Source: Chloroflexia bacterium (GTDB lineage Bacteria > Chloroflexota > Chloroflexia > Thermomicrobiales > CFX8). From it: DNA of 38,342 bases. The translations under genes were made by a program, and so were the position numbers. Shown here one piece after another: positions 1 to 38,342 of this stretch. Each line of letters opens with the position of its first letter. Positions within the stretch are counted from its first letter, which is position 1. The stretch lies in NCBI GenBank assembly GCA_030431755.1, contig JAUIIK010000039.1:1-38342 (forward strand), in the 5' to 3' direction. A model generated the notes under the pieces. The model was not told where the DNA came from and ran no database searches. It saw only the letters and a program-made list of their open reading frames with translations.

Positions 1-456
1 CTCCACGTGCGCGGTCCCCAGGTGATGCAAGGTTACTGGGGCCGCCCCGAGGAGACCGCCGAGGCGCTCGATGCCGACGGCTGGCTGCGTACCGGCGACA
101 TCGCCACGATGGATGAGGACGGTTTCTTCCGCATCGTCGACCGCATCAAGGACGTCATCATCACCGGTGGTGAGAACGTCTACCCGCGCGAGATCGAAGA
201 TGTCCTCAGCGCCCACCCAAAGATCCTCGAGGTCGCCGTCGCCGGGGTCAAACACGATATCGGCGGCGAGGTTGCTAAGGCGTACATCGTCCTGCGTGAT
301 GGCGAGACGATGAACCGCCGAGAGGTGCTCCAGTTCTGTTCGGAGAAGCTGGCCCGCTACAAGGTTCCCCGGCAGGTCGAATTCCGTGACGACCTGCCGA
401 AGTCTGCGGCCGGCAAGATCCTGCGACGCGAGCTTGAGCCCCAGGAAAGCACCTGA
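1..456 (+). CDS. Acyl-CoA synthetase (AMP-forming), C-terminal part
   Basis: This is the 3' end of an ANL-superfamily adenylating enzyme, which activates a carboxylic acid as an acyl-adenylate and passes it to CoA. The frame is open from the first base, so the N-terminal domain lies outside the window. The visible part has the motif GWLRTGDIA (the Asp binds the ribose of AMP), the hinge region [11 protein letters not shown] followed by ENVYPREIE, and near the C-terminus [13 protein letters not shown], whose Lys is the usual adenylation-step catalytic lysine. That combination is typical of fatty-acyl or short-chain acyl-CoA ligases. The acid substrate cannot be told from this fragment. No partner gene follows closely; the next gene starts about 200 bases on. 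Confidence 0.93.
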
Positions 457-663
457 CCCACCCACAAGCAGCGCTCGCAGCCACCGTAACCGTAGTGTGA
501 AGCTATGCGTTCTATGGCAACGTAGGTAGAATCAGAGCGATTCTGCTGTTAGTCGTTTTGACGTTGCCGACCGGGAAGTGGGGTCCTGGAGCGCGTCAGA
601 ACCGCTGTGAGCGCTGCAACTGGGAAGCAGCCTCCAGCGGAACAGGGGAAGGGAACCTCACCG

Positions 664-2694
664 ATGCAGCGGACCAATCGGCCCGTTTGGCGGGTCGCTG
701 CCTCGTTATTCATGCTTTTCACCGTATTCGTGCTCGCATTCCCGTCGCTGGCCCAGGAAGAGCCATCCGACGAGCAATCAGAACCTCCGCCCGTCGTCGT
801 TGATCCCACGATCCAGGCGGTCTGGGAGATGACGGACGGACAGATCGCCAACGGCTCCGTGCAACGCGCCTGGGCGTTCGGGCCGGGACCGATCTCCGCC
901 GCCTACGAGTACTACCCGCAGAGCCCAACCAAATTCCGCAAGCTCGTCTACTACGACAAGGGACGGCTCGATCTGCTGAACCCGCAGTCGCCGGAAGGCT
1001 CGATCTGGATGGTCTCCGGAGCATTGTTGACGAGCGAGCTCCTCTCCGGTCGTATCCAGCTCGGCGAGGACGAATTCGTGACCCGCGAAGCGGCGGACAT
1101 CCCGTTGGTCGGCGATCTGGAACAGCCCGATCCCGTCACCTACGCGACCCTCGCAGACCATGCAACCGTTGAGTTGATTCCGCCGGATGCCGGGCTCGAC
1201 GAAGCCGAGTACCAGCGCGAGAACCGGCGGCTCGAACAGGTCGGTGAGCCTGTCACTGCGCTGCTGACGTCAAGCGGCACGGTCCTACCTGGCGAAGTCA
1301 CCGGCTATGGGGTCACGATCGTCGAGTACGAGGCGCTCATGGGCCATAACGTGGCCAGCCCGTTCGCTGGCTGGGCCCAGGGGCTCGAGATCCCCGCGCT
1401 CAATCTATTGGGCTTGCCGATCACCGAACCCTACTGGATTCAGACGGAGATCGACGGTGTTCCTCAGCTCGTTCTCATCCAGGCATTCGAACGCCGGACG
1501 TTGACCTACACCCCGTCAAACCCCGAGGGCTGGCAGGTCGAATCCGGCAACGTCGGCCTCCACTACCGGCTCTGGCGTGGCCTCGAACGCCCTGAGCGGC
1601 CCGAGTTCGCGGAGATTGCCGCCGAGATTCCCTTCGGTGAGGAGATCCTCGGCGCGGCGCGCGAGGCGTTCATTGACCCGTACATCTTCGTTGCGATCTC
1701 GCTGAACTCGACGAGCGGGAACCCCTTCGAAATGTCGCCCAATGGCGGCCACGGCTTGCTCGGCGCACGAGTCGACGAGAGCGAACCCGACCTTGACCTG
1801 AGCGATCCCGGAGTCAATGCCCGCGTCGCAGCCGCGCAAGTAGCCGCCGAGATGTACGCCGCCTGGGATTGGCCGACGATCCTCACGAACTTCTACCTGC
1901 GCGACCACACGGGCGCAACCGCCACCGAGGCCGGGCGCTGGGCCGACACGGTCATCGCCAGCTCAGAGCGGCTCGTCAAGTTCTATCCGCCTACCGGGCC
2001 GCGGGTTGACCCTGTGCGCGAGGAAGGCAACCTGATCGGAGAGGGCGCGGCCGCGCACTACAGCCCGAGCTACGACGTTCCGTGGTGGGAACGCACGATG
2101 GGCCTGCATGCCGGTTGGGGCAACGCCGTCGACTACTGGCAGCCCGACCCGAACGGTCTCTACTGCGTCCACCCGGACTATCTCATCGGCGAGCGCTTGA
2201 AGTTGGAAGCAAATGGCCGCGTCGTCGAGTGCACGATCGGCGACCGGGTCGCCGTGCCACATCAGATCGCCTGGCGCGCGAAGTGGGCCGTCGAGCTGAG
2301 CTACCCAACATTCCTGGCGCTCGGCCTTGATCGCGACAACGCCGTGATCGTGAGCTATCTAGGCGACCGCACTATTGAGCCGACACCGACGCCTGAAGAG
2401 TCGCCGACGCCTGACGGAACAGCCACGCCCGAAGTGACAGCGACTCCGGATGGCATGGTGCCCGGCATCACTCGGCCGGACCGCGAAGAGCCTGCGCCGA
2501 CTGCCGAAGCGCCAACCGTCACGCCGGAGGCTCCGGCAGCGACGCAGACGCCCGAACCCGAGCCTACAACGCCGGCCCCGCCACCAGCGGAGACAGCCGA
2601 CCCGTCACCCACGGAGCCCCCGTCACCCACCGCGACCGTCGAGCCGACGACACCCGCGCCCGCAGCCTCTGCCACCCCGTCACCAGGAGGTTGA
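664..2694 (+). CDS. Secreted wall-associated protein: transglycosylase-like and double-psi-barrel domains
   Basis: I chose ATG 664 (676 aa) over a GTG at 607 because it puts a classic signal peptide at the very start (hydrophobic residues 11-28, likely cleavage after SLA at 30) and follows a GGGGAAGGG stretch. Residues about 235-305 carry a Chloroflexota-type segment (LGLPITEP, then QAFERRTLTYTP). Residues about 325-435 resemble a lytic transglycosylase fold (AAREAFIDPYIFVAIS, then SGNPFEMSPNGGHGLLG), but the position of the catalytic Glu before SG is Thr350. Residues about 461-565 resemble an RlpA/expansin double-psi beta-barrel (HPDYLIGERLKL, CTIGDRVA, VELSYPTF) with two Cys, 501 and 523. 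From 571 the tail is Pro/Thr/Ala-rich low complexity, probably a wall spacer. A role in binding or remodelling cell-wall glycan is inferred; activity is uncertain. Confidence 0.8.
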   Translation: MQRTNRPVWRVAASLFMLFTVFVLAFPSLAQEEPSDEQSEPPPVVVDPTIQAVWEMTDGQIANGSVQRAWAFGPGPISAAYEYYPQSPTKFRKLVYYDKGRLDLLNPQSPEGSIWMVSGALLTSELLSGRIQLGEDEFVTREAADIPLVGDLEQPDPVTYATLADHATVELIPPDAGLDEAEYQRENRRLEQVGEPVTALLTSSGTVLPGEVTGYGVTIVEYEALMGHNVASPFAGWAQGLEIPALNLLGLPITEPYWIQTEIDGVPQLVLIQAFERRTLTYTPSNPEGWQVESGNVGLHYRLWRGLERPERPEFAEIAAEIPFGEEILGAAREAFIDPYIFVAISLNSTSGNPFEMSPNGGHGLLGARVDESEPDLDLSDPGVNARVAAAQVAAEMYAAWDWPTILTNFYLRDHTGATATEAGRWADTVIASSERLVKFYPPTGPRVDPVREEGNLIGEGAAAHYSPSYDVPWWERTMGLHAGWGNAVDYWQPDPNGLYCVHPDYLIGERLKLEANGRVVECTIGDRVAVPHQIAWRAKWAVELSYPTFLALGLDRDNAVIVSYLGDRTIEPTPTPEESPTPDGTATPEVTATPDGMVPGITRPDREEPAPTAEAPTVTPEAPAATQTPEPEPTTPAPPPAETADPSPTEPPSPTATVEPTTPAPAASATPSPGG

Positions 2695-2773
2695 GCGACA
2701 GCGCGAGACAGGGAACGTGGCTACGGGAATAGAGTCTGGGCCACGGCAGAAGTCAGAACACCGTGACACAAGA

Positions 2774-2810
2774 AATATCCCGCCGGAGTCTGTCTCTCCG
2801 GCGGGATATT
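2774..2810. terminator. Bidirectional terminator hairpin
   Basis: A perfect 15-bp stem (2774-2788 pairing with 2796-2810) closes a 7-base loop. It lies between two convergent genes, the wall protein on the plus strand and sodA on the minus strand. The outer end of the stem is AATAT/ATATT, so transcripts from either side end in an A/U-rich stretch, but there is no long U run. Confidence 0.75.
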
Positions 2811-2839
2811 CTGTTGCGTGTGACGTGCGTCGTGTCTAG

Positions 2840-3454
2840 CTAGCTCGTCGCGGCGTCGTAGCGGGCAGCAACGGCATCCCAGTTGACGACGTTCCACCAG
2901 GCGTCGAGGTAGCCCGGGCGCGCATTCTGGTACTTGAGGTAGTACGCGTGCTCCCAGACGTCGATGCCGAGGATGGGCGTCTTGCCCTGCATCAGCGGAC
3001 TATCCTGGTTCGGTGTGCCAAACACTTCGAGGTCGCCATCACTGTTAACGGCGAGCCAGGTCCAGCCGCTGCCGAACTGTCCGGCGCCGGCCGCATTGAC
3101 CTGCTCCTTGAGCCCATCAACGCCACCGAACTTCGCATTGATCGCGTCGGCCAGCGCGCCGCTTGGGCTGCCGCCGCCATCGCCGCTCATGATCTCCCAG
3201 AACAGGCTGTGGTTGGCGTGGCCGCCGCCGTTGTTGCGGACAGCGGTGCGGATGTCTTCGGGCACAGCGTCGAGGTCACCGATTAGCTCCTCGATGCTCT
3301 TGGCTTCGAGATCGCTCTTGCCTTCGATCGCGGCATTCAGGTTATTCACGTAGGCGGCGTGGTGCCGGTCGTGATGGATTTCCATCGTGCGGGCATCAAT
3401 GTGCGGTTCGAGCGCGTCGTTCGCATATGGCAGGTCAGGCAGTTGGTGTGCCAA
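2840..3454 (-). CDS. sodA: Superoxide dismutase, Mn type
   Basis: The enzyme dismutates superoxide to oxygen and hydrogen peroxide in the cytoplasm. With a TTG start at 3454, preceded by GGGAGAGGAA at good spacing, the protein is 204 aa, the normal family length; the frame stays open 63 codons further upstream, but that part has no family similarity. The four metal ligands are visible: His27 (MEIHHDRHH), His82 (HANHSLFW), Asp165 and His169 (DVWEHAYY). NNGGGHANH with Gly, and Gln150 in NQDSPLM, are the positions that usually mark Mn rather than Fe enzymes. It is transcribed toward the hairpin at 2774-2810. An unknown gene lies 133 bases upstream on the same strand. Confidence 0.95.
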
Positions 3455-3587
3455 GTCTGATTCCTCTCCCTTGTCTTCAGAACGGGACCATTCGACGGGA
3501 ATCTGCGTTGTGACGCATTCCCATGAACCTAGCTTAGTCCAGCCATTTACTTCGCCGCAATGGGAAAAATCACGTAAGCGGTTACAT

Positions 3588-4085
3588 TCAGCGTCTATAT
3601 CTCGGGCGACCCGTGGCCGGTCGTGGCACGTCTGACGCGACACCGAGCTCTACCGCCTCGTCCAGCAGCGGTTGTAGCCGGTCGATCAGCTCCGCCAGGC
3701 GTTGGCCCATGCGCCGCGCGAATGCCGGAGTCAGCGGTTCGAGCGGCCAGATCTCATAGATATGGCCCCAGGATCTGGTCCAACGCTCCAGCTCGACCTC
3801 GGCGCCGAGATCGTGCTTGATCTCGACAATGAATTGATCGAAGTAGGCGAGTAGCCGCGCGGTCGACTCGGGGCCATCCTCGAAGTGCAAGCCAAGCTCA
3901 ACGAGCCCCTGCTGTGCGCTGATCATTACCTCGTAGTGGATGCGGTAGTTCGCGTTGAAGTGCACCTTGAGCAGGTTCATCGTCCGCCGCGCCTGGAGAT
4001 CGGTCGTATCGACCATCGTGGCGTCGATACATGCGGCTCTAACGGCGTCCATAAACTCGCGCCGGCGCATCGGCGAAACGCTCAC
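3588..4085 (-). CDS. Conserved-looking protein of unknown function
   Basis: I do not recognise this 165-residue protein. It starts at GTG 4085, with a weak GGGAAG upstream; an internal ATG at 4070 is the alternative. It is mostly helical and soluble: no signal peptide or membrane span is visible. Residues about 30-120 alternate hydrophobic and charged stretches ([32 protein letters not shown]) and the C-terminus is basic (RPRYRR). It shares strand and direction with sodA but 133 bases separate them, and it is divergent from the M20 peptidase gene, leaving 89 bases for two promoters. Codon use is like that of its neighbours, which supports a real gene. Confidence 0.7.
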
Positions 4086-4174
4086 CAGTCACCAACTTCC
4101 CGCGGGCGGTCTTGCAACCGCGCCGGATTTCCGGTAGACAGGCACGGACATCGAATCATAGACAGGAGATTGCA

Positions 4175-5563
4175 TTGTCCTCGACACCAGCATGGGAACA
4201 GTACCTTCAAGACCATCGCGACCAGCACCTGGAAGAGCTGTTCGAGCTGCTACGCATCCCGAGCGTGAGCGCGCTCCCCGAACACAAGGATGACATCCGA
4301 CGCGCCGCCGGCTGGGTAGCCGACCGGCTACGCGCCGCTGGCGTCCCGCGTGTCGAACTCCTCGAAACGGACGGCAACCCGGTCGTCTACGGCGAGTGGC
4401 TGGTCGATCCTTCCAAGCCAACGGCACTGATCTATGGCCACTATGATGTCCAGCCCCCGGATCCACTCGACCTCTGGGAGACACCGGCGTTCGAGCCGAG
4501 CATGCGCAATGATCGCATCTACGCGCGTGGCGCGGCCGACGACAAAGGCAACCTCTTCATGCCCATCCGGGCAGTCGCCGCCATCCACGGCAGCGGAGCG
4601 GAACCGCCGATAAACCTCAAGTTCAACTTCGAAGGCGAAGAGGAGATCGGCTCGCCGAACCTCCCGCCCTTCGTCCAGCAGCATGCTGATCTACTGGCCT
4701 GCGATTTCGTGCTCTGCGCCGACGGCGGCATGTGGGGACCGGATACGCCGTCGCTGACCCTCGGCACAAAGGGCGTGACCGGATGCCAGGTGAACCTGAC
4801 CGTCGCATCGACCGATATGCACTCCGGCATGTTCGGCGCATCGGTCCAGAACGCTGTCCGGGCAGCCGCCCAGCTCGCGGCATCGCTCCACGACGAGAAC
4901 AACCGCGTCGCCGTCGCCGGGTTCTACGACGACGTCGTGCCGCTCTCCGACCAGGAACGCGAGGACTTCGACGAGGTTCCGTTCGATCCGGAAGGCTACC
5001 TTGAAGCAATCGGCGCGACAGCCTTCGTCGGCGAGTCGGGCTACTCACCGGTCGAGCTCAACTGGGCACGGCCAACGCTCGATCTTAATGGCATCTGGGG
5101 CGGTTTCAGCGGCCCTGGGACCAAGACGGTGACGCCCGCCGAGGCACACTTCAAGATCACCTGCAGATTGGTGCCCGATCAGGATCCCAACAAGATCATC
5201 GACCAGATCGAGTCGCATCTCATCGAACACGCCCCGGCCGGGGCGACCGTCACGGTCGACCGCGGCACGACCGGCGGCTCCCGCGCATTTCGCGTGTCGA
5301 AGGAACATCCAGCGATCCAGGCAGCTTGGGAAGTGCTCGGCGACCTCTACGACCGCGATCCCTACTTCGTGCGCCTGGGCGGCACGCTGCCGATTGCCGC
5401 CACCTATCAGGAGGTGCTCGACGCGGACATGATCTTCTACTCGTGGGGCATGCCGGATAGCCGCGGCCACGCGCCCAACGAGAACTTCCAACTGCGCTCG
5501 TTCGATACAGCGCCGCGCGGCTACTGCCGGCTCTTCGAGCGCCTGGCGCAAACGGAAAACTAG
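4175..5563 (+). CDS. M20 family metallopeptidase (dipeptidase type)
   Basis: A di-zinc peptidase of the M20 family, closest in layout to the bacterial dipeptidase/carnosinase-like group (about 450-470 aa). TTG at 4175 is chosen (462 aa) because AGGAG ends six bases upstream; no family similarity precedes it. The first metal His is in GHYDVQP, the bridging Asp in ARGAADDKG, the catalytic Glu pair in FEGEEEIGS, a further ligand Asp in CADGG, and the last His in SRGHAPNE near the C-terminus. The dimerisation lid domain lies between, around residues 190-350 (the STDMHSG segment is typical). It likely hydrolyses dipeptides or related amides in the cytoplasm. It is a lone gene with no obvious operon partner. 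Confidence 0.9.
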   Translation: MSSTPAWEQYLQDHRDQHLEELFELLRIPSVSALPEHKDDIRRAAGWVADRLRAAGVPRVELLETDGNPVVYGEWLVDPSKPTALIYGHYDVQPPDPLDLWETPAFEPSMRNDRIYARGAADDKGNLFMPIRAVAAIHGSGAEPPINLKFNFEGEEEIGSPNLPPFVQQHADLLACDFVLCADGGMWGPDTPSLTLGTKGVTGCQVNLTVASTDMHSGMFGASVQNAVRAAAQLAASLHDENNRVAVAGFYDDVVPLSDQEREDFDEVPFDPEGYLEAIGATAFVGESGYSPVELNWARPTLDLNGIWGGFSGPGTKTVTPAEAHFKITCRLVPDQDPNKIIDQIESHLIEHAPAGATVTVDRGTTGGSRAFRVSKEHPAIQAAWEVLGDLYDRDPYFVRLGGTLPIAATYQEVLDADMIFYSWGMPDSRGHAPNENFQLRSFDTAPRGYCRLFERLAQTEN

Positions 5564-5612
5564 CTCATCGGGTACTTGGCATGGATGAGATTCGGTAGGA
5601 GAACGCGCGCAC

Positions 5613-5637
5613 AATCGTAGAAGTGGCGTTCACGATT
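5613..5637. repeat. Partial copy of a hairpin repeat
   Basis: The 20 bases at 5613-5632 match 14001-14020 at 18 positions. Here the segment forms its own imperfect hairpin (AATCGTAGAA against TTCACGATT), whereas at 14005-14079 it forms one arm of a larger inverted repeat. It looks like a decayed or partial copy of the same dispersed element. Confidence 0.5.
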
Positions 5638-5730
5638 CTTCATGCATCAGGTTGAGCCGGCCGCTTGCCGTACGCCCAAGATCTAGCGGCGCCCAGCGAC
5701 ATGCTGCAGACTCCACGGCAACATTATGGT

Positions 5731-5892
5731 CATCCCGAGGAAGGCTCTGCGCGCGAGGGATCTTGCTGCGCGCGTGCCACCCGCCAGCGCAGGCGACGGC
5801 GGTCGATCCCGTTGCAACGACCGGGACAGACTTCCACGGAGCGCGGCGCTGGCGGTCGGAGATCCCTCGGGCGCAGAGCCTTCCTCGGGATG
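5731..5892. repeat. Long palindromic intergenic repeat
   Basis: The outer arms, 5731-5763 and 5860-5892, are inverted copies matching at 32 of 33 positions. An inner 10-bp pair (5781-5790 with 5846-5855) is perfect, and the centre near 5814/5815 is itself palindromic (CGTTGCAACG). The whole 162 bases could fold into one long hairpin or cruciform. It encodes no transposase and sits between convergent genes, as expected for a REP/MITE-type dispersed element. Its ends (CATCCCGAGG and CCTCGGGATG) resemble repeats I recall from Thermomicrobia-like genomes; I could not check this. Confidence 0.85.
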
Positions 5893-5992
5893 CCAGGCAC
5901 GGAGCGGGAAGTTCATACAATCGGAACGAGGCTGCGCGCTCATCCAAGCCAATACCACCTTCGAAAGCGCACCGGTGTTGAGGCTCAGCCAA

Positions 5993-6973
5993 CTATCCGA
6001 TACGCGACGCGAACTGGTCCCACCAGGTGAAGTAGCGGCTCATGCCCTCGGGCAGCGTCGTTGAAGGATGCCAGCCGAACTCACGCGCGAAGCGACCAAC
6101 ATCCAGCGGCGGACGGCCAGGACCGGCGATATTCGGGTTCAGGTCTGATTCAGCCAGCGTGGTGTCGCAGCCAATGTCGCCGAAGCGGTCGCGGAGCTGC
6201 TCGACCACGTCGCCAACCGTGACATCGACGCCTGTGCCAAGGTGATAGAGCCGGTGGTTCAGCGATCCGGCGGAGACCATGCGTGCAATGCCTTCCGCCG
6301 TGTCGTCTACGTAGGTCCAGTCGCGCGCCCGGTCGAGCGGGCCGGTTGGCAACTGCTCCTCGTTTGCAGCCAGAGTCAGCCACTCCCAGATCGGCGAGGT
6401 GCGCGCACGGCTACTTGTCGCGCGCTCTCCCGGTCCATAGGGTTGGGCGATTCGAACCGAAGCTGCCGACAGGCCGTACAGGTCCGCCCATCGTGCGACG
6501 ATCTGCTCGCTCGCGAGCTTCGTGATCCCGTAGAGCGAGGTCGGACGTGGACTCACGTCTTCCGCAACGGCTTCTGTCGCGTCGACATCCCCAATGGCCG
6601 AGGGGCTCGACACGTAGATGAAACGCTCTGCGCCACAAGCAACCGCGAAGTCCAGCACTTCGACCGTCGCACCGACATTCGAATCAACAATGTCCCGCGC
6701 CTGCTCCCGCTCGACCGACTCTGTCGTAGCGGTCACGACGGCGGCATGAACAACCGCGTCGAGCGCATGCTCGCCAAAGACTTCGCGCAATACCCCGGTC
6801 CGGGCCAGATCGGTGCTCAGATGCTGGATTGACGGCGTTGCGCTGAGAAATTCCGCCACCCAGCCATCGACCGGGCTACGGTCGACGATCCAGACATTGT
6901 TGCCAGTGAGCGCCAGCTGTTGGGCAATATTCAGGCCAACGAAGCCCCGACCGCCGGTTACCAGCACATCCAT
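5993..6973 (-). CDS. NAD-dependent epimerase/dehydratase (extended SDR)
   Basis: A 326-residue extended short-chain dehydrogenase of the nucleotide-sugar epimerase type. The Rossmann motif GGRGFVG is at residues 7-13 with an acidic residue at Asp31 (VDR), favouring NAD(H). The active site shows SSPSA at 122-126 and Tyr148-x3-Lys152 (YGITK). The start ATG at 6973 lies about ten bases after GAGGA. Substrates of such enzymes are usually UDP- or dTDP-sugars, but no sugar pathway genes are next to it, so the substrate is open. It is divergent from the arginase/ABC operon; the 91 bases between must hold both promoters. Confidence 0.88.
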   Translation of the reverse strand: MDVLVTGGRGFVGLNIAQQLALTGNNVWIVDRSPVDGWVAEFLSATPSIQHLSTDLARTGVLREVFGEHALDAVVHAAVVTATTESVEREQARDIVDSNVGATVEVLDFAVACGAERFIYVSSPSAIGDVDATEAVAEDVSPRPTSLYGITKLASEQIVARWADLYGLSAASVRIAQPYGPGERATSSRARTSPIWEWLTLAANEEQLPTGPLDRARDWTYVDDTAEGIARMVSAGSLNHRLYHLGTGVDVTVGDVVEQLRDRFGDIGCDTTLAESDLNPNIAGPGRPPLDVGRFAREFGWHPSTTLPEGMSRYFTWWDQFASRIG

Positions 6974-6990
6974 GGCCGTGTCCTCGATTC

Positions 6991-7019
6991 TGCACTTGAC
7001 TTGTTTCTACTGGTACGAT
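6991..7019 (+). promoter_or_regulatory. Candidate promoter of the arginase/ABC operon
   Basis: An extended -10 element, TG-G-TACGAT (7011-7019), lies 45 bases before ATG 7065. A weak -35 (TGCACT, 6991-6996) is 17 bases upstream of TACGAT. This is pattern matching only. Confidence 0.3.
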
Positions 7020-7064
7020 GCCACGCGTACGGATTGTGGCACGAGTGGACAGAAGCGGGTGAAC

Positions 7065-7970
7065 ATGACGGCGCTCGATCAACGCGGTCTCAACGTAGTC
7101 GGCATTCGATACCGGGGCAGCACGCCATCTTCAGGCGACGAACGCTCAGTCGACTTCTACCGCGAGGCCGGCGTCTACGGCGATCTAGCGGAGACCGCGA
7201 CGTTCGTCGATCCAGGCTTTCCTGAGAGCGAGCGTGCCGAGAGCGCCACGGCCAACCTCGGCGTGATGGGCGGCGCAATCGCATCCGCGGTCGCAGACGG
7301 GATCCGGGCGGGGCGCGGCACGGTGATGGTGGGCGGGGATTGCGCGCACATCACCGGCGTTCTCGGCGGTTGGCAGGACGTCCATGGCCCCAATGCGCGC
7401 ATCGGCCTTGTCTGGTTCGATGCCCACGGCGACTTCAACACCTCGCGCACGACGCTTTCCGGGATGCTCGGCGGAATGCCGGTTGCCGTCGCTGCTGGGC
7501 TCGACTTCCCCGAGTGGCGCGAGGCATCCCACCTGGCAGCTCCGATCCCGACCGACCGCATATTGATGGTTGACGTCCGCGATCTCGATCCAGCTGAGCA
7601 AACGCTCATCGAAGCCACTTCGGTCAGGATCGCAGCGCCGGCAGACGGTTTTCCGGGCGAGGATCTGCAGGCGTGTGTCGACGACCTCGCCAGCCGCTGC
7701 GATTATCTCTATCTTCACATTGATTCCGACATCGTCGACGCCAGCCTCGTGCCGAATCACGGTACCCAAGCGCCCAATGGACCGAGCGTCGAGCAGGTGG
7801 CCGCCGCCATTGACACGGTGATGGCAACCGGCAAAGTTGTCGCGCTGGCGATGGTCTCCGTCTCCGGTGACGGCGAAGGTGCCGATGTCACACGCGCGTC
7901 GGCGGCAGGGATGCTGCGCGCCGGAATCGAGTCCTGGCAGCGTCACGGCATCCCGGAGTGGGACCGTTAG
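7065..7970 (+). CDS. Arginase/agmatinase-family protein
   Basis: A 301-residue ureohydrolase-fold protein; the family hydrolyses guanidino compounds such as arginine, agmatine or formiminoglutamate using two Mn ions. ATG 7065 is chosen because the family fold begins just after it. The metal motif WFDAHGDFN supplies Asp119, His121 and Asp123, and HIDSDIVDA supplies Asp220 and Asp222. The first metal His, normally in GGDH, is Cys93 here (GGDCAH), so one ligand is changed; His95 two residues on might substitute. Several arginase-like proteins outside the characterised enzymes share GGDC. Substrate is therefore unknown. It is the first gene of a five-gene operon, ending one base before the next ATG, and is followed by two ABC transporter pairs. 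Confidence 0.85.
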   Translation: MTALDQRGLNVVGIRYRGSTPSSGDERSVDFYREAGVYGDLAETATFVDPGFPESERAESATANLGVMGGAIASAVADGIRAGRGTVMVGGDCAHITGVLGGWQDVHGPNARIGLVWFDAHGDFNTSRTTLSGMLGGMPVAVAAGLDFPEWREASHLAAPIPTDRILMVDVRDLDPAEQTLIEATSVRIAAPADGFPGEDLQACVDDLASRCDYLYLHIDSDIVDASLVPNHGTQAPNGPSVEQVAAAIDTVMATGKVVALAMVSVSGDGEGADVTRASAAGMLRAGIESWQRHGIPEWDR

Positions 7971-7971
7971 C

Positions 7972-8943
7972 ATGGCAACAGCGCCGGCAGACTTCGTCTT
8001 CGAGACCGATGCGTTCCGCAAGGCCTATGGCTCGATCGTCGCCCTCGAAGCGCTATCGGTCCAGGTGCCGCGCGCGGCCATCGGCCTGCTCGGCGCGAAC
8101 GGCGCTGGCAAATCCACGCTGATCAAGGGCTTGCTCGGGCTACTCCAGCCGACGTCAGGCTCGGCCGTGGTGCTCGGGATGCCTGTCGCCTCGCAGGGGC
8201 CGCTCATCCGTCAACGCATCGGGTACATGCCGGAGTCAGACACCCTGCCGAACGATGTGACGGCCTCCGACTTTGTCGGCCACATGGCTGAGATCAGCGG
8301 TCTCCCGCCACGGCCGGCACGGCAACGCGCTAACGACGTGCTCTACCAGGTCGGGCTCAACGAGGAGCGCTACCGCCTGATGCGGGAGTTCTCGACCGGC
8401 ATGAAGCAGCGCGTGAAGCTAGCCCAGGCGATCGTCCACGACCCGGAGCTCGTATTTCTCGATGAGCCGACGAACGGCATGGACCCACAGGGTCGTGACG
8501 AGATGCTGGATCTCATTCGCAAGATCCACAACGAGCTCGGCATCACGGTCATGCTCTCATCGCACATACTGGGCGACGTCGAGCGGGTTTGTGATTATGT
8601 CATCATGCTGGACAGCGGCCGGCTCGTCGTGGCCGACGACGTCACCCACTTGCGGCAGACGACTGCCGACGTCGTCGTCCGTATCGACGGCAGCATCCCG
8701 GACCTACTCAATGCCCTCGGCAAGCGCGGCATTGAAGCGACCCAGCAAGGTTCGGAGGTGCTGCTACAAGCGCGCAGCGACGCGGAGTTCGACGCCGTCC
8801 GCGACGCCGTCGTCGAGGCCAATGCGGCGTTGCGGGCCCTTCAACCGCGCGAGCTATCGCTTGAGGATGTCTACATTCGCACCGTCAGCGGGCTCGACGC
8901 GCCAGTAGCGACACAGGATCAGGTGGCGGCGCGTGGCGACTAA
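7972..8943 (+). CDS. ABC transporter ATP-binding protein (first pair)
   Basis: A 323-residue ATPase of the ABC-2/Nod-Nat type. ATG 7972 comes one base after the stop of the arginase-family gene. Walker A is GANGAGKST (41-49), the signature is FSTGMKQR, Walker B is LVFLDEPTNGMDP, and the H-loop is SSHIL. After about residue 220 comes the C-terminal extension of roughly 90 residues often found in exporters of this class. It overlaps the next gene, a permease, by 11 bases, and should energise that permease. The transported compound is not shown by the sequence; ABC-2 systems are usually exporters. Confidence 0.92.
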   Translation: MATAPADFVFETDAFRKAYGSIVALEALSVQVPRAAIGLLGANGAGKSTLIKGLLGLLQPTSGSAVVLGMPVASQGPLIRQRIGYMPESDTLPNDVTASDFVGHMAEISGLPPRPARQRANDVLYQVGLNEERYRLMREFSTGMKQRVKLAQAIVHDPELVFLDEPTNGMDPQGRDEMLDLIRKIHNELGITVMLSSHILGDVERVCDYVIMLDSGRLVVADDVTHLRQTTADVVVRIDGSIPDLLNALGKRGIEATQQGSEVLLQARSDAEFDAVRDAVVEANAALRALQPRELSLEDVYIRTVSGLDAPVATQDQVAARGD

Positions 8944-9850
8944 TCAAGGCCCGGGGCCAACCGCCGACGAGACGCTGCCCTACGGCGAGATTTTCGACCG
9001 GGGTTACCAACACTACGCGGGGCAGCGCAACGGCCGCGCCTACGCCATCCGCCGCCTCATCATCTACTCGATCAAACGCGGGCTCGGAATCAAGAAGCGC
9101 TGGACCTCCAAGATCCTGCCAATCATCCTCTACGCGCTGGCTTACCTGCCGGCGCTCATCATCGTCGCGCTGTTGGCGTTCATCCCAATCGAGGATTTCG
9201 ACGGCCTGGGGTTCGACAGCCTCTATGGCGTCCTGGAGCTCGTCATCTTGATCTACGCCAGCGCGCTCGCTCCCGAGATGCTCTGTGACGACCGCCGCGA
9301 GCGCACATTGCAGCTCTATTTCTCGCGCCCGCTCACCCGGCTCGACTACATCCTTTCCAAAGTCATTGCCATGGGCATCCTCATGTCGACGGTTATCTTC
9401 GGTCCGCCACTCCTGCTCTTTCTCGGCCTCACCTTCGCCGACGACTCACCGGCCCGGTACCTCGTAGACCATATTGAGGACCTGCTGAAGATCGCCAGCT
9501 ACGGCATCCTCGTATCGGTCTTCTTCGGCGCGTTGAGCCTCTCAATCGCGACCTTCACGACACGCAAGGGCGTTGCGGCGGCGATCTTCATTATCGGAAC
9601 AATCATGCTGCAAGGCATTGCACTGTCGTTCTACGAGGCTATCGGCGAGGGCCGTTGGCGCGGACTGCTTGTCTTCATCAGCCCGCCGGACTTCGTCGAC
9701 TCATTGCGGCGCTGGCTATTCCGGGTCGACTCGCAGAACTCGATGTACGCCTCGCTGGACATCCCCGGCGCGTTCACGCTCGTTTGGCTGGCGGTCGTCA
9801 TCGGCGGCGCAATGTACCTGATGTACCGCACCTACCTGCAGGAGGACTAG
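8933..9850 (+). CDS. ABC-2 type permease (first pair)
   Basis: A 305-residue membrane protein with about six predicted spans: after a basic cytoplasmic start (IKRGLGIKKRW) come ILPIILYALAYLPAL, LELVILIYASALAP, GILMSTVIFGPPLLLFLGL, YGILVSVFFGALSLSI, AAIFIIGTIMLQGIA and FTLVWLAVVIGGAMYLM. The segment DDRRERTLQLYFSRPLTRLDYILSK is the usual ABC-2 cytoplasmic motif for contact with the ATPase. GTG 8933 follows AGGTGG at 8921 and overlaps the ATPase gene by 11 bases, which suggests translational coupling. It pairs with the preceding ATPase. Confidence 0.88.
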   Translation: MATNQGPGPTADETLPYGEIFDRGYQHYAGQRNGRAYAIRRLIIYSIKRGLGIKKRWTSKILPIILYALAYLPALIIVALLAFIPIEDFDGLGFDSLYGVLELVILIYASALAPEMLCDDRRERTLQLYFSRPLTRLDYILSKVIAMGILMSTVIFGPPLLLFLGLTFADDSPARYLVDHIEDLLKIASYGILVSVFFGALSLSIATFTTRKGVAAAIFIIGTIMLQGIALSFYEAIGEGRWRGLLVFISPPDFVDSLRRWLFRVDSQNSMYASLDIPGAFTLVWLAVVIGGAMYLMYRTYLQED

Positions 9851-9852
9851 CC

Positions 9853-10827
9853 ATGGCAACCTCTGCTGCGCCAACCGCGCCGACGTCGACGGAGCATCAA
9901 GGCCCGACAATCCAGGTCACGCAGGTATCCAAGTTCTATGGCGATGTCGTCGCGGTGTCGGACATCACCTTCTCGCTCGCGCCCGGCGTAACCGCGCTGC
10001 TCGGCCCGAACGGGGCCGGCAAATCAACGATGCTGGAGATGCTGACGGGCCTGCTGCGCCCCTCGGCCGGCAAGATTGAGATCCTGGGCAGATCCGTTCG
10101 CGGCGACCGCGATCTCTATCGCTACGTCGGGCTGGTGCCCGAGCAGGAGCACATGTACCCCTTCTTGACCGGCCGCGAGTTCCTCTACCTAAATGCCGTC
10201 ATGCAGGAAGTTTCCGACCCCGAGGCGGCGGCGCAACGTTCGCTGGAGACCGTCGAGCTCACCGAGGATGGCGATCGCAAGCTCGGCGGTTACTCGAAGG
10301 GTATGCGGCAGCGCGCGAAGATTGGCGCGGCGCTCGTCCACGACCCGCAGGTGCTGCTGATGGACGAGCCCTTATCCGGCACTGACCCGCTCCAACGCTT
10401 GCGGACTATCGAGCTCATCCAGCGGCTTGGCGACCAGGGCCGCACTGTCCTCGTCTCCTCCCACGTGCTCGATGAAGTCGAGCGCTTCGCCGACCGCATC
10501 CTTGTAATCGTCAATGGCAAACTCGCGGCGGCGGGCGACTTCCGGGCAATTCGCGAGCGCATGGATGAGCAGGCCTCGAAGATTCGCGTGCGCTCGACCG
10601 AGCCGCGGCGCTTCGCATCGGCCCTGATTCAGGACGATTCCGTGGCGGCGGTATCGATCGTGACCGACGAAGGCGCAGAACCGTCGATTCGTGTAGAAGC
10701 CAGCAACGTCCGCGCCTTCTACCGATCGGTTGCCGCGGTCGCCGCCCGCGAGGACATCACCCTCTACGAGGTCGCGGCTCTGGACGACTCGTTGACCAGC
10801 GTCTTCACCTACGTGGTTGGGCGGTAG
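9853..10827 (+). CDS. ABC transporter ATP-binding protein (second pair)
   Basis: A 324-residue ABC-2-type ATPase. ATG 9853 follows GGAGGA at the end of the permease gene, two bases after its stop. It has Walker A GPNGAGKST, a signature-like YSKGMRQR, Walker B LLMDEPLSGTDP and H-loop SSHVL, with a C-terminal extension of about 100 residues. Its N-terminus (residues 1-17) is Ala/Thr/Pro-rich and precedes the first strand. Similarity to the first ATPase in layout suggests duplication within the operon, though the two are clearly diverged. It should serve the permease that begins two bases after its stop, or the two pairs may assemble together. Confidence 0.92.
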   Translation: MATSAAPTAPTSTEHQGPTIQVTQVSKFYGDVVAVSDITFSLAPGVTALLGPNGAGKSTMLEMLTGLLRPSAGKIEILGRSVRGDRDLYRYVGLVPEQEHMYPFLTGREFLYLNAVMQEVSDPEAAAQRSLETVELTEDGDRKLGGYSKGMRQRAKIGAALVHDPQVLLMDEPLSGTDPLQRLRTIELIQRLGDQGRTVLVSSHVLDEVERFADRILVIVNGKLAAAGDFRAIRERMDEQASKIRVRSTEPRRFASALIQDDSVAAVSIVTDEGAEPSIRVEASNVRAFYRSVAAVAAREDITLYEVAALDDSLTSVFTYVVGR

Positions 10828-10829
10828 CA

Positions 10830-11588
10830 ATGAGCAACATGACCCGCTCGCTAATCGCGCTACTCCCGGTCTCGACGCTGACGCTCTTGCAGTTCAGCAG
10901 CGGCAAGGCTATCCGCTTCGTCGCCTTCTTTTCGGCCCTGCCGATCCTCTTCGGTGCCATCTACCGCGTTGGAGACATCGACGATTCACCGGATGTCTTC
11001 TTCGCCGGGGTTGTCCTCAGCACCGTTTTCGGGACCCTCTTGCCGATCGCCACGCTGATCCTGGCGACCAGCGCATTCCGCGACGAGATCGACGACCGGA
11101 CGATGGTCTACCTGGTCATCAAGCCCGTCTCCCGCTTCCGGATCGTCGCCGAGAAGTACCTGGCCGTCACCGAATCGACGATCCTCGCGCTCTGGCTCGG
11201 CGTCATCGCAACCTGGATCATCATCTCCGGCACGTCCATGCCCGACACAATCGAGGTGCTTGTCGCGGCGATTGTCGCTACCCTCGCAGGCGTGGCCGCC
11301 TACTCCGCCGTCTTCATCGCCGTGAGCTTGCTGGTGCCGCGTGCGCTCATCGTCGGCATCCTCTACACGATCATTTGGGAATCCCTGCTCAGCCGCTTCA
11401 TCCCCGGCGTCTGGACGTTGAGCGTTCGCCATTATGTCGACTCCATCTTCGTCCGGCTCTACAACGACCCCGGCGTGACGCTCGACAACTCTGTGCAGCT
11501 CTACGCGGCATTTCCAGCCATTCTGATCATGATCGGGCTTTCGTTCGGCCTGGCGACCCTGCGCCTGCGAACGATGGACTTCGAGTAG
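10830..11588 (+). CDS. ABC-2 type permease (second pair)
   Basis: A 252-residue membrane protein with about six spans (FVAFFSALPILFGAIY, GVVLSTVFGTLLPIATLIL, ILALWLGVIATWIII, VAAIVATLAGVAAYSAVFI, IVGILYTIIWESLL, ILIMIGLSFGLATL). The cytoplasmic stretch RDEIDDRTMVYLVIKPVSR with RFRIVAEKYL matches the ABC-2 pattern of a short charged loop before a membrane-bound helix. ATG 10830 comes two bases after the second ATPase stop, so this is the last gene of the five-gene run. Substrate unknown; the neighbouring arginase-family gene gives only a weak hint at a nitrogen-containing compound. Confidence 0.87.
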   Translation: MSNMTRSLIALLPVSTLTLLQFSSGKAIRFVAFFSALPILFGAIYRVGDIDDSPDVFFAGVVLSTVFGTLLPIATLILATSAFRDEIDDRTMVYLVIKPVSRFRIVAEKYLAVTESTILALWLGVIATWIIISGTSMPDTIEVLVAAIVATLAGVAAYSAVFIAVSLLVPRALIVGILYTIIWESLLSRFIPGVWTLSVRHYVDSIFVRLYNDPGVTLDNSVQLYAAFPAILIMIGLSFGLATLRLRTMDFE

Positions 11589-11665
11589 CCGCGTTCCCGC
11601 AGGTGCGCCCGGACATGCTACCGTTTTGAGCGACGAACAATTGCTCGAGCTCGAAAGCAGGTCCA

Positions 11666-12076
11666 GTGACGCTAACCCCCGAACAGAGGTCATTTCTGGA
11701 GGAGCAGCGCTTCACCGTGCTTGCGACCTCCTTCCCGGACGGGCGTATCCAGCAAACAGTGATGTGGTACATGCTGCGCGGCGACACGATCATCATGAAC
11801 ACCGCCGCCGGGCGCGTGAAGGACCGGAATATCCGCGCCAACCCCGCCGTTTCATTGTGTTGGGAAGAGCACTACAAGTTCTTGACGATCAATGGCACGG
11901 TGACCGAACTGATCGACGATCCTGCACAAGCGCTGGAGGACATCTTCAGTTTGGCGCGGCGCTACAACCCCGATGCGTCGGATGACGACATCGATGCGCG
12001 CTTCTCGAACTTCCGACAGGAGGAGCGGGTGACAATCGTCGTCTCGATCGATAGTGTGATCGCCAACGGCTTCTAG
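11666..12076 (+). CDS. PPOX-class F420/FMN-binding protein
   Basis: A 136-residue split-beta-barrel protein of the pyridoxamine 5'-phosphate oxidase-like class, whose small members often use coenzyme F420. The N-terminal pattern (FLEEQRFTVLATSFPDG, then MWYMLRGDTIIMNT, then GRVKDRNIRANP) is that of the F420-dependent PPOX group. It starts at GTG 11666. A second F420-type enzyme follows 54 bases after its stop, and the F420 biosynthesis gene cofE comes next, which strengthens F420 over FMN as the cofactor. Substrate unknown; relatives reduce or bind various heterocyclic compounds. Confidence 0.85.
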   Translation: MTLTPEQRSFLEEQRFTVLATSFPDGRIQQTVMWYMLRGDTIIMNTAAGRVKDRNIRANPAVSLCWEEHYKFLTINGTVTELIDDPAQALEDIFSLARRYNPDASDDDIDARFSNFRQEERVTIVVSIDSVIANGF

Positions 12077-12130
12077 CATCAAGAGCTAGAGACAAACGAT
12101 ACAACCGCCAACGACAGGAAAGGACTCCCT

Positions 12131-13114
12131 ATGGTTGTCATGGGTTACGCGGCGATGATGGAGCAGTTTTCACCGACCGTGCTGCTCGACTACTGCGAAC
12201 GCGCCGAGAAGGTCGGATTTCCGACGGTCATGGCGTCGGACCACTTCCACCCCTGGGTGCCCGAGCAGGGCGAGAGCGGCTTCAGTTACGCCTTCATGGC
12301 GGCGCTTGGTGAACGCACCGAGCAGCGCTTCGGCCCCGGCGTGGTCTGCCCGAGCTTCCGCTATCATCCGGCCATCGTCGCCCACATGGCGGCGACGCTT
12401 GAGGCGATGTACCCGGGCCGCACCTACCTGGGCATCGGCGCTGGCGAGGCATTGAACGAAGCTATCGTCGGCGGCGAATGGCCGGACGGCGGCCAGCGCT
12501 CCCGGATGATGTTCGAAGCCATCGAGATCATCGAGAAGCTCTTCACCGGCAAGCGCGTCAAGCATGAGGGCCGCTACTTCAAGATGGAGTACGCCCGGCT
12601 CTACACGATTCCGGACGAGCCGCCGCCCATCTACGTCGCCACCGCCGGCCCGCTCAACGCCCTCCGCACCGGCCGCCACACTGACGGCATGATCACCGTC
12701 GGCGCGCCTGAAGAGCGCATTGAAGGGCTCTTCAGCCAGTTCGAGAAGGGCGCTGAGCGCGAGGGCAAGGACGCCTCGAAGATGGCGAAGATCCTCCAGA
12801 TCCACGTCTCATACGCCAAGACAGAGGAAGAGGCGACCGAGAACGCGGTCAAGGAATGGCCCAACGGTGGCATGGCCTTCCCGAAGGCCGACATCCGCCA
12901 GCCCGAGGACTTCCAGGCGATGGCCCGGCTCGTCGAGCCCAAGCACTACGCCAACCGCGTCTTCATCTCGAACGACCCGGCGGCGCATCTCGAGCACGTC
13001 AAGCACTGGGCGTCGTTCGGCTTCGATGAGATCTACGTCCACAACGTCGGGCGCAACCAAGAGGAGTTCATCGACGTCTACGGCGAGCATGTCATTCCGC
13101 ACGTCAACGACTAG
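12131..13114 (+). CDS. F420-dependent oxidoreductase, FGD-like (LLM family)
   Basis: A 327-residue TIM-barrel enzyme of the luciferase-like F420 group, strongly resembling F420-dependent glucose-6-phosphate dehydrogenase in its N-terminal half: ASDHFHPW (Asp37, His38, Trp42) and GIGAGEALNE (Glu106) match the residues that hold F420 and catalyse hydride transfer there. In the region where the mycobacterial enzyme has a phosphate-binding Lys (GKGEE as I recall), this protein reads GAPEE, so glucose-6-phosphate may not be the substrate. An Arg in NRVFIS may match the third phosphate contact. ATG 12131 follows GGAAAGGA. It sits between the PPOX-type gene and cofE in what may be an F420 operon. 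Confidence 0.88.
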   Translation: MVVMGYAAMMEQFSPTVLLDYCERAEKVGFPTVMASDHFHPWVPEQGESGFSYAFMAALGERTEQRFGPGVVCPSFRYHPAIVAHMAATLEAMYPGRTYLGIGAGEALNEAIVGGEWPDGGQRSRMMFEAIEIIEKLFTGKRVKHEGRYFKMEYARLYTIPDEPPPIYVATAGPLNALRTGRHTDGMITVGAPEERIEGLFSQFEKGAEREGKDASKMAKILQIHVSYAKTEEEATENAVKEWPNGGMAFPKADIRQPEDFQAMARLVEPKHYANRVFISNDPAAHLEHVKHWASFGFDEIYVHNVGRNQEEFIDVYGEHVIPHVND

Positions 13115-13136
13115 ATCCACTCATTCGTCGCGCATT

Positions 13137-13169
13137 GCCCGGTAGCGGTCCCATCGGACGCTACCGGGC
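13137..13169. terminator. Hairpin between the FGD-like gene and cofE
   Basis: An 11-bp perfect stem (13137-13147 with 13159-13169) can be extended inward by GTCC/GGAC if one G is bulged. It begins 23 bases after the FGD-like stop and ends 21 bases before ATG of cofE. No U run follows, so it may stabilise the 3' end or attenuate read-through into cofE rather than fully terminate. Confidence 0.55.
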
Positions 13170-13190
13170 ATCACGATATGCGAGGAAAGC

Positions 13191-13949
13191 ATGGCAGTCC
13201 CGGAAATCCAGATCTTCGGTCTCGACGGCATTCCCGAGGTGCGGGAGGGCGATGATCTGATATCGATCATAACGAGCGCGTTGAAAACATCAGAGCTCGA
13301 CCTGCGCGACGAAGATGTGCTCGTCATCACCCAGAAGATCGTGTCGAAGGCCGAGGGGCGACTCGTCGACCTCGCAACTATCGAACCGTCGGCGATCGCC
13401 CAGACCTTCGCCGATGCCTGGGACAAGGACGCCCGGCAGGTAGAGGTCGTGCTCCGTGAGAGCGCGCGCATCGTCAGAATGGACCGTGGCGTGATGATCA
13501 CCGAGACCCACCATGGGTTCATCTGCGCCAACGCCGGTGTCGATGCCTCGAACGTCCCGGAGACGGGTCAGGTCTGCCTCCTGCCGGTCGACTCCGACGC
13601 CTCGGCCCGCCGCATTCGCGCCGGCCTGCAAGAAGCGCTCGGTGTCGCCCCGGCGATCATCATCTGCGACTCCTTCGGCCGCCCCTGGCGCAGGGGCATC
13701 ACGAACATCGCCATCGGCGTCGCCGGGATGGACCTCTTCGCGGACTATCGCGGCCAGGTCGACTCCGGCGGTCACGAGATGCGCGTTACGATCATGGCCG
13801 TCGCCGACGAGCTAGCATCCGCCGCCGAGCTCGTCCACGGCAAGATCGACGGCCGTCCTGTCGCCGTCATCCGCGGCTACCCGTACACCAAAGGCGACAG
13901 CCGCGCGACCGACATTGTGTTGGAGCGTGAGAAGGACATGTTCCCGTAA
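13191..13949 (+). CDS. cofE: Coenzyme F420-0:L-glutamate ligase
   Basis: CofE adds L-glutamates to F420-0 using GTP, the last stage of coenzyme F420 biosynthesis, in the cytoplasm. The 252-residue length matches stand-alone CofE, not the longer actinobacterial FbiB, which carries a C-terminal nitroreductase-like domain absent here. Family features seen are DVLVITQKIVSKAEGR, GFICANAGVDASN, IICDSFGRPWRRG followed by NIAIGVAGM, and the late YPYTKGDSRATD. ATG 13191 follows GCGAGGAAA. It lies directly after two probable F420-using enzymes. The other biosynthetic genes (cofC, cofD, cofG/H) are not in the window. Confidence 0.95.
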   Translation: MAVPEIQIFGLDGIPEVREGDDLISIITSALKTSELDLRDEDVLVITQKIVSKAEGRLVDLATIEPSAIAQTFADAWDKDARQVEVVLRESARIVRMDRGVMITETHHGFICANAGVDASNVPETGQVCLLPVDSDASARRIRAGLQEALGVAPAIIICDSFGRPWRRGITNIAIGVAGMDLFADYRGQVDSGGHEMRVTIMAVADELASAAELVHGKIDGRPVAVIRGYPYTKGDSRATDIVLEREKDMFP

Positions 13950-14004
13950 ATCGAGATTCCCCGATGGAGTTTGGATGTCTCTGGAACACCGACACTGACA
14001 AATC

Positions 14005-14079
14005 GTAGAGGTGGAGTTCATCTCCACCCGGGTATTGGCTTCGATTCCGGTGCCGGGTGGAGATGAACTCCACCCCTAC
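14005..14079. repeat. Inverted repeat whose arms are themselves hairpins
   Basis: Arms 14005-14031 and 14053-14079 are inverted copies at 26 of 27 positions around a 21-base centre. Each arm also contains its own palindrome (GGTGGAG-5 bases-CTCCACC), so the sequence can fold either as one long hairpin or as two small ones. It lies in the 176-base gap between the convergent cofE and molybdoenzyme genes, where it may also terminate transcription. The left end is shared with 5613-5632. Confidence 0.8.
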
Positions 14080-14125
14080 AGATCGTGGACGAAATCGCCT
14101 GACGTGTTCCCGCAGTTGAAGCGGG

Positions 14126-15838
14126 CTACGGGGTGTAGTTGCCGTCCAGCCACTGTCTGGCAAGCGCGCTGACGGGCTGTCCGTCTTCGTCGACGGAACC
14201 GCCAGAGGCGTCAAGGACCTCGAACCAGTTGCGGTCGTAGCCGGTCGCGCCGTCCGGCAGTGGCTCGTTTTCTTCCTCGGTCTGTAGCACGCCGTCACCG
14301 TCGGTCGCTCGCACGGTAACGCGGCGAATGCCGGGCTCGGTCGCGAGGTAGTCGTAGCGCCAGAGTCGCCAGGTGCGGCTTGACGGCACCTCCGAGAGCT
14401 CCGCCTCGTTCCAGGTCTCGCCGCCATCGGTCGTCACTTCGACCTTCTCAATGCCTCGGTCGCCTGCGAAAGCGACGCCGCCCATCTGGACCGTCTCGCC
14501 CATCTCGGCCTTGTAGCCGCGCCGTGGAATGTCCAGCCGGCTCATTGTTACGACCGTCGCGACATCGCTCCACTGGCGTTCCTGCCAGTAGCCCTGGTAG
14601 TCCTCATCGACGGCCTCGATCTTCGTGATCCACTTCACGTTCTTCATCCCGAAGATATTCGGCACGATCAACCGCAATGGGAAGCCGTGCTTGTCGGTCA
14701 GCGGCTGCCCATCCATGAGGTAGACGAGCATCGTGTCATCCTGCATCGCTTCATCGAGCGGGATTGATTCGGTGTACCCGTCAGCAGCTTCCATCTTGAT
14801 GTCGATGACACCATCCTGAATACCAGCCTCCTCCAGCAAGTCCTTGAGCGGGAAGCCGGTCCAGATCGTGTTCGAGATGTAGGTGCCGCCAACGCGGTTG
14901 GAGATGCACTCGAGCGTCGATGCCATCTCGGTTGTTTCACGCATCATGACATCAGTGAAGCTCAGGGACATTGGATTCTCGACCATGCCGCCGATATCGA
15001 GCGACCAGTCCATCTCCGTGACGGTCGGATCGACGAGGTTCTTGGACACGACGTAGAAGGCGTCATTCGGGGTGATGAACTCCGGCATCCCGGCTGCCTC
15101 GAACGTGCCCTCGCCTGCCGTCGCCCGGAACGCCGCCTCGGTATCCGCGACGGTTCGGAGGCGGTTGGCGTGGGTACCGACATAGCGGGCGGCCCAAAGC
15201 GCCGGGATCGCCAGCGCGCCGAGTCCCGCGTACTTCAGGATCGCGCGACGGCTCTCGTCGGTCGCTGTCTCGGTAGTTGCGCCCGGCCAGGGCACCATCG
15301 CGGCCACCATCGCGCCATAAGCGAGCGCGGTGATGACGAAGTTGATCTGCGTATCCATCGTGCCGAGCGGCGAGTCGAGCGCGAAGAGGCCGATCCCACC
15401 GATAGGCGCGGCAACAAGCGAAAGCGTCAGCCAGGCGACGCCACTCAGGGCCAGACCGCCAAGGATGCGCGCTCTAATCGAAGAGCCAGCGAAGCGCGCG
15501 TAGATGACCGCGCCTACCGCCGCCGCAATGATCTGGCCCACGGTGATGCCGATCAACGCGACCGGTTTCGCGTTCTCCTCAAGACTCTGGATCGAGTCCC
15601 GCACGACCGACAGCGGCAGTTCAGCAGTTGTACGCTCGGCAAGCAGCTGGGCAACAATTGAGCCACCCCAGCTCCGGCCAATCCAGAGCATGAGCCCGCT
15701 CGCGATGAGACCGGCCAACGCCCCGACGATCACCGCGTTCAGCAAGCGCCAGTCACGGGTCTCGACCGGCGCGAGTACCCCCGCGTCGACGTCATCAGGA
15801 TGCTCTGCGCTTGTTAGATCAGTTGGCACGCTTGTCAT
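14126..15838 (-). CDS. Membrane-anchored molybdopterin oxidoreductase (sulfite-oxidase fold)
   Basis: A 570-residue protein with a membrane N-terminus and an extracytoplasmic molybdenum domain. Spans are about 32-54, 93-114, 125-145, 165-183 and 200-217; just before the last is SRRAILK (196-202), a Tat-like twin-arginine motif. From about 245 the sulfite-oxidase-type Moco domain follows, with the Mo-ligand Cys311 in TLECISNRVGG and typical GFPLKDLLEEAG and GFPLRLIVPN segments. The C-terminal third (from about 425) is the Ig-like Mo-co dimerisation domain (VEVTTDGGETWNEAEL). No haem motif is visible. The Moco part suggests a respiratory or detoxifying oxidoreductase; the substrate is not evident. 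Start ATG 15838. Confidence 0.88.
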   Translation of the reverse strand: MTSVPTDLTSAEHPDDVDAGVLAPVETRDWRLLNAVIVGALAGLIASGLMLWIGRSWGGSIVAQLLAERTTAELPLSVVRDSIQSLEENAKPVALIGITVGQIIAAAVGAVIYARFAGSSIRARILGGLALSGVAWLTLSLVAAPIGGIGLFALDSPLGTMDTQINFVITALAYGAMVAAMVPWPGATTETATDESRRAILKYAGLGALAIPALWAARYVGTHANRLRTVADTEAAFRATAGEGTFEAAGMPEFITPNDAFYVVSKNLVDPTVTEMDWSLDIGGMVENPMSLSFTDVMMRETTEMASTLECISNRVGGTYISNTIWTGFPLKDLLEEAGIQDGVIDIKMEAADGYTESIPLDEAMQDDTMLVYLMDGQPLTDKHGFPLRLIVPNIFGMKNVKWITKIEAVDEDYQGYWQERQWSDVATVVTMSRLDIPRRGYKAEMGETVQMGGVAFAGDRGIEKVEVTTDGGETWNEAELSEVPSSRTWRLWRYDYLATEPGIRRVTVRATDGDGVLQTEEENEPLPDGATGYDRNWFEVLDASGGSVDEDGQPVSALARQWLDGNYTP

Positions 15839-15980
15839 CGTGAATCGCCTCGCTCGTCATGTGTCGTCGCGACTTCATGCCGCATCGTCGCAGTCTGAAG
15901 TATGCCCCGCGCTGGTTACGGCGATATTACGGGTGGCGACGGGCGGGGCCCGAGCGTGGCGATCCACAGTTGAGCTTGCG

Positions 15981-17048
15981 CTAGTCGGCGGCTTCCAGCT
16001 CAAGCAGTACTGATTTGCGTTCAGCGCCCCAGCGGTAGCCGCCGTACCCGCCGTCGGCGCGGACGACTCGGTGACACGGAATGGCGAGCGCCAGACGGTT
16101 CTGGCCGCAAGCGTTGGCGACGGCCCGTGCTGCGGTCGGGCGGCCGATCTCCGCCGCAATCTCACCGTAGCTCCGCGTCTCGCCGGGCGGGATCACCCGA
16201 ATCGCTTGCCAGACGCGCCGCTGAAACGCCGTCCCACGGATGTCGAGCGGCAGCTCGGGGTGCGGTTGCTCGCCAGTGAGGTAATCGAGTACGACTTGTA
16301 ACCAGGGGTGGCTCTCGGGCTCCGGCACAAGCTCCGCTTGGGGGAACTCTGCGGCCAGCCTCACGACGAGGTCATCCTCATCGTCACCAAACTGAATCGA
16401 CGCGACGCCTACGTCGGTGTATGCAATGACGACGGGTCCGAGCGTGGTTTGCGCTGTCGCATAGCGAATCTCGATGCCTTGAGCGCCGTTCCGATAAGCC
16501 CCAGGTGTCATTCCGAGCTCACGGCCAGCCGCCTCGTAGAGCGCTGCCGATGAGTCGAAACCAGCCTCGTAGACGCTGCCGGTCACATCGCGTCCACGTC
16601 GCAGCTCTGAGCGTAGGCGGTCCATCCGCCGTTGCCGGGCAAAGTCCGCTGGCGAGACGCCCGTTGCCGCCTTGAACTTGCGCTGGAGGTGACCTGGGCT
16701 CAGGCCGGTAATCTCGGCGAGGTCGTCCAACGTCGGCCGGCCATCTTCCCAATCATCGATTGCGGTCACAACCTGTTCGACGAACCTGGCGTCGGCGGAG
16801 GCCGCCTCCGGAGCGCAGCGCTTGCAGGCGCGGTAGCCGCCTGCGATCGCGTCGCTGGGTTGATCGTAATAGACGACGCGCTCCGGCTGCGGCCGCCGCG
16901 AGGGGCAGGTTGGCCGGCAGAATATACCGGTCGATGTCACCGCATAGACGAACTGACCATCGGCTCTGGCATCGCGTTCGAGAACGGCCTGCCAGCGACT
17001 GGCATCGTCGCCGTAGGCGCTGTCTGCGTGGTTGGTTGGCGATTGCAC
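15981..17048 (-). CDS. ada: Ada: methyltransferase and AraC-type regulator
   Basis: A complete 355-residue Ada protein, which removes methyl groups from alkylated DNA and activates the adaptive response. The N-terminal zinc domain has four Cys at 44, 48, 75 and 78 (FCRPTCPSRRP, then CKRC); one of them takes methyl from phosphotriesters. A tandem AraC helix-turn-helix follows at about 95-185 (LDDLAEITGLSPGHLQRKFK). The C-terminal methylguanine methyltransferase domain has the acceptor Cys in IPCHRVVR. GTG 17048 follows GGAG at good spacing. It lies 102 bases after the MidA-type gene on the same strand and probably has its own promoter, which Ada proteins normally activate. Confidence 0.95.
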   Translation of the reverse strand: MQSPTNHADSAYGDDASRWQAVLERDARADGQFVYAVTSTGIFCRPTCPSRRPQPERVVYYDQPSDAIAGGYRACKRCAPEAASADARFVEQVVTAIDDWEDGRPTLDDLAEITGLSPGHLQRKFKAATGVSPADFARQRRMDRLRSELRRGRDVTGSVYEAGFDSSAALYEAAGRELGMTPGAYRNGAQGIEIRYATAQTTLGPVVIAYTDVGVASIQFGDDEDDLVVRLAAEFPQAELVPEPESHPWLQVVLDYLTGEQPHPELPLDIRGTAFQRRVWQAIRVIPPGETRSYGEIAAEIGRPTAARAVANACGQNRLALAIPCHRVVRADGGYGGYRWGAERKSVLLELEAAD

Positions 17049-17150
17049 TGGCTACTCCATATCTTCCTGCGGAATCGCGTGATCCCTCTCTGGAACTAGC
17101 CTATGACTGGAGCGCCGCCGACGCTATCGCGATCTTGCGATCAAACTGAG

Positions 17151-18305
17151 CTACAGACCCGGCATCCTGAATGACAACCCTCGCAGATCGCAATTGTCAA
17201 GGATGCCTCGTGCCAGGACCGCGACTTTGAAGCGTCCCATGCCGGTGGGATCGAGTAGGGTCAACGCCGCGGTTCGGGCCGCGAGGTACGCGTCCGCATC
17301 CGTCGCCTGAATCTCCATCAGCACCTCATCAAGCCCGAGTCCGGCGCAGAACTCCGCCAGCGTCGTAGTTCCCACGGTTGTCAGCCCAGCTTCAACTGCT
17401 GCCTCAGCCACCAGCGTGAAATCGACATGCGCGGTGATGTCCTGCTGCCCAATGTGGCTGTACGGATCGTCACCGACCTCATGCTGGCGATAGGTCTTCA
17501 GCGAGCCCGCTGGGAAGCGTTTCACATTGTAGAGCGCTTCCCGCTCGTAGCCATAGTCGATGAGAAGCGCGAATCCACGCTCAAGCTGACCGCCCAGCTC
17601 GACAACCGCCTGTCGCACTGGCGGCGATGCCTCGAACGCCTGACCGTCGACCAGCACTGTCTCATCGAGTTTGAGCGCTCGCACAGCATCCGACGGCGGC
17701 CCGGTAACTTCCACGAACCAACCGTCGCGCAGATCGACGTAGCGCTCGCGCAGCGCACCCTGACTGAACTCGAGCCGGTGAAACGGCAGCGCATCGAAGT
17801 ACTCATTGGCGATCATTACCCCGGTGATTGGGTTCGCGGACGCAGGTACGACCGAGTGCGGTCCTCCCACGAATCCGGAGTCCTTGTCGTCGACGCTAGC
17901 CAGGTGATCCGGGTTCAGATCGCGCAGCTCATAGCTCACAGACTCCAGGCCGGCCGGCGACATTTCCCGCATCGAGCCGAGAATCTGCCGGGCCAGCGTG
18001 CCCCTGCCCGCGCCAAACTCCCGGACGGTGAGCGTTGCGCTCCCACCCAGCAGCTCCCAGCATTCGACTATCTGGCGAGCGAGCAACCATCCGAATACCG
18101 GGTGTGTCTCCGGCGCGGTCAGGAAATCACCGTCGCGCCCTACCCGTTCAACAGAACTCGCATAGTAGCCGTACTGCGGGTGACCAACGGCCAGCTCCAT
18201 GAACCGGGCAAAGGTCATTGGACCGCCGGCCTCGATTTCGGAGGCAATCAATTCGACGAGCGCGCGGTTGGACTCGTCGCCATCTGGTGGATTGAGCTGG
18301 ATCAT
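17151..18305 (-). CDS. MidA/NDUFAF7-family SAM-dependent methyltransferase
   Basis: A 384-residue methyltransferase of the DUF185 family, whose mitochondrial member methylates an arginine of a complex I subunit; bacterial substrates are mostly unknown. Family features in order are GPMTFARFME, HPQYGYYAS, GDFLTAPETHPVFG, the SAM-site EFGAGRGTLA, ANEYFDALPFHR, IDYGYE, GSLKTYRQHEV, DPYSHIGQQDITAHVDF and the C-terminal MGRFKVAVL. ATG 18305 overlaps the glycosidase stop by four bases (ATGA), so the two are translationally coupled. No complex I genes are in the window; the pairing with a secreted glycosidase gives no obvious functional link. Confidence 0.93.
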   Translation of the reverse strand: MIQLNPPDGDESNRALVELIASEIEAGGPMTFARFMELAVGHPQYGYYASSVERVGRDGDFLTAPETHPVFGWLLARQIVECWELLGGSATLTVREFGAGRGTLARQILGSMREMSPAGLESVSYELRDLNPDHLASVDDKDSGFVGGPHSVVPASANPITGVMIANEYFDALPFHRLEFSQGALRERYVDLRDGWFVEVTGPPSDAVRALKLDETVLVDGQAFEASPPVRQAVVELGGQLERGFALLIDYGYEREALYNVKRFPAGSLKTYRQHEVGDDPYSHIGQQDITAHVDFTLVAEAAVEAGLTTVGTTTLAEFCAGLGLDEVLMEIQATDADAYLAARTAALTLLDPTGMGRFKVAVLARGILDNCDLRGLSFRMPGL

Positions 18306-20128
18306 CGGTACCAGCCGGGAATCGCGATGGCCTCGCTCCCGATGTCGCCGAGCCGCACCTCGAAGCCTGCCCCGTCAGGAGTCGCTGCGTACTCGAAGCG
18401 GGCGCGCTCGAAGTACTGGACGAGCACGCCATCCTCGTTGATTTCGGGCGTCAAGGGATAGCCAAACTCCTCGACGCCCCCATTCTCTTCCCAGTAGATT
18501 CGGAACGCGCCGAGGATCGACTGCCCTGTCTCCGGGAAAAAACGGTGATTCGGATCGCCACGCGTGTCACCGGCCCCGGTCCACAACGAGCGAGACTCAA
18601 CCAGGAACCGGCCGAGCAGGCCGAGCTGCACCCCGGCGCCGTCCTGCGCCAGAGCTTCATCAAACTCGAAGCGCGCGCGCTCGAAGTACTGGACGAGCCG
18701 GCCTCCCTGGTCGAACGGTTCGGTGATTGGAGCACCGTAGCGATCTTCGCCACCGCCGTCGCGCCAGAAGGTCAGGAATGGCTCCGACAACGTGTGGCCA
18801 GACGCCGGGAAGTACAGCGCCCCCGCCGGAACCGTCTCCGGCTCGACCGGCGCGACCGGCAGGTACTCCGGGCTCGCAAGCGCCTGGTAGACGGAGAAGG
18901 CGAACTTGCGCGGCCAGGGATTGGCGTAGCTGCCGTACTCGTCATGAGCGCCCTCGAGCCGTACCAGCCCCCAACCGTTGAGCTCCCCGTTGACCGGGAA
19001 ATCCTCATACTTGAACCAGAAGATGCGCTCGACAAACGGCGCAAGCTGCTGAACGGTCGTGTAGATCGAACTCATGAAGGCGGCCTGCTGACGCTCGCTC
19101 GCGGAAGGCACCCCAAGTCCGATCGAGGTCACATTCGCCGGCGGCTCGGCAGGCCAGCCGACCTCGGTAATCCAGATGCGCCCAGAGCGGTCGTCAAACC
19201 GCAGTTGCATCTCGCGCGCTACGTGCAGGTACTCGATGATCTCCTGCGGCTCCATGAAGTAGGGATGCACACCAATCGCGTCGAAGGGGTGATGGCCGCG
19301 CTCCGCCACAAAGCTCCGCACAGCCCGCGACCCGTAGACGTTCTCGAGCCATTCGAGATCGTACGAGCGCCCACGGACGTCGTAGGAGGTGCCGTTCTCA
19401 TCGTCGAAGAGCACGCCGCCCATCACCACCGTCGTCTCCGGGCTACGCTCCTTCACCGTGTCGTAAGCGCGCCAGAGTAGCTCGCCATAGTTGGCCGGGA
19501 TAACGCTCTTGATCTTGCCTTCAGAGTCGACCGAGAGCACCTCGTTGGCGTTCGGCTCGTTGAGGATCTCGACCGCCTGGAGCCGTGGCCCGTAGCGGTC
19601 CATGATCTCGGCAACCCGCGCCGTGTACATGTCGATATAGGCGTTGGAGCCCGCTTCGTTGAGCGGGTCGTTGATATGGTCGTAGCTCCAGGTCGGGTCA
19701 AGATCGCCGATGAGACCGCTGCCGAGGACCGCCAGGATCTTGAGCCCGTAGCGCGGCGCGACCTCGTTGATGAACCAATCGTGTTTGCCGTAGTCAATTG
19801 GACCGGGTCCGACTTCGAGGTCATACTCGGCGTGGAACTCGATCCGAATCCAGCGCGCGCCCATCCGCGACATGTCCGATGCCATGCGCTCCAAGAGCGC
19901 CCGGTTGACGTCATCCGGGTAATTGATCGGGTCGGCGTCGTATGTATACCAGGGGTCGAGGCCGACGATACCGAAGATCTCGGGGTCGGGGCTGAGGTTG
20001 ACCGTCTGTGGACCCGATTCACCGGGGAAAGTGGACGTTAGCCCACCGATCAGGAGGACCGGAAGTAGCGCGAAACCTATCCAGTTCTTTTGCCTCGTCC
20101 GCGCCATTAGATGCGCTTCACCCGCCAT
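18302..20128 (-). CDS. Secreted glycosidase (clan GH-A) with two C-terminal repeats
   Basis: A 608-residue exported protein. A membrane-type signal sequence (WIGFALLPVLLIGG, 16-29) is followed by a TIM-barrel resembling GH39/GH5-type enzymes. The acid/base Glu191 is in EILNEPN and the nucleophile Glu322 in WITEVGWP, the expected order and spacing for clan A. Two C-terminal repeats of about 70 residues (437-507 and 528-597) each run YFP-x-[ST]G to VQYFERARFE and end in a Leu-Gly motif; such repeats are common in Chloroflexota exported proteins and probably bind the envelope. The first ATG (20128) has AGGA upstream; ATG 20107 is possible. The sugar substrate is not evident. Confidence 0.85.
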   Translation of the reverse strand: MAGEAHLMARTRQKNWIGFALLPVLLIGGLTSTFPGESGPQTVNLSPDPEIFGIVGLDPWYTYDADPINYPDDVNRALLERMASDMSRMGARWIRIEFHAEYDLEVGPGPIDYGKHDWFINEVAPRYGLKILAVLGSGLIGDLDPTWSYDHINDPLNEAGSNAYIDMYTARVAEIMDRYGPRLQAVEILNEPNANEVLSVDSEGKIKSVIPANYGELLWRAYDTVKERSPETTVVMGGVLFDDENGTSYDVRGRSYDLEWLENVYGSRAVRSFVAERGHHPFDAIGVHPYFMEPQEIIEYLHVAREMQLRFDDRSGRIWITEVGWPAEPPANVTSIGLGVPSASERQQAAFMSSIYTTVQQLAPFVERIFWFKYEDFPVNGELNGWGLVRLEGAHDEYGSYANPWPRKFAFSVYQALASPEYLPVAPVEPETVPAGALYFPASGHTLSEPFLTFWRDGGGEDRYGAPITEPFDQGGRLVQYFERARFEFDEALAQDGAGVQLGLLGRFLVESRSLWTGAGDTRGDPNHRFFPETGQSILGAFRIYWEENGGVEEFGYPLTPEINEDGVLVQYFERARFEYAATPDGAGFEVRLGDIGSEAIAIPGWYR

Positions 20129-20211
20129 CTACATCCTGACGAACACTACTGAATTATAGCGTACGTACGCACTCAGATGGCAGTGGCAACCCGTCTATGG
20201 CGCCTCTCATG

Positions 20212-20244
20212 ACAAAAACCGGGATGCCGCTCGTCACCCCGGTT
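20212..20244 (-). terminator. Intrinsic terminator after the 54-aa gene
   Basis: On the minus strand, AACCGGG (20244-20238) and CCCGGTT (20223-20217) form a 7-bp stem over a 14-base loop and run straight into a U tract (A run at 20214-20218 on the plus strand). It lies 30 bases after the stop of the small membrane gene. Confidence 0.7.
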
Positions 20245-20273
20245 CTCACGTGTCTTGTTAGTGGTAGCCGGGA

Positions 20274-20438
20274 CTAGGAGACGAATGGACCGCGCCCATA
20301 GTTGACGTAGTTGGCAGACTCGGATTCCATCTTGACCGACATCCCTTTGTGAGCGCCGCGTCCCCAGCGAGCGGCTGCCACAACGCTCAGGAGAAACCCG
20401 ACCGCAAAGAACCCCAGCAGCACAAGCCAGCCTAGCAT
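20274..20438 (-). CDS. Small single-span membrane protein, 54 aa
   Basis: This gene is below common length cut-offs but well supported: a near-perfect GAGGAGG lies six bases before ATG 20438, the reading frame has the GC-rich third positions of the neighbours, and an intrinsic terminator follows its TAG. The product starts with one hydrophobic helix (LGWLVLLGFFAVGFLLSVVAA, about residues 2-22, positions only approximate), then a basic stretch (ARWGRGAHKG) and a polar tail ending in YVNYGRGPFVS. It is predicted as an inner-membrane protein with the charged tail in the cytoplasm. Function is unknown. A second small gene may lie 50 bases upstream on the same strand. Confidence 0.75.
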   Translation of the reverse strand: MLGWLVLLGFFAVGFLLSVVAAARWGRGAHKGMSVKMESESANYVNYGRGPFVS

Positions 20439-20488
20439 TGGTCCTCCTCGCCGACGTCAGACGGTCAACGCAGTGTAGATGATCAATG

Positions 20489-20644
20489 TTACCGCATTCT
20501 GGAACGGCGGCACGCGCTCTCCACGCGAACCGGAACCGGCTGCTTCGAAAGTTGCTTCTGTCCGGTGGCTTCAACGATGAGATTCGCGCAATTGCGCATG
20601 CCTTCGACGAAGCGCTCGACGGTCTCACGTATCGCTCTGGTCAT
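20489..20644 (-). CDS. Possible small helical protein, 51 aa
   Basis: A short frame from ATG 20644 with AGAAGG about ten bases upstream. The product looks like one amphipathic helix (RETVERFVEGMRNCANLIVEA) followed by a basic tail (RVESACRRSRMR). Codon third positions are GC-rich, as in real genes here. It shares direction with the 54-aa membrane gene 50 bases downstream and could be co-transcribed with it. The frame is open upstream of this ATG too, but that part is Arg/His/Leu-rich noise. Function unknown, and it may not be a gene. Confidence 0.4.
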   Translation of the reverse strand: MTRAIRETVERFVEGMRNCANLIVEATGQKQLSKQPVPVRVESACRRSRMR

Positions 20645-20835
20645 CAACTCTAGCCTTCTAACTTCCAACCTGATTCTCAAGAGATGACGTCTCGAATGCA
20701 GTAATCTGAGATTGGCATGATGCTCGGAAGACGACAACCGCCTGAATGGTCCTAATTCGTCTCTGCCGATAGCACCGTCAAGATTGCTACCCTTTTCCTC
20801 GCAACATCTAGTCGACTCAACTCGAGCATTGGTCT

Positions 20836-20841
20836 AGGAGG
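20836..20841 (+). promoter_or_regulatory. Shine-Dalgarno that decides the phosphofructokinase start
   Basis: AGGAGG ends six bases before CTG 20848, the ideal distance, but 21 bases before the first ordinary start, GTG 20863. It therefore points to initiation at CTG. Confidence 0.65.
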
Positions 20842-20847
20842 TCACAA

Positions 20848-22026
20848 CTGGAAGCGCTGATCGTGCTGCAATCAGGCGGGCCGACCTCTGTTCTCAACGC
20901 CAGCCTCGTTGGGATAATCCAGGAGGCGCGCAACCGTTTCGGCCGGGTGCTCGGATCACGGTCCGGCTTCACCGGTTTGGTCGAGGATGATCTGATCGAC
21001 GTCACGAATCTCGAGGATGGTTTCCTGAGCCGCCTGGCCCGAACACCGTCCGCGGCGCTCGGCACATCGCGCCTTCGTCCCAACGAGCATCAGCTCCAGC
21101 AGATCATGCACGTGCTCGACGAACTCAACGCCACAGCGATCGTGGGCATCGGCGGAAACGACACTGCTGACTCCTTGCTGCGCCTTGAACAACATGCGCT
21201 CGCGGCCGGCCGGAAGCTCCACACGGTCGGCATTCCGAAGACAATTGACAACGATCTGGCCGTCACCGATCACAGTCTCGGATATCCGTCGGCCGCGCGG
21301 GTTATTGCCGCGTACACGCGGGACGCCATCGTCGACACCTACGCAACGAGCGACCTCTACCCCGTGAAACTCATCGAGGTGATGGGACGCAATGCCGGCT
21401 GGTTGGCAGCCTCAGGCGCGCTGTGGGCTCCAGCCGAGCTCGCCCAGCCGCGCATTGCGCTGCCTGAGCGTCCCTTCGACTCACCAGAGCACTTCCTGGC
21501 GGCGCTCGAAGGTGGTGTGCGTGATGATGGATACGCGGTCCTTGTCGCGCCGGAGACGATGCGTTGGGCCGACGGTACGCATGTAGCGGGCGCGACACCC
21601 GAGTGGGTCGACGCCTTCGGCCATCCCTACCATCAGAGCGCCGGCCAAGCACTGTTGAAGCTGATCGGCTCAGAGCTCGGACTGCGTGGCAAACTGGATC
21701 GTCCAGGCTCCATCACGCGCTCGTCTGCCGATTATCTGGCTCAGGTCGATGTCGACGAGGCCGAGGCCGCCGGCCGCATGGTTGTTGCCGCCGCTGCGGA
21801 TGGCGCGTCAGGACAGTGCGTCGTCATCAAGCGCATTGCGTCGCGCCCCTACAGCGCAACGCTAGAGCTAACGCCACTCGCGAACATCGCCAATGTCGAA
21901 GCGACGATTCCCGACACCTTCATCAACGAGGATCGAACGCTGAACGGCAGGTTCTTCGACTACGCCAGGCCGCTGGTCGGCGAACCGTCGGGTGAGTACG
22001 CGTTCCTCCCGCGCAGCGAGCGCTAA
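20848..22026 (+). CDS. 6-phosphofructokinase, probably PPi-dependent, CTG start
   Basis: A PfkA-family phosphofructokinase of 392 residues if read from CTG 20848. That start restores the full first strand (ALIVLQSGG) and sits six bases after AGGAGG; a start at GTG 20863 would cut the strand and is too far from the ribosome site. The donor-site signatures are GGNDT (Asp105 where ATP enzymes have Gly) and PKTIDND (Lys131 where ATP enzymes have Gly), the pair that marks pyrophosphate-dependent enzymes. The fructose-phosphate site shows EVMGRNAGWLA. It would interconvert fructose-6-phosphate and fructose-1,6-bisphosphate using PPi. Its stop overlaps that of the next, convergent gene by four bases. 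No other glycolytic gene is near. Confidence 0.9.
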   Translation: MEALIVLQSGGPTSVLNASLVGIIQEARNRFGRVLGSRSGFTGLVEDDLIDVTNLEDGFLSRLARTPSAALGTSRLRPNEHQLQQIMHVLDELNATAIVGIGGNDTADSLLRLEQHALAAGRKLHTVGIPKTIDNDLAVTDHSLGYPSAARVIAAYTRDAIVDTYATSDLYPVKLIEVMGRNAGWLAASGALWAPAELAQPRIALPERPFDSPEHFLAALEGGVRDDGYAVLVAPETMRWADGTHVAGATPEWVDAFGHPYHQSAGQALLKLIGSELGLRGKLDRPGSITRSSADYLAQVDVDEAEAAGRMVVAAAADGASGQCVVIKRIASRPYSATLELTPLANIANVEATIPDTFINEDRTLNGRFFDYARPLVGEPSGEYAFLPRSER

Positions 22027-22886
22027 GCCTCTGCCCGCAGGCGGGGCAATACGTCGGCGACCACTTGTTCCACTACAGCGAAGCGTGACGGAACCGGCTG
22101 GTCAATGATGAACTCATCGATCCCTGCTTCGCGATACTCGCCAACGCACTGCTCGAACGCACCGACGGACTCCCAGGGGTCGAACGGCATCACCGCCGCC
22201 CAACCGTAGAGCGACCGGACAATGGAATCGGGATCGCGGTCTAGCGCGGCGAGCGCTTCGTTGAGCAGCGCGTTTTTGGCGCGCACTTCGTCGACGGTCC
22301 CACTCGTGTTCCAGCGATCAGCCCACTTCGCGACAATGCGCATCATCCGCGGCCGGTGCGCGCCGATGGTGAATGGCGGCCGCGGTTGCTGAGCCGGACG
22401 CGGGCGTGACGGCGCGTCCTTGAGCTGGTAGTGCTTCCCGTCGAAGGTCGTCTCCTCGTTGCGAAAGAGGCTGTCCATGATCTCGACCGCCTCCTCGAAC
22501 TGGTCAACCCGCTGCCCGGCGGGGAGAAACTCGAGTCCATAGGCCTCATGCTCAGGCACGTACCAGCCCGCGCCGATACCGAACTCCAGCCGGCCCTCCG
22601 AGATGAGATCGACGGTGATCGCCTCCTTCACCAGGAGCCCCGGATGGCGAAAGGTATTGCTCGTGACGAGCACGCCGATGCGGATATCGGACGTGACAGC
22701 CGCGAGAGCGGCCAGCATCGTCCACGCTTCGAGGTAAGGTCCGCCCGGCTTCGATGGCTGTTCGAAGTGGTCGCAATTCCAGATGCTGTCGAATCCGAGC
22801 GACTCAAAATACTTCCAGCGGTCGACCGACGTCTGCCAGTCCATATTCTGATCCGTGCAAATGCCAAACTGGAGTGGCCGCGCCAT
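22023..22886 (-). CDS. LLM-class F420-dependent oxidoreductase
   Basis: A 287-residue luciferase-like TIM barrel of the F420-dependent type. Family features are the N-terminal strand QFGICTDQ, SIWNCDHF, TSDIRIGVLVTSNTFRHPGLLVKEA with EGRLEFGIGAGWYVPEHEAYG, and PPFTIGAHRPRMMRIVAKWADRWN near the middle. These stretches form the F420 and substrate pocket. ATG 22886 follows GGGGGA. It is the third probable F420-using enzyme in the window, far from the cofE cluster. Its stop overlaps the phosphofructokinase stop by four bases. Substrate unknown; relatives act on many aldehydes, ketones and alcohols. Confidence 0.9.
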   Translation of the reverse strand: MARPLQFGICTDQNMDWQTSVDRWKYFESLGFDSIWNCDHFEQPSKPGGPYLEAWTMLAALAAVTSDIRIGVLVTSNTFRHPGLLVKEAITVDLISEGRLEFGIGAGWYVPEHEAYGLEFLPAGQRVDQFEEAVEIMDSLFRNEETTFDGKHYQLKDAPSRPRPAQQPRPPFTIGAHRPRMMRIVAKWADRWNTSGTVDEVRAKNALLNEALAALDRDPDSIVRSLYGWAAVMPFDPWESVGAFEQCVGEYREAGIDEFIIDQPVPSRFAVVEQVVADVLPRLRAEA

Positions 22887-22961
22887 AGCTTCCCCCGATT
22901 TTCGCTGCCGTCATGTCGATGAACCTAGCGTGACAATAGCGCATCGCCAAGCCAGATCGGG

Positions 22962-22967
22962 CATAAT
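22962..22967 (+). promoter_or_regulatory. Candidate -10 element giving a leaderless EamA transcript
   Basis: CATAAT ends six bases before ATG 22974, the distance from a -10 box to the transcription start. There is no clear Shine-Dalgarno, so the mRNA may begin at the ATG. No good -35 is seen at 17 bases. Confidence 0.3.
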
Positions 22968-22973
22968 CTGCGA

Positions 22974-23840
22974 ATGTCCTCTCTCGCAATCCTGATTGTC
23001 ATGATCTCGGCGGTCATGCATGCAAGCTGGAACACACTGGCACGACGCACGGACGAGCCGTACGCCTTCTTCTTCACGCTGAATCTCATCGCCTCGGTCC
23101 TTTGGCTGCCGGTGGCGCTGGCCGCCGGTTGGAGTGACCCGCCATCTGGGAGTGACCTGCTGCTCGTTGCGGTCTCCGGCTCATTGCAGGTGCTCTACTT
23201 CGTCACACTGTCAGCCGCGTACCGCCACGGCGGCATCACGCTGGTCTACCCCATCGCCCGTGGTACCGGCGTTGCGCTCGTGCCGCTCGTTGCGATGGTC
23301 CTCTTTGACGAGCGGCCGACGCCCGCCGGCTGGATCGGCATCGCCGCAACGCTCGTCGGCATCGTGTTGCTTGGCACGACCAATGTCCTGGGCAGCGACC
23401 TTGAGCGCTCGGACGGCAAACGTGCTGCCGTCGCATTCGCGTTTGGCACGGGCATCGTGATTGCAACGTACTCGCTCTTCGATAACTTCGGAGTGGAAGC
23501 GGTAAATCCTGTCGTATATGGTTACGGACTGATCGCCACGAGCGTCGCCATCCAGGCTCCATTTGTTATCCTGCGACGGCGCGGTGTCGTGAGACGGCAA
23601 TTGACTGAGAATCTGAGAGCGTCCACTGCCGGCGCGGTGCTGGTAATGGGCGCGTACATGCTCGTGTTGATTGCGCTGACCAGCTCGAATGTCAGTTATG
23701 TCGTGCCGTTGCGCGAGACCAGTATCGTCTTCGCGTTGCTTCTTGGAGTTGCCGTGTTGCGTGAGGCGGTCTCGCCGCTCCGCATCGGCACGGCAGGTGT
23801 GATTGCGGCGGGCGCGATGTGCATAGCGATCGGTGGATAA
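22974..23840 (+). CDS. EamA/DMT-family transporter
   Basis: A 288-residue membrane protein with about ten spans in two EamA halves, the standard layout of drug/metabolite transporters. The first half ends near GTTNVLGSDLERSDGKR (about residue 145), a cytoplasmic loop, and the second repeats the pattern. The family motif near the end of each half is seen as GTGVALVPLVAMVLFDERPTP and SIVFALLLGVAVLREAVSP, where the acidic residue before the next helix is conserved. It may move a small metabolite across the membrane; the substrate is unknown. It opens a run of eight co-directional genes that ends with the carotenoid genes; the next start is three bases after its stop. Confidence 0.9.
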   Translation: MSSLAILIVMISAVMHASWNTLARRTDEPYAFFFTLNLIASVLWLPVALAAGWSDPPSGSDLLLVAVSGSLQVLYFVTLSAAYRHGGITLVYPIARGTGVALVPLVAMVLFDERPTPAGWIGIAATLVGIVLLGTTNVLGSDLERSDGKRAAVAFAFGTGIVIATYSLFDNFGVEAVNPVVYGYGLIATSVAIQAPFVILRRRGVVRRQLTENLRASTAGAVLVMGAYMLVLIALTSSNVSYVVPLRETSIVFALLLGVAVLREAVSPLRIGTAGVIAAGAMCIAIGG

Positions 23841-23843
23841 CCC

Positions 23844-24329
23844 GTGCGACTCAATCCAATCATCTTAATTCTGACCCTGGTCGTCGGCATCGGAGGCCTG
23901 GCTGCTGGCCTGCGCGCCTTCTCGACTTATGGCGACGCGGCCGAGGCATTCACGACCGTTGAGCTCGTCTATGTGCCTGATTCTTTCGAGTGGCAGTCGG
24001 ACGATTTTGAGACCGGCACGGCAACCTTCCGCCTCGTCAATGCTTCGCGCTTCCCGGCCGATGTCGAAGGTTTCTCGGTGGCGCTCTACTTCGATGGCGA
24101 GTTCGCTGGATCCGACTACGGCACCTGGGAACCGGTCGTCGTCTCAGCCGGCGAATCACGCGAATTCTCGTCAGAGTTCACGGTCGCATCGAACAGCATC
24201 CAGGCCGAGGGCGGGACGGCCAACCTCAGCTTCAGCGGCCAGGTGCTGGTCCGGTTCGCGAAGTTTGAGCAACCGCTCAGTTTCCGCTTCCGCGGCGCGA
24301 TTGGACAGGTGGCTGCCAGTGGTCAATGA
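23844..24329 (+). CDS. Membrane-anchored beta-sandwich-like protein, unknown function
   Basis: A 161-residue protein with one N-terminal membrane helix (IILILTLVVGIGGLAAGL) and an exported domain of about 125 residues, rich in alternating strands (TATFRLVNASRFPADVEGFSVALYF, given here only as a region of residues 58-85). The pattern of strands with N-A-S-R-F-P and V-L-V-R-F suggests an immunoglobulin- or LEA14-like sandwich, but I do not recognise the family. GTG 23844 follows GGTGG at the end of the EamA gene. It overlaps the next gene by 11 bases. The two are probably made together and may work at the membrane. Confidence 0.75.
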   Translation: MRLNPIILILTLVVGIGGLAAGLRAFSTYGDAAEAFTTVELVYVPDSFEWQSDDFETGTATFRLVNASRFPADVEGFSVALYFDGEFAGSDYGTWEPVVVSAGESREFSSEFTVASNSIQAEGGTANLSFSGQVLVRFAKFEQPLSFRFRGAIGQVAASGQ

Positions 24330-24846
24330 CGCAAGCACGCGCTCGATGCGCCGGATCGCCATCGTCTTCGGAACGCTCCAGTGGTTCCTGATGACGTTCG
24401 CGCTCGGCACATTGATCATCTACACGGACCGCTCTATGGAGGGCCTACTCGGCTACCACCTGGACAGCGGCTACGCGTTCTTCGGCGCGGTCGTGATCGG
24501 CTTCATCGTCGGCGCGACAATCGAGCGCACGAAACTGCTGATCGCTATGGTGATCGTCATGTGCGTCGCCGGCGCCGGTATTTACGTCGCCCTCCTCTAC
24601 TATCCGGTCTGGTCGGGCGTGCTGGTCCACACAGTCGGGCTCGAGAACTTCGCGTCGACCCGGGCGATGCTCTACTTCGGCCTTTCGGCGGTGCCGGTCG
24701 CCCTTGGGGCTATGACCGGCAGGCTCCTCGGGCCGCTCCTGCCTGGCGGCGACCTCATACAGCGCGGCAGCGCCGCCCAGGCGTCACAGTGGTGGCTGGA
24801 CCGCTCAACACGGGATGAGGCGCAACGTGAAGCGTCCGGTTCGTGA
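24319..24846 (+). CDS. Four-span membrane protein, unknown function
   Basis: A 175-residue protein read from GTG 24319, inside the end of the previous gene with AGGTGG upstream; ATG 24346 is the alternative (166 aa). Four hydrophobic spans are visible: IAIVFGTLQWFLMTFALG, AFFGAVVIGFIVGA, LLIAMVIVMCVAGAGIYVA and LYFGLSAVPVALGAM. The C-terminal 35 residues are polar and probably cytoplasmic. It has no motif I recognise. Its position between the exported sandwich protein and the acetyltransferase, with overlaps on both sides (11 and 4 bases), shows that it belongs to the same operon. Confidence 0.75.
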   Translation: MVNDASTRSMRRIAIVFGTLQWFLMTFALGTLIIYTDRSMEGLLGYHLDSGYAFFGAVVIGFIVGATIERTKLLIAMVIVMCVAGAGIYVALLYYPVWSGVLVHTVGLENFASTRAMLYFGLSAVPVALGAMTGRLLGPLLPGGDLIQRGSAAQASQWWLDRSTRDEAQREASGS

Positions 24847-25784
24847 CGCTAGCAGACGATGGCGAGCATGAGAGCAATCACGACGTAGCGCTCCGCGCGC
24901 CAGTCGCAGCAGATCTCCCCGAACTCTTCCGGCTCACCCTCAGCGGGCTCGGCAACGATGACCTGATTGAGCGGGTTGGACCACGCGATACGCATCCCTT
25001 TCACAGCTACGTACTCGCTCACGGGCGCGTCGTTGTCGCCAGCCGCGGCAACGAGATCCTGGGCTATGCATCGGCAGTCGCAGGAGACGGCTATCGCATT
25101 CTCTCGCAGGTCTTTGTGCAGCCAGCGGCGCAGTCGTCCGGCATTGGACGCATGTTGGTCGACGCAGTGGATACAAGCCAGGATAGAAATCGACTACTCG
25201 TCGCGTCCGCTGACGCGCGTGCAGTTGCCCTCTATATCAGGCGTGGCTATGTGCCGGCCTGGCCCGTCTACACGCTTCGGGTACCTCCGGCTGCACTGGC
25301 AAGAATATCCGATGTTTCGGCGGAAATTCAGCGTTCTGGGCTGACGCGGGAGCTTGTCGAGCTTGACGCGCTTGTCACGGGCCGCAGGCGCATTGATGCG
25401 GCAGCGTATTGGAGCGCCACCGCCGGCGCGAGCCCTTATCTGATCGAGGCCCGAGGCGATCTCGCCGGCTATAGCTGGATTCACGACCCATTATCAGGCA
25501 CAATGAGGGCGTGGTTCAGTGACGACGCTCCGCTGCACATTGGTCCAGTTGGAGCTACGTCGTCGCACAACGCCCGCGAGAGCGTGCTGACGACCCTCAA
25601 GTTCGTGCAGCGAGCCTTCCCCGGCCGTGGCGCTTCAATTGAAATCGGCGGCCCTCATCCGGCCTTGCCCGACTTGTTGCGGGCGGGAGCGCGGATCGTG
25701 GATGCTGAGATGTTCATGTCGAACGACGCGCCGAGGTTCGGAAGCCCTATGTGCTACGTGCCATCGGGAGGCGTCCTCTACTAA
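24843..25784 (+). CDS. GNAT-family N-acetyltransferase
   Basis: A 313-residue protein whose N-terminal half is a GNAT domain: strands around VVASRGNEILGYASAV, then SQVFVQPAAQSSGIGRMLVD, where QSSGIG is the acetyl-CoA pyrophosphate loop, and ALYIRRGYVPAWPV, the usual late helix-strand. The second half (about 165-313) also looks GNAT-like in layout, with GYSWIHDP and a strand-rich end, but lacks a clear acetyl-CoA loop, so the protein may be a tandem GNAT with one inactive copy. GTG 24843 overlaps the previous stop by four bases. The acceptor is unknown. A 114-base gap separates it from crtB. Confidence 0.85.
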   Translation: MTLADDGEHESNHDVALRAPVAADLPELFRLTLSGLGNDDLIERVGPRDTHPFHSYVLAHGRVVVASRGNEILGYASAVAGDGYRILSQVFVQPAAQSSGIGRMLVDAVDTSQDRNRLLVASADARAVALYIRRGYVPAWPVYTLRVPPAALARISDVSAEIQRSGLTRELVELDALVTGRRRIDAAAYWSATAGASPYLIEARGDLAGYSWIHDPLSGTMRAWFSDDAPLHIGPVGATSSHNARESVLTTLKFVQRAFPGRGASIEIGGPHPALPDLLRAGARIVDAEMFMSNDAPRFGSPMCYVPSGGVLY

Positions 25785-25898
25785 CATCCGCGCAGTGTGC
25801 CGCCGTCCGCCTCGGAGGGTGTGCCACGTGCGCCAGGCACTTTGCAACCGGGATGCGCCTCACACGCACTCCCAACATCTACAAGACGTCATCGCCCG

Positions 25899-26855
25899 AT
25901 GGTAACGCTCGTCCGTGAACTGCCGGCGACGCCAGCGAAGCATCCGCGCACCCAACGCCTCACGCTAGCGCCGGCGCGCGTGCTGGAGACCCATGCGCGC
26001 ACCTCGTTCAACCTGGCAACGCGCTTACTCCCGCCCGAGAAACGCCGCGAAACGACGATTCTCTACGCCTTTTTCCGCGCCCTGGATGACATCGTCGATA
26101 CTGCGACGACGCCGACGTCAAAGGCGAGTGCGCTCGACTATCTCGCTGACTGGCGCGAGTGGGCTCATCAGCCCGAAGCCGCAGGCCTACGACCGGGCCT
26201 CGCGGTCGCGGTCGACGCGATCTTTGACAAACACCGGATTCCACGCGCGCTCATCGAAGATTTCCTCGCTGGCCTGGAGTCGGATCTCCAGCTGCGGCAG
26301 ATCGAAACGCAAGCGGAGTTCTTGCGCTACTGCTACTGCGTCGCCGCGACGGTCGGGCTGACGATGGCCCGCGTCCTTGGCGCGCGCAACCCGGCGGCGC
26401 TGGCAGCTGCCGAGCAGCTCGGGGTTGCGATGCAGATGACAAACGTCCTCCGCGACATCGGCGAAGATCTCGAGATCGGACGCGTCTACGTTCCGCGCGA
26501 AACACTCGTCGAGTTCGGGTTGGACCGTGTCGCGCTGGTGGAGCTGCGCGGCGACGTAGAACGAGCCGGTGCAACACTCGCGCCGATGATGCGACGATTG
26601 ATTCATGAGAACCGCCGGCTCTATGACCAGGCGCTACCGGGCATCTTGCATCTCCCAGCTGATTCCCAACTGCCCATCCTGCTGGCCAGCCGGCTCTACA
26701 GGCATCTACTCAGCGAGATCGAGTCGAACAACTACGACGCCATCAACTTCCGGGCTTCGACCTCCCGCTGGGACAAGCTGCGGGAGCTGGGCATCTCGGC
26801 GACCATTACGCGGCTCTGGCAGAGTGACGCAAGCGAGTCAGCCGTTGCGCGCTAG
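25899..26855 (+). CDS. crtB: Phytoene synthase
   Basis: A squalene/phytoene synthase of 318 residues, which joins two geranylgeranyl diphosphates into phytoene, the first carotenoid step. The two Asp-rich substrate sites are DDIVD (63-67) and DIGED (187-191, in NVLRDIGEDLE), and the flanking FFRALDD and GRVYVPRE are typical. ATG 25899 is chosen because it is the first ATG before the fold; the frame is open further upstream but unlike the family. It is first in the carotenoid cassette; its end overlaps the glycosyltransferase gene by 32 bases. The diphosphate synthase that feeds it is not in the window. Confidence 0.93.
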   Translation: MVTLVRELPATPAKHPRTQRLTLAPARVLETHARTSFNLATRLLPPEKRRETTILYAFFRALDDIVDTATTPTSKASALDYLADWREWAHQPEAAGLRPGLAVAVDAIFDKHRIPRALIEDFLAGLESDLQLRQIETQAEFLRYCYCVAATVGLTMARVLGARNPAALAAAEQLGVAMQMTNVLRDIGEDLEIGRVYVPRETLVEFGLDRVALVELRGDVERAGATLAPMMRRLIHENRRLYDQALPGILHLPADSQLPILLASRLYRHLLSEIESNNYDAINFRASTSRWDKLRELGISATITRLWQSDASESAVAR

Positions 26856-28008
26856 ATTTCCAGCCTTTGCCACGCTCATCAAGCTCCTGCTGGCTCTTCA
26901 GGCCCTATCGAGTCTGTCGGTGTGCCTGCGGCTTGTGCGCACTCGCGCGAGCCGTCCGCTCGACCAGCAGCCTGCGAACCGTCCACGCTGCGAGACTGTC
27001 GCAACGCTGTTGCCGGTTCTGAACGAGGCAGATCGCATTGACGAGTGCCTCCAGGCGCTCGTTGGCGCGCGCGGCATCGACGAGATAATCGTCATCGACG
27101 GCGGATCACGCGACGCCACTGAGACGCGCGCGCGAGCATTTGCCGAGCAACACCACACAGTACAGGTCATCCAGGCGGGCGCGAGCCCCGGAGAGTGGAA
27201 CGGCAAGGTCTGGGGACTCCACCACGGACTGAGCGCCGCCTCCGCTACTACGGACTGGATACTGACGATTGACGCCGACGTGACGATCACTGACGGCCTC
27301 GTAGACGCATTGCTGGACCGTGCCACCGCTGATCGGGCCGCCCTTGTAAGCGTCGCGACCGAGCAACACGTCGACGGGCGATTGCTCAGCATGCTCCACC
27401 CAGCGATGCTGACGACACTGGTCTACCGCTTCGGCATCCCCGGCCACGTCACGCGGAACGTCCGTGAGGTCCAGGCCAACGGCCAGTGTTTTCTCTGCCG
27501 CCGTGATGCGCTTGTGGCGTGCGGTGGGTTCGCCGAGGTCCGCACGTCGATCTGTGAAGACGTGACGCTCGCCCGCCGCTTCACGCAGTTTGGTTATCCG
27601 GTGGGCTTCTACGAGGGCGGCCAGCTCGTCTGGACTGAGATGTACAAATCCACTCGCGCTGCGTGGTCCGGCTGGGCGCGCTCGCTGCCGACACGCGACC
27701 GCTATTTCGGAGTCTGGGGCTGGCTACGGCTGGCAGAAGTCGTATGCGCGCAGGCGCTCATCATCCCGGCTCTAACCGTGGTGGCGACGAACCAGCGGCT
27801 CCGCGCCACCGGCTGGCGCTATGTGCCGCTCGGAGCGCTCCTGCTGCGACTGGGCACACTGGCAGGGACCCGGCGCGCATATCGCTCGTGCAGCCGGACC
27901 TACTGGCTCTCACCGCTGCTTGACCTGCCGGTGACGGTTCAGATCGTGCGCTGCGCCCTCTCGTCGACCTTCGTCTGGCGCGGCGGCGCGCTGATCCGCG
28001 GGGAGTAA
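26824..28008 (+). CDS. Family 2 glycosyltransferase, probable carotenoid glycosyltransferase
   Basis: A membrane-attached GT2 enzyme of 394 residues from GTG 26824; TTG 26845 is also possible. After an N-terminal hydrophobic helix (LIKLLLALQALSSLSV) come the sugar-nucleotide strand ATLLPVLNEADRI, IIVIDGGSRD, the metal-binding DADV, QCFLCRRDAL and the catalytic SICEDVTLARRF, then two or more C-terminal spans. The order resembles CruC and staphylococcal CrtQ, which attach glucose to a carotenoid. Its place between crtB and the CruF fusion supports that job, though no sugar specificity can be read. The stop is three bases before the next start. Confidence 0.85.
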   Translation: MTQASQPLRARFPAFATLIKLLLALQALSSLSVCLRLVRTRASRPLDQQPANRPRCETVATLLPVLNEADRIDECLQALVGARGIDEIIVIDGGSRDATETRARAFAEQHHTVQVIQAGASPGEWNGKVWGLHHGLSAASATTDWILTIDADVTITDGLVDALLDRATADRAALVSVATEQHVDGRLLSMLHPAMLTTLVYRFGIPGHVTRNVREVQANGQCFLCRRDALVACGGFAEVRTSICEDVTLARRFTQFGYPVGFYEGGQLVWTEMYKSTRAAWSGWARSLPTRDRYFGVWGWLRLAEVVCAQALIIPALTVVATNQRLRATGWRYVPLGALLLRLGTLAGTRRAYRSCSRTYWLSPLLDLPVTVQIVRCALSSTFVWRGGALIRGE

Positions 28009-28011
28009 TTG

Positions 28012-29577
28012 ATGCGACGAGCCTGGCTGCTCTATGTTGTCCATGTCGCGGCGCTCGGTTTCGGCCTGGCCGGGATTCTCATCGCCGTCCCGAACCCGCA
28101 CCTCTGGGCCGACTCTGAATTCGGCGCGCGCACCTTCCGCTTCGGCATGGACTATGGCGGCGCGACGCACATCATTTTCGGCGCGCTGGCAATGCTTGCC
28201 TTCGGTTTCGCGACGCTCGGCAGACGCAAGACGCTGATCTTCTTCGCGCTGGCATATCCGATCTCTCTGAGCGCAGAGCTCATCGGAACGACGACCGGCC
28301 TGCCCTTTGGCGATTACGCCTACACCTCCGGGCTTGGCCTGAAAGTGCTCGGCCACGTACCTTTCACGATTCCGCTCTCCTGGTTCTATCTCGGGTTTGC
28401 AAGCTATGTACTCGGAACGCATCTCGCCCGCCGTTATCTGCCTCGCCATGCCTCGCTAGGCGGGGTCCTGGCCGGCGTCTATCTGCTCGTGGTCTGGGAC
28501 CTCGTGCTTGATCCGGCGATGGCTCACGAGGCACTACCAGTCAAATTCTGGCAGTGGTCGGACACCGGCCCCTACTTCGGCATGCCGCTGATCAACTTTG
28601 CCGGCTGGGCGCTGACAGGTTTCATCTTCATCGGCGCAGCGCGCTTGCTCTGGCGCGCCAGCCCTGGCCGCGACGAGACGCCCGCAGGACTGCCTTTCAT
28701 GGTCTACGTCGCCAACACAGTGTTCGCGATGGCGTTGAGCCTCAGCGTTGGTTTGTGGCAGCCTGTCGTAATCTCCGGTGTGCTCGGAGTTGTCCCGGCA
28801 GCCGCTGCCCTGCGCTTATCGGTGGCGGGACGGCAGAAGCCAGCAACCGGCACTCCGATGGGGCAAATGGTCGTCAAGCGCGGCGCGGAGCTCCTCTTGC
28901 GACGTAGTGGCACGGCCAGTACGGACCCGCAGGGCTGGTCGCCACCCGCCGGACCGGCGATCCTCGTCTGCCGCCACTATCACCACCTATGGGACGGCTG
29001 CGCCTTGATATCGCAGATCGACCGTCCGCTCCACATCGTTGTAGGTCTCGACTGGATCGAACACCGGCCGCTGCGGGTCGCCATGGAAGCGGCTTGCCGC
29101 TCGGCAGGCTGGCCCATCGTCCTGCGCAGTGACGCGCTAGCAAGGCAAGACGCTCGTAGCGCATACACCACGGACGAGGTCCGCCCGTACTTGCGCCGTG
29201 CGGTGATCGACGCGCAGGCGATTCTAGAACAGGACGGGTTGATCGTCTTCTTCGCGGAAGCCTATCCGAACATCGATCCAGGCTACACGCCGAAGCACAC
29301 GCACCAGGACATGCTTCCCTTCCGCCAGGGATTTGCGCGGATCGCAGCGCTGTTCGAGTCACGCACCGGCAAGCAGCTCCCGATCATCCCGGTGGGGCTC
29401 GAGTACATGTCAAACGATCCTCTCGCCATCAACATCAAATTCGCCGAGGCGGCATTCGCAAGCGATTTCCGGTCGACCGCTGAGCTCGTCGCGGCTGTCG
29501 AGGCACGAGTTACGCAGCTATCGTCCGTCGTCGAGCGCGAGCCTGATGGCGCCCAGCTACAAGTCGGCGCGCGATGA
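28012..29577 (+). CDS. Fusion of CruF-like carotenoid hydratase and acyltransferase-like domain
   Basis: A 521-residue fusion; ATG 28012 follows GGGGAG by six bases. Residues about 1-275 are the polytopic CruF family (1',2'-hydratase of acyclic or gamma-type carotenoid ends): GLPFGDYAYTSGLG, VPFTIPLSWF, VVWDLVLDPAM, FWQW and YFGMPLINFAGW are the family's conserved blocks. Residues about 290-505 look like a PlsC-type acyltransferase: LVCRHYHHLWDG as block I, WIEHRPLRVAM as block II, VFFAEAYPNIDPGY as block III, then PFRQGFARIA and LPIIPVGLEY. Block I lacks an exact His-x4-Asp. With the preceding glycosyltransferase this suggests hydration, glycosylation and acylation in a row. It overlaps crtI by four bases. 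Confidence 0.85.
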   Translation: MRRAWLLYVVHVAALGFGLAGILIAVPNPHLWADSEFGARTFRFGMDYGGATHIIFGALAMLAFGFATLGRRKTLIFFALAYPISLSAELIGTTTGLPFGDYAYTSGLGLKVLGHVPFTIPLSWFYLGFASYVLGTHLARRYLPRHASLGGVLAGVYLLVVWDLVLDPAMAHEALPVKFWQWSDTGPYFGMPLINFAGWALTGFIFIGAARLLWRASPGRDETPAGLPFMVYVANTVFAMALSLSVGLWQPVVISGVLGVVPAAAALRLSVAGRQKPATGTPMGQMVVKRGAELLLRRSGTASTDPQGWSPPAGPAILVCRHYHHLWDGCALISQIDRPLHIVVGLDWIEHRPLRVAMEAACRSAGWPIVLRSDALARQDARSAYTTDEVRPYLRRAVIDAQAILEQDGLIVFFAEAYPNIDPGYTPKHTHQDMLPFRQGFARIAALFESRTGKQLPIIPVGLEYMSNDPLAINIKFAEAAFASDFRSTAELVAAVEARVTQLSSVVEREPDGAQLQVGAR

Positions 29578-31061
29578 GAGCAATCGTCATTGGCGCGGGC
29601 TTTGGCGGGCTTGCCTGCGCGATCCGGCTGCAAGCACTCGGACTAGACGTGACAATCGTCGAAGCGCGGGAGAAGGTCGGAGGGCGGGCCTACCAGCTCA
29701 TTGATAGTGGCTACACCTTCGACATGGGGCCGAGCCTGATCACGGCGCCCAACTTGATTGAGGAGCTCTGGCAGGCTGCAGGTCAGACTCTCGCTGAGGA
29801 TGTCGCACTCCAGCCGCTCTCGCCCTACTACCGCATCTACTTTCGCGACGGCAGTCACTTCGACTACGGCGGAGCATCAGACGAGGCCGAGATCACGAGT
29901 TTCAACGAGACCGACGTGGGGGGCTACCGGGACTTCCTGGCGCACACCGAGCGGATCTACGGACGGGCGTTCGAGGACCTGGCCGGCCAGTCATTCCACC
30001 GTTTCGCCGACTTCGTGTCGATCGTCCCTGAGCTCCTCAGCCTGCGTGCCGAAAAGAGCGTCTACGCCACTGTGCGAGACTACATCACCGATCCGAGGCT
30101 CCAGATGGCCTTCTCATTCCACCCCTTGTTCATCGGTGGCAATCCGCTCCGGGCCAGCTCAATCTACAGCATCGTGCCGTACCTCGAACGCCAGGGAGGC
30201 GTCCACTACACGCCGGGCGGCATGTACGCGCTCGTCGACGCGATGGAGCGCCTCTTTCGCGATCTGGGCGGTTCGGTCGAGACCAGCACCCGCGTAGCGG
30301 ATGTGCTGGTTGACGGCGCGTCCGTGCGCGGCATAGGAACGAATGCGGGTGACGAGCACTATGCGGACATCGTCATCGCTAACAGCGATGTCGCGACTAC
30401 GTATATGGAGCTGCTACCGAGAGTTGCCCGTCCAATTCGCCAGATCCAGATGTTGCGGCGCTATCGCTACTCGATGAGCTGCTTCCTGCTCTATCTGGGC
30501 CTCGACCGGCAGTACGATCAGCTCCTGCATCACACGATCTACATGCCAGCTGATTATCCGCGCCTGCTGCATCAGATCTTCGATGCAACCGGGATGCCTG
30601 ATGACCTGGCGCTCTATCTTCATGCTCCGACGAAGTCCGACCCGTCGATGGCGCCGGCAGGCGGAGAGAGCTTGTACGTCCTCGCGCCTGTGCCGCACCT
30701 CGGCAAGGGCATCAACTGGCACGTCGAGGCTGATCGCTTCCGGGATCGCATCATACGGTTCCTTGAGACTGAAGCCGGTTTGGACGGACTCGCATCGAGC
30801 ATCCAGGTCGAGCACCGTTTCACGCCATTAGACTTTCGCGATCAGCTCGGGAGCTGGCTCGGCTCGGCCTTCTCAATCGAACCGACCCTCACCCAGTCCG
30901 CATACTTCCGGCCACACAACCGCTCCCCCAACGTCTCAGGACTCTACTTCGTCGGCGCCGGCACCCACCCCGGCGCCGGCCTCCCAGGCGTCCTGCTCTC
31001 GGCCCAGATCACAAGCCAACTGGTGAGAGACGATCTCGTGCGATCCAATGCGGATTGGTGA
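29574..31061 (+). CDS. crtI: Phytoene desaturase-family protein
   Basis: A 495-residue CrtI-type FAD enzyme, which introduces double bonds into phytoene to give lycopene or related acyclic carotenoids. The N-terminal dinucleotide site is VIGAGFGGLACA (5-16) followed by VEAREKVGGRA; the C-terminal FAD motif is GLYFVGAGTHPGAGLPGVLLSA, of which the core GAGTHPGAGLPG is diagnostic. SYTFDMGPSL-like and NSDVATTY segments are also typical. Related enzymes include CrtD, CrtN and CrtO-type desaturases, which the sequence alone does not separate. ATG 29574 overlaps the previous stop by four bases. It ends the cassette; the next features are a repeat and the convergent adenine deaminase. Confidence 0.92.
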   Translation: MRAIVIGAGFGGLACAIRLQALGLDVTIVEAREKVGGRAYQLIDSGYTFDMGPSLITAPNLIEELWQAAGQTLAEDVALQPLSPYYRIYFRDGSHFDYGGASDEAEITSFNETDVGGYRDFLAHTERIYGRAFEDLAGQSFHRFADFVSIVPELLSLRAEKSVYATVRDYITDPRLQMAFSFHPLFIGGNPLRASSIYSIVPYLERQGGVHYTPGGMYALVDAMERLFRDLGGSVETSTRVADVLVDGASVRGIGTNAGDEHYADIVIANSDVATTYMELLPRVARPIRQIQMLRRYRYSMSCFLLYLGLDRQYDQLLHHTIYMPADYPRLLHQIFDATGMPDDLALYLHAPTKSDPSMAPAGGESLYVLAPVPHLGKGINWHVEADRFRDRIIRFLETEAGLDGLASSIQVEHRFTPLDFRDQLGSWLGSAFSIEPTLTQSAYFRPHNRSPNVSGLYFVGAGTHPGAGLPGVLLSAQITSQLVRDDLVRSNADW

Positions 31062-31157
31062 TGCGTCGCGGCTACCCGGTCAGGGATCCCGGAACGGAAC
31101 GGCATTGAGGTCATTGGTAGCTGCGACGCGATGCGTCGCAGGTCGCGACCACGCGAA
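31061..31157. repeat. Dispersed repeat, copy 1
   Basis: The segment 31115-31157 matches 35332-35374 in inverted orientation at 40 of 43 positions. The rest of the element (31061-31114) also resembles the far side of the second copy (GGCTAC, GGATCCCGGAAC-like stretch, GATGCGTCGC), with gaps. It begins at the crtI stop and lies between convergent crtI and adenine deaminase genes, and itself contains GTAGCTGCGACGCGATGCGTCGC, given here only as positions 31118-31139, with internal dyad symmetry. Confidence 0.75.
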
Positions 31158-31280
31158 CCTGGCAACAAGATCAACGCCGACGATGCGGCACAGGCGTTCC
31201 AGCCCGCCAGGCAAACGTAGGGCAGGGACTCGGCTTGCCGTTCCCGGCTGCATTCGCTCGCAGAGATGACAACGGGTGAA

Positions 31281-32972
31281 CTACACGAGCGCGAGAAATC
31301 CTTGATCGGTAACACGGGCCTCGGGTATCACCGATAGCGCCATGAACGCCAGCAACCCGAACGGCGAGGTGAGCTGCGAACCAAGCGAACGCGCCAGCCC
31401 CTCGATGCGCTCATAGGCGGCGGCAGTCGCCTCCAGCGGCTGGTCCGATAGAATCCCGGCAACCGGCAGCGGCAGCCGGTCACGCACCTCACCGTCGACG
31501 ACCAGGGCGAGCCCGCCATCCATCCCGACAACCGCCTCGATAGCGGCAAGGATGTCCACATCGTCAACGCCAACGGCGACGATGTTGTGGGCATCGTGCG
31601 CGATTGACGAGGCCAGCGCCCCTCTATTCAGCCCAAAGCCGTGGACGTAGCCGACGCCGATGTTTCCGGTCGCGTTGTGCCGCTCGACGCAGACGAGCTT
31701 GAGGAGATCGCGGCCCACGTCAGAAACAGCGCGACCGTCGACGACCTGCGGTTCGACTTCCAGCAGCTTCGTGACGATCTGCCCATCCTCAGCTCCCACC
31801 GCGCGGTGGCTGTCTGCCGCAGGCATGGCGAGATCATCCACGGTCAGAGGCGCGACATGCACGGTGTTCGACAGCACATCTGGAATCACATGGGTCGTCC
31901 CGAACTGGGCTGTGCCAGCCTGTGCCACGACATCGCCTTGCCAGAGCACCAGATCGACCTCGAACGAGGCGAGATCATTCAGCACAACGCAATTCGCGTA
32001 ATATCCCGGCGCAATAGCTCCAACTGCGTCCAGTCGCCAGTAATCCGCAGTGTTGAACGTCGCCATGCGAATCGCACGGAGCGGATCAAGGCCGGCGGCG
32101 ACGGCACGGCGCAGCGTCTCATCCATGTGGCCCTGATGCAAGAGCATCGCGCAGTCGCGGTCGTCGCTGGCAAAGCAGCAACGCGCGAACGTGGCGTCTG
32201 TCACGAGCGGCAGGAGCTCCAGCATGTTGTGCTCGGTCGAGCCCTCGCGGAGCATCAGCATCATGCCGCGCTCGAGTTTCTCGCGGCCCTCGTCAAGCGC
32301 CGTCGACTCGTGGTCGCTCGTCATGCCCGACAGCGCGTAGGCGTCGAGCTGGCGGCCCCGCAGGCCGGGAGCGTGGCCATCGTGTCTGCGCCCGGCCGCC
32401 AGCTGGAGCCGGTCAAATATGTCCGCGTCTCCAGCAAGAACGCCGGGGAAGTTCATCATTTCGCCGAGGCCGGCAGTTTCCGAGTATGCGAGCGCCGTCT
32501 CAATCGCGGCCGTCGTCATCTCAGCGCCCGCCGTCTCAGCAGGGCTTGCCGGGACGCAGGATGGCACGGTGAAGTGGACGCCAAGTGGTAGCCCATGCGA
32601 TGCCGCGATCATGGCTTCGATTCCGGCGAGGCCAGCCACGTTCGCGATCTCATGCGGATCAGTCACGACTGCGCCAGTACCGCGCGGCACGACGGCACGC
32701 GCGAACTCCGGCAGCCAGAGCAACGAGCTCTCCGTGTGTATGTGACCGTCAACGAACGATGGCGCGAGAAACGCGCCGTCCAGGTCAATAGTTTCACGGG
32801 CCTCACGGTAGTCGCCAATCCCGACGATACGGCCGCCGGATATGGCGACGTTTCCAAGCTGAATCTCGCAGGTGAAGACATTGACCACCCGCGCATTCTC
32901 GATCAGCAGATCGGCCGGCTCGTCACGTAGCGCGACGCCAAGCGACGCCTGCCATTGCTCCAACGGCTTCAT
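31281..32972 (-). CDS. ade: Adenine deaminase
   Basis: A 563-residue amidohydrolase that converts adenine to hypoxanthine and ammonia in purine salvage. ATG 32972 is preferred over GTG 32981 because AGGTGGG ends five to six bases before it, overlapping the stop of the upstream gene. Family motifs are DGHIHTESS (metal), TDPHEIANVAG, TVPSCVPASP, HAPGL, MTSDHEST, and FASDDRDC (metal/catalytic Asp). The C-terminal DUF-like part with GLNRGALASSIAHDAHN and a late EGLARSLG-like helix is typical of Ade, setting it apart from other amidohydrolases. It is nine bases downstream of a small unknown gene; a MerR gene lies before that, in the same direction. Confidence 0.93.
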   Translation of the reverse strand: MKPLEQWQASLGVALRDEPADLLIENARVVNVFTCEIQLGNVAISGGRIVGIGDYREARETIDLDGAFLAPSFVDGHIHTESSLLWLPEFARAVVPRGTGAVVTDPHEIANVAGLAGIEAMIAASHGLPLGVHFTVPSCVPASPAETAGAEMTTAAIETALAYSETAGLGEMMNFPGVLAGDADIFDRLQLAAGRRHDGHAPGLRGRQLDAYALSGMTSDHESTALDEGREKLERGMMLMLREGSTEHNMLELLPLVTDATFARCCFASDDRDCAMLLHQGHMDETLRRAVAAGLDPLRAIRMATFNTADYWRLDAVGAIAPGYYANCVVLNDLASFEVDLVLWQGDVVAQAGTAQFGTTHVIPDVLSNTVHVAPLTVDDLAMPAADSHRAVGAEDGQIVTKLLEVEPQVVDGRAVSDVGRDLLKLVCVERHNATGNIGVGYVHGFGLNRGALASSIAHDAHNIVAVGVDDVDILAAIEAVVGMDGGLALVVDGEVRDRLPLPVAGILSDQPLEATAAAYERIEGLARSLGSQLTSPFGLLAFMALSVIPEARVTDQGFLALV

Positions 32973-32981
32973 CGGTCCCAC

Positions 32982-33431
32982 CTAGCTGTTGATCTGCCGC
33001 GCCAGGAATAGCAGCGTCTCGTTGACGTCGTTGAGCTGGTTCATCGCGATCTCCGGCAGGATTTCAGTTGTGGCGAAGGGCAGTTGAATCGTCTTGCGGA
33101 TGGCGATGCCCTTCTCGACATCGTCCCAGTGCAGCTGCTCTGTGTCATCGAGCATGCCGCGTTGAATCGCCGGGATCGACACGCGCGCGAGACGTTCGAG
33201 CGCGTACCGCCGGCGCATATTCTCCTCGTCGACATACATGCCGGTCAACGTCGCCCAGGCGTCCATCTCGTAGCCGTCATCGCCGATGCGGATGTCGATG
33301 TGCCCTTCCTCGACATCGCAGGCGACGCACCAGCGGTTTTGGTCGTCGAACGTCCCGTATGCGTAGAAGCCCTCGGCCTTGAACACGTTGGCAACCGGGT
33401 CAAGCGCCGTGCGCTGGTTGGAAATTGTCAT
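32982..33431 (-). CDS. Conserved-looking cytoplasmic protein, unknown function
   Basis: A 149-residue acidic protein with no signal or membrane span. It starts at ATG 33431. The layout, alternating strands (GFYAYGTFDDQNRWCVACDV, then HIDIRIGDDGYEM) followed by two long helices (ENMRRRYALERLARVSIPAI, NDVNETLLFLARQ), suggests a small alpha-beta fold of the YbjN or secretion-chaperone kind, but this is a guess from pattern. Its stop lies nine bases before the ade start, and the ade ribosome site overlaps it, so both are likely one transcript. A function linked to purine salvage is possible only through that position. Confidence 0.7.
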   Translation of the reverse strand: MTISNQRTALDPVANVFKAEGFYAYGTFDDQNRWCVACDVEEGHIDIRIGDDGYEMDAWATLTGMYVDEENMRRRYALERLARVSIPAIQRGMLDDTEQLHWDDVEKGIAIRKTIQLPFATTEILPEIAMNQLNDVNETLLFLARQINS

Positions 33432-33485
33432 CTCTGGTTACTAGCTCCAACTTCGGTCGGTCGTCAGTTACGTTGCGTCGATTAT

Positions 33486-33899
33486 CTAATGCTCGTTGAA
33501 ACCGCCGCCGGTTTCAAGCGTGGTGAACCATTGATCTGCAAGTTGCTGGAAGCGTTGGACGAGCATGCGGACGTCATCCGGCGCGTCTGAGCGTATACCA
33601 ATCTCCAGAGATGGATGCAGCGCTAACCGTTCCCAATGCTCGCTGGGAACAGCAGATTCCTGAACCTGCGGCACAAACGACTCCCGGATCTCCGCCAGGC
33701 TCAAGCCCCTGTCGCGCAGGTCGGTGATACGGGTGAGACGTTCGAGGTGCTCGGTCGTGTAGTACGACGAGCGGCCACGGCCACGAGCGTGCTGGAGCAG
33801 GCCCTGCTCGATGTAGTAGCGAATCGTGCGGTCGCTGATGCCACTGGCGTCGACCAGCTCTTCCATCGTGAACCGCGGCGCGGGCTGTTGTTGGTCCAC
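33486..33899 (-). CDS. MerR-family transcriptional regulator
   Basis: A 137-residue regulator from GTG 33899, preceded by GGGGAGG at five bases; the frame extends to 33986 but that longer start would overlap the divergent gene. Residues about 10-80 form the winged helix of the MerR family: FTMEELVDASGISDRTIRYYIEQGLL is a textbook recognition helix region (positions 10-35), followed by YYTTEHLERLTRITDLRDRGLSLAEI. The C-terminal 50 residues form a short helical stretch, with no Cys pair for metal and no visible ligand domain. The signal is unknown. It may control the ade gene pair downstream (55 bases) or the divergent btpA-like gene (71 bases between starts). Confidence 0.85.
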   Translation of the reverse strand: MDQQQPAPRFTMEELVDASGISDRTIRYYIEQGLLQHARGRGRSSYYTTEHLERLTRITDLRDRGLSLAEIRESFVPQVQESAVPSEHWERLALHPSLEIGIRSDAPDDVRMLVQRFQQLADQWFTTLETGGGFNEH

Positions 33900-33970
33900 C
33901 GGCACCTCCCCGTTGTGCTGCGCCACCGTACAATACCAGCCGCGCAGTGGCGACGTGACGGGAGCATCCA

Positions 33971-34765
33971 TTGGCGAGTTTTCCACGCTTCATCGGGATG
34001 GTGCATCTACCAGCGCTGCCGGGCACGCCCCGCAACACAATGAGCATCGGGGAAATCGAACAAGCGGCGCTCGCTGACGCGTCAGCGTTAGCGCTGGGCG
34101 GAGCGGAAGCGCTCATCGTCGAGAACTTCGGTGACGCTCCGTTTCGAGCGAGCCGGGTAGACAGTCACACGGTCGCCGCCATGACTCGCATCGCGCTCAG
34201 AATCCGCGAAGTTGCGGACGTTGAGATCGGCATCAATGTCCTGCGGAACGACAGCCACGCCGCACTCGGTATCGCTCAAGCGGTAGGCGCAAGCTTCATT
34301 CGCGTCAATATTCTGGCCGGTACGATGGCGACCGACCAAGGGCTCATCACCGGCGAGGCCGACACGCTCATGCGGCTGCGCAAGCTCCTCGACGCAACAG
34401 ATGTGCGCGTCTACGCCGACGTGCTGGTGAAGCACGCCGCGCCGGTTGGATCGACGTCGATGACCGATGCCGTCGAGGATGCTGTTCTCAGAGGGCTTGC
34501 CGACGCGGTTATCGTGAGTGGGAGCGCCACCGGCAAGTCAGCCAGCCTGGAAGATCTTCGGGAAGCCGTCGATGCAGCAGGCAGAGTGCCGGTCTACATC
34601 GGCTCGGGCGCGACAACCGCTTCCATCGAGCACTTTGTGCCGCCAGCCTACGGTGCCATTGCCGGAACAAGCCTCAAACGCAACGGCGACGTCGCTGCGC
34701 CGGTCGACACTGAACGCGTGCGCGCCTTTGCAGACGCGATGCGGGCGACGACGGGCTCAGGCTAG
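33971..34765 (+). CDS. BtpA/SgcQ-family protein
   Basis: A 264-residue TIM-barrel protein of the BtpA/SgcQ family. Read from TTG 33971, with GGGAG six bases upstream. Family hallmarks are the N-terminal GMVHLPALPGTP, GGAEALIVENFGDAPF, INVLRNDSHAALGIAQAVGASFIRVN, YADVLVKHA, DAVIVSGSATGK and the late GSGAT with GTSLKRNG. The name comes from a cyanobacterial protein needed for photosystem I accumulation and an E. coli carbohydrate-operon protein; biochemical function in other bacteria is not settled, and phosphate-binding loops suggest a sugar-phosphate or nucleotide-like ligand. Its stop overlaps the DinB gene stop in the opposite direction by four bases. Confidence 0.88.
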   Translation: MASFPRFIGMVHLPALPGTPRNTMSIGEIEQAALADASALALGGAEALIVENFGDAPFRASRVDSHTVAAMTRIALRIREVADVEIGINVLRNDSHAALGIAQAVGASFIRVNILAGTMATDQGLITGEADTLMRLRKLLDATDVRVYADVLVKHAAPVGSTSMTDAVEDAVLRGLADAVIVSGSATGKSASLEDLREAVDAAGRVPVYIGSGATTASIEHFVPPAYGAIAGTSLKRNGDVAAPVDTERVRAFADAMRATTGSG

Positions 34766-35280
34766 CCGGCCGACCAGCCGGGCCTGAATGGCGCGCTATC
34801 CTGCGCACCAACGAAATCCGGTAGGTCGCCATGTCCCAGCTGCTGGCGAATTGCATGCGCCTCGCCAATGTGGAACCAGTAGTGGTGAATGTTGCGGTAG
34901 AGCATCGTGCCGGCGCTCTCGGGCAGCCGTTCGCCATCAAAGACGAAGTGCTCGGCGAGCGTCGCGTCGGAGACTGTGGCGAGAAAGCGGTCCGCGCCTG
35001 CCGTGACATCGCGCCAGATCTCCCAGACAAGCGCCAGTTCCGGGGTCGTCGCGCGATCCGGGTAGCCCGACACCGCGATAAGCTCTGGGCGCATGATGGC
35101 CTCACGCCCCTGGGCAATCGCGACCCAGTAGCGCTGCTCCTGCAACGCCAGGTGCGCCACGATCCAGCTGAGGCAATTCATCGGCAGGAGCCTGCGGGTC
35201 GCGTCCTCTGCAGACACTCCGTCAAAGACGCGTTCGAATTCCGAACGCGCGAACTTCAGCTGCTCGACTAGCGGGTGCAA
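34762..35280 (-). CDS. DinB-superfamily protein
   Basis: A four-helix DinB/YfiT-like protein of 172 residues. TTG 35280 is chosen since GGAGG ends six bases before it; the frame continues 26 codons upstream into the repeat-bearing gap, with Arg/Ser-rich sequence unlike the family. Metal-binding His candidates match the family pattern: His in WIVAHLALQEQRYW (near residue 42) and the pair in NIHHYWFHIGEAH (near 128-136). Members bind divalent metal and include thiol-dependent transferases such as bacillithiol- or mycothiol-dependent S-transferases; substrate unknown. Its stop overlaps that of the btpA-like gene by four bases (CTAG). Confidence 0.85.
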   Translation of the reverse strand: MHPLVEQLKFARSEFERVFDGVSAEDATRRLLPMNCLSWIVAHLALQEQRYWVAIAQGREAIMRPELIAVSGYPDRATTPELALVWEIWRDVTAGADRFLATVSDATLAEHFVFDGERLPESAGTMLYRNIHHYWFHIGEAHAIRQQLGHGDLPDFVGAQDSAPFRPGWSAG

Positions 35281-35331
35281 TTGCTTCCTCCAAGTCACAC
35301 AAGATTCGGTCGAAGCGTTCCTGTTGCTGGA

Positions 35332-35439
35332 TTCGCGTGGTCGCAACCGGCGACGCACCGCGTCGCAGCTACCAGCGAGACCGGCGCCGTGCAGTTCCGG
35401 GGATCACGTTCCCCTGTAGCTGCGCAGTGATGCGTCGCC
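35332..35439. repeat. Dispersed repeat, copy 2 (inverted relative to 31061-31157)
   Basis: Its first 43 bases (35332-35374) match the reverse complement of 31115-31157 at 40 positions. The rest, ending in GTAGCTGC and GATGCGTCGC (to 35439), loosely matches the other end of copy 1. It lies in the 289-base gap between the starts and ends of the DinB and SIS genes, where no gene is evident apart from this element. Confidence 0.75.
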
Positions 35440-35569
35440 ATACCCGACGCTTTCTATCGGTGCATGACGAACTCGTCACCCATATCCGTGTCAGACCATA
35501 CGGAAACCACCCACTCCGCCACGCACGGCGGACAGGAGTTAACGAATCGTGAAGGCCGGGCCAACTCAC

Positions 35570-36637
35570 TCAAAGCGTGAGCAGCCCGAAGGCGCTCTTG
35601 TGCGGCTCCTTATCGCGCCGGAAGGTGTCCGGATTGATGCCCTTGGCGACGGCCATGTGGTAGGCAAAAAGCTGGAGCGGTACGACGGTCAGCAACATCG
35701 ATAGATCTTCTACGGTTTCGGGCACCGTGAAGACCTGTGCATCAGGCACGGACGGCGCGCCCTTGCCGACGAACCACAGATGGCCGCCCATGCCGTCGGC
35801 AGCGGCAGCGACTTCACTGACCCGCGCCTCGGCGTTGCCCGAGACGTTCACGAAGATCGCCTGATCGCCTGGATTGAACGACACCATCGGTCCGTGGAGG
35901 TATTGCTCCAGTCCGAGCGCGTCGATGTTGCCATAGGCAGCCTCGCGCACCTTGATGACCGACTCAATCGCCGAGAACTCGCTCGGTCCTGCGCCGGCAA
36001 CGAAAATGCGCCGGTTGATGCAGGCTTCGGAGACGGGCCGAATGTCGTCCTCGCGATCCAGAATGTCCTGGACCTGGCCCGGTACCTGCGCCAACGCGTC
36101 CTTGTAACGGCCCGTGGCCGCCGCGCCATTGAGCGCGCCTAGCTCGGTCGCGACCTGCGCCATGACCGTCATCGCCGCCAGATGCGACGAGGTGTAGGCA
36201 GCGGAGCGCTCACGCTCCGTCGTTCGCAACACGAGCTCCGACCCAGGATGCTCCGCTTCCTTGCTGCCGACCGATAGCACTCGCGCCCCCGCCTCGTGGG
36301 CACGCTGCATCGCGACGCGCGAGAAGGTCTTGACGCCGGTGTGGGTCATGATGATGACGGCGTCGCCTTCGCGAATCGGGAAATTGTCTGGATAGTGGGC
36401 GAACTCGAACGAGTGAATCGCGCGGGCATCCGCGCCGGCCGAGCGCAGCAGCCAGGCTCCGGCGAGGGCGGCATGGTAGCTGGTGCCGATGCCAATGACA
36501 TGCACGCGGGTGCGGTCGTGCAGCCGCGCGGCGGCATCGGCGGCGGCCCCCCAACCGTCGTCGAGAAGCGCCTGCACGTCCGCCGGCTGGCGGTGCATCG
36601 TCTGGTACATGAAGGAGTCAGTGGTCGGAACCGACAT
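35570..36637 (-). CDS. SIS-domain sugar isomerase (GlmS-isomerase-like)
   Basis: A 355-residue protein with two SIS domains, the same architecture as the isomerase half of GlmS but with no N-terminal glutaminase domain. SIS 1 (about 40-165) has the sugar-phosphate loop GIGTSYHAALAG and THTGVKTFS; SIS 2 (about 205-340) has VAGAGPSEFSAIE and LEQYLHGPMVSF, equivalent to the HGP loop of GlmS. The C-terminus KEPHKSAFG also resembles the GlmS closing tail. Relatives include deglycases (FrlB) and AgaS-type isomerases, so it probably acts on an amino- or ketosugar phosphate. It starts at ATG 36637, 32 bases after the stop of a repeat protein in the same direction. Confidence 0.88.
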   Translation of the reverse strand: MSVPTTDSFMYQTMHRQPADVQALLDDGWGAAADAAARLHDRTRVHVIGIGTSYHAALAGAWLLRSAGADARAIHSFEFAHYPDNFPIREGDAVIIMTHTGVKTFSRVAMQRAHEAGARVLSVGSKEAEHPGSELVLRTTERERSAAYTSSHLAAMTVMAQVATELGALNGAAATGRYKDALAQVPGQVQDILDREDDIRPVSEACINRRIFVAGAGPSEFSAIESVIKVREAAYGNIDALGLEQYLHGPMVSFNPGDQAIFVNVSGNAEARVSEVAAAADGMGGHLWFVGKGAPSVPDAQVFTVPETVEDLSMLLTVVPLQLFAYHMAVAKGINPDTFRRDKEPHKSAFGLLTL

Positions 36638-36669
36638 TCCCGCGATCCTTTCTCTCGATCTCCGTCGCG

Positions 36670-37512
36670 CTAGGCCGTGCCGACGTCGACGCTGCCACTC
36701 ATGACGCGAATGTTCAGCCAGATCGTAGCAGCAGATTGCCCGAAGGCGGCGTTGGTCCAGCGCCCAGAGCCGGTGTTGAACCCCGCCGCCCGGATCTTTC
36801 CGGACATCGTCGTGGCGTTCATCGACGCGCCGACGCCCTCCGGCAACAGCACCTGGACTCGCCCAGACATGCTCTCGATGTCGACGCCAAGATCGTCACG
36901 CGCAAATGCGCCGCGTAGATCGAGCGTTACTCGCCCGCTCTTCGATGTTACGTCCACGCTTCGAAGCGCCGGACAGTCTCCGGTGATCGCCAGCTCGGTC
37001 GACCCGCTCAGCGACTCGACCTCGATGGAGCCGAGCGCTGGGAAGTCACCGGGCATCGCAACCGTGACGCTGCCACTGTTTGACTCGATGTAGACCTCGT
37101 CAAGCGCTAGATAACTCCCAGCGAGGCTTGCGCGGACGGTCCCACTGCGACTCTTGACCTCGACATCCTGCAGGTTGAGCCGGTCGAAATCGAGATCGAC
37201 GCCACCGCTCATTGACTCGATCGCCATGCTCAACGCGGCCTCGCTGTTGAACGCTAGCTCCCAGCTGTTGCGTGTACCCTGCAGATCCTGAGTTTGCGGC
37301 TGCCTGATCTCGAGTTCCGCCTCATCACTGTCGGCGTCGTAGCGGTCGATTGGCCGCAGCTCAGGATGCGAGTACTCGAACAGCGCCGTACAGAACTCGT
37401 CGGAACCGCCGCTGATGGCCAACGAGCCGTGAAGGATCTGCAGCTCAACTTCAGCGGCCCGCACGTCGCCAAGCGGATATGAGCGACGATCTTCGATCAT
37501 TGATGAACTCAT
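36670..37512 (-). CDS. DUF4097-like repetitive beta protein
   Basis: A 280-residue protein of short repeated strands with a recurring S-x-SG turn: ESMSG, KSRSG, ESNSG, ESLSG, TSKSG, ESMSG, TTMSG and RVMSG, spaced about 20-30 residues apart from residue 98 to the end. This is the pattern of DUF4097/adhesin-like beta-helical domains. It has no signal peptide or membrane helix, so it may be cytoplasmic. The N-terminal 90 residues are less repetitive. ATG 37512 follows AGGAG by ten bases; ATG 37500 is possible. It is probably co-transcribed with the SIS isomerase gene 32 bases downstream. Function unknown; in related systems such domains occur beside membrane regulators, none of which is seen here. 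Confidence 0.78.
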   Translation of the reverse strand: MSSSMIEDRRSYPLGDVRAAEVELQILHGSLAISGGSDEFCTALFEYSHPELRPIDRYDADSDEAELEIRQPQTQDLQGTRNSWELAFNSEAALSMAIESMSGGVDLDFDRLNLQDVEVKSRSGTVRASLAGSYLALDEVYIESNSGSVTVAMPGDFPALGSIEVESLSGSTELAITGDCPALRSVDVTSKSGRVTLDLRGAFARDDLGVDIESMSGRVQVLLPEGVGASMNATTMSGKIRAAGFNTGSGRWTNAAFGQSAATIWLNIRVMSGSVDVGTA

Positions 37513-37587
37513 AACTACAATTCTCCTATCGATTATGCAGAGGTTGCCACCGATAGAGAACCATGTATGATCGTTTACGTCAATAGT

Positions 37588-37617
37588 AGAGGCGGCGCTG
37601 ATGACAGCGCCGCCTCT
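37588..37617 (-). terminator. Terminator after the msrA-msrB gene
   Basis: A 13-bp perfect stem (37588-37600 with 37605-37617) over a four-base loop lies 22 bases past the msr stop on the minus strand. The U-tract is weak (ACTATT follows), but the stem is very stable. It also lies 75 bases before the DUF4097 start and separates the two transcripts. Confidence 0.7.
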
Positions 37618-37638
37618 GCTCGTTCTATTCAGTTGCAG

Positions 37639-38342
37639 CTAGTCGCGCTCATCCAGGTCGAGCGAGAGGCTGTTGATGCACCAACGCTGTCCGCCTGCGT
37701 CACGCGGTCCATCGTCGAAGACGTGGCCGAGGTGCGAGCCACAGCGCGCGCAATCAACCTCGGTACGCACCATCCCGAACGAACGGTCTTCCTTGACCGT
37801 GACCGCGTCGGGCGACACGGCCTCGGTGAAGCTCGGCCAGCCGGAACCTGAGTGGAATTTCGTCCCGCTATCGAAGAGCGGCGCGCCACATCCAGCGCAG
37901 CGATACATGCCATCCGTTTCGGTGTCGACATACTCGCCGAAGAAAGCGCGCTCGGTTCCTGCCTGGCGAAGAATCTGGTACTGCTCCGGCGACAGCCGCG
38001 CCTTCCATTCGTCGTCCGTCGTCGGGACGTCCTTCAAGCCCGCGTCAAGTGTCTCGTTGCTCATGCTGCTGACTCCCAATCCGATTGAGCAGCTAACCCC
38101 GGTTCCGCCCATGCCACAGTAGCCCCAAGGGTTCTTGTGGAGGTACTGCTGGTGCTCGTCTTCTGCATAGTAGAACGCGTCGGCCCGCTGGATCTCAGTC
38201 TGGATTTCGCCATAGCCGGCGGCTGCGAGCGCCTGCTGGTACTCGTCGCGGGTCTCGACCGCGGCCCGATACTGCCCGTCGTCTGCGAAGAGAATCATCG
38301 AGCGGTACTGGGAGCCGACATCGTTGCCCTGACGCATCCGCT
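37639..38342 (-). CDS. msrAB: Methionine sulfoxide reductase MsrA-MsrB fusion, 5' end outside the window
   Basis: The window holds the last part of an MsrA domain fused to a complete MsrB domain, which together reduce S- and R-methionine sulfoxide in oxidised proteins. The frame is open through the right edge, so the MsrA catalytic Cys is outside. [12 protein letters not shown] and [13 protein letters not shown] are the MsrA C-terminal motifs. MsrB starts near '[15 protein letters not shown]', has two zinc-type CxxC pairs (CAGC, CARC), SGSGWPSF, and the catalytic Cys in RWCINSLSL close to the C-terminus (most MsrB have Tyr for Trp here). No stop or start lies between the two domains, so it is one polypeptide. 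The terminator at 37588-37617 follows. Confidence 0.93.

Follow-up and report, generated by a model that had tools for sequence, protein, structure and literature searches.

The protein encoded at 14126-15838 on the minus strand of the window, the whole 38,342-nucleotide stretch of Chloroflexia DNA that was analysed, is best read as an extracytoplasmic Moco oxidoreductase that sits on a five-span anchor and is assembled by Sec and then by Tat. We put the probability of this reading at about 0.8 and regard it as well supported, not proven. Our study documents the anatomy of the protein, the conservation of its Arg pair, the charge pattern of its family, the Tat and Moco genes of its genome and the free forms of the enzyme. 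We infer Tat dependence and Moco loading for the window protein itself. Moco enters the folded apoenzyme in the cytoplasm. In the assembly path that we propose, Sec would insert TM1-4 co-translationally with the N-terminus inside, and the chain past TM4 would remain cytoplasmic, where the C-terminal domain could fold and take up Moco. The Tat system would then recognise the motif SRRAILK and carry the folded domain across the membrane, leaving TM5 as the final anchor.

Domain layout and membrane topology

The 570-aa ORF starts with ATG, its coordinates include the stop codon, and the plus strand is interrupted by stops in the same register. On the minus strand, it encodes a four-helix membrane module, an internal Tat motif, TM5, a Moco domain and a dimerisation-type domain. 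Insertion energies were calculated with a Hessa-type script, whose parameters are uncalibrated, and the script found hydrophobic segments at residues 30-52, 94-116, 121-143, 167-189 and 198-220. An AlphaFold2 model built on a 65-sequence alignment (mean pLDDT 88.5, pTM 0.82) has helices at 28-57, 62-73 (short, in a loop), 76-116, 121-146, 160-181 and 193-240. We assign TM1 to residues 28-57 (15668-15757), TM2 to residues 94-116 (15491-15559), the membrane portion of the long helix, TM3 to residues 121-146 (15401-15478) and TM4 to residues 160-181 (15296-15361). SRRAILK occupies residues 196-202 (15233-15253), the Arg pair being 197-198, and TM5, the putative Tat-dependent span, covers residues 199-220 (15179-15244). 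The Moco-binding domain (PF00174, 156.5 bits) spans residues 271-418 (14585-15028) and the Mo-co_dimer domain (PF03404, 30.9 bits) residues 446-520 (14279-14503), both above the Pfam cut-off. Cys311 (14906-14908), the molybdenum ligand by homology, is the sole cysteine of the protein; a Cys is present at this place in 106/106 phylum sequences and in 80/80 named loci, the latter being the best 80 of at least 543 confirmed stretches. The first-pass annotation had placed SRRAILK and Cys311 exactly where the translated ORF has them, and the four hydrophobic spans and the fifth that it described were all found by the script. The first four are confident in the AlphaFold2 model; helix 193-240, with block means of ~61-74, is among the least confident parts.

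By script and model alike, an even number of spans, four, lies ahead of the twin-Arg motif and one span directly after it. The total is odd, as had been claimed, and no even-numbered topology emerged for the window protein. Among 100 relatives, the script counted four spans in 52, five in 37, six in 5, three in 3 and none in 3. The extra segment is, in our reading, probably a weak one that lies in outer loop 1, where the model has a short helix. Just ahead of TM2 sit Pro75 (64/65 in the alignment) and Lys91 (59/65), and residue 91 is Lys in 69 and Arg in 5 of the named loci (best 80 of at least 543).

Across the 65 aligned sequences, Lys and Arg reach 16.7 per 100 residues in the N-tail (in), 6.4 in loop 1 (out), 18.2 in loop 2 (in), 2.7 in loop 3 (out), 17.9 in loop 4 (in) and 7.8 after TM5. 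This is the N-in/C-out pattern and agrees with the earlier proposal of an N-in start and an outside Moco domain. Loop 2 holds more K/R than loop 3 in 51/65 sequences and does not in 14. The window protein itself has an acidic N-tail (2 K/R vs 7 D/E), 4 K/R in outer loop 1 and 2 in cytoplasmic loop 4 at a similar density, and a clear contrast solely between loop 2 (3 K/R) and loop 3 (none). Because this pattern of its own is weak, the outward-facing Moco domain that we infer from loop charges draws mainly on those of the family. The acidic N-tail, the weak charge contrast and the low pLDDT of TM5 would also suit a cytoplasmic enzyme, whose spans are inverted or whose TM5 is not inserted, whose Moco domain stays inside and whose Arg pair is accidental. 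We judge such an enzyme very improbable in view of the family-wide loop charges, the conservation of the Arg pair and the Tat signals found on the free forms.

Conservation and position of the twin-Arg motif

Within the phylum, 275 of 301 genomes have a match to the window protein (its own genome included), a number of which cover the Moco part alone. We examined 106 phylum sequences, a set that includes the window protein itself, L003 of the heme type and L053, L095 and L100, which are split or free forms. An Arg pair and a hydrophobic segment lie ahead of the Moco domain in 105/106, a count that is not blind since the Arg pair was itself the search target. The first pass gave 100/106; the remaining six were inspected by eye, five being positive and one, L106, being truncated at the end of its contig. 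RRx[FLIVM], a fuller form of the motif, is present in 98/105. In the 65-sequence alignment, whose members were hand-picked from the 106, Arg197 is present in 65/65 and Arg198 in 63/65. The named loci (best 80 of at least 543) have RR in 79/80 and RRx[FLIVM] in 71/80, the sole locus without RR, L174, being just a 263-aa frame. Their titles name Chloroflexi, Acidobacteria (Terriglobia, Blastocatellia, Chloracidobacterium), Trueperaceae, Thermaceae, Armatimonadetes, Actinomycetota, Rokuibacteriota and MAGs labelled Deltaproteobacteria or Proteobacteria. The phylum and named sets share contigs and are not independent. In both, homologues retain the Arg pair, and the loss that would have spoken against a Tat motif was not encountered.

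The motif is also specific in its position. In 92 sequences (the 105 minus 13 with fewer than four predicted spans or of heme-type, split, free or over-long form), RRx[FLIVM] flanks TM5 in 86, TM1 in 12, TM2 in 0, TM3 in 6 and TM4 in 1. This comparison is a motif control and not a blind test, since the TM5 site was chosen for holding RR. A bare RR is less specific, occurring at TM1 in 32/92, at TM3 in 24/92 and at TM4 in 4/92, and such pairs before TM1 and TM3 would suit a rival route in which all five spans are inserted by Sec, the domain is exported unfolded and the RR is just a positive-inside anchor. In many relatives the hydrophobicity of TM5 would suffice for Sec, its insertion energy being positive in only 40/92 on the uncalibrated scale. 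We nevertheless consider insertion by Sec throughout unlikely, because RRx[FLIVM] is concentrated at TM5 and rare at the equally cytoplasmic flanks of TM1 and TM3, because relatives carry the RR-helix as a free Tat signal at the N-terminus and because Moco goes into a folded cytoplasmic apoenzyme.

On the same uncalibrated scale, TM5 of the window protein has an energy of +0.18 vs -1.15 for TM1, and TM5 is less favourable than TM1 in 60/92 family members. All six wild-type proteins of Table 4 in Tooke et al. (2017; PMC5449189) have positive values, and the hydrophobicity rule of that paper fits the present group only partly on our scale. Relatives with a Sec-compatible TM5 bear on whether the Sec-to-Tat handover really requires low hydrophobicity. 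Positive charges past the Tat-dependent span are a further trait of the class described by Tooke et al. (2017). Within 15 residues past TM5, at least one K/R is found in 81/105 sequences and none in 24/105, the window protein having two. In three family members of ~720 aa (L273, L274 and L282), a long Pro/Thr-rich, TPEPTPEP-like stretch separates TM5 from the Moco domain and gives the impression of a stalk under the enzyme.

Split and free forms

Relatives in which the membrane module is separate or absent offer a natural view of the signal. In the split gene of G073 (L230:1146-2788, G073:C138), a four-span frame of 203 codons and the Moco ORF overlap by ATGA, the TGA stop of the first sharing bases with the ATG start of the second. 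The Moco ORF begins MRVDRRTLLYRAGL, has an N-terminal RR signal and is preceded by a Shine-Dalgarno-like AAGGAGG; this is one case in one assembly, with a weakly supported position in the tree. L188, from an Armatimonadetes MAG, is without the four-span module and has MTRRQLLRR near its start, a signal judged by eye, and shares 47% identity with the window protein in the Moco region. L226, L100 and L095 resemble it, with RR and helix 5 forming what appears by eye to be a plain N-terminal Tat signal. A tree of the Moco domain (187 sequences) groups L188 (local support 0.988) and L226 (0.968) with the five-span proteins. Their placement suggests more than one loss of the four-span module, the Tat signal being what remains ahead of the enzyme. 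In our view, no other evidence in this study speaks as strongly as the free and split forms for the internal motif being a Tat signal, and they provide ready comparisons for how an internal Tat signal works.

Two further loci are of interest. Upstream of the Moco ORF of L188 lies a small ORF that by eye resembles a DM13-type domain. L269 (G105:C291) has the four-span module, the RR motif and TM5, and no Moco domain was found in it; the ORF that follows looks by eye like moeA.

Gene context

The window genome has matches to TatC (one), TatA/B/E (two), MoeA_N (three, one partial) and the MoaA C-terminal domain (one). Clustering of the flanking ORFs in the named loci (best 80 of at least 543) revealed no recurrent neighbour, the largest cluster, an ABC-transporter ATPase by eye, covering 8/80. 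Since no neighbour recurs, we propose no electron partner from context. In the window, the gene is flanked by Ada, likewise on the minus strand, and by an F420 ligase on the opposite strand. Positions 11666-13949 (plus strand) hold three consecutive genes with PNPOx-like, luciferase-like and F420 ligase domains.

Active site and enzyme identity

The first-pass annotation called the catalytic part a sulfite-oxidase-type domain. As a statement about fold, this holds: the Pfam assignment agrees with it, and the best PDB match of the AlphaFold2 model is SorA (2blf; E 1.2e-28, TM-score 0.72 by target length). The window protein has the Moco fold, the Cys ligand and the dimerisation-type domain in common with SorA and with animal and plant sulfite oxidases. 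The SorA-type matches cover the window protein from residue ~250 on only, so that the matched chains are without the membrane anchor.

As a statement about chemistry, the term is doubtful. SorA Arg55, His57 and Tyr236, which we take to be residues of sulfite chemistry and which we marked through the PDB entries of the SorA mutants R55M, H57A and Y236F, correspond to Val264, Lys266 and Trp423 in the window protein (Val264-Ser265-Lys266 at 15041-15049; Trp423 at 14570-14572). The replacements are a family trait: in 65 relatives, residue 264 is Val in 59 and Ile in 6, residue 266 is Lys in 56/65 and residue 423 is Trp in 65/65. His384 and Arg389, presumably the pterin-side residues, are invariant in the 65-sequence alignment. 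In addition, the window protein scored 146.4 bits against the NCBIfam SorA model, missing its cut-off of 600, and also missed the cut-offs of the SoxC and SorT models. Because the three residues are replaced, annotating this group as sulfite oxidase is unsafe, and on its sequence the window protein should be called a Moco oxidoreductase without assigned substrate. A tentative idea, to which we give appreciably less than even odds, is that sulfite oxidation is not its reaction and that it catalyses some other oxo transfer, perhaps as a reductase whose active site is nearer that of MsrP. It would exchange electrons with a diffusible outside carrier; such a carrier is proposed because no heme ligands are seen in the membrane part.

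Origin of the four-span module

The four-span module matched no Pfam family above noise and had no direct match to DUF6789 (PF20587). A Foldseek search of the PDB with the TM1-5 model gave no match that reached E 0.001, the best having E 0.97, and the VIA comparison of TM1-5 gave a Z of 6.1 at most, which is uninformative for helical bundles. A profile of the module is found in 71/151 genomes (E 0.001) and also matches other membrane proteins, and 4/9 proteins tested pass the Pfam DUF6789 cut-off and are also matched by the module profile; the link to DUF6789 is made by way of such intermediates. DUF6789-like small membrane proteins align with the module over its length at a profile-profile probability of 96.8 percent, a value that is partly circular since the DUF6789-like set contains proteins picked by the module profile. 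DUF6789 members not found by that profile reach 2.2 percent, and the heme type reaches 0.6 percent against the same DUF6789-like proteins. Given the score of the members that were not preselected, we treat a DUF6789-like origin as a lead. The window genome also encodes a 362-codon membrane protein (L270, G000:C60:12314-13399) that matches both DUF6789 and the module profile.

Comparison with known systems

Genomes have been searched for the dual Sec/Tat layout before (Tooke et al., 2017; PMC5449189). Sco3746 of S. coelicolor is a heme-Moco protein whose five spans were mapped in that work, and reporter fusions to its spans require the twin Arg and Tat for export; homologues are reported from actinobacteria, firmicutes, chloroflexi and euryarchaeota, and conserved His in TMDs 2, 3 and 4 are predicted to hold two hemes (PMC5449189). 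The earlier annotation saw in the window protein the arrangement of Rieske proteins transferred to a molybdoenzyme. The Sec-then-Tat interpretation stands, in view of the retained RR, the charges and the free forms; its novelty does not, since Tooke et al. (2017; PMC5449189) already demonstrated the idea with Sco3746. The insertion principle is known, and the window protein mainly widens it.

Sco3746 resembles the window protein in its five spans, its twin Arg right before TM5, its C-terminal Moco domain and the N-in start with that domain outside, which the family loop charges predict for the window protein; it differs in its conserved span His, of which the window protein has none. Sco3746 itself was compared by description, and the sequence comparison used 15 Sco3746-like proteins of the window's phylum. 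H39, H112 and H126 are present in 15/15 of these heme-type proteins, one of which, L003 (P0002; G000:C110), comes from the window genome and has the three span His and the Arg pair common to all. Both classes coexist in this genome, which has three PF00174 proteins: the window protein, L003 and L002, the last being 37% identical to the window protein and without span His by the script. PF03404 at 1e-5 matched neither L003 nor L002 and does not separate the classes.

The five-span layout with RR before TM5, which Sco3746 has too, and the presence of a Sco3746-like protein in the same genome could be taken to mean that the window protein is another Sco3746, with two b hemes in its spans that relay electrons. 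We find this hardly credible. The only His of the window protein are at 13, 223 and 384, none in a span, and no TM1-5 column in 65 relatives has His as the commonest residue in half or more of them. A profile of TM1-4 scores 0.5 percent probability against the heme-type profile, which is no match, and the match of the whole N-terminal part (29 percent) is confined to the RR-TM5 stretch. The heme-protein reading was rejected for want of span His and of a profile match. One or two His fall within a predicted span in 23/100 relatives, L003 among them; since no TM1-5 column is mainly His, we read the group as heme-free as a whole, which does not extend to each member. For a heme-free group, only Tooke et al. 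(2017) appeared relevant by title and start of abstract in the open-licence part of PMC, and we claim no absence from the literature at large.

Slightly short of even odds, in our estimate, is the broader proposal that these proteins form a second class of dual Sec/Tat molybdoenzymes that arose independently, a Tat span and Moco domain of the same kind having been joined to an unrelated, DUF6789-like four-span module, with no heme and an active site altered from that of sulfite oxidase, widespread in Chloroflexota and in MAGs labelled Acidobacteria, Trueperaceae/Thermaceae, Armatimonadetes, Rokuibacteriota and Actinomycetota. The four-span module, which has a conserved outer loop (Pro75, Lys91), may do more than anchor the enzyme and bind quinone or a partner. 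The last span, which depends on Tat in this reading, seems to be a module of its own that was joined to two four-span anchors without detectable relation.

Two other systems are instructive. MsrP, like the window protein, has a Moco domain and lacks the Arg that SorA has at position 55, with Phe in its stead; it has an N-terminal RR signal, and a membrane protein is encoded adjacent to it. This partner, MsrQ, binds heme b (Tooke et al., 2017; PMC5449189). MsrP and MsrQ (E. coli YedY/YedZ) are two separate proteins, unlike the window protein, which also differs from MsrP in its further C-terminal domain and scores 73.1 bits against the MsrP model, whose cut-off is 207. Actinobacterial Rieske proteins carry an iron-sulfur cofactor. 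In the Rieske protein Sco2149, the early spans are inserted by Sec and the last by Tat (Tooke et al., 2017; PMC5449189), as we propose for the window protein, the difference being that Sco2149 has three spans and it is the third that depends on Tat.
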